Part shown: positions 1 to 64,000 of the stretch, piece by piece
Layout: each line of letters begins with the position of its first letter
How positions within the stretch are numbered: the first letter of the stretch is position 1
Source: Desulfoscipio geothermicus
Lineage (GTDB): Bacteria; Bacillota; Desulfotomaculia; Desulfotomaculales; Desulfallaceae
Assembly (NCBI GenBank): GCA_016841205.1
Contig: JAENZP010000006.1
Span: 1-64,000, forward strand
Direction: 5' to 3'
DNA length: 64,000 nt
Notes under the pieces: generated by a model
Seen by the model: the letters and a program-made list of their open reading frames with translations, nothing else
What the model was told of the DNA's origin: nothing
Database searches by the model: none
Position numbers and translations under genes: made by a program

Positions 1-57
1 CTCTTTGCACTGTTTAGTTTTCAAGGACCTACTAAATCCCGTCGCTCATTGGCGACG
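1..57 (-). other. Probable 5' leader of an rRNA operon (rRNA gene itself outside the window)
   Basis: Read on the minus strand, this stretch follows two strong promoters and contains a 6-bp hairpin (40-45 with 52-57) and then TCCTTGAAAACTAAACAG, which resembles the conserved segment preceding 16S or 23S rRNA in Firmicutes. No 16S sequence is present before the edge. In Bacillus subtilis an rrn operon follows gyrA in the same place and orientation, which supports the reading. It could instead be a leader of another stable RNA. Inference from context plus a remembered motif. Confidence 0.55.
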
Positions 58-63
58 TTTTTT

Positions 64-92
64 ATTATATTGTTTAAGATTAATGATGTCAA
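64..92 (-). promoter_or_regulatory. Consensus sigma-A promoter P2 reading leftward
   Basis: On the minus strand a perfect TTGACA (92-87) is followed after 17 bases by a perfect TATAAT (69-64). Transcription would start near position 57, just before the small hairpin of the putative rRNA leader. Twelve of twelve consensus bases with optimal spacing is rare outside stable-RNA promoters. Confidence 0.8.
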
Positions 93-155
93 TATAAAAT
101 TTATCTTTATAATCTTTTATATGGTTCTTTTACCAATTCCATAAAAACCTTTACT

Positions 156-185
156 AATATAGCACAACCATTATTCTTCTGTCAA
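156..185 (-). promoter_or_regulatory. Sigma-A promoter P1 reading leftward
   Basis: On the minus strand TTGACA (185-180) is followed after 18 bases by TATATT (161-156), one mismatch from consensus. It lies about 93 bp upstream of P2, giving the tandem P1/P2 arrangement typical of Bacillus rrn operons. It starts just beyond the gyrA stop hairpin. Confidence 0.7.
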
Positions 186-203
186 CAACGCTATAGTTTA
201 AAC

Positions 204-229
204 AGCGGGGAAGATTAATCTTCCCCGCT
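204..229 (-). terminator. Hairpin over the gyrA stop codon, probable gyrA terminator
   Basis: A perfect 11-bp GC-rich stem (204-214 with 219-229) has a 4-base TTAA loop. The gyrA TAA stop at 217-215 lies in the loop, so the last codons form one arm. The following U-tract on the minus strand is weak (GTTTAAAC), so termination may be incomplete or the hairpin may mainly protect the 3' end. Confidence 0.6.
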
Positions 230-2641
230 AACTACTTTAGCTACTGCCACAACATGATCACCTTCACCCAATTTCATTAACATTACTCCCTGGGTAATCC
301 GACCAAACAAAGATATATCATCGGCTTTAATACGGATCATTATACCATCCGCGCTAATCATTAGCACTTCATCCTCAGGTTTGATAACCTGCAATGATAC
401 AACAAGACCATTTCGCTCAGTACATTTGATATTTATTATTCCTTTACCGCCCCGTGATTGTATTCTGTACTCATTAATTTTGGTTCGTTTACCATATCCT
501 TTACTGGTTACTACCAGTAATTCCGAATCTTCACGTACTAAATCCATAGACACAACTTTATCTTGATCATTTAAAGAAATTCCCTTTACACCTCTACTAA
601 CCCTACCTGTAGAACGTACATCTTCTTCAGAAAATCTTATAGCTAAACCATTTTGAGTACCAATAATAACTTCCACTGTGCCATCGGTAAATAAAGCATT
701 GACTAATGCATCCCCGTCATCCAGGTTAAGAGCTTTTATACCGTCACGCTTGGTATGGCCATATTCACTAAGAGGTGTTTTTTTAATAATACCACGCCGT
801 GTACCCATTAGCAGGTAGAAGTTATTATCAAATTCCCTGATAGGTATAACCGTAGTAATATATTCGTCTTTTTCTATATAAAGCAAATTAACAATAGCAG
901 TACCCCGGGCATGGCGACTTGACTCGGGAATCTCGTACCCTTTTAACCTATACACTTTACCCTTATTGGTAAAAAATAAAAAGTAATGATGTGTTGTGGC
1001 TATAAATAAATGACGTAAAAAATCATCATCCTTGATACCCATAGCATTAATGCCACGTCCGCCCCTTCGCTGACTGCGGTATGTATCCAATGGCATTCTT
1101 TTTATATAACCTTGATTGGTAATGACGATTACCACGTCCTCTTCGGGAATCAGGTCATCATCTTCGAAATCAGTGCTTTCATTGGAAATAATTGTACGAC
1201 GTTTATCTCCGTATTTATTTTTAATAGCTAATATTTCCTCTTTGATTATAGCTAAAACCATTTTTTCATCTGCTAAAATAGAACGGTAATACTCTATCTT
1301 CTTAATCAACTCTTTGTACTCAGCCTCTAACTTTTCCCTTTCCAGACCTGTTAAACGATGTAAGCGCATATCCAAGATTGCCTGAGCCTGGTTTTCGGAA
1401 AGATCAAATCTTTTTGTTAATCCTTCCCGGGCTATTTCAACGCTTTTGGAACCACGAATAATTTTAATTACCTCATCAATGTTAGCTAATGCTATTCGTA
1501 ATCCCTCTACAATGTGTGCCCTTTCTTCTGCCTTGCGTAAATCAAACTTAGTACGGCGAACAATTATATCCTTCTGATGTTCAAGATAATGGGATAATAT
1601 TTCCTTTAAGTTTAAAGTTTTAGGTTCGCCATTAACCAATGCTAACATAATAATACCAAAAGTATCTTGCATTTGAGTATGCTTATATAGTTGGTTTAAA
1701 ATCACCTTAGGATTAGCGTCCCGGCGTAATTCAATCACAATACGCATGCCGTGCCGGTCCGATTCATCTCTTAAATCAGATATACCATCAATTTTTTTAT
1801 CTTTTACCAACTCGGCAATTTTTTCAATTAAACGTGCTTTATTTACTTGATAGGGTAACTCGGAAACAATTATGCTGGTTTTTTTACCATTTTCTTCAAT
1901 ATCGGCCTTAGCTCTAACCTTTACTGTACCCCTGCCGGTTTTATATGCCGAACGTATACCCTCCCGACCCATAATAGTAGCACCGGTGGGGAAATCCGGG
2001 CCATTGATATATTTCATTAAGTCAGCGATATCCATTTGTGGATTATCTATAAGCATAACCAAACCATCAATAATCTCGGTCAGGTTATGTGGAGGGATAT
2101 TAGTGGCCATACCCACAGCAATACCGGCTGAACCGTTGACAAGTAAATTAGGAAAACGGGAGGGAAGAATAACCGGTTCCTTTCCGCTTTCATCATAATT
2201 GGGAATAAAATCAACTGTTTCTTTATCAATATCAGCCAACATTTCGATGGTTATTTTAGATAAACGAGCTTCAGTATAACGCATGGCCGCAGGCGCGTCC
2301 CCATCTACTGATCCGAAGTTACCGTGTCCATCTATCAGGGGATAGCGGGAAGCAAAATCTTGGGCCAATCTTACCAAGGTGTCATAAATAGCAGAGTCAC
2401 CGTGGGGATGATACTTAGCCATTACTTCACCCACTATATATGCTGACTTACGGTGTGGTTTATCAGGTGTTACACCAAGCGTATGCATAGCATAAAGAAT
2501 TCGGCGGTGTACAGGTTTCAAGCCATCCCTTACATCAGGTAAGGCTCTTCCTACAATTACGCTCATCGCGTAATCTAGATAAGAATGTTTCATTTCTTCG
2601 TTAATATCAATGGGAATAACTTTTCCGGTCAAAGCAGGCAA
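215..2641 (-). CDS. gyrA: DNA gyrase subunit A
   Basis: Breakage-reunion subunit of DNA gyrase, which with GyrB introduces negative supercoils using ATP. The 808-residue length is normal. The N-terminal winged-helix/tower domain carries the catalytic tyrosine in AAMRYTEARL (Y122). The quinolone-resistance region reads HGDSAIYD (Ser83, Asp87), i.e. the sensitive-type residues. The C-terminal beta-pinwheel has the GyrA box QRRGGRG. The start is TTG, preceded by GAGGTGAATTGTA. It lies 140 bp downstream of gyrB in the same direction, as in Bacillus. The stop codon sits inside a hairpin. Confidence 0.98.
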   Translation of the reverse strand: MPALTGKVIPIDINEEMKHSYLDYAMSVIVGRALPDVRDGLKPVHRRILYAMHTLGVTPDKPHRKSAYIVGEVMAKYHPHGDSAIYDTLVRLAQDFASRYPLIDGHGNFGSVDGDAPAAMRYTEARLSKITIEMLADIDKETVDFIPNYDESGKEPVILPSRFPNLLVNGSAGIAVGMATNIPPHNLTEIIDGLVMLIDNPQMDIADLMKYINGPDFPTGATIMGREGIRSAYKTGRGTVKVRAKADIEENGKKTSIIVSELPYQVNKARLIEKIAELVKDKKIDGISDLRDESDRHGMRIVIELRRDANPKVILNQLYKHTQMQDTFGIIMLALVNGEPKTLNLKEILSHYLEHQKDIIVRRTKFDLRKAEERAHIVEGLRIALANIDEVIKIIRGSKSVEIAREGLTKRFDLSENQAQAILDMRLHRLTGLEREKLEAEYKELIKKIEYYRSILADEKMVLAIIKEEILAIKNKYGDKRRTIISNESTDFEDDDLIPEEDVVIVITNQGYIKRMPLDTYRSQRRGGRGINAMGIKDDDFLRHLFIATTHHYFLFFTNKGKVYRLKGYEIPESSRHARGTAIVNLLYIEKDEYITTVIPIREFDNNFYLLMGTRRGIIKKTPLSEYGHTKRDGIKALNLDDGDALVNALFTDGTVEVIIGTQNGLAIRFSEEDVRSTGRVSRGVKGISLNDQDKVVSMDLVREDSELLVVTSKGYGKRTKINEYRIQSRGGKGIINIKCTERNGLVVSLQVIKPEDEVLMISADGIMIRIKADDISLFGRITQGVMLMKLGEGDHVVAVAKVVSGED

Positions 2642-2781
2642 TACAATTCACCTCAGAATTAAATAAAATTACATGTTATTTAATATAATTTCCTTATTTA
2701 TCCATGACAATACCATGACAAGGACCTCTGTTTTATTTTAAAAAGCGGGATTTAATTCCCTCCAGATTTATATAAACCAAC

Positions 2782-4698
<1,917 letters not shown>

Positions 4699-4721
4699 CT
4701 ACTTTAAAAATTAAAGATAAT

Positions 4722-4955
4722 TTATAATGATCGTTTTTTGAGTGTAGTGCAAGAAATTGGTGATAAATATATTTCGTTACCAGTTATAACGTAGGTTTTT
4801 TCTTTACCTGGATCTGATACATTTACAATAAAACCTTCATCTCGCGCCATATCTAAAAATTCACGGGTTATAGCAGAAGACTGGGATCTTATATCTAAAA
4901 TAGCTACTATATCCTTTTTAGGAATAATAACATCTTTGCCCAGGTGTAAAAACAA
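4722..4955 (-). CDS. remB: RemB/YaaB-type extracellular matrix regulator (DUF370)
   Basis: A 77-residue protein of the DUF370 family beginning MFLHLGKDVIIPKKDIVAI, the form found between recF and gyrB in Firmicutes. RemA/RemB proteins in Bacillus are DNA-binding regulators of biofilm matrix genes; the role here is inferred from that family. The start is TTG with GGGAGG upstream. The gene directly abuts recF (one base after its stop), so it is probably co-transcribed with dnaN-recF. Confidence 0.85.
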   Translation of the reverse strand: MFLHLGKDVIIPKKDIVAILDIRSQSSAITREFLDMARDEGFIVNVSDPGKEKTYVITGNEIYLSPISCTTLKKRSL

Positions 4956-6053
4956 TCAAATAACCTCCCTCAACATACCGTTATTAATTAAGTATACCCT
5001 ATTGGCATACTTGCTAATTTTACCCACTGGTGCCGTTGTTGTAATAAAGGACTGGATATGGTTGCTAATTAGCTTTAACAGGTATTGCTGTCGCTGCTCG
5101 TCCAATTCCATAAGTACGTCGTCTAATAATAAAATGGGGTATTCACCATTTTCGTTATAAAATAAATTAATTTGGGCAGTTTTTAGTGCTAAAACAATAG
5201 ATCGTATTTGACCTTGGGAAGCATAATAACGAGCATCCTTATTATTAATTAAAAAAATTATATCATCCCGGTGAGGGCCAAAAATAGTTTGTTTTTTATA
5301 TACTTCTTCTCTTTGCCTGATTTTTCCTTCAGACATAAATTCTAGAATAATTTGTTCAACATCTATTTTATCGGTTATTCTCAATGTTGATAAATATTTC
5401 ATTTCCAACTCTTCAAGGCCACCTGTAATACATGCGTATGTTTTCCGAACTAGCGGTATATATTTCTTCAAAAGTTTAATTCGTCCTGCCAATACCTTGG
5501 CACCATATTGATAAAACGATTCATCCCAAATTTGAAATGAATCGTTATGTCTTTCACCGGTACGTAATAGGTTGTTTCTTTGTTCCACCACCCTGCGATA
5601 TTGTATTAAATTTCGCAAATAGAGGGGTTCAATAATACCAATATCATGATCTATAAAATCACGTTTTACCGATGGTGGGCCATTGATAATTTGAAGGTCA
5701 TCCGGCTTGAACAAAACAATACCGGAATGCCCTGGTAAAAATTTACGCTTTTCTTCAGAACCATTAATAAATAATTTTTTCACATTATCCTGGTTAATGT
5801 ATATTGATATATCCATATCAATATTATTTAATTGATAAGTTGCTTTAATAGATGCATCTCTACTTTGCCAATTAACAACGTCACTGGCTTTTTTGCGAAA
5901 TGAATGACCCAATCCGCTAAAAAAAATAGATTCCAGCAGATTAGTTTTTCCCTGAGCATTAAATCCGGTAATAAAATTAATACCTGAATGTGGTTCCCAA
6001 TGCAATGTATTATAGTTACGAAAATTATTAATACTGATACTCTTTAAAATCAA
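4956..6053 (-). CDS. recF: DNA replication and repair protein RecF
   Basis: SMC-like ATPase that binds gapped DNA and helps load RecA. The 365 residues begin MILKSISINNFRNY, typical of RecF. The Walker A motif is GFNAQGKTNLLES (around residue 34), and the C-terminal ILLLDDVLMELDEQRQ forms the Walker B/D-loop region. Start TTG lies immediately after the stop of the S4 gene, with GGAGG just upstream. This dnaN-S4-recF-remB-gyrB order is the classical origin arrangement. Confidence 0.97.
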   Translation of the reverse strand: MILKSISINNFRNYNTLHWEPHSGINFITGFNAQGKTNLLESIFFSGLGHSFRKKASDVVNWQSRDASIKATYQLNNIDMDISIYINQDNVKKLFINGSEEKRKFLPGHSGIVLFKPDDLQIINGPPSVKRDFIDHDIGIIEPLYLRNLIQYRRVVEQRNNLLRTGERHNDSFQIWDESFYQYGAKVLAGRIKLLKKYIPLVRKTYACITGGLEELEMKYLSTLRITDKIDVEQIILEFMSEGKIRQREEVYKKQTIFGPHRDDIIFLINNKDARYYASQGQIRSIVLALKTAQINLFYNENGEYPILLLDDVLMELDEQRQQYLLKLISNHIQSFITTTAPVGKISKYANRVYLINNGMLREVI

Positions 6054-6281
6054 TCATGAGTCCTCCGTTTGAGAAACTACCAAAAATGAGCCCATATTTT
6101 CCACTTCAACCAAGTCACCATCTTTTAGTTTACGAGACCTGCGATTTTCAGGTACACTATTAACCCGCACCATGTTATTTAAAATATAATACTTACTTTG
6201 TCCCCCAGTTGAAGCAACACGGCACCATTTTAAAAACTGATCAAGTTTTATTTCGTTATTAATAAAAATTTTATTAACCAC
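6054..6281 (-). CDS. yaaA: S4-domain RNA-binding protein (YaaA/RlbA-like)
   Basis: A small S4-like RNA-binding protein between dnaN and recF. The recognisable core runs from VNKIFINNEIKLDQFLKWC to the C-terminal KLKDGDLVEVEN strand. An ATG-initiated reading 19 residues longer exists, but it would start inside dnaN. A GTG at 6281 lies 5 bp after the dnaN stop with CAGGG upstream and gives a 75-residue protein of the normal size. Its Bacillus relative has been linked to ribosome assembly; the role here is by homology. Confidence 0.85.
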   Translation of the reverse strand: MVNKIFINNEIKLDQFLKWCRVASTGGQSKYYILNNMVRVNSVPENRRSRKLKDGDLVEVENMGSFLVVSQTEDS

Positions 6282-6285
6282 ATTA

Positions 6286-7395
6286 TCAACCCTGAGATAC
6301 GGCCGGTACAAGGATGGAAAAGTATCTATCATCGCCAACAGGTTTAAATAGAGACGGACTGTCCTGACCGCTTAATTTTATAATAACTTCTTCGCTATCA
6401 ATTGACTTTAAAACATCTATAAAAAATCGCACATTAAAACCAACATCCAAAGGATCTCCTGAAAAATTAGACTCTAGCTCTTCTCTTATTCGACCGGTTT
6501 CAGTAAAAAAGTAAATCATCATCCCGTTAGGCTTAAAGTTTATATTAAAAACATTTCTCTTTGTATTAACCAATAAGGAAGCCCTCTCAGCAGCGTCTAA
6601 TAGTTTACTTACTGATGTTCTTACTTCACAAATATAATTTTCAGGAACAACTATTCTATAATCAGGAAACTGACCGGCAATAAGGCGGGACATTAAACAG
6701 ATATTATCAATTACAAAAAATACCTTATTTTCTGTAACATAAATATAAAGGCTGTCATCTATTGGCTCTAATATTTTAAATAGCTCATTAAGAGTTTTAC
6801 CAGGTACGGTAATATTTATTAATTCATCTGGTGGCGTTTCTAAGTGTTCTTCACATAAGGCTAACCTTCGTGTATCTGTGGCAACCATGGAAAGTAAACC
6901 ATTTTGATTAACCCGGATATTAACTCCAGTAAAAATAGGTCGGTGTTCTTCGGTAGAAACAGCAAAAATAACATGTTTAATCATATTTCTAAAAAGGTCT
7001 TGTTTTATTATTAAACTGGGTTTATCTGGAAAAGAAGGAAATATGGGAAATTCGTCAGACGGATAGCCGTTCAATACTACTTCTGAGTCACCATATATAA
7101 ATGTTGTAGTATTACTAGATATATCGCACTTAATATTAATGTCTATATCTGGCAATCTGGTAAATAAGCTTGATACATATTTTGCAGGTATTGCAGTAGC
7201 CCCACTAATAATAGTAGTTACGGGCATGGTGCAGCGAATGCCAAATTCAAGGTCAGTGGAAGATAAAAATAGCATATTGTCCTTACTTTCAAAATGCAAG
7301 CAAGAAAGTAATGGCATAGGACTGCGTTGAGCAACTGCTTTTTGAGAAATTTGTACAAGAGTATTTAATTTTTCCCTGGGAGCAATAAAATGCAT
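6286..7395 (-). CDS. dnaN: DNA polymerase III beta sliding clamp
   Basis: Ring-shaped processivity clamp that tethers Pol III to DNA. It has three repeated clamp folds and a typical C-terminus (FKPVGDDRYFSILVPAV). I place the start at ATG 7395 (MHFIAPREKL) because AAGGTGG lies 5 bases upstream; the GTG three codons earlier falls inside that ribosome-binding site. The resulting 369 residues match the family. It follows dnaA in the same direction after 128 bp. Confidence 0.97.
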   Translation of the reverse strand: MHFIAPREKLNTLVQISQKAVAQRSPMPLLSCLHFESKDNMLFLSSTDLEFGIRCTMPVTTIISGATAIPAKYVSSLFTRLPDIDINIKCDISSNTTTFIYGDSEVVLNGYPSDEFPIFPSFPDKPSLIIKQDLFRNMIKHVIFAVSTEEHRPIFTGVNIRVNQNGLLSMVATDTRRLALCEEHLETPPDELINITVPGKTLNELFKILEPIDDSLYIYVTENKVFFVIDNICLMSRLIAGQFPDYRIVVPENYICEVRTSVSKLLDAAERASLLVNTKRNVFNINFKPNGMMIYFFTETGRIREELESNFSGDPLDVGFNVRFFIDVLKSIDSEEVIIKLSGQDSPSLFKPVGDDRYFSILVPAVSQG

Positions 7396-7452
7396 AATAA
7401 CCACCTTAATATAAATAAAATATAGTAATAATTATAGTAGTGATTGTGAAAT

Positions 7453-7461
7453 AGTGGATAA
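7453..7461 (-). promoter_or_regulatory. Isolated DnaA-box-like site between dnaA and dnaN
   Basis: The 9-mer AGTGGATAA differs by one base from TGTGGATAA, the complement of the consensus DnaA box TTATCCACA. Many Firmicutes have a second box cluster between dnaA and dnaN; here I see only this one clear candidate in the AT-rich 128-bp gap. Confidence 0.4.
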
Positions 7462-7523
7462 GTGTTTATAAACCAATAACTATACAGGTTAAGTTAGTTA
7501 ACAAGGTTGTTAATAATATAAAA

Positions 7524-8864
7524 TTAATTTTGTTTAATTTTATTAACTAAATCATGTATTGTATGTGAAATAGTAATATCGTTTGCTATCTCGGTGGCAA
7601 TTTTGTCATGGGCGTGCAGTACTGTTGTATGATCTTTTCCACCAAAATGATTACCTATTTTAGGTAAAGATTCTGTGGTTAATTCACGGCATAAGTACAT
7701 GGCAATTTGTCGTGGGTAAGCGACAGTCCTGGTTCTTTTTTTTGATATCATATCCTCAAGTTTTATATTAAAATAAAGGGCTACTTTTTGTTGTATTAGA
7801 TCAATGGTAATATCTACTGGTTTTTTATCAGGCAATATGTCTTTTAGTATTTCTGCAGCTTTGTCCTTATTTATTAATTCGTTATTTAGAGAGCTATAAG
7901 CGGTCACCCTTATCAAAGCGCCTTCCAACTCTCTAATGTTGGATTGAATACGATCTGCTATAAAGGTTATTACATCGTCGGATACAGTGAGATTCTCAAG
8001 TTGGGCTTTTTTTTGTAATATAGCAATTCTTGTTTCATAATCAGGTGGTTGAATATCAGTAATTAAACCCCATTCAAAGCGGGAGCGAAGCCTGTCCTCC
8101 AGGGTAGGAATTTCTTTTGGGGGACGATCACTGGAAATAATAATTTGTTTGTTTGCTTCATATAAGGTATTAAAAGTATGAAAGAATTCTTCCTGTGTTG
8201 CTTCTTTACCAGCTAAAAACTGAATATCATCAATTAGTAGAATATCAATATTACGGTAGATATTTTTAAATTCAACTGTCTTTTCCTCACGTATAGCTCT
8301 GATTAAGTTATTGGTAAATTTTTCTGATGTAACATAGGCAACAATATAATTATCATTATGGTTTTGTCTGGCATAGTGGCCTATTGCGTGCATTAAATGA
8401 GTTTTACCTAATCCAACACCACCATAAATAAATAAGGGATTATAACCTTTGGCCGGTGATTCAGCTACAGCAAGGCATGCGGCATGAGCAAATCTGTTAT
8501 TATTTCCTACTACATAGTTTTCAAAATTATATCTAGGATTAAGAATAGAATATTTTAAATTTCTTAATTCATCAACAAGCCCACTGATGTGTTCATTAAC
8601 TTGATGTATTTCATCTTCCAGAATAAATTGGACTGTAGTATTAGCTTTCGTTATATCCGAGATAACTTCTTTAAATAAGAGTGCATAATTATTATTGAGC
8701 CAATCCTTTGAAAATTGATCTGGTACTCCAACATAAAAAATATTATTTTTTATAGAAATTGGTTGCATGGTATTTATCCATGTTGAGTATGACTTGGGGG
8801 TCAGTCTATTTTTAAGTTGATTTATGGTTTTTTTCCAAATGGAATTTACATTATTAAAAGTCAA
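7524..8864 (-). CDS. dnaA: Chromosomal replication initiator DnaA
   Basis: AAA+ initiator that binds DnaA boxes and melts the origin. The 446 residues comprise domain I (1-85), a short linker, the AAA+ domain with Walker A GGVGLGKTH (148-156) and Walker B ILLIDDIQFL, and a C-terminal helix-turn-helix domain with the signature GGKDHTTVLHAHDKI. Start is TTG, after AGGGGGATC. Its leader contains a palindrome of two DnaA boxes, suggesting autoregulation. Confidence 0.98.
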   Translation of the reverse strand: MTFNNVNSIWKKTINQLKNRLTPKSYSTWINTMQPISIKNNIFYVGVPDQFSKDWLNNNYALLFKEVISDITKANTTVQFILEDEIHQVNEHISGLVDELRNLKYSILNPRYNFENYVVGNNNRFAHAACLAVAESPAKGYNPLFIYGGVGLGKTHLMHAIGHYARQNHNDNYIVAYVTSEKFTNNLIRAIREEKTVEFKNIYRNIDILLIDDIQFLAGKEATQEEFFHTFNTLYEANKQIIISSDRPPKEIPTLEDRLRSRFEWGLITDIQPPDYETRIAILQKKAQLENLTVSDDVITFIADRIQSNIRELEGALIRVTAYSSLNNELINKDKAAEILKDILPDKKPVDITIDLIQQKVALYFNIKLEDMISKKRTRTVAYPRQIAMYLCRELTTESLPKIGNHFGGKDHTTVLHAHDKIATEIANDITISHTIHDLVNKIKQN

Positions 8865-8909
8865 TTGTTGATCCCCCTAAAGGTAATAAAATTTTTTTAG
8901 TAATAATTT

Positions 8910-8950
8910 ACACACAGAATTATTCACAGGATGTGGATAATTCTGTGTGT
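8910..8950. repeat. Inverted repeat containing two convergent DnaA boxes
   Basis: Two 19-base arms (8910-8928 and 8932-8950) are complementary except for one pair and are separated by only GGA. Each arm contains a DnaA box: TTATTCACA (8920-8928, one mismatch) and TGTGGATAA (8932-8940, perfect, opposite strand). It lies between the dnaA promoter and the dnaA start, so it would also fold as an RNA hairpin in the dnaA leader. Confidence 0.85.
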
Positions 8951-8966
8951 CGCAAGGCTTGAGAAA

Positions 8967-8995
8967 ATGATACCAAAACTTATTAATCTATTCAA
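8967..8995 (-). promoter_or_regulatory. Probable dnaA promoter
   Basis: On the minus strand TTGAAT (8995-8990) is followed after 17 bases by TATCAT (8972-8967). That is 4/6 and 5/6 consensus matches with ideal spacing. Transcription would start around 8960, just before the DnaA-box palindrome. Confidence 0.6.
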
Positions 8996-9137
8996 TAAAA
9001 ATTGAACTTAAGATATTTTTATAAAAAAACAATATATGTAAATAATTTTATGGTTTTCACAATTTGCACAGGATGTTAATATAAATACTGTGCACTTCTA
9101 TTATATACTGTAATGAGTAATACTGTAAAAGCATTGC

Positions 9138-9167
9138 TTGACTCAAAATAAAGGCATATTATATAAT
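9138..9167 (+). promoter_or_regulatory. Promoter of the rpmH-rnpA operon
   Basis: TTGACT (9138-9143) and a perfect TATAAT (9162-9167) are separated by 18 bases, about 70 bp before rpmH. It fires away from the origin. Confidence 0.75.
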
Positions 9168-9235
9168 GATAACATACATCTAGTATTTTCCATATTTTTG
9201 GAAATTTATAAGCTTTAAAGGGGGACACTTACTTA

Positions 9236-9370
9236 ATGAAAAGGACTTATCAGCCAAAGAAAAGGCAAAGAAAAAAAGTACATGGCTTTTTAAAAAGAAT
9301 GTCAACTAAAGCGGGACAGAATATTATCAAGAGAAGAAGGCTAAAAGGGAGAAAAAAACTATCTGCGTAA
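9236..9370 (+). CDS. rpmH: 50S ribosomal protein L34
   Basis: A 44-residue, highly basic protein starting [18 protein letters not shown], the canonical L34 sequence, ending in a lysine/arginine-rich tail. The ATG follows AAAGGGGGACACTTACTTA. L34 is part of the large ribosomal subunit. It is the first gene of the rightward operon rpmH-rnpA-yidD-yidC-jag, directly beside the origin as in most bacteria. Confidence 0.97.
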
Positions 9371-9418
9371 GGTCGCTTGATAAAGTGGCCTTTTCCTAAT
9401 GTATAAGGATAAATAATA

Positions 9419-9772
9419 ATGCGAAAGAAATTCTTAATTAAAAAAAACAGTGATTACCGTAAAGTATATAGTTGTGGTGTATCATTAGTAAATCGATATA
9501 TGGTAATATTTGTATTTAAAAATAACTTAGTTAACAAAAGATTTGGTTTTTCGGTAAGTAAGAAGATAGGTAAGGCTGTTAAAAGGAATTTTATACGAAG
9601 AAGATTCAAAGAAATATGTAGGTTAAAAGAAAACTGGTTTATTAATGGCTATGATTATATTTTTATTGCTCGTAAAGGAATAGATGGTATAAGTTATGAT
9701 TTATTAATGAGTAATATGGAAAAATTAGCATATAGAATAAGTAAGATAATAGTAGGGAAATTTAAAACATGA
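9419..9772 (+). CDS. rnpA: Ribonuclease P protein component
   Basis: Protein subunit of RNase P, which assists the catalytic RNA in removing tRNA 5' leaders. The 117-residue basic protein has the central motif [24 protein letters not shown], shown in halves here as [13 protein letters not shown] and [11 protein letters not shown], which includes the RNR helix contacting the RNA. It lies 48 bp after rpmH and overlaps yidD by 4 bases. Confidence 0.96.
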
Positions 9773-9978
9773 AGAAAATATTAATTTTTATCATACGCCT
9801 ATACCAGAAATATATTTCCCCGCTTAAAGGACCAAGGTGTAGGTTTTACCCTACCTGTTCGGAATATGCTGTACAAGCAATATTAAGGTATGGCGTATGG
9901 AAAGGTACAATCAAATCAATAATTAGGATATTAAAATGCCATCCTTTTCATCCTGGAGGATATGATCCGGTTAAATGA
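9769..9978 (+). CDS. yidD: Membrane protein insertion efficiency factor YidD
   Basis: A 69-residue protein with the family signature [22 protein letters not shown], split as [10 protein letters not shown] and [11 protein letters not shown], followed by the [12 protein letters not shown] ending. YidD is a small membrane-associated factor that assists YidC-dependent insertion. Its ATG overlaps the rnpA stop (ATGA), indicating translational coupling, and yidC follows 18 bp later. Confidence 0.95.
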
Positions 9979-9996
9979 TTTTTAGGAGGAGATGGT

Positions 9997-10668
9997 TTGG
10001 GGGAATTATTTCAGTCTCTGGTTAATGCTATGACTTCTTTAACACATTGGCTATATGAGTTTACGAATAGCATAGGTGTTCCCAGTTATGGATTAGCTAT
10101 AATATTATTGACTATTTTGATAAAATTAGTATTGTTTCCGTTAAATCAAAAACAAATGTTATCACTGAAACATATGCAAGAGATACAACCAAAAATTAAA
10201 GAAATACAGGAAAAATATAAGAATAAAGATCCGCAAAAAATGCAACAAAAGATCATGGAAATGTATAAAGAACATAATGTTAATCCGATGGCCGGATGCT
10301 TACCTATGATTGTGCAAATGCCTATATTGATTGCTTTATATCGTTCTTTGCTGCATATACAATTTAAGAATGTTGAGCATGCAGGATTTTTCTGGATTAA
10401 CACTTTATCAGATAAGGACCCCTTTTTTATTTTACCTCTACTGGCTGGTGTTACCACTTATATGCAGACAAAGTTAACTTCATCAACCACTGATCAAACA
10501 CAACGTATGATGCTATATATGATGCCTGTATTTCTTGCATGGATAAGTCTTACATTGCCTTCTGGTTTGGTTTTATACTGGGTAATGTTTAATATTTTGG
10601 GTTTTGCACAACAGTTTTTTGTAAACAGGAAGGTTGCGCAAGCAAGGGAGGGAGCTCCTTCGAAGTGA
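9997..10668 (+). CDS. yidC: Membrane protein insertase YidC (SpoIIIJ/Oxa1 family)
   Basis: Inserts membrane proteins alone or with SecYEG. The 223 residues form the five-helix Gram-positive core without the large periplasmic domain of proteobacteria. No lipobox Cys is seen near the start, unlike Bacillus SpoIIIJ. The first helix reads LAIILLTILIKLVLFPL, with Lys at the place where many family members have the functional Arg. A charged coiled-coil hairpin (KIKEIQEKYKNKDPQKMQQK) follows. Start TTG, with AGGAGGA seven bases upstream. Confidence 0.95.
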   Translation: MGELFQSLVNAMTSLTHWLYEFTNSIGVPSYGLAIILLTILIKLVLFPLNQKQMLSLKHMQEIQPKIKEIQEKYKNKDPQKMQQKIMEMYKEHNVNPMAGCLPMIVQMPILIALYRSLLHIQFKNVEHAGFFWINTLSDKDPFFILPLLAGVTTYMQTKLTSSTTDQTQRMMLYMMPVFLAWISLTLPSGLVLYWVMFNILGFAQQFFVNRKVAQAREGAPSK

Positions 10669-11285
10669 GTTATATTGAAAAAAGCGGCAAAACTGTAGAT
10701 GACGCAGTTGACAGCGCCTTGGCTGAATTAAATGTATCTCTAAATGAAGTAGAAATAGAAATAATTGAGGAACCCAGTAAAGGTTTATTCGGTTTTATAG
10801 GGGTTAAGCCGGCCCGGGTTAGGGTTAAAGTGAAAGAAACCGTTGCTAGACAGGCCAGGGATATTCTTAGTAAAATAATGAAAATAATGAAATTAGAAGT
10901 GGATATTGATTTAGTTGAAAAGGATGAAAAAGTACTTATTAATATAAAAGGTCCGGATTTGGGTATATTAATTGGCAAACGTGGAGAAACTTTAGATGCA
11001 TTACAATATTTGGTGAATTTATCAGCTAATAAAAATGTAGAGAAAAGAAAAAGAATTTTTATTGATATAGAAGGATATCGCAAGCGTCGTGAAGACACTT
11101 TAAAAAAATTAGCCTATAAATTGGCAGATAAAGCGCGTCAGAGAGGTCGTAATGTTATCTTGGAACCCATGAATTCAATGGAGAGAAGAATAATCCATAC
11201 TGCGCTTCAGGGTAGGGATGATATATATACATTTAGCGAGGGAGAGGAACCCTATCGCAAAATAATTATAGCACCTAAAAAATAA
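10665..11285 (+). CDS. jag: RNA-binding protein Jag (KhpB)
   Basis: The 206 residues contain an N-terminal Jag domain (EKSGKTVDDAVDSAL, LFGFIGVKPARV), a KH domain (GILIGKRGETLDALQYLVN, about 105-125) and a C-terminal R3H motif (RRIIHTALQGRDDIYTFSEGEE). KhpB binds RNA and affects cell elongation and sporulation in relatives. The GTG start overlaps the yidC stop by 4 bases. A strong terminator follows, ending the rpmH operon. Confidence 0.94.
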   Translation: MSYIEKSGKTVDDAVDSALAELNVSLNEVEIEIIEEPSKGLFGFIGVKPARVRVKVKETVARQARDILSKIMKIMKLEVDIDLVEKDEKVLINIKGPDLGILIGKRGETLDALQYLVNLSANKNVEKRKRIFIDIEGYRKRREDTLKKLAYKLADKARQRGRNVILEPMNSMERRIIHTALQGRDDIYTFSEGEEPYRKIIIAPKK

Positions 11286-11292
11286 TTATGAT

Positions 11293-11328
11293 AAAAAACC
11301 CAGCACGGAAAAACCGGCTGGGTTTTTT
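11293..11328 (+). terminator. Rho-independent terminator after jag
   Basis: A 12-bp stem AAAAAACCCAGC (11293-11304) with GCTGGGTTTTTT (11317-11328), whose loop can form an additional CGG/CCG pairing. The right arm ends in six T. Confidence 0.9.
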
Positions 11329-11346
11329 ACAACGGAGGTTTTTTTA

Positions 11347-12735
11347 TTGATTGGCGACACCATTGCTGCTATTTCAACTCCACAGGGCGAAGGTGGAATC
11401 GGTATAGTCAGAATAAGCGGACCTGAAGCTATTGAAATAACAAAAAAAATATTTAGATCGGCAAAAAATGCTAACTGGCACCAGCAAAATTTTAAACTTA
11501 ACTATGGTTATATCCATAATCCAGATAATGAGAGAATAATAGATGAAGTATTAGTTGGGATAATGCGTGCTCCGCATTCCTATACTAAAGAAGATGTGGT
11601 GGAGATTAATTGCCACGGTGGAGCACTACCTTTGCGTACAACACTGGAAATGGTTTTAAAAATGGGAGCTCGCATGGCAGAACCCGGTGAATTTACTAAG
11701 CGAGCTTTTTTAAATGGAAGGCTAGATTTGGTCCAAGCAGAATCAATCATTGATATAATAAGAGCTAATACTGATGAAGCCATGCGCTTGGCTATTGGGC
11801 AGTTATCTGGGGGGTTGTCAAATAAGATAGTTGAAATACAAAAGAAATTACTGGAGATAACCGCTCTTATTGAGGCAAACATTGATTTTCCTGAAGAAGA
11901 TATTGATGAGTATAATTTAGATGAAATAAAACAACGTGTTAGGCATGTAGAGCATAAAATAAATAAACTTTTGGAAAAAGCTGAAACAGGCAGGATATAC
12001 CGTGAAGGATTACGTACTGTTATTATTGGTAAGCCAAATGTAGGAAAATCATCATTATTAAATGTTTTATTAAAAGAAAATAGAGCTATTGTTACTGATA
12101 TACCCGGAACAACCAGGGATTTAATTGAAGAAGTAATAAATATCGGCGGCGTACCAATAAAAATTATCGATACTGCAGGTATTCGGGAGACTGAAGATAT
12201 TATAGAAAAATTAGGCGTACAAAAGACCAGAGAGTGTATTTATGCCGCTGATTTTATTATTTTAGTTTTTGACGCATACGACGGGTTAAATAATATTGAT
12301 GACCAAATTATTGAAATGGTTAAACAAAAAAAAGGTATTAAAGTATTAAATAAAGTTGATATTCAAGATCAAGAAAACAATGAAATTAACTACAGAATAA
12401 GAAATTTATTACCGCATTGGCCTTTAGTTGATGTTTCGGCTATTGAGGAATGGGGTATTGAAAAATTGGAGAATGAAATAGTTTCAATAGTCACCGGAGG
12501 TAGGTTTATTCCTAGGGATAATGTTATGATTAGTAATATAAGACATAAAAACCAGCTGATTAAAGCTGCTAATTTTTTAAAGGATGTGCAAAATGCCATA
12601 GATCAGGGTATATCTATTGATTTAATAGCTATTGATATAAGGGGTGCTTGGGAAGCTGTGAGTGAAATAACCGGTACGGCTATTACTGAAAATATAATAG
12701 ATAAAATTTTTGAAGAGTTTTGTATTGGAAAGTGA
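11347..12735 (+). CDS. mnmE: tRNA uridine-5-carboxymethylaminomethyl(34) synthesis GTPase MnmE
   Basis: With MnmG it installs the cmnm5 modification on wobble uridine 34 of tRNAs. The N-terminal folate-binding domain (1-120) is followed by a helical domain, an inserted G domain with GKPNVGKS (228-235), switch DIPGTTRD, DTAGI and NKVD, and the diagnostic C-terminal CIGK (459-462). The length, 462 residues, is standard. Start TTG at 11347 has GGAGG eight bases upstream. mnmG follows 9 bp later. Confidence 0.97.
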   Translation: MIGDTIAAISTPQGEGGIGIVRISGPEAIEITKKIFRSAKNANWHQQNFKLNYGYIHNPDNERIIDEVLVGIMRAPHSYTKEDVVEINCHGGALPLRTTLEMVLKMGARMAEPGEFTKRAFLNGRLDLVQAESIIDIIRANTDEAMRLAIGQLSGGLSNKIVEIQKKLLEITALIEANIDFPEEDIDEYNLDEIKQRVRHVEHKINKLLEKAETGRIYREGLRTVIIGKPNVGKSSLLNVLLKENRAIVTDIPGTTRDLIEEVINIGGVPIKIIDTAGIRETEDIIEKLGVQKTRECIYAADFIILVFDAYDGLNNIDDQIIEMVKQKKGIKVLNKVDIQDQENNEINYRIRNLLPHWPLVDVSAIEEWGIEKLENEIVSIVTGGRFIPRDNVMISNIRHKNQLIKAANFLKDVQNAIDQGISIDLIAIDIRGAWEAVSEITGTAITENIIDKIFEEFCIGK

Positions 12736-12744
12736 GGAAAGTTA

Positions 12745-14634
12745 ATGGAATATTTGGCCGGTAATTATGATGTGGTGGTTATAGGTGCTGGACATGCTGG
12801 TTGCGAAGCTGCTTTAGCGGCAGCCCGTATGGGCATGAAAACTCTAGTGCTTACTATTAATATGGATAATATTGCAATGATGCCGTGTAATCCGGCAATG
12901 GGTGGTCCGGCCAAAGGACAGCTAATAAGGGAAGTTGATGCCTTGGGTGGTGAAATAGGCATTAATACTGACCGGTCAGCCATACAAATGCGGATGCTTA
13001 ACACGGCAAAGGGTCCAGCCGTGCAAGCACTTAGGGCACAAGCTGATAAAAATAATTATCATTTAAATATGCAATGGGTGTTGGAAAACCAAGAAAATTT
13101 GGATATAAAACAAGCCATGGTTGAAAAAATAATTGTTGATGGAGGCTGTGTAAACGGAGTTGTCGGGCAGACTGGTGCTGTTTTTCAAGCACGTTCGGTA
13201 GTTATTGCTACCGGCACTTTTTTAAAGGCTCGAGTTATTATTGGCGATTTAGCATATTCCAGTGGCCCTAGTGGAAATTTCCCATCTATTAATCTATCCG
13301 ATAGTTTAAAAGAGTTGGGATTCACTTTAGGACGATTTAAGACCGGCACTCCGGCCAGGGTAGATAAAAAGAGTATAGACTTTAGTAAAATGAACGTTCA
13401 GCCGGGAGATGAAAAATTATATAATTTTTCATTTATATCAGATGTTAATTATAGAAAACAAGTTCCTTGTTGGCTTACTTATAGTAATGATGAAACTCAC
13501 AAAATAATTAGAGAAAATTTACATCGTTCCCCTTTGTATAGCGGTGTTATAGAAGGCGTTGGTCCGCGTTATTGCCCATCTATTGAAACAAAAGTGGTCA
13601 GGTTTTCAGATAAGCCTGCTCATCAAGTTTTTATTGAACCAGAGGGAAGAAAAACAAATGAAATGTACGTGCAGGGTATGTCAACTAGTTTACCGGAAGA
13701 TGTACAATTGGCCATGTTAAGGACTATACCAGGGTTGGAAAAAGTTGAGATAATTCGTACTGGGTATGCCATAGAATATGATTATATTGTACCAAGCCAG
13801 TTAAAACTAAATCTTGAAACTAAAGATATAAAAGGACTTTTTACTGCCGGACAAATTAATGGAACTTCCGGTTACGAGGAGGCAGCAGCACAGGGGATAA
13901 TTGCCGGCATTAATGCTGCTAGATATGTAAAAAACGAGGAACCATTCATTGTCTCCAGAGCTGAAGGCTATATAGGTGTGTTGATTGATGATCTTGTCAC
14001 TAAGGGTGTTACAGAACCCTATAGATTATTAACTTCCAGGGCTGAATATCGTTTAATGTTGCGTCAGGATAATGCGGATTTAAGGCTTACGGAAAAAGGG
14101 TATCAAATTGGACTGGTAACTCCGGAACGTTATAAACGATTTATTTATAAAAAGGAATCAGTTGAAAAAGAAATTCAGAGAATTAACCTTACTTTAGCAG
14201 TAGCAGGCCCAGAAGTACAAGCCATTCTTGAAGAGAAGAAATCATCGTTTTATCAGGGTAGTATTACTTTGGTAAGTTTATTAAAGAGACCAGAAATAGA
14301 TTATCGTGATTTGGAAAAGATACCGGTCGATCATCCACCGCTGGAAGAGGAAATTAAAGAAGAAGTAGAAATTCAAATAAAATATGAAGGTTATATTAAA
14401 AAACAAGCATCTCAAATTAATAAATTTGAAAGAATTGAACAAATGAAGATACCATCTGACATCGATTATTCTAAGATAAAGGGTTTGGCTGTAGAGGCGG
14501 TGCAGAAATTAGAGGAGATTAGGCCTTTATCTATAGGGCAGGCTTCACGTATATCAGGTGTCAATCCGGCTGATATATCAGTTCTATTGATTCATTTAGA
14601 ACAAAAAAGGCGTGAACGTATGGTAAAAAATTAA
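12745..14634 (+). CDS. mnmG: tRNA uridine-5-carboxymethylaminomethyl(34) synthesis enzyme MnmG (GidA)
   Basis: FAD- and NADH-dependent partner of MnmE. The 629 residues start with the FAD-binding fold [21 protein letters not shown], then the family motifs [13 protein letters not shown] and [14 protein letters not shown], and end with a helical MnmE-interacting domain. It is separated from mnmE by 9 bp and from rsmG by 21 bp, forming an operon conserved in Firmicutes. Confidence 0.97.
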
Positions 14635-14655
14635 TTTTATGGGGATAGATAATCA

Positions 14656-15372
14656 ATGAACGACCTTTTTAGACAAACAATTATGCAAGGTTGTAAAATA
14701 TTGGGTATTGAAATTAAAAAAAATGTTATCGATAAATTTCAAATATATTACCAAATGTTATATGAAAAAAATAAGGAATATAACTTAACTGCTATTACTT
14801 ACCCGATAGAAGCAGCGGAAAAACATTTTATTGATTCCTTAACCTTGCATAATGAGATTAGTTTATTATCTGCTAATAGAATTGTAGATATAGGCAGCGG
14901 TGCTGGTTTTCCAGGTTTGCCGTTAAAAATCTATCAAGATGATTTTGATATGACTTTAGTTGATGCAGTGGGAAAGAAAGTTAAATTTATACAGCAGGTT
15001 ATTCAAACATTAAATTTACAAAATGTCATTGCGGTGCAGGCCAGGATTGAAGATTTTGCTTCCACCAGCAGAGAAACATATGCTTTAGCTGTAAGCAGGG
15101 CAGTGGCTGAATTAAGGGTATTAGCTGAATATGCTTTACCATTAATTAAAGTTGGTGGTTTTTTTGTCGCCACAAAGGGTCCCAATATTCAAGAAGAATT
15201 AAAATTTGCTGATCAAGCTATTAATATCCTTGGTGGAGAAATATTGAAAATACGCCATATATCTTTACCAATAAGCAATGAAGATAGATTTATTATTACA
15301 ATTAAAAAAATTAAACATACACCTGCTAATTATCCAAGAAGAGCGGGTATACCAAAAAAAAGACCGTTATAG
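14656..15372 (+). CDS. rsmG: 16S rRNA (guanine527-N7)-methyltransferase RsmG (GidB)
   Basis: SAM-dependent methyltransferase for G527 of 16S rRNA. The 238 residues contain the SAM-binding motif VDIGSGAGFPGLPLK and family motifs NLTAI and AVSRAVAELRVLAEY. The C-terminal KYPRRAG-like end reads NYPRRAGIPKKRPL, typical of RsmG. ATG with GGGGAT upstream. A terminator follows, so mnmE-mnmG-rsmG make one unit. Confidence 0.96.
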   Translation: MNDLFRQTIMQGCKILGIEIKKNVIDKFQIYYQMLYEKNKEYNLTAITYPIEAAEKHFIDSLTLHNEISLLSANRIVDIGSGAGFPGLPLKIYQDDFDMTLVDAVGKKVKFIQQVIQTLNLQNVIAVQARIEDFASTSRETYALAVSRAVAELRVLAEYALPLIKVGGFFVATKGPNIQEELKFADQAINILGGEILKIRHISLPISNEDRFIITIKKIKHTPANYPRRAGIPKKRPL

Positions 15373-15383
15373 TATTAAATTTT

Positions 15384-15410
15384 AACAGAGATTTTGATCT
15401 CTGTTTTTTA
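15384..15410 (+). terminator. Rho-independent terminator after rsmG
   Basis: A 9-bp perfect stem AACAGAGAT/ATCTCTGTT (15384-15392, 15397-15405) with a 4-base loop, then a T run. Confidence 0.88.
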
Positions 15411-15496
15411 TTGCCTGAAAGTGGGAGGAAGTAAGGTTATTTATGAAGAATAAAAATTTATATAAAGATATAAGAAGCATCTAAGGAGTGCATATT

Positions 15497-16258
15497 GTGG
15501 GACAAATAATTGCTATTGCTAATCAAAAGGGGGGAGTGGGTAAAACCACAACGGCCGTTAACATTTCTGCTTGGCTATCTATATTGGGGAGTAGGGTAAT
15601 GCTCGTCGATATTGATCCACAGGGAAACGCCACAAGCGGTATCGGTGTTGAAAAGGACAATCTTGAATACTCTATATATGATTTGATTTTAGGTAATACG
15701 GAAATTAATAATGTGAAGAAAACAAATATATTAGAAAGACTTGATTTAATACCGTCATCCATAGAATTGGCCGGTGCCGAGATTGAAATGGTCGGCATAA
15801 AAAGCAGGGAGTATTTATTAAGAAATATTTTAGAAAAAGAAAAAGTTCAATATGATTACATTATTATTGACTGTCCACCTTCTCTTGGATTATTAACTAT
15901 AAATGCTCTCGTAGCAGCAAATTCGATTATTGTTCCTTTGCAATGTGAATATTATGCCTTGGAAGGTCTCGGTCAGTTAATGAACACAATAAAACTGGTG
16001 CAGCAGAGTTTAAACAAGGAATTAATAATTAAAGGTGTGGTACTGACTATGTTTGATGGTCGTACAAATTTATCTATACAAGTTGTTGACGAGGTAAAGA
16101 AATTTTTTAAGGACAAGGTATATAAAAGTATTATTCCTCGCAATGTTCGATTAAGTGAAGCGCCAAGTCATGGTAAGCCGGTTATGTTATATGACCGACG
16201 ATCTAGGGGCTCAGAACTTTACCGGGAATTAGCGTGTGAGGTGATGGGTATTGACTAA
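15497..16258 (+). CDS. parA: Chromosome partitioning ATPase ParA/Soj
   Basis: Deviant Walker A ATPase that, with ParB-parS, drives origin segregation and modulates DnaA. It begins GQIIAIANQKGGVGKTTT, and VDIDPQGNATSG follows. I prefer GTG 15497 (253 residues): AAGGAG lies eight bases before it, whereas GTG 15488 overlaps that site. It overlaps parB by 8 bp. No noc gene lies between rsmG and parA, unlike in Bacillus. Confidence 0.95.
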   Translation: MGQIIAIANQKGGVGKTTTAVNISAWLSILGSRVMLVDIDPQGNATSGIGVEKDNLEYSIYDLILGNTEINNVKKTNILERLDLIPSSIELAGAEIEMVGIKSREYLLRNILEKEKVQYDYIIIDCPPSLGLLTINALVAANSIIVPLQCEYYALEGLGQLMNTIKLVQQSLNKELIIKGVVLTMFDGRTNLSIQVVDEVKKFFKDKVYKSIIPRNVRLSEAPSHGKPVMLYDRRSRGSELYRELACEVMGID

Positions 16259-17105
16259 AAAAAAGGGGTTGGGTAAAGGGCTTTCAGCTTTAATACCTGT
16301 TGAAGAAGAAGATATTAATAGTGTTAATAATGAAATGAGAGAGGTCTTTATAAATAAAATATATCCCAATGCAAATCAACCCAGGCAAAAACTTGATGAA
16401 GAAAGTTTAAAAGAACTAATTTATTCAATAAAGACCCATGGTCTTATTCAACCCATTGTTGTTCGCCCAGCTCAAGATGATTGCTATGAAATAATTGCTG
16501 GTGAAAGACGTTGGTTGGCATGTAATAAGATAGGTTTAAAAAAAGTGCCTGTTATTATAAAAATATATAGCGATTTAGAAGCTTCTGCTGCTGCACTTAT
16601 TGAAAATATTCAGAGAGAAGATTTAAATGCTGTAGACGAAGCTAATGCCTATAGAAAATTAATGGATAATTACGGGTTAACTCAAGAAGAATTATCTGTT
16701 AAAGTTGGTAAGAGCCGTTCCTTTATTGGTAATATGGTAAGAATATTAGCGTTACCCGATGCGATAAAAGATTTATTGCTGGAGGGTTTAATAACTGCCG
16801 GTCATGCGCGAGCTTTATTAACTTTGCCTGATAGTGAAACTCAAGTTAAATTTGGATTAAAAATTATTAAACAGCAACTTAGTGTACGTAAGACTGAAGA
16901 AATTGTAAAAAGGTTTACTGAAAACGTGAATAAAAAAGAAAAAGATAAGCCTGTTTTTTCAACCTTGGAATGGGAAAAACAACTTATTCAGGATTTTGGT
17001 AAAAGGATAAAAATAAAAGGCAACTCAAATGGAAGCGGTAAACTTATTATAAAGTATAGCAATAGTGATGAGTTGAAAAGTTTAATAAATAAAATAAAAA
17101 ATTAA
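16251..17105 (+). CDS. parB: Chromosome partitioning protein ParB/Spo0J
   Basis: CTPase and parS-binding clamp. The N-terminal Lys-rich KKKGLGKGLSALIP motif contacts ParA. The ParB/Srx domain has GLIQPIVVRP and the CTP-binding GERRWLACNKIG, followed by ENIQREDLNAVDEA and the helix-turn-helix LSVKVGKSRSFIGNMVRIL. Length 284, start TTG with GAGGTGATGGG upstream, overlapping parA. A perfect parS site is 7 bp past its stop. Confidence 0.96.
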   Translation: MTKKKGLGKGLSALIPVEEEDINSVNNEMREVFINKIYPNANQPRQKLDEESLKELIYSIKTHGLIQPIVVRPAQDDCYEIIAGERRWLACNKIGLKKVPVIIKIYSDLEASAAALIENIQREDLNAVDEANAYRKLMDNYGLTQEELSVKVGKSRSFIGNMVRILALPDAIKDLLLEGLITAGHARALLTLPDSETQVKFGLKIIKQQLSVRKTEEIVKRFTENVNKKEKDKPVFSTLEWEKQLIQDFGKRIKIKGNSNGSGKLIIKYSNSDELKSLINKIKN

Positions 17106-17111
17106 TAAAAA

Positions 17112-17127
17112 TGTTTCACGTGAAACA
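17112..17127. promoter_or_regulatory. parS: parS centromere site
   Basis: TGTTTCACGTGAAACA, a perfect 16-bp palindrome identical to the Bacillus parS consensus bound by ParB. It lies just downstream of parB and before a terminator, about 8 kb from the putative origin. I found no second perfect copy in the window. Confidence 0.95.
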
Positions 17128-17134
17128 AAATATA

Positions 17135-17169
17135 AGCCTGGAGTTACAAACAACTCCGGGCTTTTTTTT
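17135..17169 (+). terminator. Terminator after parB
   Basis: An 11-bp stem with one wobble (17135-17145 with 17152-17162) is followed by seven or more T. It overlaps the 3' end of the convergent yyaC gene, whose stop lies in the left arm. Confidence 0.85.
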
Positions 17170-17743
17170 GCCAGCATTCTAAAGCTACTTTGGACAGACC
17201 TTTAACAATAACATCTGCCATTTTCATTACCAAATTAAGCCGTGTATTTTGCAGTACCAGATATTCCATAAATCCGCCTACATTAACAATGCCTGTAATA
17301 TAAATATGTCCAACGGGGGGTAAGGATTTATTTACACCAGCGCCCGGTTGCAGTGAGCCGTCTCCGATTGTTATATGGCCAACATTATTAATACTCCCCA
17401 AACAAGCATCCAAAGCAATGATAAAAGGATCTGAGTATTTTTGCTGAATACTTTTGAGACATTCTTGTAAATTGCCCGCATGCACTGGATGGTCAAGGTT
17501 TCCATATAACTCAAAAAAGCCATTATGTTTACAATTTAATTTACTACCTACTAAAGGTCCCAAACAATCGCCTGTCGAGCGATCAGTACCTATACATATA
17601 ATAACTACTGGTCTGGAATGAAAAACATTATATTGGTTAAATTTGTTCATTATAGAAATGTAAATTTCTTCCGAAGCTTGTGGATCCTCAATGTGCACAA
17701 TCCTTTTTTTTGTATTATTAAATGTTTGATTTGCTATAGCCAT
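17144..17743 (-). CDS. yyaC: Sporulation protein YyaC (DUF1256, hydrogenase-maturation-protease-like fold)
   Basis: The 199-residue protein belongs to the DUF1256/YyaC family. The motifs are VVIICIGTDRSTGDCLGPLVG (shown as CIGTDRSTGDCLGPLVG), LHGNLDHPVHA-like YGNLDHPVHAGNL, and ALDACLGS. The fold resembles hydrogenase maturation peptidases. YyaC is expressed in sporulating Bacillus, and its activity is uncertain. It converges on parB, as in Bacillus, and has AAGAGGTGATAAC before ATG. Presence supports a spore-forming host. Confidence 0.9.
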   Translation of the reverse strand: MAIANQTFNNTKKRIVHIEDPQASEEIYISIMNKFNQYNVFHSRPVVIICIGTDRSTGDCLGPLVGSKLNCKHNGFFELYGNLDHPVHAGNLQECLKSIQQKYSDPFIIALDACLGSINNVGHITIGDGSLQPGAGVNKSLPPVGHIYITGIVNVGGFMEYLVLQNTRLNLVMKMADVIVKGLSKVALECWQKKARSCL

Positions 17744-17799
17744 GTTATCACCTCTTATAAAACAAACAACTAATATATTTATTTCCTTGTTGGTAACGA

Positions 17800-17828
17800 A
17801 TTATTCTTTTTTAGTTAAAGAATAATTA
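17800..17828. repeat. AT-rich inverted repeat between yyaC and the YkvI-like gene
   Basis: A perfect 11-bp inverted repeat (17800-17810 with 17818-17828) with a 7-base spacer in the intergenic space of divergent genes. It could be an operator or weak RNA hairpin; nothing else identifies it. Confidence 0.5.
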
Positions 17829-17872
17829 ACTATTGCATAAACTCACCTTATAGGGATGGAGGTGATGGCACT

Positions 17873-18967
17873 GTGCTGTATAGAAAAATTTCTACTATAA
17901 AAATTGTTGCTATATATATGGGAGCTGTAATAGGTGCGGGTTTTGCGTCCGGCCAGGAAATAATGCAATTTATAATTGTGCATGGCCATGACGGCATTAA
18001 AGAAGTTTTGTTGATTACTTTTTTATTTAGCTATCTCGGAGCTATGATTCTGTATCTTTCTGAGAAACTTAAAACTGATAATTATGTAATTTTAATAAAT
18101 TATCTAGTTGGTAAGAAAATAGCAAAATTGCTTGATATAATAAGCTTATTAATGCTTGCGGGTGGATTGAGTGTAATGCTTTCCGGTGGTGGAGCAGTAT
18201 TTAGTGAGCACTTTAATATGGCTGCCTGGTTTGGAATCTTAGTAATAGTCATAATTACTTGCCTTGTTTTACTATACGGAATACAAGGGGTTGTGTGGTT
18301 AAATGCTTTTTTGGTGCCAATAAAAATAACCGCTATTCTATTAATATCATTATTACTAATAAAGATACAAAATGCCCCCGCTGAGACAAATATAATCATG
18401 GAGTCATCCGAAAATATTTATAGGCATTGGTTTATTTCCGGTTTATTGTATGTTTCCTATAATATGATTTTAGTGATTGCAGTATTATCCACTATCGGAA
18501 AAGGTATCAATACAAGAAAGGCCATAATCGGCGGAGTACTGGGCGGTCTAGGTTTGGGTATTACGGCTGGGGTTATGTTTCTAGCCGGACTAACCGTATA
18601 TCCAGAAATTACAAAATATAAAATACCCATGTTATATATGGCCGGGTTACTAGGTGCTGGTGTAAAAAGCATTATGGGATTTTTAATTTGGGTGGCTATT
18701 TTGACCACTACCGTAGCTAATGCACATGGCTTTGCGGCCCGGATGGCTGAAACAAATAGCAACATGTATAAGGTAATAGGGATTGGAATTACTCTGCTAG
18801 CAATACCTTTAGCAAGATTAGATTTTGATAAGTTGGTTGGCTTAATATACCCTATTTTTGGATATGCGGGTTTATTGTTAATTATTATATTAATATTGGG
18901 ACCACCATTAAAATTTTTACGGCTAATTATTTTGAGGAGGAGAAATAACGGGGAGGGAAAGTATTGA
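17873..18967 (+). CDS. YkvI-like multi-pass membrane transporter
   Basis: The 364-residue integral membrane protein has about ten hydrophobic helices and the N-terminal signature MGAVIGAGFASGQEIMQF. This resembles Bacillus YkvI and the LeuT/APC-type fold, where such an early glycine-rich helix break binds sodium or substrate. Substrate is unknown. Start GTG follows GGAGGTGATGGCACT. It overlaps the downstream cvpA start by 4 bp, so the two are coupled. A promoter was not clear. Confidence 0.8.
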   Translation: MLYRKISTIKIVAIYMGAVIGAGFASGQEIMQFIIVHGHDGIKEVLLITFLFSYLGAMILYLSEKLKTDNYVILINYLVGKKIAKLLDIISLLMLAGGLSVMLSGGGAVFSEHFNMAAWFGILVIVIITCLVLLYGIQGVVWLNAFLVPIKITAILLISLLLIKIQNAPAETNIIMESSENIYRHWFISGLLYVSYNMILVIAVLSTIGKGINTRKAIIGGVLGGLGLGITAGVMFLAGLTVYPEITKYKIPMLYMAGLLGAGVKSIMGFLIWVAILTTTVANAHGFAARMAETNSNMYKVIGIGITLLAIPLARLDFDKLVGLIYPIFGYAGLLLIIILILGPPLKFLRLIILRRRNNGEGKY

Positions 18968-19620
18968 ACTGGCTGGACTGGGTATTAATTTTAATTGTAA
19001 TATTTTCCGCTATAAAAGGGCTACGCACCGGATTTTTCGCAGGAGTGGCCAGGTTTATAGGATTGATTTTGGGTATTACGGTTGCTTTTACAGGTTACCG
19101 GAAACTGGCTGCATATGCTGACAGGCAGTGGGGATGGGGAGATAGTATTACTGAATTATTAGTAAATCATTTTTCTTCTTCCCTATTAAATGATGTAACC
19201 AATAAAATTAATATTAATAAATTACAACAAAACATCCCTCACTACCAAGATCAGCTATTATCGGAAGGTTTGAATAATATTGCTCACCAATTAGCTATCA
19301 CAGTATTGGATTTTCTATCCTTCATTGTAATACTGATATTAGTAACATTGGTAGTAAAGATGGCTATGAGTTTTTTCTCAAGTGCAGTAGCCCATACTTT
19401 TCTTAGCCCATTAGATTATTTTGGTGGATTACTTTTGGGACTTGTACGTGGTGTACTTATAGTTCTGATTATAACGTTGCTATTAGAACCTGTACTGGCC
19501 ACCGAGGTAAATTCGAGTCAAACACAAGCTGGATTTATTAGTCATGCTGCAAAAGGTTCATTAATAGTCCCGTACTCATTGCAGTTGCTGAATATATTAA
19601 ACCTACATTTACCTCGATAG
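18964..19620 (+). CDS. cvpA: CvpA family membrane protein
   Basis: The 218-residue protein begins MNWLDWVLILIVIFSAIKGLRTGF, the usual CvpA start, and has four predicted membrane segments with a soluble central stretch. The family is named for colicin V production, but its general role (envelope homeostasis) is unresolved. TTG start overlaps the preceding transporter, preceded by GGGAGGG. Confidence 0.85.
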   Translation: MNWLDWVLILIVIFSAIKGLRTGFFAGVARFIGLILGITVAFTGYRKLAAYADRQWGWGDSITELLVNHFSSSLLNDVTNKININKLQQNIPHYQDQLLSEGLNNIAHQLAITVLDFLSFIVILILVTLVVKMAMSFFSSAVAHTFLSPLDYFGGLLLGLVRGVLIVLIITLLLEPVLATEVNSSQTQAGFISHAAKGSLIVPYSLQLLNILNLHLPR

Positions 19621-19716
19621 TAATCCTCAGTTGATTGCTTGGAGTTATTGGTACTAATGGATGTAAATATATAAGCAGGTCATAATAGATATATAAATAC
19701 CATTAGGGGGGTACGT

Positions 19717-21114
19717 ATGGCCGAGAAAAGTAAATTTGCATACAGCAGGAAAAATGTTTGGGAACATTTAAATAAAGAGGAAAAGGAAGCAGCGCTTCAT
19801 ATGGGTGAAAGTTTTAAGCGATATATAAAACAGGTTAAGACAGAGAGAGAAACCATAAAAATTACCAGAGAGTATGCGGAGAATAATGGCTATAAACCCA
19901 TAGATAAAATTACGGGTCCGTTAAGACCTGGTGATCGTTTATATCAAGAAATAAAGGGAAAAGCGCTCGTAATTGCTTTAATCGGAGAAATTCCAGTTAC
20001 TGATGGAACAAATATTATTGGTGCACATGTAGATAGTCCACGTTTAGACCTAAAAGTACATCCATTATTTGAACACAGTGGTTTGGCATTATTCAAAACA
20101 CATTATTATGGTGGCATTAAAAAATATCAATGGCTATCGTTGCCACTGGCCTTACATGGAGTGGTCATAAGAGGTGATGGTTTAAAGATAAACATCTGCC
20201 TGGGTGAAGATGATAATGAGCCGGTTTTCACAATTACTGATATATTACCTCATCTTGCTAAGGAACAAATGGATAAAAAAGTATTAGAGGCTTTTCCTGG
20301 TGAGAACTTAAATGCTCTGTGCGGTAGTTTACCCATAGAGGTAAACGATATGAAGGAGAGAGTTAAGGAATCTATATTAGATATATTAAATAGGTATTAT
20401 GGTATTGCTGAGGAAGATTTGCTTAGTGCCGAATTAGAATTGGTTCCTGCTATACCGCCTAGAGACGTGGGGTTGGATCGATCACTAATAGGTGCTTATG
20501 GTCAGGACGACCGGGTTTGTGCCTATGGTGTATTAAAGGCTATTACCGAACTTGAAAAACCTGTTAACACTGCTATAGCTATTTTTGCAGATAAAGAGGA
20601 AATTGGAAGTGTTGGTAATACCGGTATGCAATCTAATTTCTTTACTAATTTTATGGCGGAATTGTTGAATAAGAATGTCGGTCAATATAATGAGTTGATG
20701 TTGCGACGGACTATGAGATTATCGCAAGCGCTATCAGCCGATGTCAACGCAGCGCTTGATCCGGGGTTTGAGGATGTTATGGAGAAAAATAATGCTGCTC
20801 GTCTGGGCTGCGGTTTAGTAGTTACTAAATATACAGGCTCCGGTGGTAAAAAAGGAGCAAATGATGCCCATGCTGAATTTATGGCCCGGGTGAGGAAAGT
20901 TTTTAATGACCATCAGGTAATCTGGCAGACAGGTGAGTTAGGTAAGGTAGACCAGGGAGGTGGCGGTACTATTGCCTTTATGCTGGCTAACCTTGGTATG
21001 GATGTGGTTGATTGTGGTGTAGCCCTATTAGGAATGCATTCACCTTATGAAGTTAGCCATAAAGCCGATATTTACATGATGTATAAAGGATATCAAGCCT
21101 TTTATAATTCGTAA
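19717..21114 (+). CDS. M18 family aminopeptidase
   Basis: A zinc-dependent aminopeptidase of 465 residues. The metal- and substrate-binding motifs visible are IIGAHVDSPRLDLK (His-X-Asp), the bridging Asp in GAYGQDDRVCAYG, the catalytic ADKEEIGSVGNTGMQS (Glu-Glu), and a late HSPYEVSHKAD His. This matches the M18 group found in Clostridia rather than M42. ATG with AGGGGGGTACGT upstream. It stands alone between cvpA and a DUF951 gene. Probable role is cytoplasmic peptide turnover. Confidence 0.93.
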   Translation: MAEKSKFAYSRKNVWEHLNKEEKEAALHMGESFKRYIKQVKTERETIKITREYAENNGYKPIDKITGPLRPGDRLYQEIKGKALVIALIGEIPVTDGTNIIGAHVDSPRLDLKVHPLFEHSGLALFKTHYYGGIKKYQWLSLPLALHGVVIRGDGLKINICLGEDDNEPVFTITDILPHLAKEQMDKKVLEAFPGENLNALCGSLPIEVNDMKERVKESILDILNRYYGIAEEDLLSAELELVPAIPPRDVGLDRSLIGAYGQDDRVCAYGVLKAITELEKPVNTAIAIFADKEEIGSVGNTGMQSNFFTNFMAELLNKNVGQYNELMLRRTMRLSQALSADVNAALDPGFEDVMEKNNAARLGCGLVVTKYTGSGGKKGANDAHAEFMARVRKVFNDHQVIWQTGELGKVDQGGGGTIAFMLANLGMDVVDCGVALLGMHSPYEVSHKADIYMMYKGYQAFYNS

Positions 21115-21147
21115 ACAAAAAATATAAGCCGGGTTGGGTGGTTAGCT

Positions 21148-21357
21148 ATGCTTATTAAATATAATGTGGGAGATATAGTAAAAACGCGCAAACCACATCC
21201 TTGCGGTGGAGACGAGTGGGAAATAATGCGTACAGGAATAGATTTTCGCATTAGATGCAATAAATGTGGTCGAGTGCTGATGCTACCTCGTCCTAAGTTT
21301 GAAAAAAGTGTTAAAAAAATTATTTATTCAAATAATGATCAGAAGGCTAATGAATAG
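21148..21357 (+). CDS. DUF951 protein (YyzM-like)
   Basis: A 69-residue protein with conserved KKPHPCGGDEW-like motif (RKPHPCGGDEWEIMRTG) and RCNKCGRVLMLPRPKFEK. The Cys residues at CGG and CNKCG could bind zinc. The family is widespread in Firmicutes, often near rpsF, and has no established function. GGGTGGTTAGCT precedes the ATG. Confidence 0.88.
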   Translation: MLIKYNVGDIVKTRKPHPCGGDEWEIMRTGIDFRIRCNKCGRVLMLPRPKFEKSVKKIIYSNNDQKANE

Positions 21358-21365
21358 TTTGTAGC

Positions 21366-21394
21366 TTGCCCAATGTAATTATCTATGTTATAAT
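21366..21394 (+). promoter_or_regulatory. Promoter of the rpsF-ssb-rpsR operon
   Basis: TTGCCC (21366-21371) and perfect TATAAT (21389-21394) are separated by 17 bases. Transcription from here gives an untranslated leader of about 160 nt before rpsF. Confidence 0.7.
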
Positions 21395-21495
21395 TTTATA
21401 GCCAAAAATGGCAATAAATTATATTCTATGGACCTACCCTGCTCTACTGCAGAGGAATGTTGTCAGTAACAGTAATTCTGGTACATGGCACAGAG

Positions 21496-21527
21496 ACTGT
21501 AATTGATGATAATACCGATGTTACAGT
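21496..21527 (+). promoter_or_regulatory. Candidate S6:S18 autoregulatory hairpin in the rpsF leader
   Basis: Perfect 7-bp arms ACTGTAA (21496-21502) and TTACAGT (21521-21527) enclose an 18-base loop containing CCG. rpsF leaders in many bacteria carry a hairpin with a conserved CCG that binds the S6:S18 complex. The position and CCG fit, but I have not folded it against the published model. Confidence 0.35.
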
Positions 21528-21561
21528 GGGGCCTTATGTCCACAGGGAGGAGGTGAATATC

Positions 21562-21852
21562 GTGCGTCAGTATGAATTAGTATTTATTGTTAAGCCAGAT
21601 CTGGATGAAGAAGCCACTGATACCTTAATAGGGAAGGTTAAGGGTATCGTGGAAACTAATGGCGCCGAGGTAATTAAGCTTGAAAAGTGGGGCAAGCGCA
21701 GGTTGGCCTACGAGATCAAGAATTATCGCGAAGGATTTTATGTGATAATGAATTTTAAAGGTGATGCAGCAGTAGCTGCTGAATTGGACCGTGTACTAAA
21801 GATTACCGAAAATATATTGCGGCACATGATTGTTCGTGAGGATGAAAAATAA
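21562..21852 (+). CDS. rpsF: 30S ribosomal protein S6
   Basis: The protein starts MRQYELVFIVKPDLDEE at GTG 21562, eight bases from AGGAGGTG, giving 96 residues, the normal S6 size. An upstream in-frame ATG would add 35 residues unlike S6 and lies inside the structured leader. Motif KWGKRRLAYEIKNYREGFY is S6-typical. S6 binds S18 in the 30S platform, and both are encoded here around ssb. Confidence 0.96.
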   Translation: MRQYELVFIVKPDLDEEATDTLIGKVKGIVETNGAEVIKLEKWGKRRLAYEIKNYREGFYVIMNFKGDAAVAAELDRVLKITENILRHMIVREDEK

Positions 21853-21893
21853 AATAATTATAGAGATTTAAGCACGCCAAGGCGGTGATTTTA

Positions 21894-22316
21894 TTGCTAA
21901 ATAAGGTTATTTTAATCGGTAGGCTGACTCAAGATCCTGAACTGCGCTATACACCCAGTGGAATGCAAGTTGCAAGTTTTACATTGGCCCTGAACCGCCG
22001 GTACAATAATCGTCAGGGTGAAAAAGTGGATGAAACTACTTTTATTGATATTGTAGTGTGGCAAAAGTTGGCCGAACTTTGTGCCAATTATCTGGGCAAG
22101 GGGCGGCTGGTTGCAGTGGAAGGAAGATTGCAGTCGCGCTCGTATGAAGATAAGCAGGGTGTGCGCCGTAAAGTTGTCGAGGTAGTGGCGACCGACGTGC
22201 GTTTTTTGGATTCATCAAAAGATGATCGGGGTCCGGCTACCGGTGGGAATAAAACCGCCGAAGGTGAGCATTTTGCTAGTGAAATTAGTTTTAACGAGGA
22301 GGATATTCCGTTTTAG
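21894..22316 (+). CDS. ssb: Single-stranded DNA-binding protein
   Basis: OB-fold SSB beginning MLNKVILIGRLTQDPELRYTPSGM, with a disordered linker and the C-terminal acidic tip EEDIPF that recruits replication proteins. TTG 21894 fits AAGGCGG with 8-base spacing and gives 140 residues; GTG 21885 overlaps the ribosome-binding site. It sits between rpsF and rpsR, the standard arrangement. Confidence 0.96.
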   Translation: MLNKVILIGRLTQDPELRYTPSGMQVASFTLALNRRYNNRQGEKVDETTFIDIVVWQKLAELCANYLGKGRLVAVEGRLQSRSYEDKQGVRRKVVEVVATDVRFLDSSKDDRGPATGGNKTAEGEHFASEISFNEEDIPF

Positions 22317-22328
22317 GAGGGAAGTTAT

Positions 22329-22559
22329 ATGAGACGTGAACGTGGGCGTCGAGGCAAAAAGCGTATTTGTAGTTTTTGCGTCGACAAAATGGAAAGTGTG
22401 GATTATAAAGACGTGCCGCGTTTAAAAAAATATATTACAGAAAGGGGTAAAATTTTACCTCGCCGTATATCCGGTAACTGTGCTCGTCATCAGCGTATGC
22501 TGACTTTGGCCATTAAGAGGGCCAGAAATATAGCAATTTTACCATTTACCGCAGAATAA
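22329..22559 (+). CDS. rpsR: 30S ribosomal protein S18
   Basis: 76 residues, basic, with the S18 core [26 protein letters not shown] and [23 protein letters not shown], here cited as [20 protein letters not shown] and [21 protein letters not shown]-terminal CSFCVDK keeps two Cys, the zinc-type (C+) pattern. AGGAGGGAAGTTAT precedes ATG. It is the last gene of the rpsF operon, followed by a hairpin. Confidence 0.96.
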
Positions 22560-22578
22560 TTTAATTCGCCATGATTAT

Positions 22579-22610
22579 AGGGGAACAATATAGTTCCCCT
22601 TACTTTATTT
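22579..22610 (+). terminator. Terminator after rpsR
   Basis: Perfect 8-bp stem AGGGGAAC/GTTCCCCT (22579-22586, 22593-22600), followed by TACTTTATTT. Confidence 0.75.
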
Positions 22611-22741
22611 ATTAACACCTGGAATGTTGATCAATAAATAACAGCGTAGTACCTGTACTGCAGTGAAGGAAAAACTATATGTGTGCAGAACTCTTATAAA
22701 TTGTGAAGATGAATTAGATTAATAAATTTTGAGGTGGTTTT

Positions 22742-23701
22742 TTGCATTCGGTGGAGAAATATCCAGGTGCAATAGAAATAATTATTGCGGCCACCGTTAT
22801 GGCTTTATTGGGATTAGTGGGCCTTTATATTGCGCCATTATTTTTTTTAATTATGTTGTTATTACCCTTGCCGCTGGTTTATCTGATTTTAAAGCGAGAT
22901 TTATTATGTGGTCTACTTGCGGTTATGTTGACTACGCTTATTTTGATGGTTACTTTTGATCATATAAAATCAGCAGGTTTGTTAGTTTTGCAATTTGCTC
23001 CTTTGGGTGTCTTAATTGGCATAATGTTAAAAAATAGGGTAGCTGTGAATAAAAGTATGGCGGTGCTCTTTTTTTGGGCACTTATAATAGCTGTGCTAAA
23101 TTTGTTTTTTAGTTTTATACTCAGTGGTGCTGGTATTTCTCAGGTGACCGAGGAATTTCGAGTTACTATGGAACAAATGGCTAGTCTTTATAATCAAAAT
23201 GGCTTGCTTAATGAAGCGGATAGGCAGCAATATTTAGCACTTACGGAGCAAGTTGCCTATCTTGTGCAAACGTTTTTGCCAGGCAATGTGGCAGTATGGA
23301 ATATTATGATGACAATGGTCACATATTTTATTGCCAGGCAGTGGATGCACAAGTTAGGTTATACCGTACCCGACAATTTCTACTTCACCAAGTGGCAATT
23401 GCCCTGGTATTGCATTTGGTTAATAATTATTGGTCTGGCGCTAACCATGGGTGGTGATGAGCTATCCTGGCAACTGATGGAGTTAACAGGCAAAAATATA
23501 CTGTATATTGCAGCTTTTATTTTTTTTGTATTAGGAATAGCTGTAATATTGCATTATATACAGCTATGGAGGGTTTCCAAAGTAGTGAAATTTATTGTTA
23601 TGGCAGTCTTGTTGCTATATTTGCCTTTTACCGCGGTGATGGCACTGGCCATTGGAGTAATAGATCCTGTGGTTAACCTGCGCCGTCATCGTAGTGAATG
23701 A
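22742..23701 (+). CDS. yybS: YybS-like DUF2232 membrane protein
   Basis: A 319-residue polytopic protein with about eight hydrophobic segments and the family hallmark VAVWNIMMTMVTYFIARQ, matching YybS/DUF2232. Its Bacillus relative lies in the same rpsR-to-rplI neighbourhood. A role as membrane component of a transporter has been proposed for the family; function here is unknown. TTG start after GAGGTGGTTTTT. Confidence 0.85.
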   Translation: MHSVEKYPGAIEIIIAATVMALLGLVGLYIAPLFFLIMLLLPLPLVYLILKRDLLCGLLAVMLTTLILMVTFDHIKSAGLLVLQFAPLGVLIGIMLKNRVAVNKSMAVLFFWALIIAVLNLFFSFILSGAGISQVTEEFRVTMEQMASLYNQNGLLNEADRQQYLALTEQVAYLVQTFLPGNVAVWNIMMTMVTYFIARQWMHKLGYTVPDNFYFTKWQLPWYCIWLIIIGLALTMGGDELSWQLMELTGKNILYIAAFIFFVLGIAVILHYIQLWRVSKVVKFIVMAVLLLYLPFTAVMALAIGVIDPVVNLRRHRSE

Positions 23702-23728
23702 AGATGATGGAAACAAAGGAGACTGATT

Positions 23729-24175
23729 ATGCAGGTTATTCTATTGGAAGAAGTTAAAAAACTTGGCGCAAAGGGTCAAGTTATTAAAGTGGCTGAAGGT
23801 TATGCCCGTAACTTTTTAATTCCCAAGGGTTTGGCAGTGGAGGCATCCCAGGGCAAATTAAAGGATTTGGAAAAACAAAGTCAGATACAGGCGGCGCGTA
23901 GAAAACAAATGGAAGACGAGGCCAAGCTACTAGGTCAGCAATTGGAAGGTTTGAAATTGGTTATGCAAACCAAGGTTGGTGAAGCCGGCAAACTGTTTGG
24001 TGCGATTAGTAATAAGGATATAGCGGAATGTCTGCAGAATAAACATGGTTTTGTGGTGGATAAGAAAAAAATTATATTAAAAGCTCCCATAAAAGCGCTG
24101 GGTGAATATTCAGTTACCATTAAACTTCACCCGTTGGTACAGGCTCAAATTAATGTAGAAGTAGTTTCGGAGTAG
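23729..24175 (+). CDS. rplI: 50S ribosomal protein L9
   Basis: 148 residues starting MQVILLEEVKKLGAKGQVIKV with the L9 signature GYARNFLIPKGLAVEA, a long connecting helix (about 40-75) and a C-terminal domain (KLFGAISNKDIAECL). It binds 23S rRNA near the L1 stalk. AAAGGAGACTGATT precedes ATG. It is 27 bp from yybS and 33 bp from lonC, probably one operon running to dnaB. Confidence 0.96.
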   Translation: MQVILLEEVKKLGAKGQVIKVAEGYARNFLIPKGLAVEASQGKLKDLEKQSQIQAARRKQMEDEAKLLGQQLEGLKLVMQTKVGEAGKLFGAISNKDIAECLQNKHGFVVDKKKIILKAPIKALGEYSVTIKLHPLVQAQINVEVVSE

Positions 24176-24208
24176 GTTAAACATTGACAGTAAGGAGATT
24201 GGACAGCA

Positions 24209-26134
24209 ATGAAAAGTATTTTGGAAAAAATTAAGGGTAAAAATGATTTAAGCGCTAAGTTCAGGGAACAGGAACAGCTACGACGGCAGGTTAATTCCTT
24301 ATTTAATCTGCTGACCGATTTGTACGGCTCAGATAAAATTGTACTGCGAGCCGGAAAATTGAATGTACTGCAAATGATGCGCTCTGATTTTTTACCTGAA
24401 CAGGTGCTGGCCTTACAGAAACTAGTCTTTGAGGATCCTACATTCGAAACCGTACCGGAATTAGATGATATACCTGGTATACTTGATGAAATTGAAAATG
24501 AGATTGCTGATATAATAGCCCGGCGTACTTTGGAAGATGAGCTGGAAAAAAAGATTAATGAAAGGTTGCAGCAGCGGCACGAAGAATATGTGAGCGAAAT
24601 AAAGATGCAGATTATCAAGGAAAATGCCGGTCCGGAAAATGCCCAAACATTGAAGAAGTTCGCGGTGTTGGAAAAACTCGAACAAAAACATTTGATGCGA
24701 TCTGTGCTAGATGTGTTAAAACCTTCAAGTTTTAATGAAGTTGTGGGCCAGGAGCGCCCGGTACGGGCATTGCTTTCCAAATTAGCATCACCCTTCCCCC
24801 AGCATATACTGCTTTACGGTCCTCCAGGAGTGGGTAAAACAACCGCTGCCAGATTGGCTCTCGCGGCGGCCCGAAGCTTAAAGTATAGTCCCTTTGAGCA
24901 GGATGCTTCTTTTGTAGAGGTAAATGGGACAACATTGCGTTGGGACCCGCGGGAGGTAACAAATCCGCTTTTAGGTTCTGTACATGATCCTATTTATCAA
25001 GGGGCAAGGCGTGATTTGGCCGACAGTGGCGTGCCCGAACCTAAACCTGGTTTGGTAACGGACGCTCATGGTGGTGTGTTGTTTATTGACGAGATAGGAG
25101 AAATGGATATTATTTTACAAAATAAACTATTAAAGGTGTTGGAAGATAAACGGGTATTTTTTGAATCCTCTTATTATGACCCTTCCGACAATAATGTTCC
25201 TAAATATATAAAAAAATTGTTTGAAGAGGGTGCCCCGGCGGATTTTATACTTATTGGTGCGACGACCAGGGGACCGGAGGAAATTAACCCGGCTATACGC
25301 AGCCGTTGCGCAGAAATATATTTTGAACCTTTAACACCTTCTGATATTCATAAAATAGTGCAGCAGGCTGCGCAAAAGTTAAACGTGGCCATAGATTATA
25401 AAGTGGCTGATATTATTGCCGAATATACTATTGAAGGTCGCAAGGCGACAAATATATTGGCGGATGCTTTTGCATTGGCCTACAACAGGTCGCTGGACGG
25501 GCCAAACCCTGAAATAAAAGCAACTGATGTATACGAAGTGATTCAAGTAAGTCGTCTGACACCATATGTTATTCGACGGGCTTCTGAAAAACAAGAGGTG
25601 GGCCGAATTTTCGGTCTTGGTGTAGCCGGGTTTGTTGGTTCCGCCTTGGAAATTGAAGCGGTAGCATTTCCTGCCCGGCGCAAAGAAGGTGGGGCGATTC
25701 GTTTTAATGAAACAGCGGGCAGCATGACTAAAGATTCTGTATTTAACGCAGCGTCAGTGCTGCGTAAATTAACTGGTCGTGATATATATGATTATGATGT
25801 GCATGTTAACGTGGTTGGTGGCGGGCGTATTGACGGCCCTTCGGCCGGTGTAGCTATATCCCTGGCTATTTATAGCGCTGTGGAAAACTTGCCTGTACCT
25901 CAAAATATTGCCGTTACCGGAGAGCTTTCCATACAGGGTATGATTAGGGCTGTTGGTGGGGTGCCGGAAAAAATTTATGGTGCCAAGCAATGTGGTATTG
26001 ATACTGTATTTATTCCCTTGGAAAATGAGAAAGATATACCCTTAGATGCTAGGGGGATTAAAGTTATTACGGTACAAACACTGGAAGAAATAATTAGTCA
26101 AATATTTCCTTTGGTTAATGAAGCAATTAACTGA
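24209..26134 (+). CDS. lonC: ATP-dependent protease, Lon family, spore-former subtype (LonC-like)
   Basis: 641 residues without the long N-terminal Lon substrate-binding domain; instead an N-terminal helical region (1-170), then AAA+ with Walker A GPPGVGKTT and Walker B GVLFIDEIGEM, then a Lon protease domain. The catalytic dyad is Ser545 in DGPSAGVA and Lys588 in GGVPEKIYGAKQ, 43 apart as in E. coli Lon. This architecture matches a subtype mainly found in endospore formers, between rplI and dnaB. ATG after AAGGAGATTGGACAGCA. Confidence 0.9.
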   Translation: MKSILEKIKGKNDLSAKFREQEQLRRQVNSLFNLLTDLYGSDKIVLRAGKLNVLQMMRSDFLPEQVLALQKLVFEDPTFETVPELDDIPGILDEIENEIADIIARRTLEDELEKKINERLQQRHEEYVSEIKMQIIKENAGPENAQTLKKFAVLEKLEQKHLMRSVLDVLKPSSFNEVVGQERPVRALLSKLASPFPQHILLYGPPGVGKTTAARLALAAARSLKYSPFEQDASFVEVNGTTLRWDPREVTNPLLGSVHDPIYQGARRDLADSGVPEPKPGLVTDAHGGVLFIDEIGEMDIILQNKLLKVLEDKRVFFESSYYDPSDNNVPKYIKKLFEEGAPADFILIGATTRGPEEINPAIRSRCAEIYFEPLTPSDIHKIVQQAAQKLNVAIDYKVADIIAEYTIEGRKATNILADAFALAYNRSLDGPNPEIKATDVYEVIQVSRLTPYVIRRASEKQEVGRIFGLGVAGFVGSALEIEAVAFPARRKEGGAIRFNETAGSMTKDSVFNAASVLRKLTGRDIYDYDVHVNVVGGGRIDGPSAGVAISLAIYSAVENLPVPQNIAVTGELSIQGMIRAVGGVPEKIYGAKQCGIDTVFIPLENEKDIPLDARGIKVITVQTLEEIISQIFPLVNEAIN

Positions 26135-26160
26135 TTAGCTACGATTAGGTGATGATGGTT

Positions 26161-27492
26161 ATGTGGGATAAAGTGCCCCCCCATAATATAGATGCTGAAC
26201 AAGCCGTATTAGGCGCACTGTTTTTGGATAATAGCGCCATTGCAATAGTTACGCGCTTTCTCAGTCCGGAAGACTTCTATATGGAAGCGCACCGGGTAAT
26301 TTTTAAAACTATTCTTGAATTAGAGGAATATGGTCAGGCTGCTGACCTGGTTACAGTCACTGACCAGCTGCGCCGCAGGGGTGCGTTGGAAAAGGTGGGC
26401 GGGGCCACTTATGTGGCCACGCTCAGTAATATTTCTCCAACTGCCGCCAATGCTGAACATTACGCCCATATTATAGAGGAAAAAGCACTTTTGCGCAATT
26501 TAATCAACCTGGCTACTCGCATTGCCGGTATGGGTTATGAAGGTAGTGAAGATGCCGAAAGGTTGATGGAAGAGGCCGAAAAAATGCTAATGGAGCTGGG
26601 CTCACGGCGTACTTCGGCTTTGTTTATTGAAATCAAAGACATACTTATGGACACCTTTAAACATCTGGAACACCTTTACAAAAACAAAGGTGAAATTAAT
26701 GGGGTGCCCACTGGTTTTATAGATTTGGATCACCTTTGCCAGGGATTACAGCCAGGGGACCTGGTGATTGTAGCTGGACGCCCTTCCATGGGTAAAACCA
26801 GTTTTGGGATGTGTATTGCCTATAATGCTGCGGAAAAAATTAATAAACCGGTGGCCGTATTTAGTTTGGAAATGTCCAAGGAACAGTTGGTGCAACGAAT
26901 GCTTTGTGCTGAAGCAATGGTTGACCAGCATAAAATGCGGACAGGTTTTATAAGCGATGAAGACTGGGGTAAGCTTACCCAAAAGGCACGTGAAATAGCT
27001 AAGCTGCCTATATTCATTGATGATTCAGGCGTACTAACCGTGAGTCAGCTCAGGTCAAAAGCTCGGCGCCTGCACATGGAAAAGGGATTGGGTTTGATTG
27101 TGATAGATTACTTACAGCTAATGCAGGGTAGTAGCCGAACTGAAAACAGACAACAAGAGATTGCCAATATATCCCGTTCATTAAAGGGGCTGGCTAAGGA
27201 ACTTGGTGTGCCGATAATGGCACTGGCCCAATTAAGCCGCTCTGTGGAACAGCGCCAGGATAAAAGACCGATTATGTCCGATTTGCGTGAAAGTGGCAGC
27301 CTTGAACAGGATGCTGACGTGGTAATGTTTATATATCGTGATGAATATTATAACCCGGACACTGAAAAGATAGGTATTGCCGATATTATTGTGGCAAAGC
27401 AAAGGAACGGTCCCACAGGAATGGTAGAACTGGCTTTTTTAAAGGAATATACCAAATTTATGACCATGACCAGGCGTAATGAGGGAGAATAA
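26161..27492 (+). CDS. dnaB: Replicative DNA helicase DnaB
   Basis: Hexameric helicase of the replication fork (called DnaC in Bacillus). N-terminal domain starts VPPHNIDAEQAVLGALF, and the RecA-like C-terminal domain has Walker A AGRPSMGKTS, GLIVIDYLQLMQG and LSRSVEQRQDKRPIMSDLRE. I choose ATG 26161 (443 residues) because AGGTGA is eight bases upstream; earlier GTG/ATG codons overlap it. It lies 26 bp past lonC. Confidence 0.97.
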   Translation: MWDKVPPHNIDAEQAVLGALFLDNSAIAIVTRFLSPEDFYMEAHRVIFKTILELEEYGQAADLVTVTDQLRRRGALEKVGGATYVATLSNISPTAANAEHYAHIIEEKALLRNLINLATRIAGMGYEGSEDAERLMEEAEKMLMELGSRRTSALFIEIKDILMDTFKHLEHLYKNKGEINGVPTGFIDLDHLCQGLQPGDLVIVAGRPSMGKTSFGMCIAYNAAEKINKPVAVFSLEMSKEQLVQRMLCAEAMVDQHKMRTGFISDEDWGKLTQKAREIAKLPIFIDDSGVLTVSQLRSKARRLHMEKGLGLIVIDYLQLMQGSSRTENRQQEIANISRSLKGLAKELGVPIMALAQLSRSVEQRQDKRPIMSDLRESGSLEQDADVVMFIYRDEYYNPDTEKIGIADIIVAKQRNGPTGMVELAFLKEYTKFMTMTRRNEGE

Positions 27493-27517
27493 TGGGCCTA
27501 TTTATAGTTAGCTAATC

Positions 27518-27546
27518 TTGACATAAAAATTATGATTTGATAATAT
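27518..27546 (+). promoter_or_regulatory. Promoter between dnaB and the FAD oxidoreductase gene
   Basis: Perfect TTGACA (27518-27523), 17-base spacer, TAATAT (27541-27546). It would transcribe a short leader up to a terminator-like hairpin at 27609-27642. Confidence 0.6.
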
Positions 27547-27608
27547 TTTAGTGTTGTGCGTTAGTACACCTTAAGTAATACTCGTTATAATAATGGCTAG
27601 TAATTAAT

Positions 27609-27642
27609 TAACTCAAACACAGCACCTGTTTGGGTTATTTTT
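27609..27642 (+). terminator. Terminator or attenuator before the FAD oxidoreductase gene
   Basis: An 11-bp stem with one wobble (TAACTCAAACA 27609-27619 with TGTTTGGGTTA 27627-27637) followed by TTTTTA. It can terminate dnaB transcripts, or attenuate those from the promoter at 27518. Confidence 0.75.
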
Positions 27643-27689
27643 ATGTTTATGTGTACAAAATATTTAGAGGAATAACGGGGGGGTACCCA

Positions 27690-29078
27690 GTGGCGCAACA
27701 TTATGATGTAATTATTGTGGGTGCTGGTCCGGCTGGAATTTTCGCTGCTCTGGAACTGTCCGAGAAAAACAAGGATTTACGAATATTAATGTTGGAAAAA
27801 GGTCGCGATATCAATCAGCGAAATTGTCCATCTCGGGGAAACGGTGAGAGCTGCTTTAATTGCAGCCCTTGTTCTACAGTTTGTGGTTGGGGTGGCGCTG
27901 GTGCTTTCAGTGATGGGAAACTTACCCTGTCATCTGAAATAGGTGGTAGCCTTGATCAATATCTGGGCGAAGAAAAACTCATTGAAATGATTAAGGAAAT
28001 CGACCAAGTTTATCTGCAATTCGGTGCACCCAAGCATGTCTATGGAGTGGAGCGTCAGGATGAGATAAAAGAATTTCAGCGTCAGGCGATTAGGGCTAAT
28101 TTGAAATTAATCCCAGTGGCAATTCGTCATTTAGGTACCGGACGATGTCAGGAAATTTTACTAAAGATGTATGAGTATCTAATTAAAAAAGGTGTTGAAG
28201 TGCACACCCGGGTAGCGGTTTATCAAATCATTACCGAAGGGCTCTTGGTAAAGGGTGTTCGCACAGTTGATGGGGAAAAAATTACTGGTGATTATGTAAT
28301 ATTGGCACCGGGGCGCGAAGGTGCCGAATGGCTGACCCGGGAGGCCAGCCGGTTGGAACTGCCAACTGGTATTAATCCGGTTGATATCGGGGTGCGTGTG
28401 GAAGTACCGAATGCTGTCATGGAGCCATTAACCAGGGTTTTTTATGAATCAAAATTGATCTATTATTCCCAGACGTTTGATGACCGGGTACGCACATTTT
28501 GTATGAATCCAAGTGGGCAAGTTGTAATGGAGAACAATGATGGTTTGGTGACGGTGAACGGGCATAGTCATGCTTTTAAAAAAACCAACAACACCAACTT
28601 TGCTATTTTAGTCAGCAAGACTTTCACTGAGCCATTTCGGGAACCGATTACCTATGGCAAGTATGTAGCCAGTCTGGCTAACTTGCTGGGCGGTGGCGTA
28701 ATTGTACAGCGTTTAGGTGATTTATTGGAAGGACACCGGTCAACAGTTGATCGTATAAAAAAATGCCTGGTAGAGCCCACCTTAAAAGAGGCTACGCCTG
28801 GGGATCTTAGCCTGGTATTCCCTTACCGTCACCTGGTGGCCATTTTGGAGATGCTTAAAGCATTGGATGTTATTGCTTCAGGTGTGTTTTCTCGTCATAC
28901 ACTACTATACGGCGTGGAAGTAAAGTTTTATTCTTCCAGGTTAGTTTTAAGTAATGGTCTGGAAACACGAATTAAAAATTTATTTGCGGTAGGCGACGGT
29001 GCCGGTGTAACAAGGGGTTTAGCTCAGGCTTCAGTGGCGGGCGTAGTGGCTGCCAGGGAAATTCTTAGCAGAATATAA
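27690..29078 (+). CDS. FAD-dependent oxidoreductase (uncharacterised, COG2509-type)
   Basis: The 462-residue flavoprotein starts with the Rossmann motif DVIIVGAGPAGIFAALELS and ends with the second FAD motif NLFAVGDGAGVTRGLAQASVAG. A Cys-rich segment (NCPSRGNGESCFNCSPCS, residues about 45-65) precedes GWGGAGAFSDGKL. The family is annotated as NAD(FAD)-utilising dehydrogenases without a known substrate. I choose GTG 27690 because GGGGGG lies upstream and the longer reading begins inside the terminator hairpin. It is followed 12 bp later by purA. Confidence 0.85.
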   Translation: MAQHYDVIIVGAGPAGIFAALELSEKNKDLRILMLEKGRDINQRNCPSRGNGESCFNCSPCSTVCGWGGAGAFSDGKLTLSSEIGGSLDQYLGEEKLIEMIKEIDQVYLQFGAPKHVYGVERQDEIKEFQRQAIRANLKLIPVAIRHLGTGRCQEILLKMYEYLIKKGVEVHTRVAVYQIITEGLLVKGVRTVDGEKITGDYVILAPGREGAEWLTREASRLELPTGINPVDIGVRVEVPNAVMEPLTRVFYESKLIYYSQTFDDRVRTFCMNPSGQVVMENNDGLVTVNGHSHAFKKTNNTNFAILVSKTFTEPFREPITYGKYVASLANLLGGGVIVQRLGDLLEGHRSTVDRIKKCLVEPTLKEATPGDLSLVFPYRHLVAILEMLKALDVIASGVFSRHTLLYGVEVKFYSSRLVLSNGLETRIKNLFAVGDGAGVTRGLAQASVAGVVAAREILSRI

Positions 29079-30377
<1,299 letters not shown>

Positions 30378-30475
30378 CTGGCGGAGAGAATTGTCCAGCA
30401 GTTGTTTTTGTGTTATCAAAAGCAGTGTTATTCAGGTTTTACTTTGAACAGTACAGTTATATATGAAATATACCA

Positions 30476-30510
30476 TGGGGTCGGTAAAAAACCGACCCCA
30501 CTTATTATCT
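30476..30510 (+). terminator. Terminator after purA
   Basis: Perfect 10-bp GC-rich stem (30476-30485 with 30491-30500), 5-A loop, then CTTATTATCT, a modest T tract. Confidence 0.75.
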
Positions 30511-30540
30511 AATTACAAACTTGTTATATAACAAAAATCA

Positions 30541-30569
30541 TTGACACCCTGGTTGATTTACTGTAATAT
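30541..30569 (+). promoter_or_regulatory. Promoter of the tRNA-Lys/tRNA-Glu unit
   Basis: Perfect TTGACA (30541-30546), 17-base spacer, TAATAT (30564-30569), about 22 bp before the first tRNA. Confidence 0.75.
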
Positions 30570-30590
30570 ATACAACTGTAAGATGTTAGT

Positions 30591-30666
30591 GAGCCATTAG
30601 CTCAGTTGGTAGAGCACCTGACTTTTAATCAGGGTGTCCCGCGTTCGAGTCGCGGATGGCTCACCA
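30591..30666 (+). tRNA. trnK: tRNA-Lys (TTT)
   Basis: Complete 76-nt cloverleaf with encoded CCA: acceptor GAGCCAT/ATGGCTC, D-arm GCTC/GAGC, anticodon arm CCTGA-CTTTTAA-TCAGG giving anticodon TTT, and T-arm CCGCG-TTCGAGT-CGCGG. Confidence 0.97.
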
Positions 30667-30672
30667 AAATAC

Positions 30673-30748
30673 GGCCCCATGGTCAAGAGGCCCAAGACAC
30701 CGCCCTTTCACGGCGGTAACCCGGGTTCGAATCCCGGTGGGGTCACCA
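30673..30748 (+). tRNA. trnE: tRNA-Glu (TTC)
   Basis: 76 nt with encoded CCA. Acceptor GGCCCCA/TGGGGTC with one G-U, anticodon arm CCGCC-CTTTCAC-GGCGG giving anticodon TTC, T-arm CCGGG-TTCGAAT-CCCGG. It lies six bases after tRNA-Lys. Confidence 0.97.
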
Positions 30749-30755
30749 ATTTAAA

Positions 30756-30797
30756 GCTATCTTTCCAGTAATATGGGAAGGTAGCGTTTGTATTTTT
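30756..30797 (+). terminator. Terminator of the tRNA unit
   Basis: An 11-bp stem with two wobbles (30756-30766 with 30775-30785) then GTTTGTATTTTTT. Confidence 0.75.
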
Positions 30798-30816
30798 TAG
30801 GGAGTGATTATTTCCA

Positions 30817-32079
30817 TCAAGAAATAGGTTGTTTCAGGTTATGAGAGTTTTGAGTTAAAATCATTGCCAGACGTTGACCCAGTATAGCTGAAGCATGCTC
30901 GGTTTCTACGTATTGCCTTGCTTTTCTACCCCACTCGGCAGTACGCTCAGGGTGTTCTACCATCTCCAATAAGGTCTGCACTAGATCATTCATATGGCCA
31001 CCGGGTAAAACAACACCACCGCCACTTAAAGCAATCGGGTTGCCATCAGCCCGGTCACATAGAAAAATAACAGGTAAACCAGCAGCCATATAATCAAATA
31101 TTTTGTTCGGGCTGACCCCCCACTGAAAAACTGGGGAATCTTGAAAAGAATGCATACCGGTGTTAACTTTTCTTAATAAAGATGGCACATACTCTTTAGA
31201 TACCGGATTAATAAAAGTGACGTTGTCCAGGTGCTCCTGTGCGGCTCTATTCTGAAGCCGTGGTTTTTCCGGGCCATTACCTACCAGTAGAAAATGTATA
31301 TTCATTTCACCTTGACTTTTAAGAGCACCGGCAGCATCAAGTATAGTATCTAATCCATTAGCTATACCATGAGTTCCAGTATATATTGCAATGAACTTCC
31401 CCGATAAGCTTTGAAAAATGTTTTCCAGTTCGGCGGAAAGGGGTCGAGGGTTGACGTCATAACGGGTTAAGTTAACACCGTTTGGCAGGTAAAATATTTT
31501 TTCCTTGGGAATGTCAAACTGTGCTATATATTCATCGGCTTTAGGTAAGAGTATTATAATCCCATCGGCCTTACGGTAAAGAAATACTTCCAGCCGTCTT
31601 AATAACCGGATAATTGGGTGGCGCTCTGAAACTTTTCCGATATCAATAAGTACCTGGGGCCATAGATCGCGCACCTCGAAAATAAAGCGGCAACGGTGAT
31701 GTCTGGCCAGCCAATAAGCTGCCAGTACAGCAAGGAGATGCACCGATGAGCCAATGATCATATCTGGTTTTTCCCGCTTCCAGGCTGTTTGTATTACCTT
31801 TTTAGTATAATCAAGCATATTCCACACCCTATCCCGGCCATTATCCTGATAGGCTGCGGTTTTTAGCCAAACGAAATGCACATCATTATGGTATTCTTCC
31901 TTAATTGTCTCACCGGGTAAAAGATGGGCCTCGCTATGCATTTGGTGATTAAAGGATGCTGCAAATATAGTAACCTCCCAGCCCAATTGTACTAATTCGC
32001 CGGCCAGGTCCAAATGTCGCGTGCCACCACTTTCATTGGGGCCGATCGCATAATGATTTAATATCCATAGTCTGGGCAT
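30817..32079 (-). CDS. Glycosyltransferase family 4 (WbuB/WcaI-like)
   Basis: A GT-B fold retaining glycosyltransferase, 420 residues. N-terminal domain carries the donor-independent motif NESGGTRHLDLAGELV; the C-terminal half has YTGTHGIANGLDTILDAA and the nucleotide-sugar motif SPNKIFDYMAAGLPVIF. Relatives transfer aminosugars such as N-acetyl-fucosamine. I choose ATG 32079 because GGGAG lies eight bases upstream; an ATG five codons earlier has no such signal. It is the last gene of a four-gene minus-strand sugar cassette, so it may transfer the sugar made by the other three. Confidence 0.85.
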   Translation of the reverse strand: MPRLWILNHYAIGPNESGGTRHLDLAGELVQLGWEVTIFAASFNHQMHSEAHLLPGETIKEEYHNDVHFVWLKTAAYQDNGRDRVWNMLDYTKKVIQTAWKREKPDMIIGSSVHLLAVLAAYWLARHHRCRFIFEVRDLWPQVLIDIGKVSERHPIIRLLRRLEVFLYRKADGIIILLPKADEYIAQFDIPKEKIFYLPNGVNLTRYDVNPRPLSAELENIFQSLSGKFIAIYTGTHGIANGLDTILDAAGALKSQGEMNIHFLLVGNGPEKPRLQNRAAQEHLDNVTFINPVSKEYVPSLLRKVNTGMHSFQDSPVFQWGVSPNKIFDYMAAGLPVIFLCDRADGNPIALSGGGVVLPGGHMNDLVQTLLEMVEHPERTAEWGRKARQYVETEHASAILGQRLAMILTQNSHNLKQPIS

Positions 32080-32129
32080 TATTTTTTCTCCCATAATTAT
32101 AAAAAGGTTATATCAGCCTTTTAAACCGT

Positions 32130-33263
32130 TTAGCTGTTGTCAGATAACCATTTTTTAATAACCTGGCTAACGTAATTAATTTGTACTTGGGAAATTTCCG
32201 CATCCATAGGTAGGCTTAGGATTTCATGGCTAGCCTTTTCGGTAACGGGAAAATCACCTGCTTTATGACCAAGGTATTTATAAGCGGGTTGCAGATGTAA
32301 TGGTATGGGGTAATGTACTCCCGTTGAAATACCTGCCTCTTTGAGGTGATTTTGCAGTGCATCTCTTTGTTTAAGCCTGACAACATAAAGGTGAAAAACG
32401 TGTTTTACCAAATTGGCAACAAACGGGAGCTTAAGGGATGATTGGTTTGCCAAACATTCCGAATAATAATGAGCATTTTTCACCCTTTTTTCCGTCCACT
32501 CGGCCAGATATTTCAGCTTGACTCTGAGTATTGCTGCCTGTATGGCATCAAGACGGCTGTTATACCCTTCCATAAGGTGTTCATACTTTTGGGTTCGGCC
32601 GTGATCTCTAAGCATGGCAATAGATTGGGCTACCTGCTGGTTGTTTGTTACCACAGCCCCTGCATCGCCGTAAGCACCAAGATTTTTACCGGGGTAAAAA
32701 CTAAAGCAGGTAGCGTCTGACATTGTTCCAACCCTTTGCCCCTTATACTCTGCGCCATGGGCCTGGGCGGCATCTTCTATAACGCGCAGTGCATATTTGC
32801 CGGCGATTTCTTTAATATCATCCATGGGGCATGGTTGGCCATATAAATGCACAGCAATAATTGCTTTGACCGGTAAATTATTTGCTCTTAACTGCTTTAT
32901 TTTAGTTTCTAGTTGGTTGGGGTCAATCAGTAATGTATCCTGGTTTACATCAACAAAGACAGGTTTTGCCCCCACCCGAGAGACAGCTTCGGTGGTCGCG
33001 ATGAAGGTATTTGGCACGGTAACCACCAGGTCCTCATTTCCCACCCCGATAGCTTTAAGCGCAAGAGTAAGAGCGTCTGTGCCATTGCCCACGCCAACAC
33101 AGTGCTTGGCGTGGCAGAAGGCGGCAAATTCCTGTTCAAATAGTTGCACTTCCGGACCCATAATAAAGTTTGCGGAATCCAATACATTGTTAATAGCCTG
33201 TTGGATTTCAAGTTTTATCTTAGCGTATTGGGCAGGAATATCGACAAAAGGGATCTTTTGCAT
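32130..33263 (-). CDS. DegT/DnrJ/EryC1-family sugar aminotransferase
   Basis: PLP-dependent aminotransferase of 377 residues that aminates a keto-sugar nucleotide. The PLP lysine is in [15 protein letters not shown], preceded by [30 protein letters not shown] is the typical early motif. It resembles WbpE/GnnB types that act on the 3-keto position of UDP-sugars. It lies between an acyltransferase and a GT4 in the same direction, with AAAAGGAGCTGCATT before ATG. Confidence 0.9.
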
Positions 33264-33277
33264 AATGCAGCTCCTTT

Positions 33278-33880
33278 TTATTTATAAGGTAGGTTATCTA
33301 TATCGTTAATCATTTGGGCTGGGTTACCAGCCACTACTTTCCTGGCCGGTACATCCTTGGTTACAACGGACCCGGCGCCAACCAAGCAGTTTTCTCCAAG
33401 GATTATGCCAGGTAATAGAGTGCTGTTTGCTCCTACCTTAGCATTCTTCTTAATATGGGCTCCTTTTAAGTTGCTTTTTGCGTCTGGTGATAGTGGATAA
33501 AGAGCATTTGTAACAACTACATTGGGCCCTATCCAGGCGCCTTCCTCCAGGGTACAATACTCTGGAATAAATGCCTGGGAATGAATGCGCACACTATCGT
33601 TTATTAAAACATGATGTTCAATAACACTGCCGGTACCGATACTCACCTGATCGCCAATGACGTTCTGTTCACGGATCATTACAAGATGTCCGGTTTGGAA
33701 ATCGGCACCTATTTTATTGCCGGCATAAATTACGGTATGAGAACGAATGATGGCATTATCGCCAATCACTGTTTCCAGTTCGCCGTCTGCCTTACCCTTT
33801 GGAGGCAGGCCGATAATTACACAGTTGCCTATTTGAACGTTGTTACCGATTTTAACATTTGGGTAGATCTTATAATCCAT
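33278..33880 (-). CDS. Left-handed beta-helix N-acetyltransferase (WbpD-like)
   Basis: A hexapeptide-repeat acyltransferase of about 200 residues: repeats such as [14 protein letters not shown] and [28 protein letters not shown] are seen. The family acetylates amino-sugars on UDP carriers; next to the aminotransferase this suggests acetylation of the new 3-amino group. I choose ATG 33880 ([12 protein letters not shown]), nine bases after AAGG; the ATG three codons earlier touches that site. It overlaps the upstream oxidoreductase by 11 bp. Confidence 0.88.
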
Positions 33881-34889
33881 TGGACACATCCTTAATTAAT
33901 TGACTGTTGGCCATAATTCTCCATATTAAATCAAGGGCTATTTTACCATCTTCACTTTTTATTAAGGGTTCTCTTTGCTCAATAATAGCCAGACTTACAT
34001 CCTCAATAACCTTATAGTGGCCGTACCACTTGGGTGCTTCCATCACATCATTTGGCGAAATTCCATCCACATGCCAGGCGCGAAAACCATTAAGCTTAGG
34101 GCCACCTAAAATAACGCTTCCCTTTTCACCAATAATAGTTAAAGTTTCCTCCAGGTTTTTGGGGTAAGCACAGGTGGTTGCATTAATGGTACCGATGGAG
34201 CTGTTTTCAAATTGAACAATGGCTACGGCAGTATCCTCAACTTCAATATCATGTCCCAATGTTGCTCGATAAGCTTGAAAATGTTTAACATCACCCAAGT
34301 AGTAAAGCAAAAGATCAATATGATGGATAGCTTGGTTTAAAAGTACGCCACCATCCATTAACCTGGTCCCCCGCCAATCTGCTTCGTTATAATATTTTTG
34401 TGGCCGGTACCAATTCACGCAGGTACTGCCTGATATTATTCGGCCAATGGCTCCCTGGTCTATCGCCTTTTTTAAAAAAATACTGGCGGGTAAAAATCGA
34501 TTATTTAAAACCGTTGTTAAAATGCGTTTAGCTTTTTGAGCGGTACCAATCATCGCGTCAGCCTGTTCCCGTGTCATGGCCATTGGCTTTTCAACCACAA
34601 CATGCTTTCCTGCGTTAAGAGCGTCAATAGCCATTTGGGCATGTAGACCGCTTGGTGTGGCAATTATAACGGCTTCAATATCTTGATCAGCCAAAAGTTT
34701 GTGGTAATCATTGTAAGCTTGACAATTAAAGCTCTGGGCCATGGCTTTTGATTTTACCAAATTACTATCCGCTACCGCAGTAACACAGGCGGTATTTAAG
34801 TTTTCAAAAACGCTAATATAACGCTCGGTTATTGCTCCGCAGCCAATAATGCCGTATTTAACGACCCTGGCTGGTTTTTGGTCCGGCAA
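33870..34889 (-). CDS. Gfo/Idh/MocA-family sugar-nucleotide oxidoreductase (WlbA/GnnA-like)
   Basis: NAD(P)-dependent oxidoreductase, 339 residues. N-terminal Rossmann motif YGIIGCGAITERYIS, the family EKPMAMT motif, and NWYRPQKYYNEADWRGT with GGVLLNQAIHHIDLL in the substrate domain. That set matches enzymes oxidising C3 of UDP-GlcNAc or UDP-GlcNAc uronate. With the following acyltransferase and aminotransferase it forms a 3-acetamido sugar pathway. Start TTG after AGGAGGGGAGATT. Confidence 0.88.
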   Translation of the reverse strand: MPDQKPARVVKYGIIGCGAITERYISVFENLNTACVTAVADSNLVKSKAMAQSFNCQAYNDYHKLLADQDIEAVIIATPSGLHAQMAIDALNAGKHVVVEKPMAMTREQADAMIGTAQKAKRILTTVLNNRFLPASIFLKKAIDQGAIGRIISGSTCVNWYRPQKYYNEADWRGTRLMDGGVLLNQAIHHIDLLLYYLGDVKHFQAYRATLGHDIEVEDTAVAIVQFENSSIGTINATTCAYPKNLEETLTIIGEKGSVILGGPKLNGFRAWHVDGISPNDVMEAPKWYGHYKVIEDVSLAIIEQREPLIKSEDGKIALDLIWRIMANSQLIKDVSNGL

Positions 34890-35017
34890 AATCTCCCCTC
34901 CTACTCTGGTAAAATTTTATAAATATTGCCTACACAATACGCGGATAACTACCATATGGTTACATAAAAAATAAAAATGCAGGGAAGGAGTTATAAAAAC
35001 TTCCTCCTATTGTTTTC

Positions 35018-35046
35018 TTGAGTTTAAACCGATTGCATTATACTAT
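35018..35046 (+). promoter_or_regulatory. Candidate promoter of the first polysaccharide unit
   Basis: TTGAGT (35018-35023), 17-base spacer, TACTAT (35041-35046): four of six matches in each box. It is the best match I see in the 282-bp gap between the divergent sugar genes. Nothing else recognisable fills that gap. Confidence 0.4.
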
Positions 35047-35171
35047 TCAGGTTTTACTTCAGTTGATAAAGATATTTGCACAGCTATTTTTTTAATCACC
35101 TTATCTGCTGCCCTTCCATATCATAGTAAATATAACTTTACCTTGCATGGTATAAAAAGAGAGGGAATAAA

Positions 35172-36578
35172 GTGGAGGACAGGCAAAGTAGGGTATTAAT
35201 AGTAGGTGCGGGTTTAGCCGGTAGCCTGGCTGTTCAATCCATTAACAATACAAAAGAGGGGCCATTGGTTATCGGTTTTATTGATGACGATGAGAATAAA
35301 CTAAACTTAGAAATCTGTGGTTTACCCGTTCTGGGCAATCGTTTGGATATTCCGCGTATTACTGAAAAGCATAAAGTAAACGAAATAATTATTGCCCTGC
35401 CTTCAGCGCCTCCCGTTGAAGTAAGCGGTATTATTCAAATATGTAAAAGGCTGTCCGATATTAAAATTAAAATACTACCTGGTACCTATGATTTAAAAAC
35501 CGGCCGCATTAGTCCTACCCCCATACGAGAAGTGCAGTTAGAGGACTTGTTGGGTCGTAAGCCGTTATCCCTCGATTTAAACAGTATAAATAACTATTTA
35601 AATGACCAGGTGGTACTGGTAACCGGGGCCGGTGGTTCGGTAGGTACGGAACTAAGTACTAATATTGCTAACAGCAACCCGGGACAATTAGTATTAATGG
35701 GCCGGGGAGAAAACAGTATTTATGAAGTGGAAAGAAAGTTAAAACTAAGCCACCCGTATATAGATATAGCCACTGAAATAGCCGATATCAGAGATCACGG
35801 CAGGATGACCAGGTTGTTTAAAAAATATAAACCCGGCGTTGTCTTCCACGCCGCTGCTCACAAGCATGTGCCCTATATGGAGAGGATACCTGAGGAGGCG
35901 GTAAAGAATAACATTTTAGGAACCTGGGTTATGTGTGAAGTGGCACATGATTTTAAGTGTGACAAATTTGTATTAATATCCACCGATAAGGCTGTTCAGC
36001 CAACAAGTATCATGGGGGTAACTAAAAGGATAGCGGAAACCATTGTGGTAATGATGAATAACCAAAGCAGTACTAAATTTTCCGCTGTTCGTTTTGGAAA
36101 TATACTAGGCAGCAGGGGCAGTGTCATACCCTTGTTTGAGAAACAAATTGCCGGGGGCGGACCGGTAACCATTACCCACCCGCAAATGATGCGCTATTTT
36201 ATGACGGTAAGTGAGGCTGCCTGGCTGGTTATCCAGGCGGGGGCTATAGCCGGGGGAGGGGAAGTATTTGTTCTGGATATGGGTGAACCCGTATGTATAA
36301 AAGACCTGGCATATAAATTAATTAAGCTAAATGGCCAACAGCCTGAGAAGGATATTGCTATTCAATACACCGGCATAAGACCGGGTGAAAAAATAACCGA
36401 AGTTCTTGTTGGGGACGATGAGGAAGTAAAAGCTACCCGGCATAAGAAAATATCAGCCGTTTATAGCACGATGAAAGATTTCACCCGGTTGAAAGAGTTG
36501 CTTATCACCCTGGAAGATCCCTGTTTTTCTTATGCGGAGGAAGATATCAGGTACCTGCTACAGCCATATTTAGGGTAA
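35172..36578 (+). CDS. CapD/WbpM-family sugar nucleotide 4,6-dehydratase lacking the membrane domain
   Basis: 468 residues comprising an N-terminal Rossmann-like domain (VLIVGAGLAGSLAVQSI) and a C-terminal extended SDR domain with VLVTGAGGSVGTELS, FHAAAHKHVPYME and STDKAVQPTSIMGVTKR. The Met in the Tyr position is normal for this inverting dehydratase family. Most relatives (CapD, WbpM, PglF long forms) have four N-terminal membrane helices; this one starts directly at the soluble domain. Predicted to act on UDP-GlcNAc. GTG start after GAGAGGGAATAAA. Confidence 0.87.
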   Translation: MEDRQSRVLIVGAGLAGSLAVQSINNTKEGPLVIGFIDDDENKLNLEICGLPVLGNRLDIPRITEKHKVNEIIIALPSAPPVEVSGIIQICKRLSDIKIKILPGTYDLKTGRISPTPIREVQLEDLLGRKPLSLDLNSINNYLNDQVVLVTGAGGSVGTELSTNIANSNPGQLVLMGRGENSIYEVERKLKLSHPYIDIATEIADIRDHGRMTRLFKKYKPGVVFHAAAHKHVPYMERIPEEAVKNNILGTWVMCEVAHDFKCDKFVLISTDKAVQPTSIMGVTKRIAETIVVMMNNQSSTKFSAVRFGNILGSRGSVIPLFEKQIAGGGPVTITHPQMMRYFMTVSEAAWLVIQAGAIAGGGEVFVLDMGEPVCIKDLAYKLIKLNGQQPEKDIAIQYTGIRPGEKITEVLVGDDEEVKATRHKKISAVYSTMKDFTRLKELLITLEDPCFSYAEEDIRYLLQPYLG

Positions 36579-36586
36579 GGTGTATA

Positions 36587-36645
36587 AAAGGGGATTGCTT
36601 TAAAACCGCAGTGACGGTTTTAGCAATCCCCTTTATTTTATGTAG
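36587..36645. terminator. Long bidirectional terminator hairpin
   Basis: Left arm 36587-36608 pairs with right arm 36615-36634 apart from a two-base bulge, a stem of about 20 bp with a 6-base loop. T-rich tracts lie on both sides, so it can serve the plus-strand dehydratase gene and the convergent DUF3307 gene, whose stop is in the right arm. Confidence 0.9.
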
Positions 36646-36965
36646 ACAATAACTATCGTTAATAAATGCAGCAGTTGGTCCATGATGCTGGCGGGATGAA
36701 AAACTTTTAATTTACCGGTAGTTACTCTCATTTTAATAAAATCTATCATGGCGTGCGTGGCTAAAAGAAATAGCACCTTCCATGGGGCAAACAGGCTTAG
36801 CAGGCCAAGGCCGGGACACATGGCCAGGGACCATAAGGTGGCATGTAAGAGCAGCCCCAAAAATTTTTTTCTTTTATAGATACCCAGTTGTGTTTTTTGT
36901 AAGGTGTATTCTGTGAAAATGTGGCCACCAAGCGTTATTAGAAGTGCCGGTAACAGCAATTGCAT
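36633..36965 (-). CDS. DUF3307 membrane protein
   Basis: A 110-residue protein with three to four hydrophobic segments and spaced residues characteristic of DUF3307: GGHIFTEYTLQKTQ, LLLHATLWSLAM, ATHAMIDFIKMR and MDQLLHLLTI. Function is unknown. ATG 36965 is chosen over the adjacent GTG because GCGGGTG lies just upstream. It is convergent with the dehydratase gene and shares the terminator. Confidence 0.8.
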   Translation of the reverse strand: MQLLLPALLITLGGHIFTEYTLQKTQLGIYKRKKFLGLLLHATLWSLAMCPGLGLLSLFAPWKVLFLLATHAMIDFIKMRVTTGKLKVFHPASIMDQLLHLLTIVIVYIK

Positions 36966-37099
36966 CACCCGCTTTTATCTATTTATTCTAACTTTTACTT
37001 ATTGGGAGTGCATTTGCACCCCATATGGTGATGGTTACTGAATGCCATACCTGCTCCTGCATTAAACGCTCGATTTGTAACACAACATTTTCCTTAATC

Positions 37100-37120
37100 A
37101 TATCTTTATCAAAAAGATAT
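37100..37120 (+). repeat. Small hairpin just upstream of the UDP-glucose dehydrogenase RBS
   Basis: Perfect 8-bp inverted repeat ATATCTTT (37100-37107) / AAAGATAT (37113-37120), five-base spacer, ending eight bases before GGAGGAG. May affect translation or be a binding site; unproven. Confidence 0.4.
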
Positions 37121-37143
37121 TTGCTATGGAGGAGACCAAGATA

Positions 37144-38547
37144 ATGCAGGTGACTATTATTGGATCAGGTTATGTTGGATTGACCACCGGAGTAGCTCTT
37201 GCTTACCTGGGGCATCAAGTTACTTTGGTGGATAAGAACCCGGTGGTAGTAGGCTCTTTAGTAAACGGCGTCAGCACCATATATGAATATGGCATGGATA
37301 TGTTAATGCAAAAAGCCCGGCATAATATCAATTTTACTACTTCCTTTGACGGGGTTGATAGTTCCCGGGTGATTCTTATTGCGGTGGGTACACCGTCTAA
37401 AAGTAACGGGGATGCAGACCTTGGTTTTGTGGAAAGCGCGGTGACCCAAATAGCCAACCAGCTAAACGGCAACAATTACCCGGTTATTGTTGACAAATCC
37501 ACCGTGCCTCCGGGGACGGCCAGCAGGGTAAGAACACTGGTTAATAATATACTGATCGGCAGGGGACTGCATCCGGGGGTTAATGTAGCTTCCAATCCTG
37601 AATTTTTACGGGAGGGAACTGCTTTTTTGGATGCTCTATATCCCGACCGGATTGTTATTGGCGCAGAGGAACAATCAACCACGGAACTGCTAATTGAACT
37701 TAACAAGCCCATTATTGAGCAAGATTTTGTTGCTCCGGCATCTTTGCCCAGGCCAAAGGGATATACCGGTCCGGTATTGTTTTCCACTAATCCTCTAAAT
37801 GCCGAATTGATTAAATATGCTTCTAACGCATTTTTATCCGCCAAAATTTCCTTTATCAATGAATTTGCCGGGCTGGCAGAACTATTGAACGCGGATATCA
37901 TTGACATTGCTCACGGCATGGGCCTAGACAGCAGAATCGGTGATAAATTCCTGCGGGCCGGAGTGGGTTGGGGAGGCAGTTGTTTTGGTAAAGACGCCCG
38001 CGCTATACTGTACACCGCCCAAAAATACGGTTATTCTCTCCCCTTGGTGCAAGCAGCTATTGAAGTGAATGACAGGCAGAAAAAACTGGTGTTATCGAAA
38101 ATTCGTTCCGCCTTAAAAACGGTTCCCGGCAGCACCATCGGCATCATGGGGTTAGCCTTTAAGCCCGACACAGACGATATTCGCGATACACCCGCTAAGG
38201 ATTTGATTTATGACTTGCTTAATATGGGTGCCTTCATCAAAGTATATGATCCTATGGCTATGGATAATTACAAAAAACAATATCCTGATTTGCCCGTGGA
38301 ATATGCTGTGGATTTAGAGAATTTGGCTAAGGGCTGTGACGCGTTGGTGCTGCTTACCGAGTGGGAGCAGTTTAAAGATGCCGACTGGTCGGCACTGCGC
38401 CAATTGATGAAAAGAAATATTTTCATTGATGGGAGAAACTTGTTTGATCCAAAGGTAATGAGCGAGCTGGGTTTTGTGTACCGTGGTGTAGGCAGGTGTG
38501 TGCAGGTTGAAGAGCTTGATGCTACTGGTCCAAAGGTACAGTTATAA
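37144..38547 (+). CDS. UDP-glucose 6-dehydrogenase
   Basis: Oxidises UDP-glucose to UDP-glucuronate with two NAD+. 467 residues. NAD-binding motif TIIGSGYVGLTTGVALAYLG; NPEFLREGTAFLDALYPDR and the catalytic Cys in GVGWGGSCFGKDAR. These are the Ugd/TuaD forms, not the WbpA (UDP-GlcNAc) form. I choose ATG 37144 because GGAGGAG (37128-37134) precedes it; the earlier ATG is inside that site. Its product can feed the UDP-xylose synthase at 43309. The next gene overlaps its stop. Confidence 0.93.
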   Translation: MQVTIIGSGYVGLTTGVALAYLGHQVTLVDKNPVVVGSLVNGVSTIYEYGMDMLMQKARHNINFTTSFDGVDSSRVILIAVGTPSKSNGDADLGFVESAVTQIANQLNGNNYPVIVDKSTVPPGTASRVRTLVNNILIGRGLHPGVNVASNPEFLREGTAFLDALYPDRIVIGAEEQSTTELLIELNKPIIEQDFVAPASLPRPKGYTGPVLFSTNPLNAELIKYASNAFLSAKISFINEFAGLAELLNADIIDIAHGMGLDSRIGDKFLRAGVGWGGSCFGKDARAILYTAQKYGYSLPLVQAAIEVNDRQKKLVLSKIRSALKTVPGSTIGIMGLAFKPDTDDIRDTPAKDLIYDLLNMGAFIKVYDPMAMDNYKKQYPDLPVEYAVDLENLAKGCDALVLLTEWEQFKDADWSALRQLMKRNIFIDGRNLFDPKVMSELGFVYRGVGRCVQVEELDATGPKVQL

Positions 38548-39584
38548 TGGCTGAACACCACATTTTAAGTACCCAAGACAGCGATGCCTGGCTGGCGTTT
38601 TTAGCCAAAACTTCGGTTCCGGATATATATTTTACTCCCGGGTACGCACAAATTTTTAACCGAGAAGGTGATGCCAGGCTATTTGTTTATGAAAAGGACG
38701 CCCAGTTTATTGTTTACCCCTATATATTGCGCAGGGTGCACAGTCCGCCGGGCAAGCACACAGGTGAAACATACTACGATATAACTTCCCCTTATGGTTA
38801 TGGCGGTCCCCTGTATTCAGACGGAGTGGATGAAAGTCTGATTAGTGATTTCTATACTTGCTTTAAGCAATACTGTCGGGAAAACCAAATTATTACCGAA
38901 TTTATTCGCTTTCACCCTGTACTTCAAAATCATGTGTTCATGAACGGCCAGGTTGATGTGCAGAGAAACTCCACGGTGGTATTTATTGATCTAGCTAAAA
39001 ACATCGATGAAATCTGGTCGGGTTACCAGCGCAGCAACCGAAAAAATATAAATAAAGCCATGCGTGAGGGGGTATCGGTGACCGTCGAAACATCGCCCCG
39101 GCACTTCAATGAGTTTATCGCTATTTATGAGCAAACCATGGAAAGAAATCAGGCCGACCAGTTTTATTATTTTTCCCCCGGCTTTTTTAGCAGGATACAC
39201 CAGGGATTAAAAAACCACTACGTGTATGCGCAGGCCTGGTTAAACGGGAAAATTGTATCCACGGAACTGTTGATTTATAACCAACATTATATACATTCCT
39301 TTTTAGGGGGCACCCTGGCGGAGTACTTTCCATACCGCCCCAATAATTTGCTCAAGCATGAGGTTATCAAGTGGGCTAAACAGCAGGGTATCAGATATTT
39401 CATATTGGGTGGCGGCAGAAGTGATAATGATGGAATCTTTAAATATAAAAACACTTTCTCCGGGGAGTTGGCCGGGTATTACATCGGTAAAAAAATTCAT
39501 AACCGGGAAGTTGTGGCCGAACTAACGGGCGCTTTTTCCCAGCCGGATCTCACATCGGGTTTTTTCCCACCTTATCGGAGGTGA
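38547..39584 (+). CDS. FemAB/GNAT-like transferase
   Basis: A 345-residue soluble protein with the double-GNAT pattern seen in FemAB and BioF2-like proteins: YDITSPYGYGGPLY, WSGYQRSNRKNINKAMREGV (an RxxxNxxKA-type motif) and ILGGGRSDNDGIFKYKNTFSG. FemAB proteins add amino acids from tRNA to peptidoglycan; related proteins in polysaccharide clusters are of unknown specificity. It overlaps the stop of the UDP-glucose dehydrogenase by one base and the next gene by four, so it belongs to the operon. Confidence 0.82.
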   Translation: MAEHHILSTQDSDAWLAFLAKTSVPDIYFTPGYAQIFNREGDARLFVYEKDAQFIVYPYILRRVHSPPGKHTGETYYDITSPYGYGGPLYSDGVDESLISDFYTCFKQYCRENQIITEFIRFHPVLQNHVFMNGQVDVQRNSTVVFIDLAKNIDEIWSGYQRSNRKNINKAMREGVSVTVETSPRHFNEFIAIYEQTMERNQADQFYYFSPGFFSRIHQGLKNHYVYAQAWLNGKIVSTELLIYNQHYIHSFLGGTLAEYFPYRPNNLLKHEVIKWAKQQGIRYFILGGGRSDNDGIFKYKNTFSGELAGYYIGKKIHNREVVAELTGAFSQPDLTSGFFPPYRR

Positions 39585-40213
39585 GCATAGTTATTAGTAA
39601 AACACAGGAAGTAATTAAAAGATGGTTTGATATTATTTTCTCTTTAGTTTTACTGGTTATCTTGAGCCCTTTTATAGTTATTATCGCCCTAGCTATAAAA
39701 ATAACTTCACCGGGGGAAATTGTTTTCCGGCAGCAAAGGCTGGGCAGGTACGGTAAAATTTTTTACTTGCTTAAATTCAGAAGTATGGTAAAAAATGCCC
39801 AATTTTTAGGATCGGGTATGCTGCTGGAAGAAAATGATGCCAGGATTACCCCGCTGGGTAAATTTTTACGAAAAACCAGTCTCGATGAACTACCCCAACT
39901 AATTAACGTTTTAAAAGGCGAGATGAGTATTGTTGGTCCTCGTCCTGCCCCTTTGCACCACTTGCCTAAATATGATGACGAGCAAAGGCGAAGGCTGCAG
40001 GTAAGGCCTGGTATTACCGGGTGGGCGCAGGTAAATGGCCGATTGGCTCTTTACTGGCCTCAGAGAATTGAACTTGATGTGTGGTATATTGACCATTATT
40101 CCCTATGGATGGATTGTAAAATTTTACTAAAAACTGCCTTGACTATTTTTGATAAAGATAGTTCTGCCGCCAAGCCGGATCGCAAAGACGTGGATCCCTT
40201 TATGAAAATGTAA
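39581..40213 (+). CDS. Phosphoglycosyl transferase (bacterial sugar transferase), first copy
   Basis: Monotopic enzyme that transfers a sugar-1-phosphate to undecaprenyl phosphate. 210 residues: an N-terminal re-entrant membrane hairpin (FDIIFSLVLLVILSPFIVII), FRQQRLGRYGKIFYLLKFRSM, and the catalytic/PGT signature [20 protein letters not shown] followed by VGPRP. The only nearby NTG start is GTG 39581, which overlaps its own GGAGG, so the true start could be a non-standard codon a few residues later. It overlaps the FemAB gene. Confidence 0.92.
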   Translation: MSIVISKTQEVIKRWFDIIFSLVLLVILSPFIVIIALAIKITSPGEIVFRQQRLGRYGKIFYLLKFRSMVKNAQFLGSGMLLEENDARITPLGKFLRKTSLDELPQLINVLKGEMSIVGPRPAPLHHLPKYDDEQRRRLQVRPGITGWAQVNGRLALYWPQRIELDVWYIDHYSLWMDCKILLKTALTIFDKDSSAAKPDRKDVDPFMKM

Positions 40214-40239
40214 CGGGTGAAGTTGACAGGAGGAAAGTG

Positions 40240-41181
40240 ATGGATTTAAAAAATAGGACAGTACTGGTTACCGGAGGTGGGGGCTTTATGGGTTCCCACC
40301 TCTGTGGGGCGCTGTTACGTTCCGGGGCCCAAGTGAGGGTGATAGATAATTTTGCCTCGGGCCGGCCGGGTAACCTGGCCGGTATTATGGATCGGCTGGA
40401 GTTGGTCAATGGCAGTGTGGCCGATGAAAAAAAAGTACAGCAGGCCTGTCGTGGTGTAGATGCTGTGGTGCATACCGCTTTTCCCATGGCCATGCGGGAG
40501 CGTTCCCTGGAAACAGGCGTGATGGTGGATTACCTGGCCGGGTTGTTTAACTTACTAAAGGAAACCATCGTCAATAACGCATTGTTTGTGTATATATCTT
40601 CGATTGCGGTATATGGCAACCAGCAGTATGTGCCAGTGGATGAAAATCATCCTTTGGAACCTGTTATGCTGCACGGGGCCATGAAACTTGCGGGTGAATA
40701 CCTGTGCCGTACATTAGCTCACAGTCACGGTCTAAAGGCGGTAATACTCAGGGCGGCGGATATTTACGGGCCTAAAAATACCAGGGTTAGCGTACCGGTG
40801 AGGTTTATAATGAATGCTTTGGCCGGGCAACCTTTGCGGGTATTTGGTTCCGGCCGGCAGTCCAGAACGTATACCTACGTGGATGATTTTGTGCAAGCTG
40901 TGCTGGGTGTTCTAGTGACCCCGGCTGCAGTTGGTCGGGTGTTTAATGTCGCGGGGGACCAAGTGGTATCAATGTATGATTTGGCGCTATTGGTCAAGGA
41001 GATTGCCAATAGTAACAGCCCGGTGGTTTTGGAAGAAAATATGCCCGCTGATGACCGGCGGTTGGTTATAGACGGCACTTTGGCCAGGCAAATATTGCAT
41101 TTGGACCAACCGGTAAGCATACGAGAAGGGTTGGCAATAACCAAGGATTGGCTGCTGCAAGATCCGGGTTTTTATAAATAA
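40240..41181 (+). CDS. Extended SDR (epimerase/dehydratase-like) with His replacing the catalytic Tyr
   Basis: 313 residues. Rossmann motif VLVTGGGGFMGSHLCGALL, VHTAFPMAMRE, SSIAVYGNQQYVPVDE and PVRFIMNALAGQPLRVFG all match sugar-nucleotide epimerases/dehydratases. In the active site YGxSK is replaced by HGAMK: His145 (codon CAC at 40672-40674) instead of Tyr, while Lys149 is kept. TAC to CAC is a single base change. Activity may therefore be lost or altered. ATG 40240 is six bases after GGAGG. Confidence 0.85.
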   Translation: MDLKNRTVLVTGGGGFMGSHLCGALLRSGAQVRVIDNFASGRPGNLAGIMDRLELVNGSVADEKKVQQACRGVDAVVHTAFPMAMRERSLETGVMVDYLAGLFNLLKETIVNNALFVYISSIAVYGNQQYVPVDENHPLEPVMLHGAMKLAGEYLCRTLAHSHGLKAVILRAADIYGPKNTRVSVPVRFIMNALAGQPLRVFGSGRQSRTYTYVDDFVQAVLGVLVTPAAVGRVFNVAGDQVVSMYDLALLVKEIANSNSPVVLEENMPADDRRLVIDGTLARQILHLDQPVSIREGLAITKDWLLQDPGFYK

Positions 41182-41197
41182 ACGGCTAATTAGCCGT
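41182..41197. repeat. 16-bp palindrome before the LCP gene
   Basis: ACGGCTAATTAGCCGT is a perfect palindrome directly after the epimerase-like gene and 24 bp before the LCP gene. No T tract follows. It could be a weak hairpin or protein-binding site. Confidence 0.45.
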
Positions 41198-41220
41198 GTA
41201 AAAAAATTGGTGAGGCGAAT

Positions 41221-42177
41221 TTGGTGAATAGAAGTAAGTTTTTTTATATAGCGCTGCTCGTGCTGTTTTTCGCTGTTGCCTTGGGTCTTGTTTATACTAG
41301 TAGTTGGGCAAAAAACAATATACAGTCTTTCTTTAATAAAAAAGAAACCGGTCAAAACGCTGCCGGCGTCGGGGTAGGTTCAGAGCAGCCGCAACCGGTC
41401 AAACCACAAATTGCCCGGTTGAAAGAGCCTTTAAATATACTGGTAGTGGGCATGGATAAAGCATCCTCTATCAATGGCCCACCCCGTCCGGGTCCCTGGC
41501 GGGCTGATGTAATTATATTAATCCACGTGGACCCTGATCGCAAACAGATTAACCTTTTATCTATTCCTCGGGACACCAGAACCTATATACCCGGGCATGG
41601 CATGGAAAAAATCGCTCACGCCCACGCTTACGGTGCCATGCCGCTTACAGTTGCCACGGTGGAGGAATTAATGGGGGTACGGGTTGACCACTATATGAGC
41701 CTTGATTATGTAACCTTCGCCCGTATGGTGGATATACTGGGCGGTATTGAAATTGATGTACCCAGGGAAGCAGTTACCAAGCTTATGCATTTTATGCCTG
41801 GCAAGCAGCTTATGGACGGCCGGCAGGCCTATGAATATATTCACAGCCGGGATGAGCCAAGAGCTGATATTGCCCGCATTGACAGGCAGCAGCTTTTTTT
41901 GCGCACCTTGCTGGAAACGGTGCGTGAACAAGCCGGGGGCTTGGATTTAGCCAAAATGTACCTGGAATACAGAAAAAATTCGGAAATATCCCTGTCTTTT
42001 AGCGACACATTAAAACTGGCCTTATTTGCCCGAAACTTAAAAGCAGATAATCTTATTATGGACACATTACCGGGTAAACCGGAATACATTGGCGGCATCA
42101 GTTACTGGATAGCTGATCAGAAGGGTTTACAAAAACTGCAACAGCAGATGTTTTTGTTGCCGGATGATGAAAGTTAA
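41221..42177 (+). CDS. LytR-CpsA-Psr (LCP) family wall-polymer ligase
   Basis: Membrane-anchored transferase attaching polysaccharides or teichoic acids from lipid carriers to peptidoglycan. 318 residues: a single N-terminal membrane helix (about 5-25), a linker, then the LCP domain with NILVVGMD, WRADVIILIHVDPD, LLSIPRDTRTYIP and FARMVDILGGIEIDVPR, where Arg residues bind pyrophosphate. TTG start (GTG three bases on is an alternative). Last gene of the first unit. Confidence 0.92.
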   Translation: MVNRSKFFYIALLVLFFAVALGLVYTSSWAKNNIQSFFNKKETGQNAAGVGVGSEQPQPVKPQIARLKEPLNILVVGMDKASSINGPPRPGPWRADVIILIHVDPDRKQINLLSIPRDTRTYIPGHGMEKIAHAHAYGAMPLTVATVEELMGVRVDHYMSLDYVTFARMVDILGGIEIDVPREAVTKLMHFMPGKQLMDGRQAYEYIHSRDEPRADIARIDRQQLFLRTLLETVREQAGGLDLAKMYLEYRKNSEISLSFSDTLKLALFARNLKADNLIMDTLPGKPEYIGGISYWIADQKGLQKLQQQMFLLPDDES

Positions 42178-42229
42178 ATATTGAAAGGCTTAAAGGTAAT
42201 GAACGTCAAACACATAAAACCGAAAAAGT

Positions 42230-42262
42230 AAAGGGCCGCCAGCCGGCTCTTTATTTGTTTAG
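42230..42262 (+). terminator. Terminator after the LCP gene
   Basis: A 9-bp stem with one G-U pair (42230-42238 with 42244-42252), 5-base loop, followed by ATTTGTTT. Confidence 0.75.
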
Positions 42263-42283
42263 TAGTTAATGCGCCGGTAATTG

Positions 42284-42306
42284 GTCACTGGTATTTTGCC
42301 AGTGAC
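42284..42306. repeat. Inverted repeat in the gap between the two polysaccharide units
   Basis: Perfect 8-bp arms GTCACTGG (42284-42291) and CCAGTGAC (42299-42306). It is one of two hairpins in a 400-bp gap otherwise without genes. Confidence 0.5.
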
Positions 42307-42479
42307 ATTCAAAGATCTATTTTCAGTACATCTCAATTTAAACATGCTCCCCAAGTCCTTCCACAAAATCCAGTGTGCCAATCTATCTTGCTTTACATCG
42401 TCTAACCTAAGCTCTAGATATGGTTTATTCCAGATTAGCTTGTTGACGTTATATTGATCTACGGTAAAACTGTCACTTT

Positions 42480-42506
42480 GTTAAGGCATGGTAAGTATGC
42501 CTTAAC
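42480..42506. repeat. Perfect 10-bp hairpin upstream of the second polysaccharide unit
   Basis: GTTAAGGCAT (42480-42489) and ATGCCTTAAC (42497-42506) are exact complements with a 7-base spacer, about 75 bp before the second phosphoglycosyl transferase gene. No T tract follows, so it is more likely a leader structure or operator than a terminator. Confidence 0.55.
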
Positions 42507-42580
42507 TTAACAGCAACCGGACAGGAACGTATATTTTTATATCATCATATTTTTGGACTATGTAAGCCAAAGGGGGCTTG

Positions 42581-43219
42581 ATGCACCTTTTGATTTTCCA
42601 TGGTCAGCAATTTTTAAAGCGTATGTTTGATCTAACATTGGGGTTTTTAATGCTTACTATCAGCCTTCCAGTATTTATCGTCATTGCTTTATTAACCAAA
42701 TTAGATTCTCGGGGTCCTGTGTTTTTTACTCAAATAAGGCTGGGTAAAAACGGAAAAAAGTTTAATTGCCTGAAATTTAGGACAATGGTTGGTAATGCCG
42801 GTGATGTTTTAAGGCATACTTTGGAAAAAGATCAGGCATTAAAAGAGGAGTGGGAATTTAACTTAAAATTAAAAAATGACCCGCGTGTAACCCGTGTGGG
42901 CAGTTTTTTAAGAAAAACCAGTCTGGACGAGTTGCCACAGATAATAAATGTGTTGCGGGGGGAAATGAGCTTGGTTGGACCCAGACCACGACCTCTTTAT
43001 GAGCTGGATGGCCAAAAAGACAACCATATGTTTTATGTTGGTTTAACAGTACGCCCTGGCATAACCGGGCTCTGGCAAGTTTCCGGGCGCAATAATTTGA
43101 ACTTTAAACAGCGCATATTATTAGATGCCATATATGTGCAAAACTGGTCCCTACAATTGGATTTTTTATTACTATATAAAACAATCAAAGTTGTTTTAAA
43201 GCAAACGGGGGCATATTAA
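42581..43219 (+). CDS. Phosphoglycosyl transferase, second copy
   Basis: A second monotopic sugar-phosphate transferase (212 residues) initiating a repeat unit on undecaprenyl phosphate. Membrane hairpin [68 protein letters not shown], and [13 protein letters not shown] near the end, the pattern of the WbaP/galactose-type group. ATG 42581 follows AAAGGGGGCTTG; the TTG one codon earlier is an alternative. First gene of the second unit. Confidence 0.93.
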
Positions 43220-43308
43220 TACGTCTTTGTATTTGATTAATCAATATTCTCAATATATGCCCATACACGAGTATTTAGAGATAAATCGTGATGTGGAGGA
43301 GATTGGCT

Positions 43309-44364
43309 TTGTCCAGCATAGAACAGTGGCCTCGCCTGGATACTCATCCTGTATCACTGGTGACGGGAGCGGCGGGTTTTTTAGGCAGCCATTTAGTTGA
43401 CCGGTTACTTTTTGAAGGACATCACGTAGTGGGAATTGATAATTTTTGTACCGGCAGCCGGGAAAATTTATATTATGCCCGAAAAGCAGGCCGAGGTAAA
43501 TTTATTTGCATTGAGGCCGATATATTAGCGGAATTTACACTACCTGATTTAAATTGGGATTACGTATGGCACTTGGCCAGTCCGGCCAGCCCGGTGGAAT
43601 ATCGCCGGCTGAGTCTTGAAACTATGCTGGTGAATAGTGCCGGCACAAAAAAAATGTTGGATATAGCGTTAAAAAACCGGGCTAAATTTTTACTTGCCAG
43701 TACATCGGAAGCGTATGGCGACCCCCTGGTACACCCTCAGCCGGAAAACTACTGGGGCAATGTAAATCCCGTCGGTGAGCGGGCTTGTTATGATGAAAGC
43801 AAGCGTTTCGGGGAAGCGTTGACTTTGGAATACCACCGGCGCTATGGTCTTGACGCCAGAATCATAAGAATCTTTAACACCTTCGGACCCCGCATGCAGG
43901 TAAATGATGGCCGGGTGGTACCCAACTTTATCTGTCAATCTTTGCAGGGGAAACCTCTGACGGTATATGGCAGTGGTGCCCAGACACGCAGTTTTGTTTT
44001 TGTAACCGATGAAATAGATGGTTTCTGGCGGGCCATGTTGAGTGATAATACGAACGGTGAAATTATTAATATAGGTAATCCAGACGAATATACGGTGCTG
44101 GATTTTGCTGGGATAATTGCTCGCCTATGTGGTGTAGAGTTAAATGTTGTATACAAGCCCCTGCCACCTGACGACCCAACCAGGCGCTGTCCGGATATTA
44201 GTAAAGCCAAGAGACTATTGGGTTGGCAGCCGGTAGTGCCAATAGAGCGCGGTATAGCCGCGACTATGGATTACTTTGCTACCCGGTGTGCGGTGCTCCG
44301 AACAATGGCTAAAACAAAAGATCTACAAGTCCCTGGAGCTAAAGCCGACGATGTTCGGTTGTAA
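43309..44364 (+). CDS. UDP-glucuronate decarboxylase (UDP-xylose synthase)
   Basis: Extended SDR of 351 residues converting UDP-glucuronate to UDP-xylose. UXS-specific motifs: VTGAAGFLGSHLVDRLL, HLASPASPVEY, STSEAYGDPLVHPQPE, NPVGERACYDESKRFGE (catalytic Tyr and Lys), and RIFNTFGPRM. I choose TTG 43309, seven bases after GGAGGAG; an ATG further upstream overlaps that site. The UDP-glucose dehydrogenase at 37144 can supply its substrate. Confidence 0.9.
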   Translation: MSSIEQWPRLDTHPVSLVTGAAGFLGSHLVDRLLFEGHHVVGIDNFCTGSRENLYYARKAGRGKFICIEADILAEFTLPDLNWDYVWHLASPASPVEYRRLSLETMLVNSAGTKKMLDIALKNRAKFLLASTSEAYGDPLVHPQPENYWGNVNPVGERACYDESKRFGEALTLEYHRRYGLDARIIRIFNTFGPRMQVNDGRVVPNFICQSLQGKPLTVYGSGAQTRSFVFVTDEIDGFWRAMLSDNTNGEIINIGNPDEYTVLDFAGIIARLCGVELNVVYKPLPPDDPTRRCPDISKAKRLLGWQPVVPIERGIAATMDYFATRCAVLRTMAKTKDLQVPGAKADDVRL

Positions 44365-44430
44365 TAAAGATTAGTCTCCAGTGTTTAAATGGCCTTGTAT
44401 GCGGCTACTTGGCTGATGGGTTGGACATTT

Positions 44431-45819
44431 ATGGATTTACGTAGGGTTATCTTAAAAGACGGCGTTTATTTGGCTGTTCGTCAGTTATTGGGCATAATAA
44501 TCAGTTTGGTGGGAGTAATTTTAATTACCCGGGCTATTGGCCCGGGTAATTACGGCCTCTATGCCGCAGCCCTGGGCATCGTAGGCTATGCGGGCAACCT
44601 GGCGGGCCTGGGGGTACATGTCTATATCATTAGGCGGCCAAATGAGCCCGGTATGGACGTTTTCCACCAGGCTTTCACACTAATGTTAATTTCCGGTGTT
44701 TTAGGTGTGGTGCTGGGCACAGCGGCAGTGCCGCTGCTGCAGTGGTGGCTGCAAAATCCGGCTTTTGTGCCGCCCCTGTTGGTAATGTTGTTTACATTGC
44801 CATTGACTGTTTTATCCGGCCCGGCTATGGCCCGGTTGGAAAGGAATTTGCAATATCGATCCGTTGCATTTATCGAGCTGGCTGGTCAGCTGGTCAACTA
44901 TACAATTGCCTTGATACTAGCTTACCAGGGTAAGGGGGTGTGGGCACCGGTTGCGGGCTATGTAGTAGGGCAGCTTTATATGCTGGCAGCCACTTGCGCA
45001 GGGGCAAGAATCATGCCCCGCCCTTACTGGCGTTTATCCCTGGTTAAGGAAATGCTGAGTTACGGTGTGGCTTATTCGGCATCTATGTGGGTATGGCAGC
45101 TGCGCTTGCTGGTTAATCCATTGCTGGTTAGTCGTTTTGCTGGTCCCGAGGCGGTGGGTTGGATAGCCTTGGCCATTCGTCTGGTGGAGGCCCTGAGCTT
45201 TATCAAGGGAGTTACCTGGCGCATTTCCATTGCTGTTCTGGCTAAGCTGCACGGGAACCTGCACCGGTTAAAACAAGCATTGGAGGACGCAATGTTGTTG
45301 CAGGTATTGGCTGTCGGGCCGCTGCTGGCTGTGTTTGCCTGCGCTGCCCCCTGGTTATTGCCCCGTTGCTTTGGGGAGCAGTGGCAGCCGGTTTTGATAG
45401 CTTATCCTTTTATTGCGCTGGGGTATCTTATCAATGCTTTATTCAGTATACACTCTTCCGTACTGTATGTACTTGGCCGAAACTGGGAAGTAACGGGTTT
45501 TCACGCGGCGCACATAATTCTTTTTGCTGGGGGAGCACTATTATTTATACCCCGGTGGGGTTTACTAGGCTATGGCTTAGCTGAAGTTTTGGCGCTGGTT
45601 GGTTATTTAGTGATTCACTTTCAAGTGGGGCATCTGCTATGCCCTTCTTACAGAAGTGTGGTTCCCTGGTTGCTGGCTTTTTTGCCTCCGCTTTGGGCTG
45701 CGATAATTATTGTGCCGACAGGGTTACTTTTTTGGATACCTTTATTAATAATTGTAGCTATTACCAAACCAGGCGAAAAAATTATCGGGTATATGAAGCT
45801 TACCAAAATGAGGGAATAA
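44431..45819 (+). CDS. Polysaccharide flippase (Wzx, MOP superfamily)
   Basis: Polytopic membrane protein, about 460 residues and 12-14 helices, beginning with a short basic stretch MDLRRVILKDGVYLAV and RAIGPGNYGLYAAALGIVGY, typical of RfbX/Wzx. It translocates undecaprenyl-linked repeat units across the membrane. No strong ribosome-binding site favours a start; ATG 44431 gives the usual N-terminus, and ATG 44389 adds 14 residues. It sits with two GT2s and Wzy. Confidence 0.9.
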   Translation: MDLRRVILKDGVYLAVRQLLGIIISLVGVILITRAIGPGNYGLYAAALGIVGYAGNLAGLGVHVYIIRRPNEPGMDVFHQAFTLMLISGVLGVVLGTAAVPLLQWWLQNPAFVPPLLVMLFTLPLTVLSGPAMARLERNLQYRSVAFIELAGQLVNYTIALILAYQGKGVWAPVAGYVVGQLYMLAATCAGARIMPRPYWRLSLVKEMLSYGVAYSASMWVWQLRLLVNPLLVSRFAGPEAVGWIALAIRLVEALSFIKGVTWRISIAVLAKLHGNLHRLKQALEDAMLLQVLAVGPLLAVFACAAPWLLPRCFGEQWQPVLIAYPFIALGYLINALFSIHSSVLYVLGRNWEVTGFHAAHIILFAGGALLFIPRWGLLGYGLAEVLALVGYLVIHFQVGHLLCPSYRSVVPWLLAFLPPLWAAIIIVPTGLLFWIPLLIIVAITKPGEKIIGYMKLTKMRE

Positions 45820-45820
45820 C

Positions 45821-46732
45821 ATGATGGGGCCACTGGTCAGCATTATTATTAATAACTATAATTATGAGCGCTTTTTGGGTGATGCGGTGGAAAGCGCCTT
45901 GCACCAGACGTATCCCCGCGTTGAAGTCATCCTGGTGGATGATGGTTCCACCGATAGTTCCAGGGAGGTCATTGCGGCGTATGGCAGCCGGGTTATCCAG
46001 GTACTAAAGGAAAACGGCGGGCAGGCCTCAGCCTTTAACGCTGGTTTTGCAGCCAGCCGGGGTGAAATATGCTGCTTACTGGATGCCGATGATATGTTTC
46101 TATCTGATAAGGTTGAAAAAATTGTGCAGGCTTGGCGACAGTATCCCCATGCGGTGCTTTATTATCACCGGATGCAGGTGGTTGATGCCCGGGGTGCGGT
46201 AAAGGGTCGGCCCTGGCCGTCAAGCCTGTGGGTTGGTTATATTAGGGATAAAGTGGAAAGGTCCGGTGGCTGGTGGCCAAGACCTACCACGAGCGCGCTT
46301 TGCTTTGCCCGCCATTATTTAAAGCAAGTGCTGCCCATGCCTGAAGAAGGCTTTCGTCTGTGCGCTGATGCCTACGTGGGTGATTTGGCTCCCTTTGCGG
46401 GCGCTGTTGTTGGTTTGCCGGAAGCGCTTACCCTTTACAGGCTACACGGCCAAAATTACTGGAGTGCCCCGGTGGCCGGGTATGATAACGAAATTAAGAG
46501 AAAAGCCAAACAGTATATTTTTGAGCATGAACAGTTAAAAAAAGCTTTATGTAAAATAGGCTGCACAGCATCCGTAGCTTTTGATCGGCATTTGCAATAT
46601 CTACATGCCACACACGTTTTGGAGGGAAAACCGTCATTCTGGGAAATGGCCGGCCATGTTTTATGCTATCCTACATTAGGTTATCCGGCCCGTTTAAAGC
46701 AGCTGGCCAAGTTAATCCTGAAACGATGGTAA
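45821..46732 (+). CDS. Glycosyltransferase family 2
   Basis: GT-A inverting glycosyltransferase of 303 residues. VSIIINNYNYERFLGDAVES and VEVILVDDGSTDSSRE are the nucleotide-binding strands; LLDADDMF holds the DXD metal motif. The acceptor half is atypical and rich in aromatic residues (GGWWPRPTTSAL). It starts one base after the flippase stop, with GAGGGAATAAC upstream. Confidence 0.9.
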   Translation: MMGPLVSIIINNYNYERFLGDAVESALHQTYPRVEVILVDDGSTDSSREVIAAYGSRVIQVLKENGGQASAFNAGFAASRGEICCLLDADDMFLSDKVEKIVQAWRQYPHAVLYYHRMQVVDARGAVKGRPWPSSLWVGYIRDKVERSGGWWPRPTTSALCFARHYLKQVLPMPEEGFRLCADAYVGDLAPFAGAVVGLPEALTLYRLHGQNYWSAPVAGYDNEIKRKAKQYIFEHEQLKKALCKIGCTASVAFDRHLQYLHATHVLEGKPSFWEMAGHVLCYPTLGYPARLKQLAKLILKRW

Positions 46733-46790
46733 TTTGTATAGCAAATATATAGTAAGGTGGTGAGGCTGCATAATAGAAAGAGAAAATACT

Positions 46791-47720
46791 ATGGTAAATG
46801 TAGCGGTCTGTGTAGCCACTTGCCTACGGCCTCTGGGATTGGAGAAGCTTTTGGAGAGCCTTGCCGGACTTTGCTTGGCCAAAAGTCCCGGATTAAATAT
46901 TACCGTTATTGTCGTTGATAATGACCAGGCCGGTTCAGCCCGGCAAGTTGTTGAGCGATATATTTCACGACTTCCGCTAGTTATTTATGAAATTGAACCG
47001 GTGCGCAACATATCTCTGGCCCGCAACAGGGCGGTGGCCATAGCCGGTAAGTTAAATTGCCCATACATTGCCTTTGTCGATGACGATGAATTTGTTGAGC
47101 CTGCCTGGCTGGACGAAATGTTTAACACCATGTTTAAATACAGTGCGGATATCGTTATTGGACCGGTGGCACCTTTTTTTGCGCATCCCGTGCCCCGCTG
47201 GCAGTTAAAAGGACGGTTTTTTGAACGACCCGCTTATAAGACTGGAGAGCAGTTGCGCTGGGGAAAAACCGGCAATGTTCTGTTCAAATGCGAATGTCTG
47301 GATTTGTTGGAAGGCCCTTTTGATGCCAGGTTTGGTCTTACGGGTGGTGAGGACACCCATCTCTTTGAGCGCTTGTATTATACGGGAGTTTACATGGTCT
47401 GGTGCAATGAGGCCATGGTGTGGGAAACCATGCCCCCTAGCAGAACAAACCTGGCCTGGATACTGCGCCGTGCTCATTTCAACGGCAATACACTGGCGCT
47501 GGCCGAAAAGGCTCTGGGGGCCTCCGGCAAAAAGCTGTTTACCCGCCTTCTGAAAGGAGCGGGGCGTCTGTTTCAGGGGATACTGATTTTATTGCCGTCA
47601 CTTTTACTGGGCCGTGCTTCTGCAGCCCGTTCCCTTGTGTATATGGCCCGGGGCGTTGGCATGATTACCGGCGTATGCGGGTGTAAATTGGAGGAGTATA
47701 AAAAAATCCATGGGACATAG
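46791..47720 (+). CDS. Glycosyltransferase family 2 (ExoM-like)
   Basis: 309 residues. Starts NVAVCVATCLRPLGLEKLLES; VIVVDNDQAGSAR and ISLARNRAVAIAG follow, then the DXD motif FVDDDEFVEPAWL. GFGLTGGEDTHLF-like RFGLTGGEDTHLFERL is the acceptor-binding signature of the ExoM group. Its 3' end overlaps the polymerase gene by 11 bp. Confidence 0.9.
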   Translation: MVNVAVCVATCLRPLGLEKLLESLAGLCLAKSPGLNITVIVVDNDQAGSARQVVERYISRLPLVIYEIEPVRNISLARNRAVAIAGKLNCPYIAFVDDDEFVEPAWLDEMFNTMFKYSADIVIGPVAPFFAHPVPRWQLKGRFFERPAYKTGEQLRWGKTGNVLFKCECLDLLEGPFDARFGLTGGEDTHLFERLYYTGVYMVWCNEAMVWETMPPSRTNLAWILRRAHFNGNTLALAEKALGASGKKLFTRLLKGAGRLFQGILILLPSLLLGRASAARSLVYMARGVGMITGVCGCKLEEYKKIHGT

Positions 47721-48951
47721 TGTACAAAAACCATATTGGTGGGAATATTTGTTTGCGGTAATGGCCCTGCTTCTTTCCACTAGCGCGTTTATTCCGTTAT
47801 TTAAAAAACAAGGCGGGGCGGAAATTGACCCGATGCAAGGTGATACCGTCATGCAGGCGTTGTGGCTGGGGGTTTATGCCGTCACCTGTATTATATTAAT
47901 GCCCCGGTTACGGCAGGTGCTGCAATTAGTTTGGCATCACCGGTTATTATGGTGCCTAGTGGGGCTGGCCTTTATTTCCATGGCCTGGTCTGAAGCGCCT
48001 CAAATTACTCTGCGACGCAGTGTAGCCCTTTTGGGCACTACCCTTTTGGGAATTTACCTGGCCACTCGTTATACGAGGCAGGAGTTGTTGAAATTATTGG
48101 CCGGGACGTTTGGGTTGATTGCCATACTGAGTAGTGCTTTTGCTTTGCTATTGCCATGGTATGGCCTGCAAAATGGCACAAATGATTATCTTTGGCGAGG
48201 TATTTATGAAAATAAAAATTACCTTGGAGCCATGATGTCCATGGCGATTATTATTTGGTTAATAAATTACACCAGTAGCCCCGGGTTCCGCCTGGTGGCT
48301 GCATGTTTTACCTGTATATCCGCGTTGCTGCTGATTTTGTCCAATTCGGTTACCGCCCTTTTGGTGCTATTACTGGTTTTAGTAATATTATTTATGTGCA
48401 TTGTGTATAGCCGTTACACTATTTGCAGACCTTTGTTTGTTGTATCAATTTTGGTAATTGGCGGCCTGGTTTCATGGATGGCTTACTCTCACTGGTATGA
48501 TTTATTGACGATCTTGGGGCGCAATACTACGCTATCCGGTCGTACTGTGCTATGGCAATTGGTTTGGGATAGGATTCAGCAACACCCGTTGCTAGGGTAT
48601 GGTTACAGTGCTTTCTGGTTGGGCTGGGATAGTCAGTCGGCTGGTGTTTGGAAAGTGCTGCATTGGAACCCCCCGAATGCTCACAACGGTTATTTGGATC
48701 TTTGGCTGGAACTTGGTTTAGTTGGGGTAATCCTTTTTGCCCTTTCGCTTCTAACTAATTTGAGAAAAGCTATTGTTCTGGCTCTAGAAGGAAACGATAC
48801 AGCTGTTATATTACCATTTTTAATGTTTGTATTTATTGCGCTATATAATAGCACAGAGAGTGCTATTATGGTCAGAAACTCAATATTTTGGGTATTATAT
48901 GTGGTGTTTTCGGTACAATTAAGCATTAATTGCCAAGAACATAAATGTTGA
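47710..48951 (+). CDS. O-antigen polymerase/ligase family protein (Wzy)
   Basis: 413 residues with about ten membrane helices and the Wzy_C signature: GRTVLWQLVWDRIQQHPLLG, then NAHNGYLDLWLELGLVG in an extracellular loop. Such proteins polymerise undecaprenyl-linked repeat units outside the membrane. With Wzx, two initiating transferases and an LCP ligase this completes a Wzy-type pathway. ATG 47710 lies within the end of the preceding gene. Confidence 0.88.
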   Translation: MGHSVQKPYWWEYLFAVMALLLSTSAFIPLFKKQGGAEIDPMQGDTVMQALWLGVYAVTCIILMPRLRQVLQLVWHHRLLWCLVGLAFISMAWSEAPQITLRRSVALLGTTLLGIYLATRYTRQELLKLLAGTFGLIAILSSAFALLLPWYGLQNGTNDYLWRGIYENKNYLGAMMSMAIIIWLINYTSSPGFRLVAACFTCISALLLILSNSVTALLVLLLVLVILFMCIVYSRYTICRPLFVVSILVIGGLVSWMAYSHWYDLLTILGRNTTLSGRTVLWQLVWDRIQQHPLLGYGYSAFWLGWDSQSAGVWKVLHWNPPNAHNGYLDLWLELGLVGVILFALSLLTNLRKAIVLALEGNDTAVILPFLMFVFIALYNSTESAIMVRNSIFWVLYVVFSVQLSINCQEHKC

Positions 48952-48980
48952 TACCATAGCTGAGAGAAGGCGGGAATCGT

Positions 48981-50090
48981 ATGAAGGTAGTGAACATAGT
49001 AACCCAAATGGAAGCAGGTGGTGCTCAGCAAGCAGCTATGAATATTACTGATGTGCTGCGGGAAAGGGGTTATGACGCCGAGATCTGGTTTTTATATATG
49101 AAAAGGCCAACCTATCGGGGCTGCCAGGGTGTAAGAGTTATACTTAACCACAGGCCTGCCTGGGTAATGGATTACGTACGCATTTTATGGGGTTTATTTA
49201 TACTGCTGATTAAACAAAAACCGGCAGTGGTTGTTACTCATACCTATTATGCGAATGTGTTGGGGCAGTTGGCGGCCCGTTTGTTCCGGGTGCGCTTCAG
49301 GCTGGCGGTACAGCATAACCCGGCACCGACCTACCCCCGGCTGGCCCGGTGGCTGGATTTATTAATGGGCAACACGTTTTTTTATACTACCAATATAGCT
49401 GTTTCCGGTGCGGCCTACCATTCCTTTGATGATTACCCGGCCAGGTACCGGGAGCGCTTAAAGATAATACATAACGGTATACCCGCACCTGATTTGACCA
49501 TGAGCAGGGAAAATGCCCGCTGCCGTTTTGAACTTCCACTTAATGGCCCGTTAATTGTTAATGTTGGCCGTCTGGCAGCACAAAAAAATCAGCAATTGTT
49601 GATAAAATTACTAAGACATCTGCCTGATGTGCAATTGGCCATTGCCGGTGATGGTGAATTAAGAGGCGCATTGGAAGGTGAGGCCCGTATCCCGGGGGTG
49701 GCGGGCCGGGTTTTTATGCTGGGCGAGATATCACCGCGGGAGATAGGGTGCTTTTTATCAGCGGGAGATGTGTTTGTTTTTCCCTCCCACTATGAGGCTT
49801 TGCCCTTTGCGCTGGTAGAAGCCATGGCAGCCGGCCTGCCCATAATAGCGAGTGACATTGATGCAATAAGGGATTTACTGGTAGAAAACGAAGGCAGCCA
49901 GGTTGGTATATTAGTTCAGCCGGGGGATGAATATGGTTTTGCGCAGGCGGTAAAAAGTGTACTCGAAGACGACTCGTTAGCTAGTTTTTTAACTGATAGG
50001 TCAAAAGCAAGGGCAAGGTTATTCAGCTTGGCGCAAATGGTAGATGCTTACGAGCAGTGTTTCTTGGAGTTTGCCCATGAAGCAGGTTAA
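48981..50090 (+). CDS. Glycosyltransferase family 4
   Basis: GT-B glycosyltransferase, 369 residues. N-terminal QMEAGGAQQAAMNITDVLRE is the common GT4 acceptor-domain motif; C-terminal VNVGRLAAQKNQQLLIKLL and PSHYEALPFALVEAMAAGLP (the EX7E motif, Glu residues contacting the nucleotide-sugar). Specificity cannot be read from the sequence. It overlaps the next gene by 14 bp. Confidence 0.92.
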   Translation: MKVVNIVTQMEAGGAQQAAMNITDVLRERGYDAEIWFLYMKRPTYRGCQGVRVILNHRPAWVMDYVRILWGLFILLIKQKPAVVVTHTYYANVLGQLAARLFRVRFRLAVQHNPAPTYPRLARWLDLLMGNTFFYTTNIAVSGAAYHSFDDYPARYRERLKIIHNGIPAPDLTMSRENARCRFELPLNGPLIVNVGRLAAQKNQQLLIKLLRHLPDVQLAIAGDGELRGALEGEARIPGVAGRVFMLGEISPREIGCFLSAGDVFVFPSHYEALPFALVEAMAAGLPIIASDIDAIRDLLVENEGSQVGILVQPGDEYGFAQAVKSVLEDDSLASFLTDRSKARARLFSLAQMVDAYEQCFLEFAHEAG

Positions 50091-50844
50091 AGAACTGCCC
50101 GTTTGCTCTTTGCTGGGTATTAAAGTACATGCGCTGACGATGACGGAAATGCATACACTGATTAAAGATGCGGTAAATAATCAAAAACAGTGTATCATTG
50201 GACACCATAATTTGCATAGCCTGTACACCTATCATCATGAACCGGAAATGCGAGATTTTTACCTGAGGGCACATTATATACATGTGGACGGGATGTCTTT
50301 AGTTTTCCTTGCGCGACTCTTAGGTTTGCCCCTGCATAGAAAACACCGGGTGACCTATGTGGACTGGGTACGCCCCTTAATGAATAAAGCGGCCCGACAG
50401 GGGTGGCGGGTGTTTTTTTTGGGCTCAAGGCCTGGAGTGGCTGCCAGGGCGGCCTGCATCCTGAAGAAAGAAACGCCAGGTTTACAATTAAAGACAATGC
50501 ATGGTTACTTTGACGCTGCTGCGCAAAGTTCTGCAAACAGGGATGTTTTACAGTGCGTTAATACGTATAAGCCTCATATCCTCATGGTAGGCATGGGTAT
50601 GCCCAGGCAGGAGCGCTGGGTTTTAAATAATGCACGTAATATTAATGCCAACGTAATCCTTACGGCCGGAGCTTGTATGGATTACGTAGCCAATGCCTTG
50701 CCCACCCCTCCGCGCTGGATGGGACGACTGGGACTGGAGTGGCTATTCCGGCTTTTTTCCGAACCAAGGCGACTGTGGCGGCGGTATTTGCTGGAACCGT
50801 GGTTTATATTGAAGCTGGTGGTGCGGGAAGTGGGGAGAAAGTGA
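50077..50844 (+). CDS. WecG/TagA/CpsF family glycosyltransferase
   Basis: 255 residues, GT26 family. VDGMSLVFLARLLGLPL, VFFLGSRPGVAARAACILK, LMVGMGMPRQERWVLNN and MDYVANALPTPPRWMGRLG with LEWLFRLFSEPRRLWRRYL are all family signatures. TagA adds ManNAc to lipid-linked GlcNAc in wall teichoic acid synthesis; others add ManNAcA. ATG 50077 has GGAG seven bases before it. The 3' end closes the second unit. No clear terminator follows. Confidence 0.93.
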   Translation: MKQVKELPVCSLLGIKVHALTMTEMHTLIKDAVNNQKQCIIGHHNLHSLYTYHHEPEMRDFYLRAHYIHVDGMSLVFLARLLGLPLHRKHRVTYVDWVRPLMNKAARQGWRVFFLGSRPGVAARAACILKKETPGLQLKTMHGYFDAAAQSSANRDVLQCVNTYKPHILMVGMGMPRQERWVLNNARNINANVILTAGACMDYVANALPTPPRWMGRLGLEWLFRLFSEPRRLWRRYLLEPWFILKLVVREVGRK

Positions 50845-50893
50845 AGTTTGTTGTAGCAACGCCCTCTTGACCGTGATGTCTTTGTTGGATTAT

Positions 50894-50905
50894 TTATCTA
50901 GATAA
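50894..50905. promoter_or_regulatory. Palindrome before the PurF-like gene
   Basis: TTATCTAGATAA, a perfect 12-bp palindrome within a longer AT-rich symmetric stretch, in the 180-bp gap before the PurF homologue. It could be an operator; no identity can be given. Confidence 0.35.
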
Positions 50906-51024
50906 TAATTTCATGGATTTTAATATTATTTGCGTTGACGCAAGGGGATGTATGAAGTACCCTTATTATTGTTAAATGAATATAGACATGAATGTTTAAT
51001 GTACATTGTAAGGGGTGTAATAGC

Positions 51025-52425
51025 TTGGGTGGATTTTTCGGGGTTGCTTCAAAAAAAGATTGCGTCATGGATGTGTATTTTGGTACGGACTACCATTCAC
51101 ACCTGGGAACTAGTATGGGTGGGATGGCGATATGGAACGGCAACAGTTTTAACAGGTCAATTCATAGCATTGAAAATACTCAGTTCAGAACTAAATTTGA
51201 GCTTGAGCTGTCAAAATTAAAAGGCAATATGGGTATTGGATGCATAAGCGATACGGAACCACAGCCATTGACCGTGCGCTCGCGCCTAGGTCAATACGCG
51301 ATTAGTACAGTAGGAATAATTAATAATTTATATGAAATAGCTGACAAAGCTTTTGCCAATCAACATACCCATTTTTTAGAAACTAACAAGGGTGCCATTT
51401 ATCCTACCGAGCTTGTGTCTGTTATTATAGATCAGGAAGATTCTTTCAAGGATGGTTTATTAAAAGCGCAGGAGTTAATTGAAGGATCCTGTTCGATTCT
51501 GCTTTTAACACCGCAAGGGATTTATGCCTCGAGGGATAAACTTGGCCGAACGCCCTTAATCGTAGGTGAAAAAGAAGGTTCATGCTGCGTTTCTTTTGAA
51601 TCCTGTACTTTTAACAACCTTGGATACAGGTTCAAATATGAACTGGGCCCGGGAGAAATCATTCTTCTGACCCCGGAGGGTATTGAGCAAATTGCGCCTC
51701 CCAGGGATAAAATGAAAATTTGTGCTTTTCTGTGGGTCTATTATGGTTACCCATCCTCAACCTACGAGGGTATGAACGTGGAGGTTATGCGTTACAGAAA
51801 TGGCGCAGCAATGGCCAAAAACGATGATGTAGAAATCGATATGGTTGCCGGAATACCTGACTCGGGTGTCGGACATGCCATCGGTTACTCAAATCAATCC
51901 AAAATACCCTATGGACGTCCTTTCATAAAATATACACCAACTTGGGCCAGAAGTTTTATGCCGCAGGACCAGACTATAAGAAATCTTGTGGCTAGAATGA
52001 AACTGATGCCCATTCCTGAATTGGTTTCTGATAAACGCTTGCTCTTCTGTGATGATTCAATTGTACGTGGCACACAGTTGAGAGAAACGGTCGATCTGCT
52101 ATATAGATGCAATGCCCGGGAAGTGCATATTCGATCATCCTGCCCGCCGCTGGTATTTGGTTGCAAATATTTAAACTTCTCAGCTTCACGGTCGGAAATG
52201 GATCTTGTAGCTAGACAGGCCATTATTGAGCTTGAAGGAAAAGAACCGGAATCATTTGAAGCATATTGTGATCCGACGAATGAAAAGTATAATTTGATGG
52301 TAAATTGCATAAGAAAAATACTCAACTTTTCAACGCTTAAATACCAAAACCTACCTGACATGCTCGACGCAATAGGTATAGACAGGGATAAAATCTGTAC
52401 TTATTGCTGGAATGGAAAGGGATAG
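51025..52425 (+). CDS. PurF-like phosphoribosyltransferase without the glutaminase Cys
   Basis: 466 residues aligning over their whole length with amidophosphoribosyltransferase. The PRTase PRPP loop is CDDSIVRGTQ (342-351) and the VAGIPDSGVGHA motif is present. Four Cys matching the iron-sulfur ligands remain: C233, C380, C458 and C461. At the N-terminus true PurF exposes Cys after processing (CGIFG-type), but here it reads MGGFFG from TTG 51025, with AAGGGG upstream. It therefore probably cannot hydrolyse glutamine by the usual mechanism. It follows the polysaccharide genes, away from pur genes. Confidence 0.85.
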   Translation: MGGFFGVASKKDCVMDVYFGTDYHSHLGTSMGGMAIWNGNSFNRSIHSIENTQFRTKFELELSKLKGNMGIGCISDTEPQPLTVRSRLGQYAISTVGIINNLYEIADKAFANQHTHFLETNKGAIYPTELVSVIIDQEDSFKDGLLKAQELIEGSCSILLLTPQGIYASRDKLGRTPLIVGEKEGSCCVSFESCTFNNLGYRFKYELGPGEIILLTPEGIEQIAPPRDKMKICAFLWVYYGYPSSTYEGMNVEVMRYRNGAAMAKNDDVEIDMVAGIPDSGVGHAIGYSNQSKIPYGRPFIKYTPTWARSFMPQDQTIRNLVARMKLMPIPELVSDKRLLFCDDSIVRGTQLRETVDLLYRCNAREVHIRSSCPPLVFGCKYLNFSASRSEMDLVARQAIIELEGKEPESFEAYCDPTNEKYNLMVNCIRKILNFSTLKYQNLPDMLDAIGIDRDKICTYCWNGKG

Positions 52426-52744
52426 TAATAGGTGTCTTCAGGTGCATGGTTTTTGTAATCTTTACCGCATTTTTTATGCATCTTATTTTGACAAATATGC
52501 TCCTAAGTCCTTAATTTTATTGGTTTTTTGATTAGTTCAGCCAACCCTACTTAGAAAACTTGATATAATTTATTGGAAATTTATAGAGAGTTGATAAGAA
52601 GTTGGTATTTCTGAATAATTTCTTAGTTAGCCTAGGATAGGATTTCCGGCTAGGGAATTATCCAGGAAGGTATATAGGACCTTATCATTTTAGATCGTAT
52701 GTTACCCCAATAGGTGAGCGTCTCAGTTCTAAGTGAGAAATGGT
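52426..52744. other. Gap with one possible terminator and no recognisable gene
   Basis: An 8-bp stem with one wobble (52440-52447 with 52476-52483, 28-base loop) followed by TATTTTG may terminate the PurF-like gene. Beyond it I see no coding, RNA or repeat feature. Confidence 0.45.
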
Positions 52745-52888
52745 GTAATTACCCTGGTGTTTCTACTCACTGCCAGGGATGCGGTGGAGAACTGTGTGGA
52801 GGGGTTAAATGCCGGGGCTGATGACTACCTGATAAAGCCCTTTGCCACTGAGGAATTACTGGCTCGCATCATAAACTGGACGATGTAA
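52745..52888 (+). pseudogene. Fragment of a response-regulator receiver domain
   Basis: An uninterrupted 47-codon frame with no start codon reads the C-terminal part of a CheY-like receiver: [37 protein letters not shown], then RI and a stop. The conserved Thr/Ser-Ala (LTA) and Lys-Pro (IKPF) of the phosphoacceptor site are kept. The N-terminal half with the Asp, and any output domain, are absent. It is a remnant of an OmpR-type regulator. Confidence 0.8.
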
Positions 52889-52926
52889 TGGGCGTGAAAC
52901 CAAAAATGAATAGCCTTGAACACCAA

Positions 52927-52972
52927 AAAGGCCTCCAGCGGATTAAGTAAATCCTCGGAGGCCTTTATTTTT
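52927..52972. terminator. Bidirectional terminator between the regulator remnant and tRNA-Gly
   Basis: A perfect 10-bp stem AAAGGCCTCC/GGAGGCCTTT (52927-52936, 52957-52966) with an inner GGATT/AATCC stem. T runs follow on both strands, so it can end the minus-strand tRNA-Gly transcript and anything from the left. Confidence 0.88.
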
Positions 52973-52973
52973 C

Positions 52974-53048
52974 TGGAGCGGGTGACGAGGATCGAACTCG
53001 CAACCCTCAGCTTGGGAAGCTGATGCTCTACCATTGAGCTACACCCGC
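52974..53048 (-). tRNA. trnG: tRNA-Gly (CCC)
   Basis: 75 nt with encoded CCA on the minus strand. Acceptor GCGGGTG/CACCCGC, D-arm GCTC/GAGC, anticodon arm TCAGC-TTCCCAA-GCTGA giving anticodon CCC, T-arm GCGAG-TTCGATC-CTCGT with a terminal G-T. Confidence 0.96.
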
Positions 53049-53066
53049 ATGTATTTAGCATATATT

Positions 53067-53095
53067 ATTATACGTACTATGTTCCTAAAAGTCAA
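53067..53095 (-). promoter_or_regulatory. Promoter of tRNA-Gly
   Basis: On the minus strand TTGACT (53095-53090), 17-base spacer and perfect TATAAT (53072-53067), about 19 bp before the tRNA. Confidence 0.8.
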
Positions 53096-53111
53096 TGTGT
53101 GTGCACAGTCA

Positions 53112-53267
53112 AAAACCTGTAAATAAGTGACATAAGTAAGTTTGCCCGGCAAGGAGCAAGAGTAATAACAACCTTCATGTAAGGACAGGTTTTGCTGGAT
53201 ACATATGACAGGTGGGTGTAGTGGCACATTATATTTTTTTATCATACTTTGGTGATGGCATGTATCC
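53112..53267. repeat. Two adjacent inverted repeats between tRNA-Gly and gtrA
   Basis: AAAACCTGT (53112-53120) pairs with ACAGGTTTT (53185-53193), and GGATACAT (53197-53204) pairs with ATGTATCC (53260-53267). Each encloses about 55-65 bases. They might be a leftover of a small insertion or a structured leader. No gene is seen in 53096-53310. Confidence 0.4.
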
Positions 53268-53310
53268 ATTTTGTCGTTTTTAAGTCTGGGGTTATGGAGA
53301 ATAGAATAAA

Positions 53311-53715
53311 ATGTATTTCCAGTATGTAAAGTTTATTGTTGTTGGTACAATGAATACTCTGATTAGTTTTTTTATTTTTTTTGTATGTTTAACCATGCTG
53401 CAATGCAATTACTTAATTACATTAGTAATCTCGTATGTTATTGGTGTTCTAAATAGCTATTTTTGCAACAGCACATGGACTTTTGAAAAAAATTATACTT
53501 GTGGTAAGCAGTTTGTTAAATTTATTCTGGTTTATATATTAACATTTATTATAAATTTTTTCCTTGTATTTTTGTTGGTTGATGCTATCAAAATTTCCGT
53601 GTTGGTTTCGCAAGGTATTTCACTGTTTGTTGTTAGTATCGTTAGTTTTATGGCTCATAAATATTGGAGTTTTAAAATTGAGGAAACTAAAAGAGATGAA
53701 GTATATATTGATTAG
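53311..53715 (+). CDS. gtrA: GtrA-family membrane protein
   Basis: 134 residues with four membrane helices. FVKFIVVGTMNTLISF-like YVKFIVVGTMNTLISFFIF and the late FMAHKYWSFK motif are GtrA hallmarks. GtrA is thought to flip undecaprenyl-phosphate-linked sugars. It overlaps the following GT-C gene by 20 bp, and a GtrB gene comes third, making a complete trio. Confidence 0.92.
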   Translation: MYFQYVKFIVVGTMNTLISFFIFFVCLTMLQCNYLITLVISYVIGVLNSYFCNSTWTFEKNYTCGKQFVKFILVYILTFIINFFLVFLLVDAIKISVLVSQGISLFVVSIVSFMAHKYWSFKIEETKRDEVYID

Positions 53716-55501
53716 TGATATATGGATAATAGTGTTTATATTTACTTTGTTTTTTGATTCAGCTCTTTATTCACCGTTTATCGATTGGCAACACTTATCA
53801 TTATTTGTCATTATTTTAATTTTTTTGCTTAATACTGCATTCATGGTACTAACTTTTAAAATTGCATATGGTGTCCAAAGAAATTGGACTATAAACGGAA
53901 TGTTATCTAAAATATCTAAGATAATCAAAGAGCACCCTGTTCTAATAATAGTTGTTATCTACGCTGTTATAAAAATAAGCTTTATTCATTGCATGCTGCG
54001 CTGGGATGGGGCATTTTATTTTAGTCAGCTGTTAAATTCAGTGCAATATTTCGATCTTACCTGGGACAGTTTTATAAAAAATTTTAACTGGTTTGGGCAC
54101 CCCTCAATGGGTTATGCATTTTTAATGTCTATTGGTCAATTTATAGATTGGGGAAATCATACCATTTTAAACCTACAAAACTTAATGCTATCCCTTTTGG
54201 CCATAGCCTCATTTTATAAAATATTGATTTACTTTTATAAGGATAACATAATTGAAAATTCGATATTAACAGCGTTATTTGCCTTTACTCCATTATTTTT
54301 TGCTGTTTCCCTGACCTTTAGCGTAGACTTCCCTTTGCTGGTTTTTTGGACGGCATCCATTTATGCATTGCTGTATAAGCGTATGGCCTTATTTGTTTTT
54401 TTTGCCACAATATTGGTTTTTTCAAAAGAACCTGGGGTGCTGCTATACTTTTTGTTTGTCATAGCATATTTATGTACCAGCAATAATGAACCGGGCGGTC
54501 GGATTCATGGTCACACAGCCAAACAAATTTTTTGTTTATCTTTACCATTATTGTTTTTTGTAGCTTATCTGTTCTCTACCGGGGGGTTGCTATGGGGGGC
54601 CGGTTCCGTTAAATGGAATGGGGCTGAGTTCAATGCCTTTGGTTTAAATTACTGGGTAATGAAAGAACGCTTTGGGCAAATGTTTATATTGAATTTCAGC
54701 TGGATACAAACACTATTAATTTTGTTATTTGTAGTTAAATCATTCTTTGGGTCTGTCGGAGCTGGTTTACCTAATATAAGCTTAAGCTCAGAACGCCAAA
54801 GCATGCTAAAGTCGTTTGTCTTTGTATACCTGGGTTTTATTTTTTTTAACTTGCTATATATAACCCATACCAATCCAAGATACGTGCTCCCATCAGTATT
54901 TTTCATGCTTATTTTTTGCTACCATGCCCTGATAAATACTTTTCAGAAGAAAAAAACACGTATAGCTATACTGTTTGTCCTTTTAATTTTATCGTTAATG
55001 CAAACATTTAAAACAATTGATCCATTGTCCAAAGTATTCTTTGGAACTACGATCATTGGCAAACAACAGCTATTAGATATAGGCCCCGGAGATGGTTTAA
55101 CCTATAATGCTGAATATCTAGTAATAGATAAATTATTGGATAAGTTAAACAAGTCTATAAACATAACAAAGGATACTAAAATAATACTGAGCGAAGTTGA
55201 TTGGTTTACGCACTTTAATGGCGCGGGTCCATATACTTCTGTATATATTGACAGGGACACATTGAAAAGGATATTTAAGACAGAGAATGCTTTTCAACCT
55301 GAAACATTTTATGTTTGGGATATAAATGAAAAAAATAAACCCGAAAGTGCCTATTATGTTTATATGTTTTGGGTTGGTGATAAGGACGCCGAATTAACCT
55401 ATTTAAAGAAGTATTATGAAATCATGGAACCTAAAATCCTTGAACATCATGGGTATTACTTTGAGATCTATAGTATGAAGGTGAAGGATGAAGGAAAATG
55501 A
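53696..55501 (+). CDS. GT-C family membrane glycosyltransferase
   Basis: 601 residues, about ten to twelve membrane helices, with an early extracytoplasmic loop LRWDGAFYFSQLL carrying the acidic residue typical of GT39/ArnT-like enzymes, and a hydrophilic C-terminal domain (about 480-601). It probably uses a polyprenyl-phosphate sugar from GtrB to glycosylate an extracellular acceptor. ATG 53696 is chosen because the longer reading starts inside gtrA in another frame. It overlaps gtrB by 4 bp. It is more AT-rich than the preceding polysaccharide genes. Confidence 0.78.
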   Translation: MKYILISDIWIIVFIFTLFFDSALYSPFIDWQHLSLFVIILIFLLNTAFMVLTFKIAYGVQRNWTINGMLSKISKIIKEHPVLIIVVIYAVIKISFIHCMLRWDGAFYFSQLLNSVQYFDLTWDSFIKNFNWFGHPSMGYAFLMSIGQFIDWGNHTILNLQNLMLSLLAIASFYKILIYFYKDNIIENSILTALFAFTPLFFAVSLTFSVDFPLLVFWTASIYALLYKRMALFVFFATILVFSKEPGVLLYFLFVIAYLCTSNNEPGGRIHGHTAKQIFCLSLPLLFFVAYLFSTGGLLWGAGSVKWNGAEFNAFGLNYWVMKERFGQMFILNFSWIQTLLILLFVVKSFFGSVGAGLPNISLSSERQSMLKSFVFVYLGFIFFNLLYITHTNPRYVLPSVFFMLIFCYHALINTFQKKKTRIAILFVLLILSLMQTFKTIDPLSKVFFGTTIIGKQQLLDIGPGDGLTYNAEYLVIDKLLDKLNKSINITKDTKIILSEVDWFTHFNGAGPYTSVYIDRDTLKRIFKTENAFQPETFYVWDINEKNKPESAYYVYMFWVGDKDAELTYLKKYYEIMEPKILEHHGYYFEIYSMKVKDEGK

Positions 55502-56496
55502 TATCTATTGTTATTCCAATATATAACGAAGCTGAAACGATTCCCTTATTATATAGTCGTTTATTGGCGGTTCTCCCGGCACTTAAAGATAAATGCGAAA
55601 TTGTTTTTGTAGACGATGGTTCCTGTGATGAATCATTAACCATTATAAATTATTATGCCAGTGAAAACAGTGCTATTCGGATTCTGAAACTATCGCGGAA
55701 TTTTGGGCACCAAGCGGCAATATCCGCAGGGCTTAAATATGCTACCGGAGATGCGGCGGTAATTATGGATGGGGACCTCCAGGACCCTCCTGAGGAGCTG
55801 CCGCGATTTCTTGAAAAATGGCGTGAAGGTTTTGATGTTGTATATGCAATTCGTGAGAAACGTAAAGAGGGCATTTTTAAGCGTATGGCGTACCGCAGCT
55901 TCTATAGAATTCTGGATCTGGTAAGTGATATTGAAATACCATTGGATTCAGGAGATTTCTGTGTGCTTGATCGCAAGGTGGTTAACGTATTAAACAATGA
56001 ATTACCGGAAAACATTAGATTTGTAAGAGGACTGCGCTCGTATGCCGGTTTTAGACAGATTGGCATAAAGTATGAAAGACATGGAAGAGCTGCCGGTCAG
56101 GCGAAGTATACATTAAAAAAACTTATTAAACTGGCATTGGATGGAATTTTTGGTTTTACTCTGTTGCCATTAAAAATGGCTACATATTCCGGCTTGTTTG
56201 TTGCTGTATCATCCCTGGCCATAGGCCTGGTTTTTCTTATGGCTAGATTTTTTAATTTTCCTATCTTTGGCGCTCATGTTCAGGATGTTCCCGGTTTTAC
56301 AACTTTGGCGGTGGGTGGCTTTTTCCTAGGGGGGATAATATTGCTTTTTATGGGTATTCTGGGTGAATACATGGGTCGCATATACATTGAAGTAAAACAA
56401 AGACCACTGTATATTGTTGAACAAGTTATAGAAAATAAACAGCCTTCAGCATCGTATTATGAAATATATGATAAAGAAGCGCCTGACTCACGATAA
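55498..56496 (+). CDS. gtrB: GtrB-type polyisoprenyl-phosphate glycosyltransferase
   Basis: 332 residues: N-terminal GT2 domain with ISIVIPIYNEAETIPLLYSR, FVDDGSCDESL, SRNFGHQAAISAGLKYATG and MDGDLQDPPEELP (metal-binding), and two C-terminal membrane helices ending LGEYMGRIYIEVKQRPLYIV. This is the DPM1/GtrB/ArnC architecture transferring a sugar to undecaprenyl phosphate. ATG overlaps the GT-C stop. Confidence 0.95.
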   Translation: MISIVIPIYNEAETIPLLYSRLLAVLPALKDKCEIVFVDDGSCDESLTIINYYASENSAIRILKLSRNFGHQAAISAGLKYATGDAAVIMDGDLQDPPEELPRFLEKWREGFDVVYAIREKRKEGIFKRMAYRSFYRILDLVSDIEIPLDSGDFCVLDRKVVNVLNNELPENIRFVRGLRSYAGFRQIGIKYERHGRAAGQAKYTLKKLIKLALDGIFGFTLLPLKMATYSGLFVAVSSLAIGLVFLMARFFNFPIFGAHVQDVPGFTTLAVGGFFLGGIILLFMGILGEYMGRIYIEVKQRPLYIVEQVIENKQPSASYYEIYDKEAPDSR

Positions 56497-56541
56497 AGCA
56501 GCACTCCCGGTGTATACGGCTGGGGATTTTGATTTTTATAA

Positions 56542-56553
56542 TGTACATGTACA
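56542..56553. repeat. TGTACA palindrome in the gap before scfA
   Basis: TGTACATGTACA is a perfect 12-bp palindrome followed by a further GTACA. It is about 120 bp before the scfA promoter. Possible operator only. Confidence 0.3.
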
Positions 56554-56660
56554 GGTACAAATTGAACAAGTAAAATACCTGAATAAGCTGGTTTGAATTG
56601 CAATTTTGCCGGTACTGACTATAAACACTAACTTTTTAAGCCCGGTATCTGATAAACTTC

Positions 56661-56690
56661 TTGCCTATTATTCCTTGGTTGGCATATAAT
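56661..56690 (+). promoter_or_regulatory. Promoter of scfA
   Basis: TTGCCT (56661-56666), 18-base spacer, perfect TATAAT (56685-56690), 31 bp before the scfA start codon. Confidence 0.65.
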
Positions 56691-56721
56691 TTTATTAGTC
56701 AACTAAAAGGGGGAAAATATA

Positions 56722-56874
56722 TTGGGCAAACATATTAAGACCATTACTGGGCGTACGCTTCAAAGCACTATGAGCAGCGGAGGTTGTGGCGAGTGCCAGA
56801 CTTCTTGCCAATCGGCTTGTAAGACCTCTTGTACTGTTGGTAACCAAGCATGCGCCAATAAAAAGAATAACTAA
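56722..56874 (+). CDS. scfA: SCIFF peptide precursor (six-Cys ranthipeptide)
   Basis: A 50-residue peptide from TTG 56722, after AAAGGGGGAAAATATA. It has exactly six Cys (22, 25, 29, 33, 37, 44) in the pattern GGCGECQTSCQSACKTSC, followed by TVGNQAC. This is the Clostridia-wide SCIFF (six Cys in forty-five residues) family. The neighbouring radical-SAM enzyme forms thioether bridges in such peptides. Members have been linked to quorum or population-level signalling; the role here is inferred. It is too short for routine gene calling. Confidence 0.95.
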   Translation: MGKHIKTITGRTLQSTMSSGGCGECQTSCQSACKTSCTVGNQACANKKNN

Positions 56875-56878
56875 ACAT

Positions 56879-56912
56879 ACCTGATCCCTTTACGGGATGA
56901 GGTCTTTTTTTT
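56879..56912 (+). terminator. Intergenic terminator between scfA and scfB
   Basis: A 10-bp stem with one mismatch (56879-56888 with 56894-56903), 5-base loop, then eight T after a C. It would stop most transcripts after the precursor, allowing more peptide than maturase. Confidence 0.85.
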
Positions 56913-56930
56913 GAAGGGAATGATATTAAA

Positions 56931-58280
56931 TTGATCCATGCTTTTTCTTTTGACGGCACCAATATAGTGTTGGATGTTAATAGCAATGCCGTTCATGAGG
57001 TGGATGAGCCGACTTTACAAATAATTAAGGATTACGAAGCCAGGTCGGAGACGGAATTAATAAGTCAATACGGACCTGTTTACGGGATCACCACCGTAAG
57101 AGATATCATCCAAGAAATCAGGGATTTAAAGGATAGCGGATTGCTTTTTTCCCCGGAACCTCTGCCGGGTGGATACCAGCCTCCGGAGGGTGAAACGGTT
57201 AAGGCACTATGTTTGAACCTAGCCCACGATTGCAATTTGCGTTGCCGATACTGTTTTGCCAGCCAGGGTAATTTTGGCGGCCAGCGCGAGCTAATGTCGG
57301 TGGAAGTGGGCCGGGCGGCGATTGATTTTTTAATGCGGGCGTCAGGCAGCCGCCGGCATATAGAGGTAGATTTTTTTGGCGGTGAGCCGCTGATGAACCG
57401 AGCGGTGCTAATGGATCTGGTGGAGTATGGACGGCTACAGGCCAGGCAGGTGGGTAAGGAAATCAAGTTTACACTGACCACCAATGTTACCTTGCTGGAC
57501 CAGGATATGCAGCAATTTATCGGTGACCATGACCTGGCGGTAGTCCTTTCCATTGACGGGCGCCCTAAAGTACATGATCACATGCGGGTTACTGCCTCCG
57601 GTGGGGACAGCTACCAGCGGGTTATGGATAAAATCATTGCATTTACGGATTCTCCATATTGCCGGGAGTATATTATTAGAGGTACTTTTACCCGTTATAA
57701 CCTTGATTTTTGCGCAGATGTCAAGCACCTGGCAGATGCGGGTTTAAACCATATTTCAGTTGAACCGGTAGTAGCCGGGGCTGAAACGGACTATGCTTTT
57801 AATGATAATGATATACCTGTATTGCTGGAGGAATATGATAAGTTAACCAGATACTTATTGGAACGACACCATCAGGGATGCCCGGTGGATTTTTTCCACT
57901 TTAATATTGATTTGGAGGACGGCCCCTGCTTGCCCAAACGTCTCACCGGATGCAGCGCCGGATCCGAGTATTTGGCGGTAGTGCCCGGAGGAGCATTGTA
58001 TCCCTGCCACCAATTCGTAGGACGGAAGGACTTTCAGGTAGGCACAGTGTTTGAAGGTATGGTTAAAAATAACATAGCAGATATGTTCCGCAGTGCGCAT
58101 ATATATAATAAAAGCGTTTGCCAGGACTGCTGGGCCAAATTTCATTGCAGTGGAGGCTGTCATGCTAATGCGTATACCTTTAACGGTGATATCCTAAAGC
58201 CTTACCAGCTGGGGTGTATATTTGCTCGCAAAAGGTTGGAATGCGCACTGTATCTTAAAATTAGGACTCGTAAAGAATAA
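56931..58280 (+). CDS. scfB: SCIFF maturase, radical SAM/SPASM enzyme
   Basis: 449 residues. N-terminal RRE-like peptide-binding region (1-85), radical-SAM CxxxCxxC at C101, C105, C108 (HDCNLRCRYC), then DFFGGEPLMN. A C-terminal SPASM region binds auxiliary clusters: GCSAGSEYLAVVPGGALYPC, VCQDCWAKFHCSGGCHANAY and LGCIFARKRLEC. It forms Cys-to-alpha-carbon thioethers in SCIFF peptides. TTG start follows GAAGGG; a terminator precedes it and another follows. Confidence 0.95.
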   Translation: MIHAFSFDGTNIVLDVNSNAVHEVDEPTLQIIKDYEARSETELISQYGPVYGITTVRDIIQEIRDLKDSGLLFSPEPLPGGYQPPEGETVKALCLNLAHDCNLRCRYCFASQGNFGGQRELMSVEVGRAAIDFLMRASGSRRHIEVDFFGGEPLMNRAVLMDLVEYGRLQARQVGKEIKFTLTTNVTLLDQDMQQFIGDHDLAVVLSIDGRPKVHDHMRVTASGGDSYQRVMDKIIAFTDSPYCREYIIRGTFTRYNLDFCADVKHLADAGLNHISVEPVVAGAETDYAFNDNDIPVLLEEYDKLTRYLLERHHQGCPVDFFHFNIDLEDGPCLPKRLTGCSAGSEYLAVVPGGALYPCHQFVGRKDFQVGTVFEGMVKNNIADMFRSAHIYNKSVCQDCWAKFHCSGGCHANAYTFNGDILKPYQLGCIFARKRLECALYLKIRTRKE

Positions 58281-58298
58281 CTGCACAAATATACGCAT

Positions 58299-58330
58299 AA
58301 AAGAGGGAGCGCTATGCATCCCTCTTTTTT
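58299..58330 (+). terminator. Terminator after scfB
   Basis: Perfect 10-bp stem AAAAGAGGGA/TCCCTCTTTT (58299-58308, 58319-58328) and T run. Confidence 0.85.
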
Positions 58331-58432
58331 GTTTGTTAGTGCTTTGGTTTACGACAAATGATTTCAATGGTATAATGAATTGTTGCTTAATATGAAGTAT
58401 TTTGACAATTTATACATGATTGTCCAAGGGAG

Positions 58433-59812
58433 TTGTTTGAAATTCAAAGTAATCTAGCACAACTAACTGAAAAACTAATAATAGTTTGGAAGGGAACAAT
58501 TGGTTCTCGCACTAGTATAAAAATATTGCTTTTACTGGGTATTCCAGTGCTGGCTGTTTGTATGTTTTTCAGCCAGGCCCGCTGTGCTGTAGTGTGGGAC
58601 GGTGATGTTGTGGCGGTGGCCAGAGACCGTGACATTGCCGAAATTGCGGTACAAAACTATCTCAATCAATTAGAAAAGACAGTGGGGATGCCTGTAAAAA
58701 TAAAAGATGATGCTATTAAGTTTCGTCCAGTTTGGCGGCTGGGCGCGGTGGCAGATGAAAAAGAAATAAAACGTTGTCTGGCCGATAAATTAGATTATCA
58801 GTATGAGGCCTCCGGCATATTCATTGACGGTAAAAAGGTGGCGGCGGTCAGAGATGCTTCCATTGGCCAAGAGGTACTGGATAAGCTTTTAAATACATAT
58901 AGCCGCAATGGTCGGTGGGAAGTTGCATTTAAACAAAAAGTGACTGTTAAACCGGTAACTGTTGACGGGTATGAGCTGATGGATATTGACCAAGCGGTGG
59001 AATATATCCAGTTCGGTGGCATTGGCGTAAGGAAGTATCAGGTGAAGGAAGGGGATACTCTGTGGGATGTCGCTGTGTCGGCAAACATACCCGTGGAAGA
59101 ATTAATAGAAGCAAACCCGAGCTTAACACCGGAGACAATGCAAATCGGGCAGGAAATAAAAATATCCCGGCCCGCGCCGCTGGCTGATGTGTTGACTACT
59201 TATAAAGATGTTCGGCAAGAAGAAATTGTTTACCGGGTACAGGAAAAGGTTGACCAAAATCTGTATTGGGGTGAACAAAGACTTGTTCAAAAGGGCAGCC
59301 CCGGCCAGCGGGAAGTGGTTTATGCAGTAACTCTGGAAAACGGCCTGGAAACAGACCGGGAGGTTATGCAGCAAAAAACCATCAAAGAGCCCGTGCCGCA
59401 GATTATTGCCAAAGGCAATAAAAAATTACTGGCTTTTCGGGGTGGTAATAGTCGACTTGCTTATCCGACTATAGGAGCTATTGTGTCACCCTTTGGTTCA
59501 CGTTGGGGTAGGATTCATGAGGGAGTCGATATAGCGGCTAATTATGGCAGCCCGGTAGTGGCGGCGGAGGCTGGCACAGTACAGTGTGCCGGTAACAGGG
59601 GCGGCTATGGACTATGTGTTGATATCAGTCACGGAAGTGGTGTGGTAACTCGCTATGCGCACCTATCCTCCGTGGTAGTAGAATCGGGGCAGCGTGTGGA
59701 AAGAGGTCAATTTATCGGCCGCGCCGGTTCTTCCGGTAATTCCACCGGCCCTCACCTGCATTTCGAGGTAATAGTGAACGGTACGCATAAAAACCCCGCT
59801 TTGTTTATTTAA
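58433..59812 (+). CDS. M23 peptidase with LysM and G5 regions
   Basis: Secreted or membrane-anchored cell-wall endopeptidase, 459 residues: one N-terminal membrane helix (about 30-46), a lytic-factor-like region, LysM (YQVKEGDTLWDVAVSANIPV, about 203-246), G5 (about 255-335), and M23 with HEGVDIAA and GPHLHFEV zinc ligands. Architecture resembles spore-former wall hydrolases that act in division or sporulation. TTG start lies directly after AAGGGAG with very short spacing, so the start is uncertain. Confidence 0.92.
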   Translation: MFEIQSNLAQLTEKLIIVWKGTIGSRTSIKILLLLGIPVLAVCMFFSQARCAVVWDGDVVAVARDRDIAEIAVQNYLNQLEKTVGMPVKIKDDAIKFRPVWRLGAVADEKEIKRCLADKLDYQYEASGIFIDGKKVAAVRDASIGQEVLDKLLNTYSRNGRWEVAFKQKVTVKPVTVDGYELMDIDQAVEYIQFGGIGVRKYQVKEGDTLWDVAVSANIPVEELIEANPSLTPETMQIGQEIKISRPAPLADVLTTYKDVRQEEIVYRVQEKVDQNLYWGEQRLVQKGSPGQREVVYAVTLENGLETDREVMQQKTIKEPVPQIIAKGNKKLLAFRGGNSRLAYPTIGAIVSPFGSRWGRIHEGVDIAANYGSPVVAAEAGTVQCAGNRGGYGLCVDISHGSGVVTRYAHLSSVVVESGQRVERGQFIGRAGSSGNSTGPHLHFEVIVNGTHKNPALFI

Positions 59813-59866
59813 ATTTGTATCGATTAACACCAAAACTATGCAGTTTAATATCTCTCATGTTTAATG

Positions 59867-59872
59867 TATAAT
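59867..59872 (+). promoter_or_regulatory. Minus-10 box before the TPR gene
   Basis: Perfect TATAAT, with only a poor minus-35 (TTTAAT, 17-base spacing). Listed because it argues against starting the TPR protein at the upstream ATG. Confidence 0.4.
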
Positions 59873-59921
59873 GTATCTGTGTAAAATTGTGTTGAAATAT
59901 AGTGCGGGGAGGATAGTTGTA

Positions 59922-60560
59922 TTGTCTAGAAAAGATAATAAGCATTCTTCAAATAACTTTGGTTCTTTTGTAAATCTATCAAGGAAAAAAAAGCGGCAAA
60001 AAATAGTATTTGGCATTCTCGCTGCTATTCTTGGGGCGGGTTTAGTGGGCTCCTCCATGTTTTGGGCTTTTGGAGGTAGCAGTTTATTGCCCAACGCCAA
60101 GTCGGCTGATGTACAACAAACAGGCGGCATTGACCAACAAATAGCTGATTTGGAAGCTCAATTAAAAGGAGACCAGCAAAATACCGCATTGATGGATCGG
60201 CTGGCCAAGCTGTACCGAGATAACGGTGATGATCAAAAAGCGGTGGATACTTATATTAAAGCGCTTAGTATTAAACCGGGCGATGTGGATATGCATAAGG
60301 CATTGGGAGAAGCATATTTTTTAATTGGTAATTATAATCAGGCCGTAGTCCAGATGCAAAAAGCAATAGAATTAAAGCCTGAAGATGCCTATGCGCATTA
60401 TTACGCCGGCCAGTTTTATGCATTTCGCAGTGATGAAGGTCGCAATGTTGCCAAGGGTATTGAAGAATTAAAAGAATTTATACGTATTCAAAAAGAAGGA
60501 CCTGATGTAGAAAAGGCCAAGCAGTATATTGAAGAATTACAAGCGGGCCAAACTAGTTAA
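59922..60560 (+). CDS. Membrane-anchored tetratricopeptide-repeat protein
   Basis: A 212-residue protein from TTG 59922, eight to ten bases after GGGGAGGAT. A basic N-terminus (RKKKRQK) precedes one membrane helix (IVFGILAAILGAGLVGSSMF), so the TPRs (about 90-200: LAKLYRDNGDDQKAVDTYIKAL, here DNGDDQKAVDTYIKAL, and ALGEAYFLIGNYNQAVVQMQ) face outside. The longer ATG reading starts inside a TATAAT box. Partner unknown; the neighbours are envelope genes. Confidence 0.82.
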   Translation: MSRKDNKHSSNNFGSFVNLSRKKKRQKIVFGILAAILGAGLVGSSMFWAFGGSSLLPNAKSADVQQTGGIDQQIADLEAQLKGDQQNTALMDRLAKLYRDNGDDQKAVDTYIKALSIKPGDVDMHKALGEAYFLIGNYNQAVVQMQKAIELKPEDAYAHYYAGQFYAFRSDEGRNVAKGIEELKEFIRIQKEGPDVEKAKQYIEELQAGQTS

Positions 60561-60565
60561 GCGGG

Positions 60566-60590
60566 GCCAGGGCTACCTGGCTCTTTCTGT
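60566..60590 (+). terminator. Terminator after the TPR gene
   Basis: Perfect 6-bp stem GCCAGG/CCTGGC (60566-60571, 60576-60581) with a 4-base loop, then TCTTTCTGTT. Confidence 0.55.
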
Positions 60591-60622
60591 TATAAATTAC
60601 CGTGGGCAGGCAGTTAAGTTAG

Positions 60623-60650
60623 TTATATAATTGAATCATTAATTATATAA
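60623..60650. promoter_or_regulatory. Inverted repeat over the promoter of the HExxH peptidase gene
   Basis: Perfect 10-bp arms TTATATAATT (60623-60632) and AATTATATAA (60641-60650) with an 8-base spacer. The left arm contains a TATAAT (60626-60631) with TGGGCA 17 bases upstream. It ends 3 bases before the ribosome-binding site AAGGGG. It looks like an operator overlapping a promoter, or an RNA hairpin blocking translation. Confidence 0.5.
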
Positions 60651-60663
60651 AAGGGGAATATGC

Positions 60664-61599
60664 ATGACCATGAAGCTCTTTAATTATTTAGCACCGGCGT
60701 CACCTGCTTCCCATATGGCAAAGCCAGTGTATTTTGTGTTGGCGGTGCTGTTCATGGTCAGTACATTTATATTGATCAGAGTACCGGAAAGTGCCAAGGG
60801 ATATATATATAGTGTGTTTCGGGAAATAGCTAGGGCCCAGATGCTGTTACGTACTCATGGGTGGCAGCATACCGAGGACCAGTATTTAATTATACGATAC
60901 CAGGGCGATAGAGAAGAAGCTGAGTTGGTGCAGGAAACCACCAGGCTTTCTTTCCAGCGCATTTGCGATGATTTTAGCTTTTCACCGGAACAAAAAATAC
61001 CCATTATCGTCTATCCTTCTCGAGAAGATTTGAATGCTAGTTTTGGTTGGCCGGCCAGTGAAAACGCCATGGGTGTATATTGGGGCGGGGTGATCAGGGT
61101 GCTGGCACCTCAAGCCTGGATAAATGACAGTGACCCGGAAGCTGTTCGGCATATTTTTCAGCAATCCGGTCCGATGGTTCATGAAATGACCCATTTGGTG
61201 TTAGATTATGTAGCCCGGGGCAACTACCCCCGCTGGTTTACGGAAGGCCTAGCCCAATACGAAGAATACAAAATTACAAGTTTTATGTTTGGACAGCAGG
61301 AAGAAATTTGGGACTTTGGGTTGTATCCACTAAAGAGAATGGACCGTAATTTTGACTCCCTACCAGATCAAACGCTCGCTTATAGGCAATCGTTATCGGC
61401 TGTGGAATACATAGTGGCAGTCTATGGTGAAGATGGGCTGCACAGAATTATTAACAATTTGGCACAGGGAAGGAACTTTAATGACTCAATGTTAAAGGCC
61501 CTGGGAACGGCTCCAGAACAGTTCGAAAATCAGTGGCATACCTGGTTATCCGGGGAGCTGCACCAGCCTTTGTATATTAAGCGGGAGGATCAAGCTTAA
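60664..61599 (+). CDS. Membrane-anchored zinc metallopeptidase (peptidase MA family, HExxH)
   Basis: 311 residues with one N-terminal membrane helix (about 20-40) and an extracellular gluzincin domain. HEMTH (173-177) supplies two zinc ligands and the catalytic Glu; Glu194 in WFTEGLAQYEEY is the probable third ligand. These match the MA-type family, whose substrates are unknown. murA begins 2 bp after its stop. Confidence 0.85.
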   Translation: MTMKLFNYLAPASPASHMAKPVYFVLAVLFMVSTFILIRVPESAKGYIYSVFREIARAQMLLRTHGWQHTEDQYLIIRYQGDREEAELVQETTRLSFQRICDDFSFSPEQKIPIIVYPSREDLNASFGWPASENAMGVYWGGVIRVLAPQAWINDSDPEAVRHIFQQSGPMVHEMTHLVLDYVARGNYPRWFTEGLAQYEEYKITSFMFGQQEEIWDFGLYPLKRMDRNFDSLPDQTLAYRQSLSAVEYIVAVYGEDGLHRIINNLAQGRNFNDSMLKALGTAPEQFENQWHTWLSGELHQPLYIKREDQA

Positions 61600-61601
61600 A
61601 A

Positions 61602-62864
61602 ATGGACAAACTGATTATAAACGGGGGGCGGCCACTGCAAGGAAAGGTACGTATTAGCGGTGCTAAAAATGCATCTTTGGCTATTTTATGCGCTTCCATT
61701 ATGGCCGGCGATGAAGTGGTACTGGAGAACATTCCTGATATCAGCGATGTAAGAGTAATGATAGAGATTATTAAGCATATTGGTGCTGAGATCAATTGGC
61801 TAAGCAGCTCATCACTTAGGATCATTGCACCTACTGTTATAGCGGCTGATCCCCCATGTGATTTGGTAAAAAAGCTACGTGCTTCTAATTTACTATTAGG
61901 ACCGGTGCTGGCTAGGTTTGGATATGCCAAGGTCTCTTTGCCTGGTGGCTGCAATATTGGGGTCAGGCCTATGGATCTGCATTTTAAGGGATTAGCCGGT
62001 ATGGGAGCAGAAATCCACCTGGACAGTGGTTTTGCGGTGGGCCAAATTTCCCACCGCTTAAAGGGAGCCCGTATTTATTTGGACTTCCCCAGTGTAGGTG
62101 CCACCGAAAATATTATGATGGCGGCTTGCCTGGCCGAGGGACAAACTGTACTGGAAAACGTAGCTAAGGAACCCGAGATAGTAGACCTGGCCAACTTTCT
62201 TAACTGCCTGGGAGCTAAAGTTCGAGGTGCCGGTACCGATGTTATTAAGGTAGAAGGGGTTTCCAAACTGGGTGGGTGTGTGCGCTATGCTGTTATCCCG
62301 GACCGTATTGAGTCCGGCACTTTTATGGTGGCCGCAGCGGCCACCCGGGGGAGTTTGGTGCTTGAGAATGTGATTCCCTTGCACGTGGAACCCATTTGTG
62401 CCAAGTTGCGGGAGGCGGGTGTGCAAGTGTATGAGGATGACGATATGCTTACCGTTATTGCCACTGGCGAGTTACATCCTGTGGATATAAAAACGATGCC
62501 TTACCCCGGTTTTCCTACCGACATGCAGTCCCAGATGATGGCATTTTTATCTACCATAGAAGGGACCAGTATAATCATAGAGAATATATTTGAAAATCGG
62601 TATCAGATCGCAGATGAATTAACAAGAATGGGTGCCAATATCAAGGTAGAAGGACGTATGGCCGTGGTTGAAGGAGTCTCCGGTTTATGCGGCACCAGTA
62701 TTAAAGCCACTGATTTGCGCGCCGGAGCGGCTCTGGTAATTGCAGCCCTAGTGGCCCGTGGTAAAACCGAGATATATAATACTCACTTTATTGACCGGGG
62801 TTATCACATGTTGGAGGAAAAATTAAGCGGTTTGGGCGTAGAAATCAGAAGGGATCAGGAGTAA
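61602..62864 (+). CDS. murA: UDP-N-acetylglucosamine 1-carboxyvinyltransferase
   Basis: First committed step of peptidoglycan synthesis: adds enolpyruvate from PEP to UDP-GlcNAc. The 420-residue EPSP-synthase-like protein has SGAKNASLAILCASI, catalytic Cys117 in PGGCNIGVRPMDLH (the fosfomycin target), and TMPYPGFPTDMQSQMMAFL. GGGAGGATCAAGC precedes ATG. It follows the peptidase gene by 2 bp, so is co-transcribed. Confidence 0.97.
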   Translation: MDKLIINGGRPLQGKVRISGAKNASLAILCASIMAGDEVVLENIPDISDVRVMIEIIKHIGAEINWLSSSSLRIIAPTVIAADPPCDLVKKLRASNLLLGPVLARFGYAKVSLPGGCNIGVRPMDLHFKGLAGMGAEIHLDSGFAVGQISHRLKGARIYLDFPSVGATENIMMAACLAEGQTVLENVAKEPEIVDLANFLNCLGAKVRGAGTDVIKVEGVSKLGGCVRYAVIPDRIESGTFMVAAAATRGSLVLENVIPLHVEPICAKLREAGVQVYEDDDMLTVIATGELHPVDIKTMPYPGFPTDMQSQMMAFLSTIEGTSIIIENIFENRYQIADELTRMGANIKVEGRMAVVEGVSGLCGTSIKATDLRAGAALVIAALVARGKTEIYNTHFIDRGYHMLEEKLSGLGVEIRRDQE

Positions 62865-63003
62865 ATTTTAGTAACTTGTCAATAAAAGCGTAAATAGCAC
62901 CTTTTTCTGCTTAGTGAAAGGGGTTGTTCAGAATATCAATGAAAGGAATATTTAGAATAATCATACTCGGTTAGTTTTGGCTAATTTTAGGACGGTGCCT
63001 AAG

Positions 63004-63483
63004 ATGCGGATTGCGGTGGCTGCTGTAGGTAAATTAAAAGAAAAATATTGGCGTGAGGCAATTGCTGAATACAGTAAGCGTCTCAGTGCTTATTGCCGTT
63101 TGGAAATAAGCGAAGTGATCGACGAAGGCTATACTGAGGGGCTTTCGGCAGCGGAAGAGGAAAAAGTAAAACAGCGAGAATGGCAAAAGCTGTTCCGCCT
63201 CCTTCGAGCAGATACTTATCTGGTGGCTTTAGATGTGCAAGGTGAACAGGTGTCTTCTGAGGAACTCGCCGCACGTATGGATAAGCTAACTCTGGGTGGG
63301 CACAGTGATATTACTTTTATAATAGGCGGCAGCCTGGGCTTACCGGACCAGGCTCTCAAACAAGCCCACTGGCGGCTGTCCTTTTCTTACATGACCTTCC
63401 CGCACCAACTCATGCGGGTGGTTTTATTAGAACAAATCTACCGCGCTTTTAAAATATCCCGTGGTGAACCATACCATAAGTAA
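63004..63483 (+). CDS. rlmH: 23S rRNA (pseudouridine1915-N3)-methyltransferase RlmH
   Basis: SPOUT-class SAM methyltransferase. From ATG 63004, the 159 residues start [20 protein letters not shown], the normal RlmH N-terminus; an in-frame earlier start adds 9 unrelated residues. The trefoil-knot motifs [34 protein letters not shown] and the final EPYHK are all present. It methylates pseudouridine 1915 in helix 69. It is the terminal gene of the conserved right-arm block. Confidence 0.96.
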
Positions 63484-63510
63484 CGGCGAAATTTTGAGAA
63501 AATGTAAGAG

Positions 63511-63565
63511 AGAAAGGCCGCAGGAGCGCTAAAATGTGTAACTTCCTACGGCCTTTCTATTTATC
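63511..63565 (+). terminator. Terminator after rlmH
   Basis: Perfect 10-bp stem AGAAAGGCCG/CGGCCTTTCT (63511-63520, 63549-63558), extended by AGGA/TCCT inside, then ATTTAT. Confidence 0.8.
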
Positions 63566-63746
63566 TCAATTTGTAAAAAAGTTGTTTTTGAGTTTCATGC
63601 GGTCTTGGAAATAAAATAATTCCAATGGCCTCCATGCACAGTTTGTCATTAGTAGTAATTTGCAGTTGGTAGCTAAAGCCATTTCCTCCCGACGTTTTTT
63701 AGACAAAAGCCGGTGCCGCGGAGCCATCGTAATTTCCTACAGTTCC

Positions 63747-63770
63747 ACTTGCCCTCAAACTAGGGCAAGT
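63747..63770 (+). repeat. Hairpin in the leader of the 24-residue ORF
   Basis: Perfect 9-bp stem ACTTGCCCT/AGGGCAAGT (63747-63755, 63762-63770) with a 6-base loop, 52 bp before the small ORF. The rest of 63566-63821 shows no recognised element. Confidence 0.5.
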
Positions 63771-63821
63771 TCTTGGCAAAACTGTTGAAGAATTATTTTA
63801 TTTTGAGGAGGAAATTGAAAG

Positions 63822-63896
63822 ATGAAGAAGCCCAAAATTACCCCGGTAATAGCTGCTGCTTTAGGTAACAAAGGGATCATCAAATCCTATCGATAG
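63822..63896 (+). CDS. Putative 24-residue peptide with strong RBS
   Basis: ATG 63822 to TAG, encoding a basic peptide that begins MKKPKITPVIAAALG and continues NKGIIKSYR. TTGAGGAGG lies ten bases before the ATG, one of the best ribosome-binding sites in the window. No Cys and no transmembrane stretch. I do not recognise the family. It could be a RiPP precursor, a leader peptide or a small signalling peptide, or be a chance ORF. Confidence 0.5.
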   Translation: MKKPKITPVIAAALGNKGIIKSYR

Positions 63897-63934
63897 CTGC
63901 ACACTTTATCATTTTTAGACGAATTTTGACAGCA

Positions 63935-63963
63935 TTGACAAAAGCTCGACAGTGTATTATTCT
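63935..63963 (+). promoter_or_regulatory. Candidate promoter reading off the right edge
   Basis: Perfect TTGACA (63935-63940), 17-base spacer, TATTCT (63958-63963). It would serve a gene beyond the window. Confidence 0.45.
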
Positions 63964-64000
63964 ATATGAAAAGAATTTTATTTTAAAATTTTTGTGGGTA

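Follow-up and report, generated by a model that had tools for sequence, protein, structure and literature searches.

An extended DnaA-box palindrome in the dnaA leader of Desulfoscipio geothermicus

Bipartite Bacillota origins and the dnaA region of the window

Control of the amount of DnaA in Bacillota is a central cell-cycle question. In the bipartite origins of this phylum, as presented in excerpts of work on B. subtilis and on oriC1 of C. difficile (PMC7561715; PMC4447404), the gene order is rnpA-rpmH-dnaA-dnaN; the rpmH-dnaA gap carries DnaA boxes of either orientation, and the dnaA-dnaN spacer carries boxes and possibly trios. The dnaA promoter region of B. subtilis is credited there with 12 boxes and strong DnaA binding (PMC4447404). 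Autorepression of dnaA by DnaA is described, again in excerpts, for E. coli, B. subtilis and other bacteria (PMC8203912) and, in a further account, for B. subtilis and other bacteria (PMC12112137), and in the E. coli and B. subtilis systems the boxes lie near the dnaA promoter (PMC8203912). According to the available part of another study, CRISPRi stopped replication in B. subtilis only at boxes 6 and 7, between dnaA and dnaN (PMC11019786), so an upstream cluster fits a regulatory role better than an essential origin role. Control of the leader at the RNA level is also possible in the phylum, as illustrated in part of PMC12112137 by ArrA, an antisense RNA over the B. subtilis dnaA 5' UTR, although ArrA is a separate antisense transcript, unlike the in-leader hairpin considered below.

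The window (the whole 64-kb stretch of D. geothermicus DNA analysed here) shares both the gene order and the distribution of boxes. Its minus strand carries dnaA (7524-8864, 446 aa, TTG start at 8864, identity confirmed by relatives) followed by dnaN, and its plus strand carries rpmH and rnpA from 9236 onwards, the names dnaN, rpmH and rnpA being taken from our reading of the open reading frames. Between 6 and 9 kb the sign of the GC skew switches from negative to positive, which marks this region as the origin, and the palindrome lies within the 371-bp rpmH-dnaA gap that adjoins the switch, at the position of an oriC1. Several TTWTNCACA-type boxes are present as in an oriC1, but the only two exact matches in 7300-9300 are boxes 1 and 2 of the palindrome, the others having one mismatch. 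This sets the locus apart from the B. subtilis and C. difficile origins as portrayed in the excerpts cited above: it has only two consensus boxes, and both sit inside an extended palindrome. On the far side of dnaA, the dnaA-dnaN spacer (7405-7523), a probable oriC2, contains the one-mismatch boxes TTATCCACT and TATTTCACA at 7445-7461 followed by trio-like CTACTA/TTACTA (trios read by eye), and is likely the unwinding side of the origin. The DnaA protein of the window retains the box-reading residues D, H, T and H (FGGKDHTTVLH) as named in the available text of PMC7561715.

We assign a probability of about 0.6 to the reading that the palindrome is a promoter-proximal dnaA operator and upstream oriC1 DnaA anchor of such a bipartite origin, made symmetric. 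The type of DnaA-box cluster is known; what is new is its genus-level extension to an almost perfect mirror image. Titles and abstract openings in the open-licence literature yielded no description of an extended palindrome in a dnaA leader.

Anatomy, rarity and promoter context of the palindrome

The palindrome spans 41 bp (8910-8950) and consists of two 19-nt arms (8910-8928 and 8932-8950), 95% complementary, around a 3-bp centre (8929-8931); its sole arm mismatch falls on the unconstrained fifth position of the DnaA box TTATNCACA. These dimensions are those given by the first-pass annotation, and the convergent DnaA boxes that it had placed in the arms are both exact matches to TTWTNCACA. 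Box 1 (TTATCCACA, 8932-8940, minus strand) comes first in the mRNA sense and is separated by the 3-bp centre from box 2 (TTATTCACA, 8920-8928, plus strand). A weaker box 3 with one mismatch (TTACACACA, 8908-8916, plus strand) follows 3 bp from box 2, stands to the right of the pair in the mRNA sense as TGTGTGTAA and makes up most of the extra right arm. Its mirror in the left arm, CGACACACA (8944-8952, minus strand), keeps the ACACACA half of a DnaA box and, by reading, has three mismatches to TTATNCACA. This left outer element may be a weak or partial fourth DnaA box; a true fourth site is doubtful because the TT is missing and the mismatches are three. Box 3's off-consensus C is reproduced in it as well, as pairing would require but DnaA binding would not. 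The array therefore has one mismatch in its right outer box and three in its left, rather than four full boxes like those of the palindrome of genome G155 described below. The annotation's further point, that the symmetry exceeds what two boxes require, holds for the left arm and is weakened for the right, which box 3 partly explains.

Counting repeats with a gap of 0-10 and at most one mismatch, the palindrome is the longest inverted repeat of the window at 19 bp, ahead of a runner-up of 15 bp, and the longest repeat in ten simulated windows was likewise 15 bp, so a chance origin can be set aside. The other long inverted repeats of the window lie at 44522-44552 and 11292-11329, with arms of 15 and 14 bp; the latter resembles a terminator between two plus-strand genes. 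A 101-bp query centred on this region, compared with the 3.38-Mb assembly, gave, as its only second strong match, the palindrome aligned to itself. We rejected a mobile or repeated element on the ground that the palindrome is single-copy in the genome. No exact match to the extended pattern was found in viral contigs.

Between the palindrome and rpmH lies a predicted dnaA promoter, P2 (8967-8995, minus strand; TTGAAT-17-TATCAT), with a TG before the -10 that makes it an extended -10 promoter; the pair of consensus boxes lies 26 bp downstream of this -10. Transcription typically starts about 7 nt after the -10, which for P2 is near 8960. On that basis the leader would measure about 96 nt, with the palindrome at roughly +11 to +51. 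Its location between promoter and start codon, as annotated, is borne out for the predicted P2 (8995-8967) and the TTG at 8864. The ribosome-binding site GGGGG (8873-8877, minus strand) lies outside the hairpin and is conserved in the genus. A second promoter-like site directed towards dnaA, P1 (9100-9129, minus strand; TTTACA-18-TATAAT), is identified by consensus match only, and its outline is conserved in the genus; an rpmH promoter-like site occurs at 9138-9167 on the plus strand. Upstream of P2, 9037-9081 contains a degenerate second DnaA-box-like array (ATTTGCACA, GTTTTCACA, TTATTTACA) that has the direct repeat CACAGGATGT in common with the palindrome and is partly conserved in the genus alignment.

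This arrangement suggests how the operator might work. DnaA would occupy the convergent consensus pair together with the weaker third box, all at about +21 to +53 from the predicted start. It would thereby confront the leading edge of RNA polymerase, blocking promoter escape or early elongation. Rising DnaA would lower dnaA transcription in a homeostatic loop, while the same complex would collect DnaA beside dnaA, whose far side carries the probable unwinding site. In the proposed history, the outer left flank was reshaped in the genus until it mirrored the right one, so that the array acquired two-fold symmetry, with strong sites at the two inner positions and weak ones at the two outer positions. 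Relative to known dnaA autoregulation, the boxes here lie downstream of the predicted promoter and are mirror-symmetric, and repression is presumed by analogy. The annotated roles in autoregulation and as an origin element are thus well supported by position, by conservation across Bacillota and by autorepression in B. subtilis, with binding and repression by DnaA predicted from these.

The palindrome also recalls the R6K A site of the ABC primosome, where a DnaA box also lies within a hairpin stem. If either strand of the palindrome folded as single-stranded DNA, boxes 1 and 2 would pair to make a single duplex DnaA box carried on a stem extension of 10 bp, and on this hairpin DnaA would load helicase; titles cited in PMC3657122 point to DnaB-loading DnaA-box hairpins in E. 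coli. The context here is chromosomal and double-stranded, however, and the likeness is one of geometry only; the predicted unwinding side, the dnaA-dnaN spacer, is about 1.4 kb away, and the closest relatives manage without the extension. We consider this explanation extremely improbable.

A convergent-box module in Bacillota dnaA leaders

To place the operator reading in a wider setting, we compared dnaA leaders from 56 genomes of relatives (the window's own included) and 80 named contigs, of which 130 of 136 had at least 150 bp upstream. Open reading frames were delimited by stop codons at both ends, which makes distances to start codons approximate. A convergent DnaA-box pair exactly 3 bp apart, with at most two mismatches in the pair, was present in 66 of the 130 leaders, and 49 of these 66 had a third box 3 bp beyond the pair, again with at most two mismatches. 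At no more than one mismatch per box, 3 bp was the modal gap both for convergent pairs (61 leaders) and for tandem pairs (64 leaders). The remaining 64 of 130 leaders have no exact 3-bp pair at the cut-off of two mismatches per pair, so the module is common but not universal; they include G015, which was counted as pairless owing to a short contig end though the pair and third box are present there. Two leaders, L011 (the same leader as G059) and L027 (the same leader stretch as L026), were excluded from the 64-site counts that follow but remain among the 66 and the 130. A strict three-box pattern occurred in 15 of 113 genomes of the class, and its reversed control gave no match.

The distance to the promoter is also preserved. 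Of 64 leaders, 54 carried an extended -10 promoter 10-45 bp ahead of the pair, compared with 6.9 (maximum 14) in Markov-simulated sequence, and the 26 bp of the window falls within this range. In 12 of 13 leaders of the window's own family the -10 lies 21-27 bp from the pair. For genome G001 the promoter scan chose a site downstream of the array (-44), whereas TTGAAT...TGATATCAT is visible upstream in the alignment. This distance is 19-38 bp in most leaders of the class and 41-43 bp in most Bacillus and Paenibacillus leaders; several Bacillus-type leaders have a box-like GTGGACA 2 bp, not 3 bp, from the pair.

The sequence TGTGTGTAA serves as box 3 in three genomes outside the genus as well (G010, G011 and G013), and the presence of box 3 in such leaders accounts for the right arm. 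The core pair with its third box is an ancient and widespread Bacillota module and the cluster type an ordinary one. The survey yields a simple, testable layout in which an extended -10 dnaA promoter is followed, with fixed spacing, by a convergent box pair and then a third box. One genome of the family also has a second DnaA-like protein match at 48% identity (G014:C169:2545-3858), either an extra dnaA copy or contamination.

The mirrored left arm, its pairing and the recurrence of symmetric arrays

The left arm is not accounted for by this module, given that leaders outside the genus show no extra flank pairing. Their 10-bp flanks form 163 pairs as against 170 in re-paired flanks, with 1-5 of ten positions paired in 59 of 60 leaders and 7 in one. 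Within the genus the locus was found in six of seven genomes, the seventh (G002) having neither a dnaA match nor a leader match, and in all six the left arm, ACACACAGA[A/C], mirrors the right, with 9 or 10 of 10 flank pairs. Symmetry ends at pair 19 in four members and at pair 18, bar a wobble at 19, in two; the right arm continues into TAA, and the left arm stops at the pairing limit. Across the six species, conserved columns amount to 8/10 in the left extension, 9/10 in the right, 8/9 in each box and 1/3 in the centre, compared with 6/17 between the -10 and the arm and 29/104 in the inter-promoter spacer, which places the left arm under constraint of box strength. Variation is seen at the centre bases and at the free N of each box, the remaining box bases being constant, and the left element takes the forms TAGCACACA and TGGCACACA elsewhere. 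Conservation of the arms beyond the 9-mer boxes, whose lack would have refuted the annotation's reading by its own criterion, was thus found in 6/6 genus members with the locus. TGTCGCA beside the left arm, which we took to be a possible overlapping Spo0A (0A) box, was dropped since the stretch is not conserved in the genus rows.

This conservation bears on whether the symmetry could have arisen by mutation alone. In quasi-palindrome correction, template switching copies one arm onto the other without selection, and two observations agree with it: both sides of pair 10 have changed in the window genome (C-G to A-U), as a single correction event would leave them, and the mirroring extends to box 3's off-consensus C. 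Retention of the left extension well above the spacers nevertheless needs selection. Moreover, the free-box-base pair (pair 5) is non-standard in three of six members and takes different forms (C.A, C.C and U.G); the persistence of these mismatches indicates that whole-arm correction is infrequent. Template switching as the sole cause is accordingly very unlikely. A different dimeric DNA-binding protein might instead take the conserved outer arms as half-sites of a dyad, but these would be separated by about 25 bp, with two DnaA boxes between them, and the wobble-type change at the outermost pair breaks the symmetry in two of six species; we give this proposal next to no weight.

A more serious competitor is that the arms are kept for RNA, as a stem-loop near the 5' end of the dnaA mRNA (about +11 to +51) that overlies the DnaA boxes and guards the transcript against 5'-end decay or sets early elongation pausing. 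A 19-bp hairpin is the predicted fold in all six genus members, with z of -4.7 to -6.3 when the three boxes were fixed and the rest shuffled, the lowest six of 66 leaders (the single-sequence fold of the window leader gave z -3.9). Standard RNA pairs fill 111 of 114 pair cells, and both variable outer pairs still pair: pair 19 changes from A-U to G.U in two species, and pair 10 is altered on both sides in the window genome only. The end of the left arm at the pairing limit also suits an RNA stem, and part of PMC3997798 describes 5' roadblocks that stabilize mRNA in Bacilli. The compensatory changes that the annotation proposed to look for thus exist at one pair, yet this single event does not exceed shuffles, of which 321 of 500 scored at least as high (103 of 500 for the covariation score). 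The non-standard pair 5 and the ordinary flanks outside the genus also speak against a stem kept for RNA, about 10 unpaired nt are predicted 5' of it, which is poor for 5'-end protection, and six species are too few to claim a wobble strand bias. Overall, the hairpin proposed in the annotation is certain as sequence and is upheld as a predicted fold, and any role in the RNA is putative; we see the RNA explanation as possible but on the unlikely side.

Other RNA interpretations were considered. A general RNA-hairpin extension of dnaA leaders is contradicted by its absence outside the genus, although 11 of 60 sites there had folding z below -2 compared with 8 of 114 control segments, a weak hint. 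An intrinsic terminator or attenuator was ruled out, as no G+C-rich stem with a U run occurs in 8800-9300. Rfam 15 gave no family at the gathering threshold; matches up to E 1 came from miRNA and archaeal sRNA models and scored 22-25 bits, against thresholds of 60-79 bits for these models, and the miRNA-model matches at 24-25 bits are likely what a perfect hairpin would produce.

Evidence from the wider phylum favours contacts with DnaA. Four-box palindromes with 12-bp spacing and 3-bp linkers were identified in 14 of 398 phylum genomes including the window's own (13 of 397 others) and in none of the reversed controls, and all nine loci fetched among the other thirteen adjoin rpmH. One of these, in another family (G155; L189, ~1500-1540), is a near-perfect four-box palindrome with dnaA 0.3 kb away. 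Symmetric DnaA arrays thus evolved at the dnaA-rpmH site on more than one occasion, and in the present genus the outer elements are weak. This recurrence is our chief ground for ranking DnaA contacts first and RNA second, and the operator and anchor reading remains the one we prefer. In a two-box search, in which 17 of 30 fetched loci had no DnaA, RpmH, RnpA or DnaN nearby, 14 of 75 sites among the matches listed had 3-bp linkers that were complementary throughout, compared with 3.0 after re-pairing (2,000 rounds, maximum 9), an excess that would also be expected from a shared base preference next to each box. Among the matches listed, 10-bp flanks with at least nine pairs numbered 4, compared with 1.5 after re-pairing (maximum 8), which is not above chance.

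The additional half of the palindrome might work at the DNA level, at the RNA level or at the two together. A combined interpretation, which we hold to be unlikely and advance as speculation, is that one stretch carries two selected codes: its DNA would be a DnaA operator, and its transcript would give the dnaA mRNA a conserved 19-bp hairpin. This dual element would have originated in the genus when box 3 of the ancient three-box module was mirrored, and separately in several other Bacillota lineages as four-box palindromes. The same bases would then sense the amount of DnaA as DNA and adjust it as RNA. Because the mirror arm is specific to the genus, compensatory mutants could tell a DNA role from an RNA role. 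Among the symmetric arrays themselves, the G155 palindrome has four consensus boxes and complementary linkers and is independent of the genus array. Four members of one distant genus (L194-L197, from G311, G483, G232 and G198) also carry four-box palindromes beside rpmH, and their linkers differ in complementarity, making them a good natural series for a covariation test.
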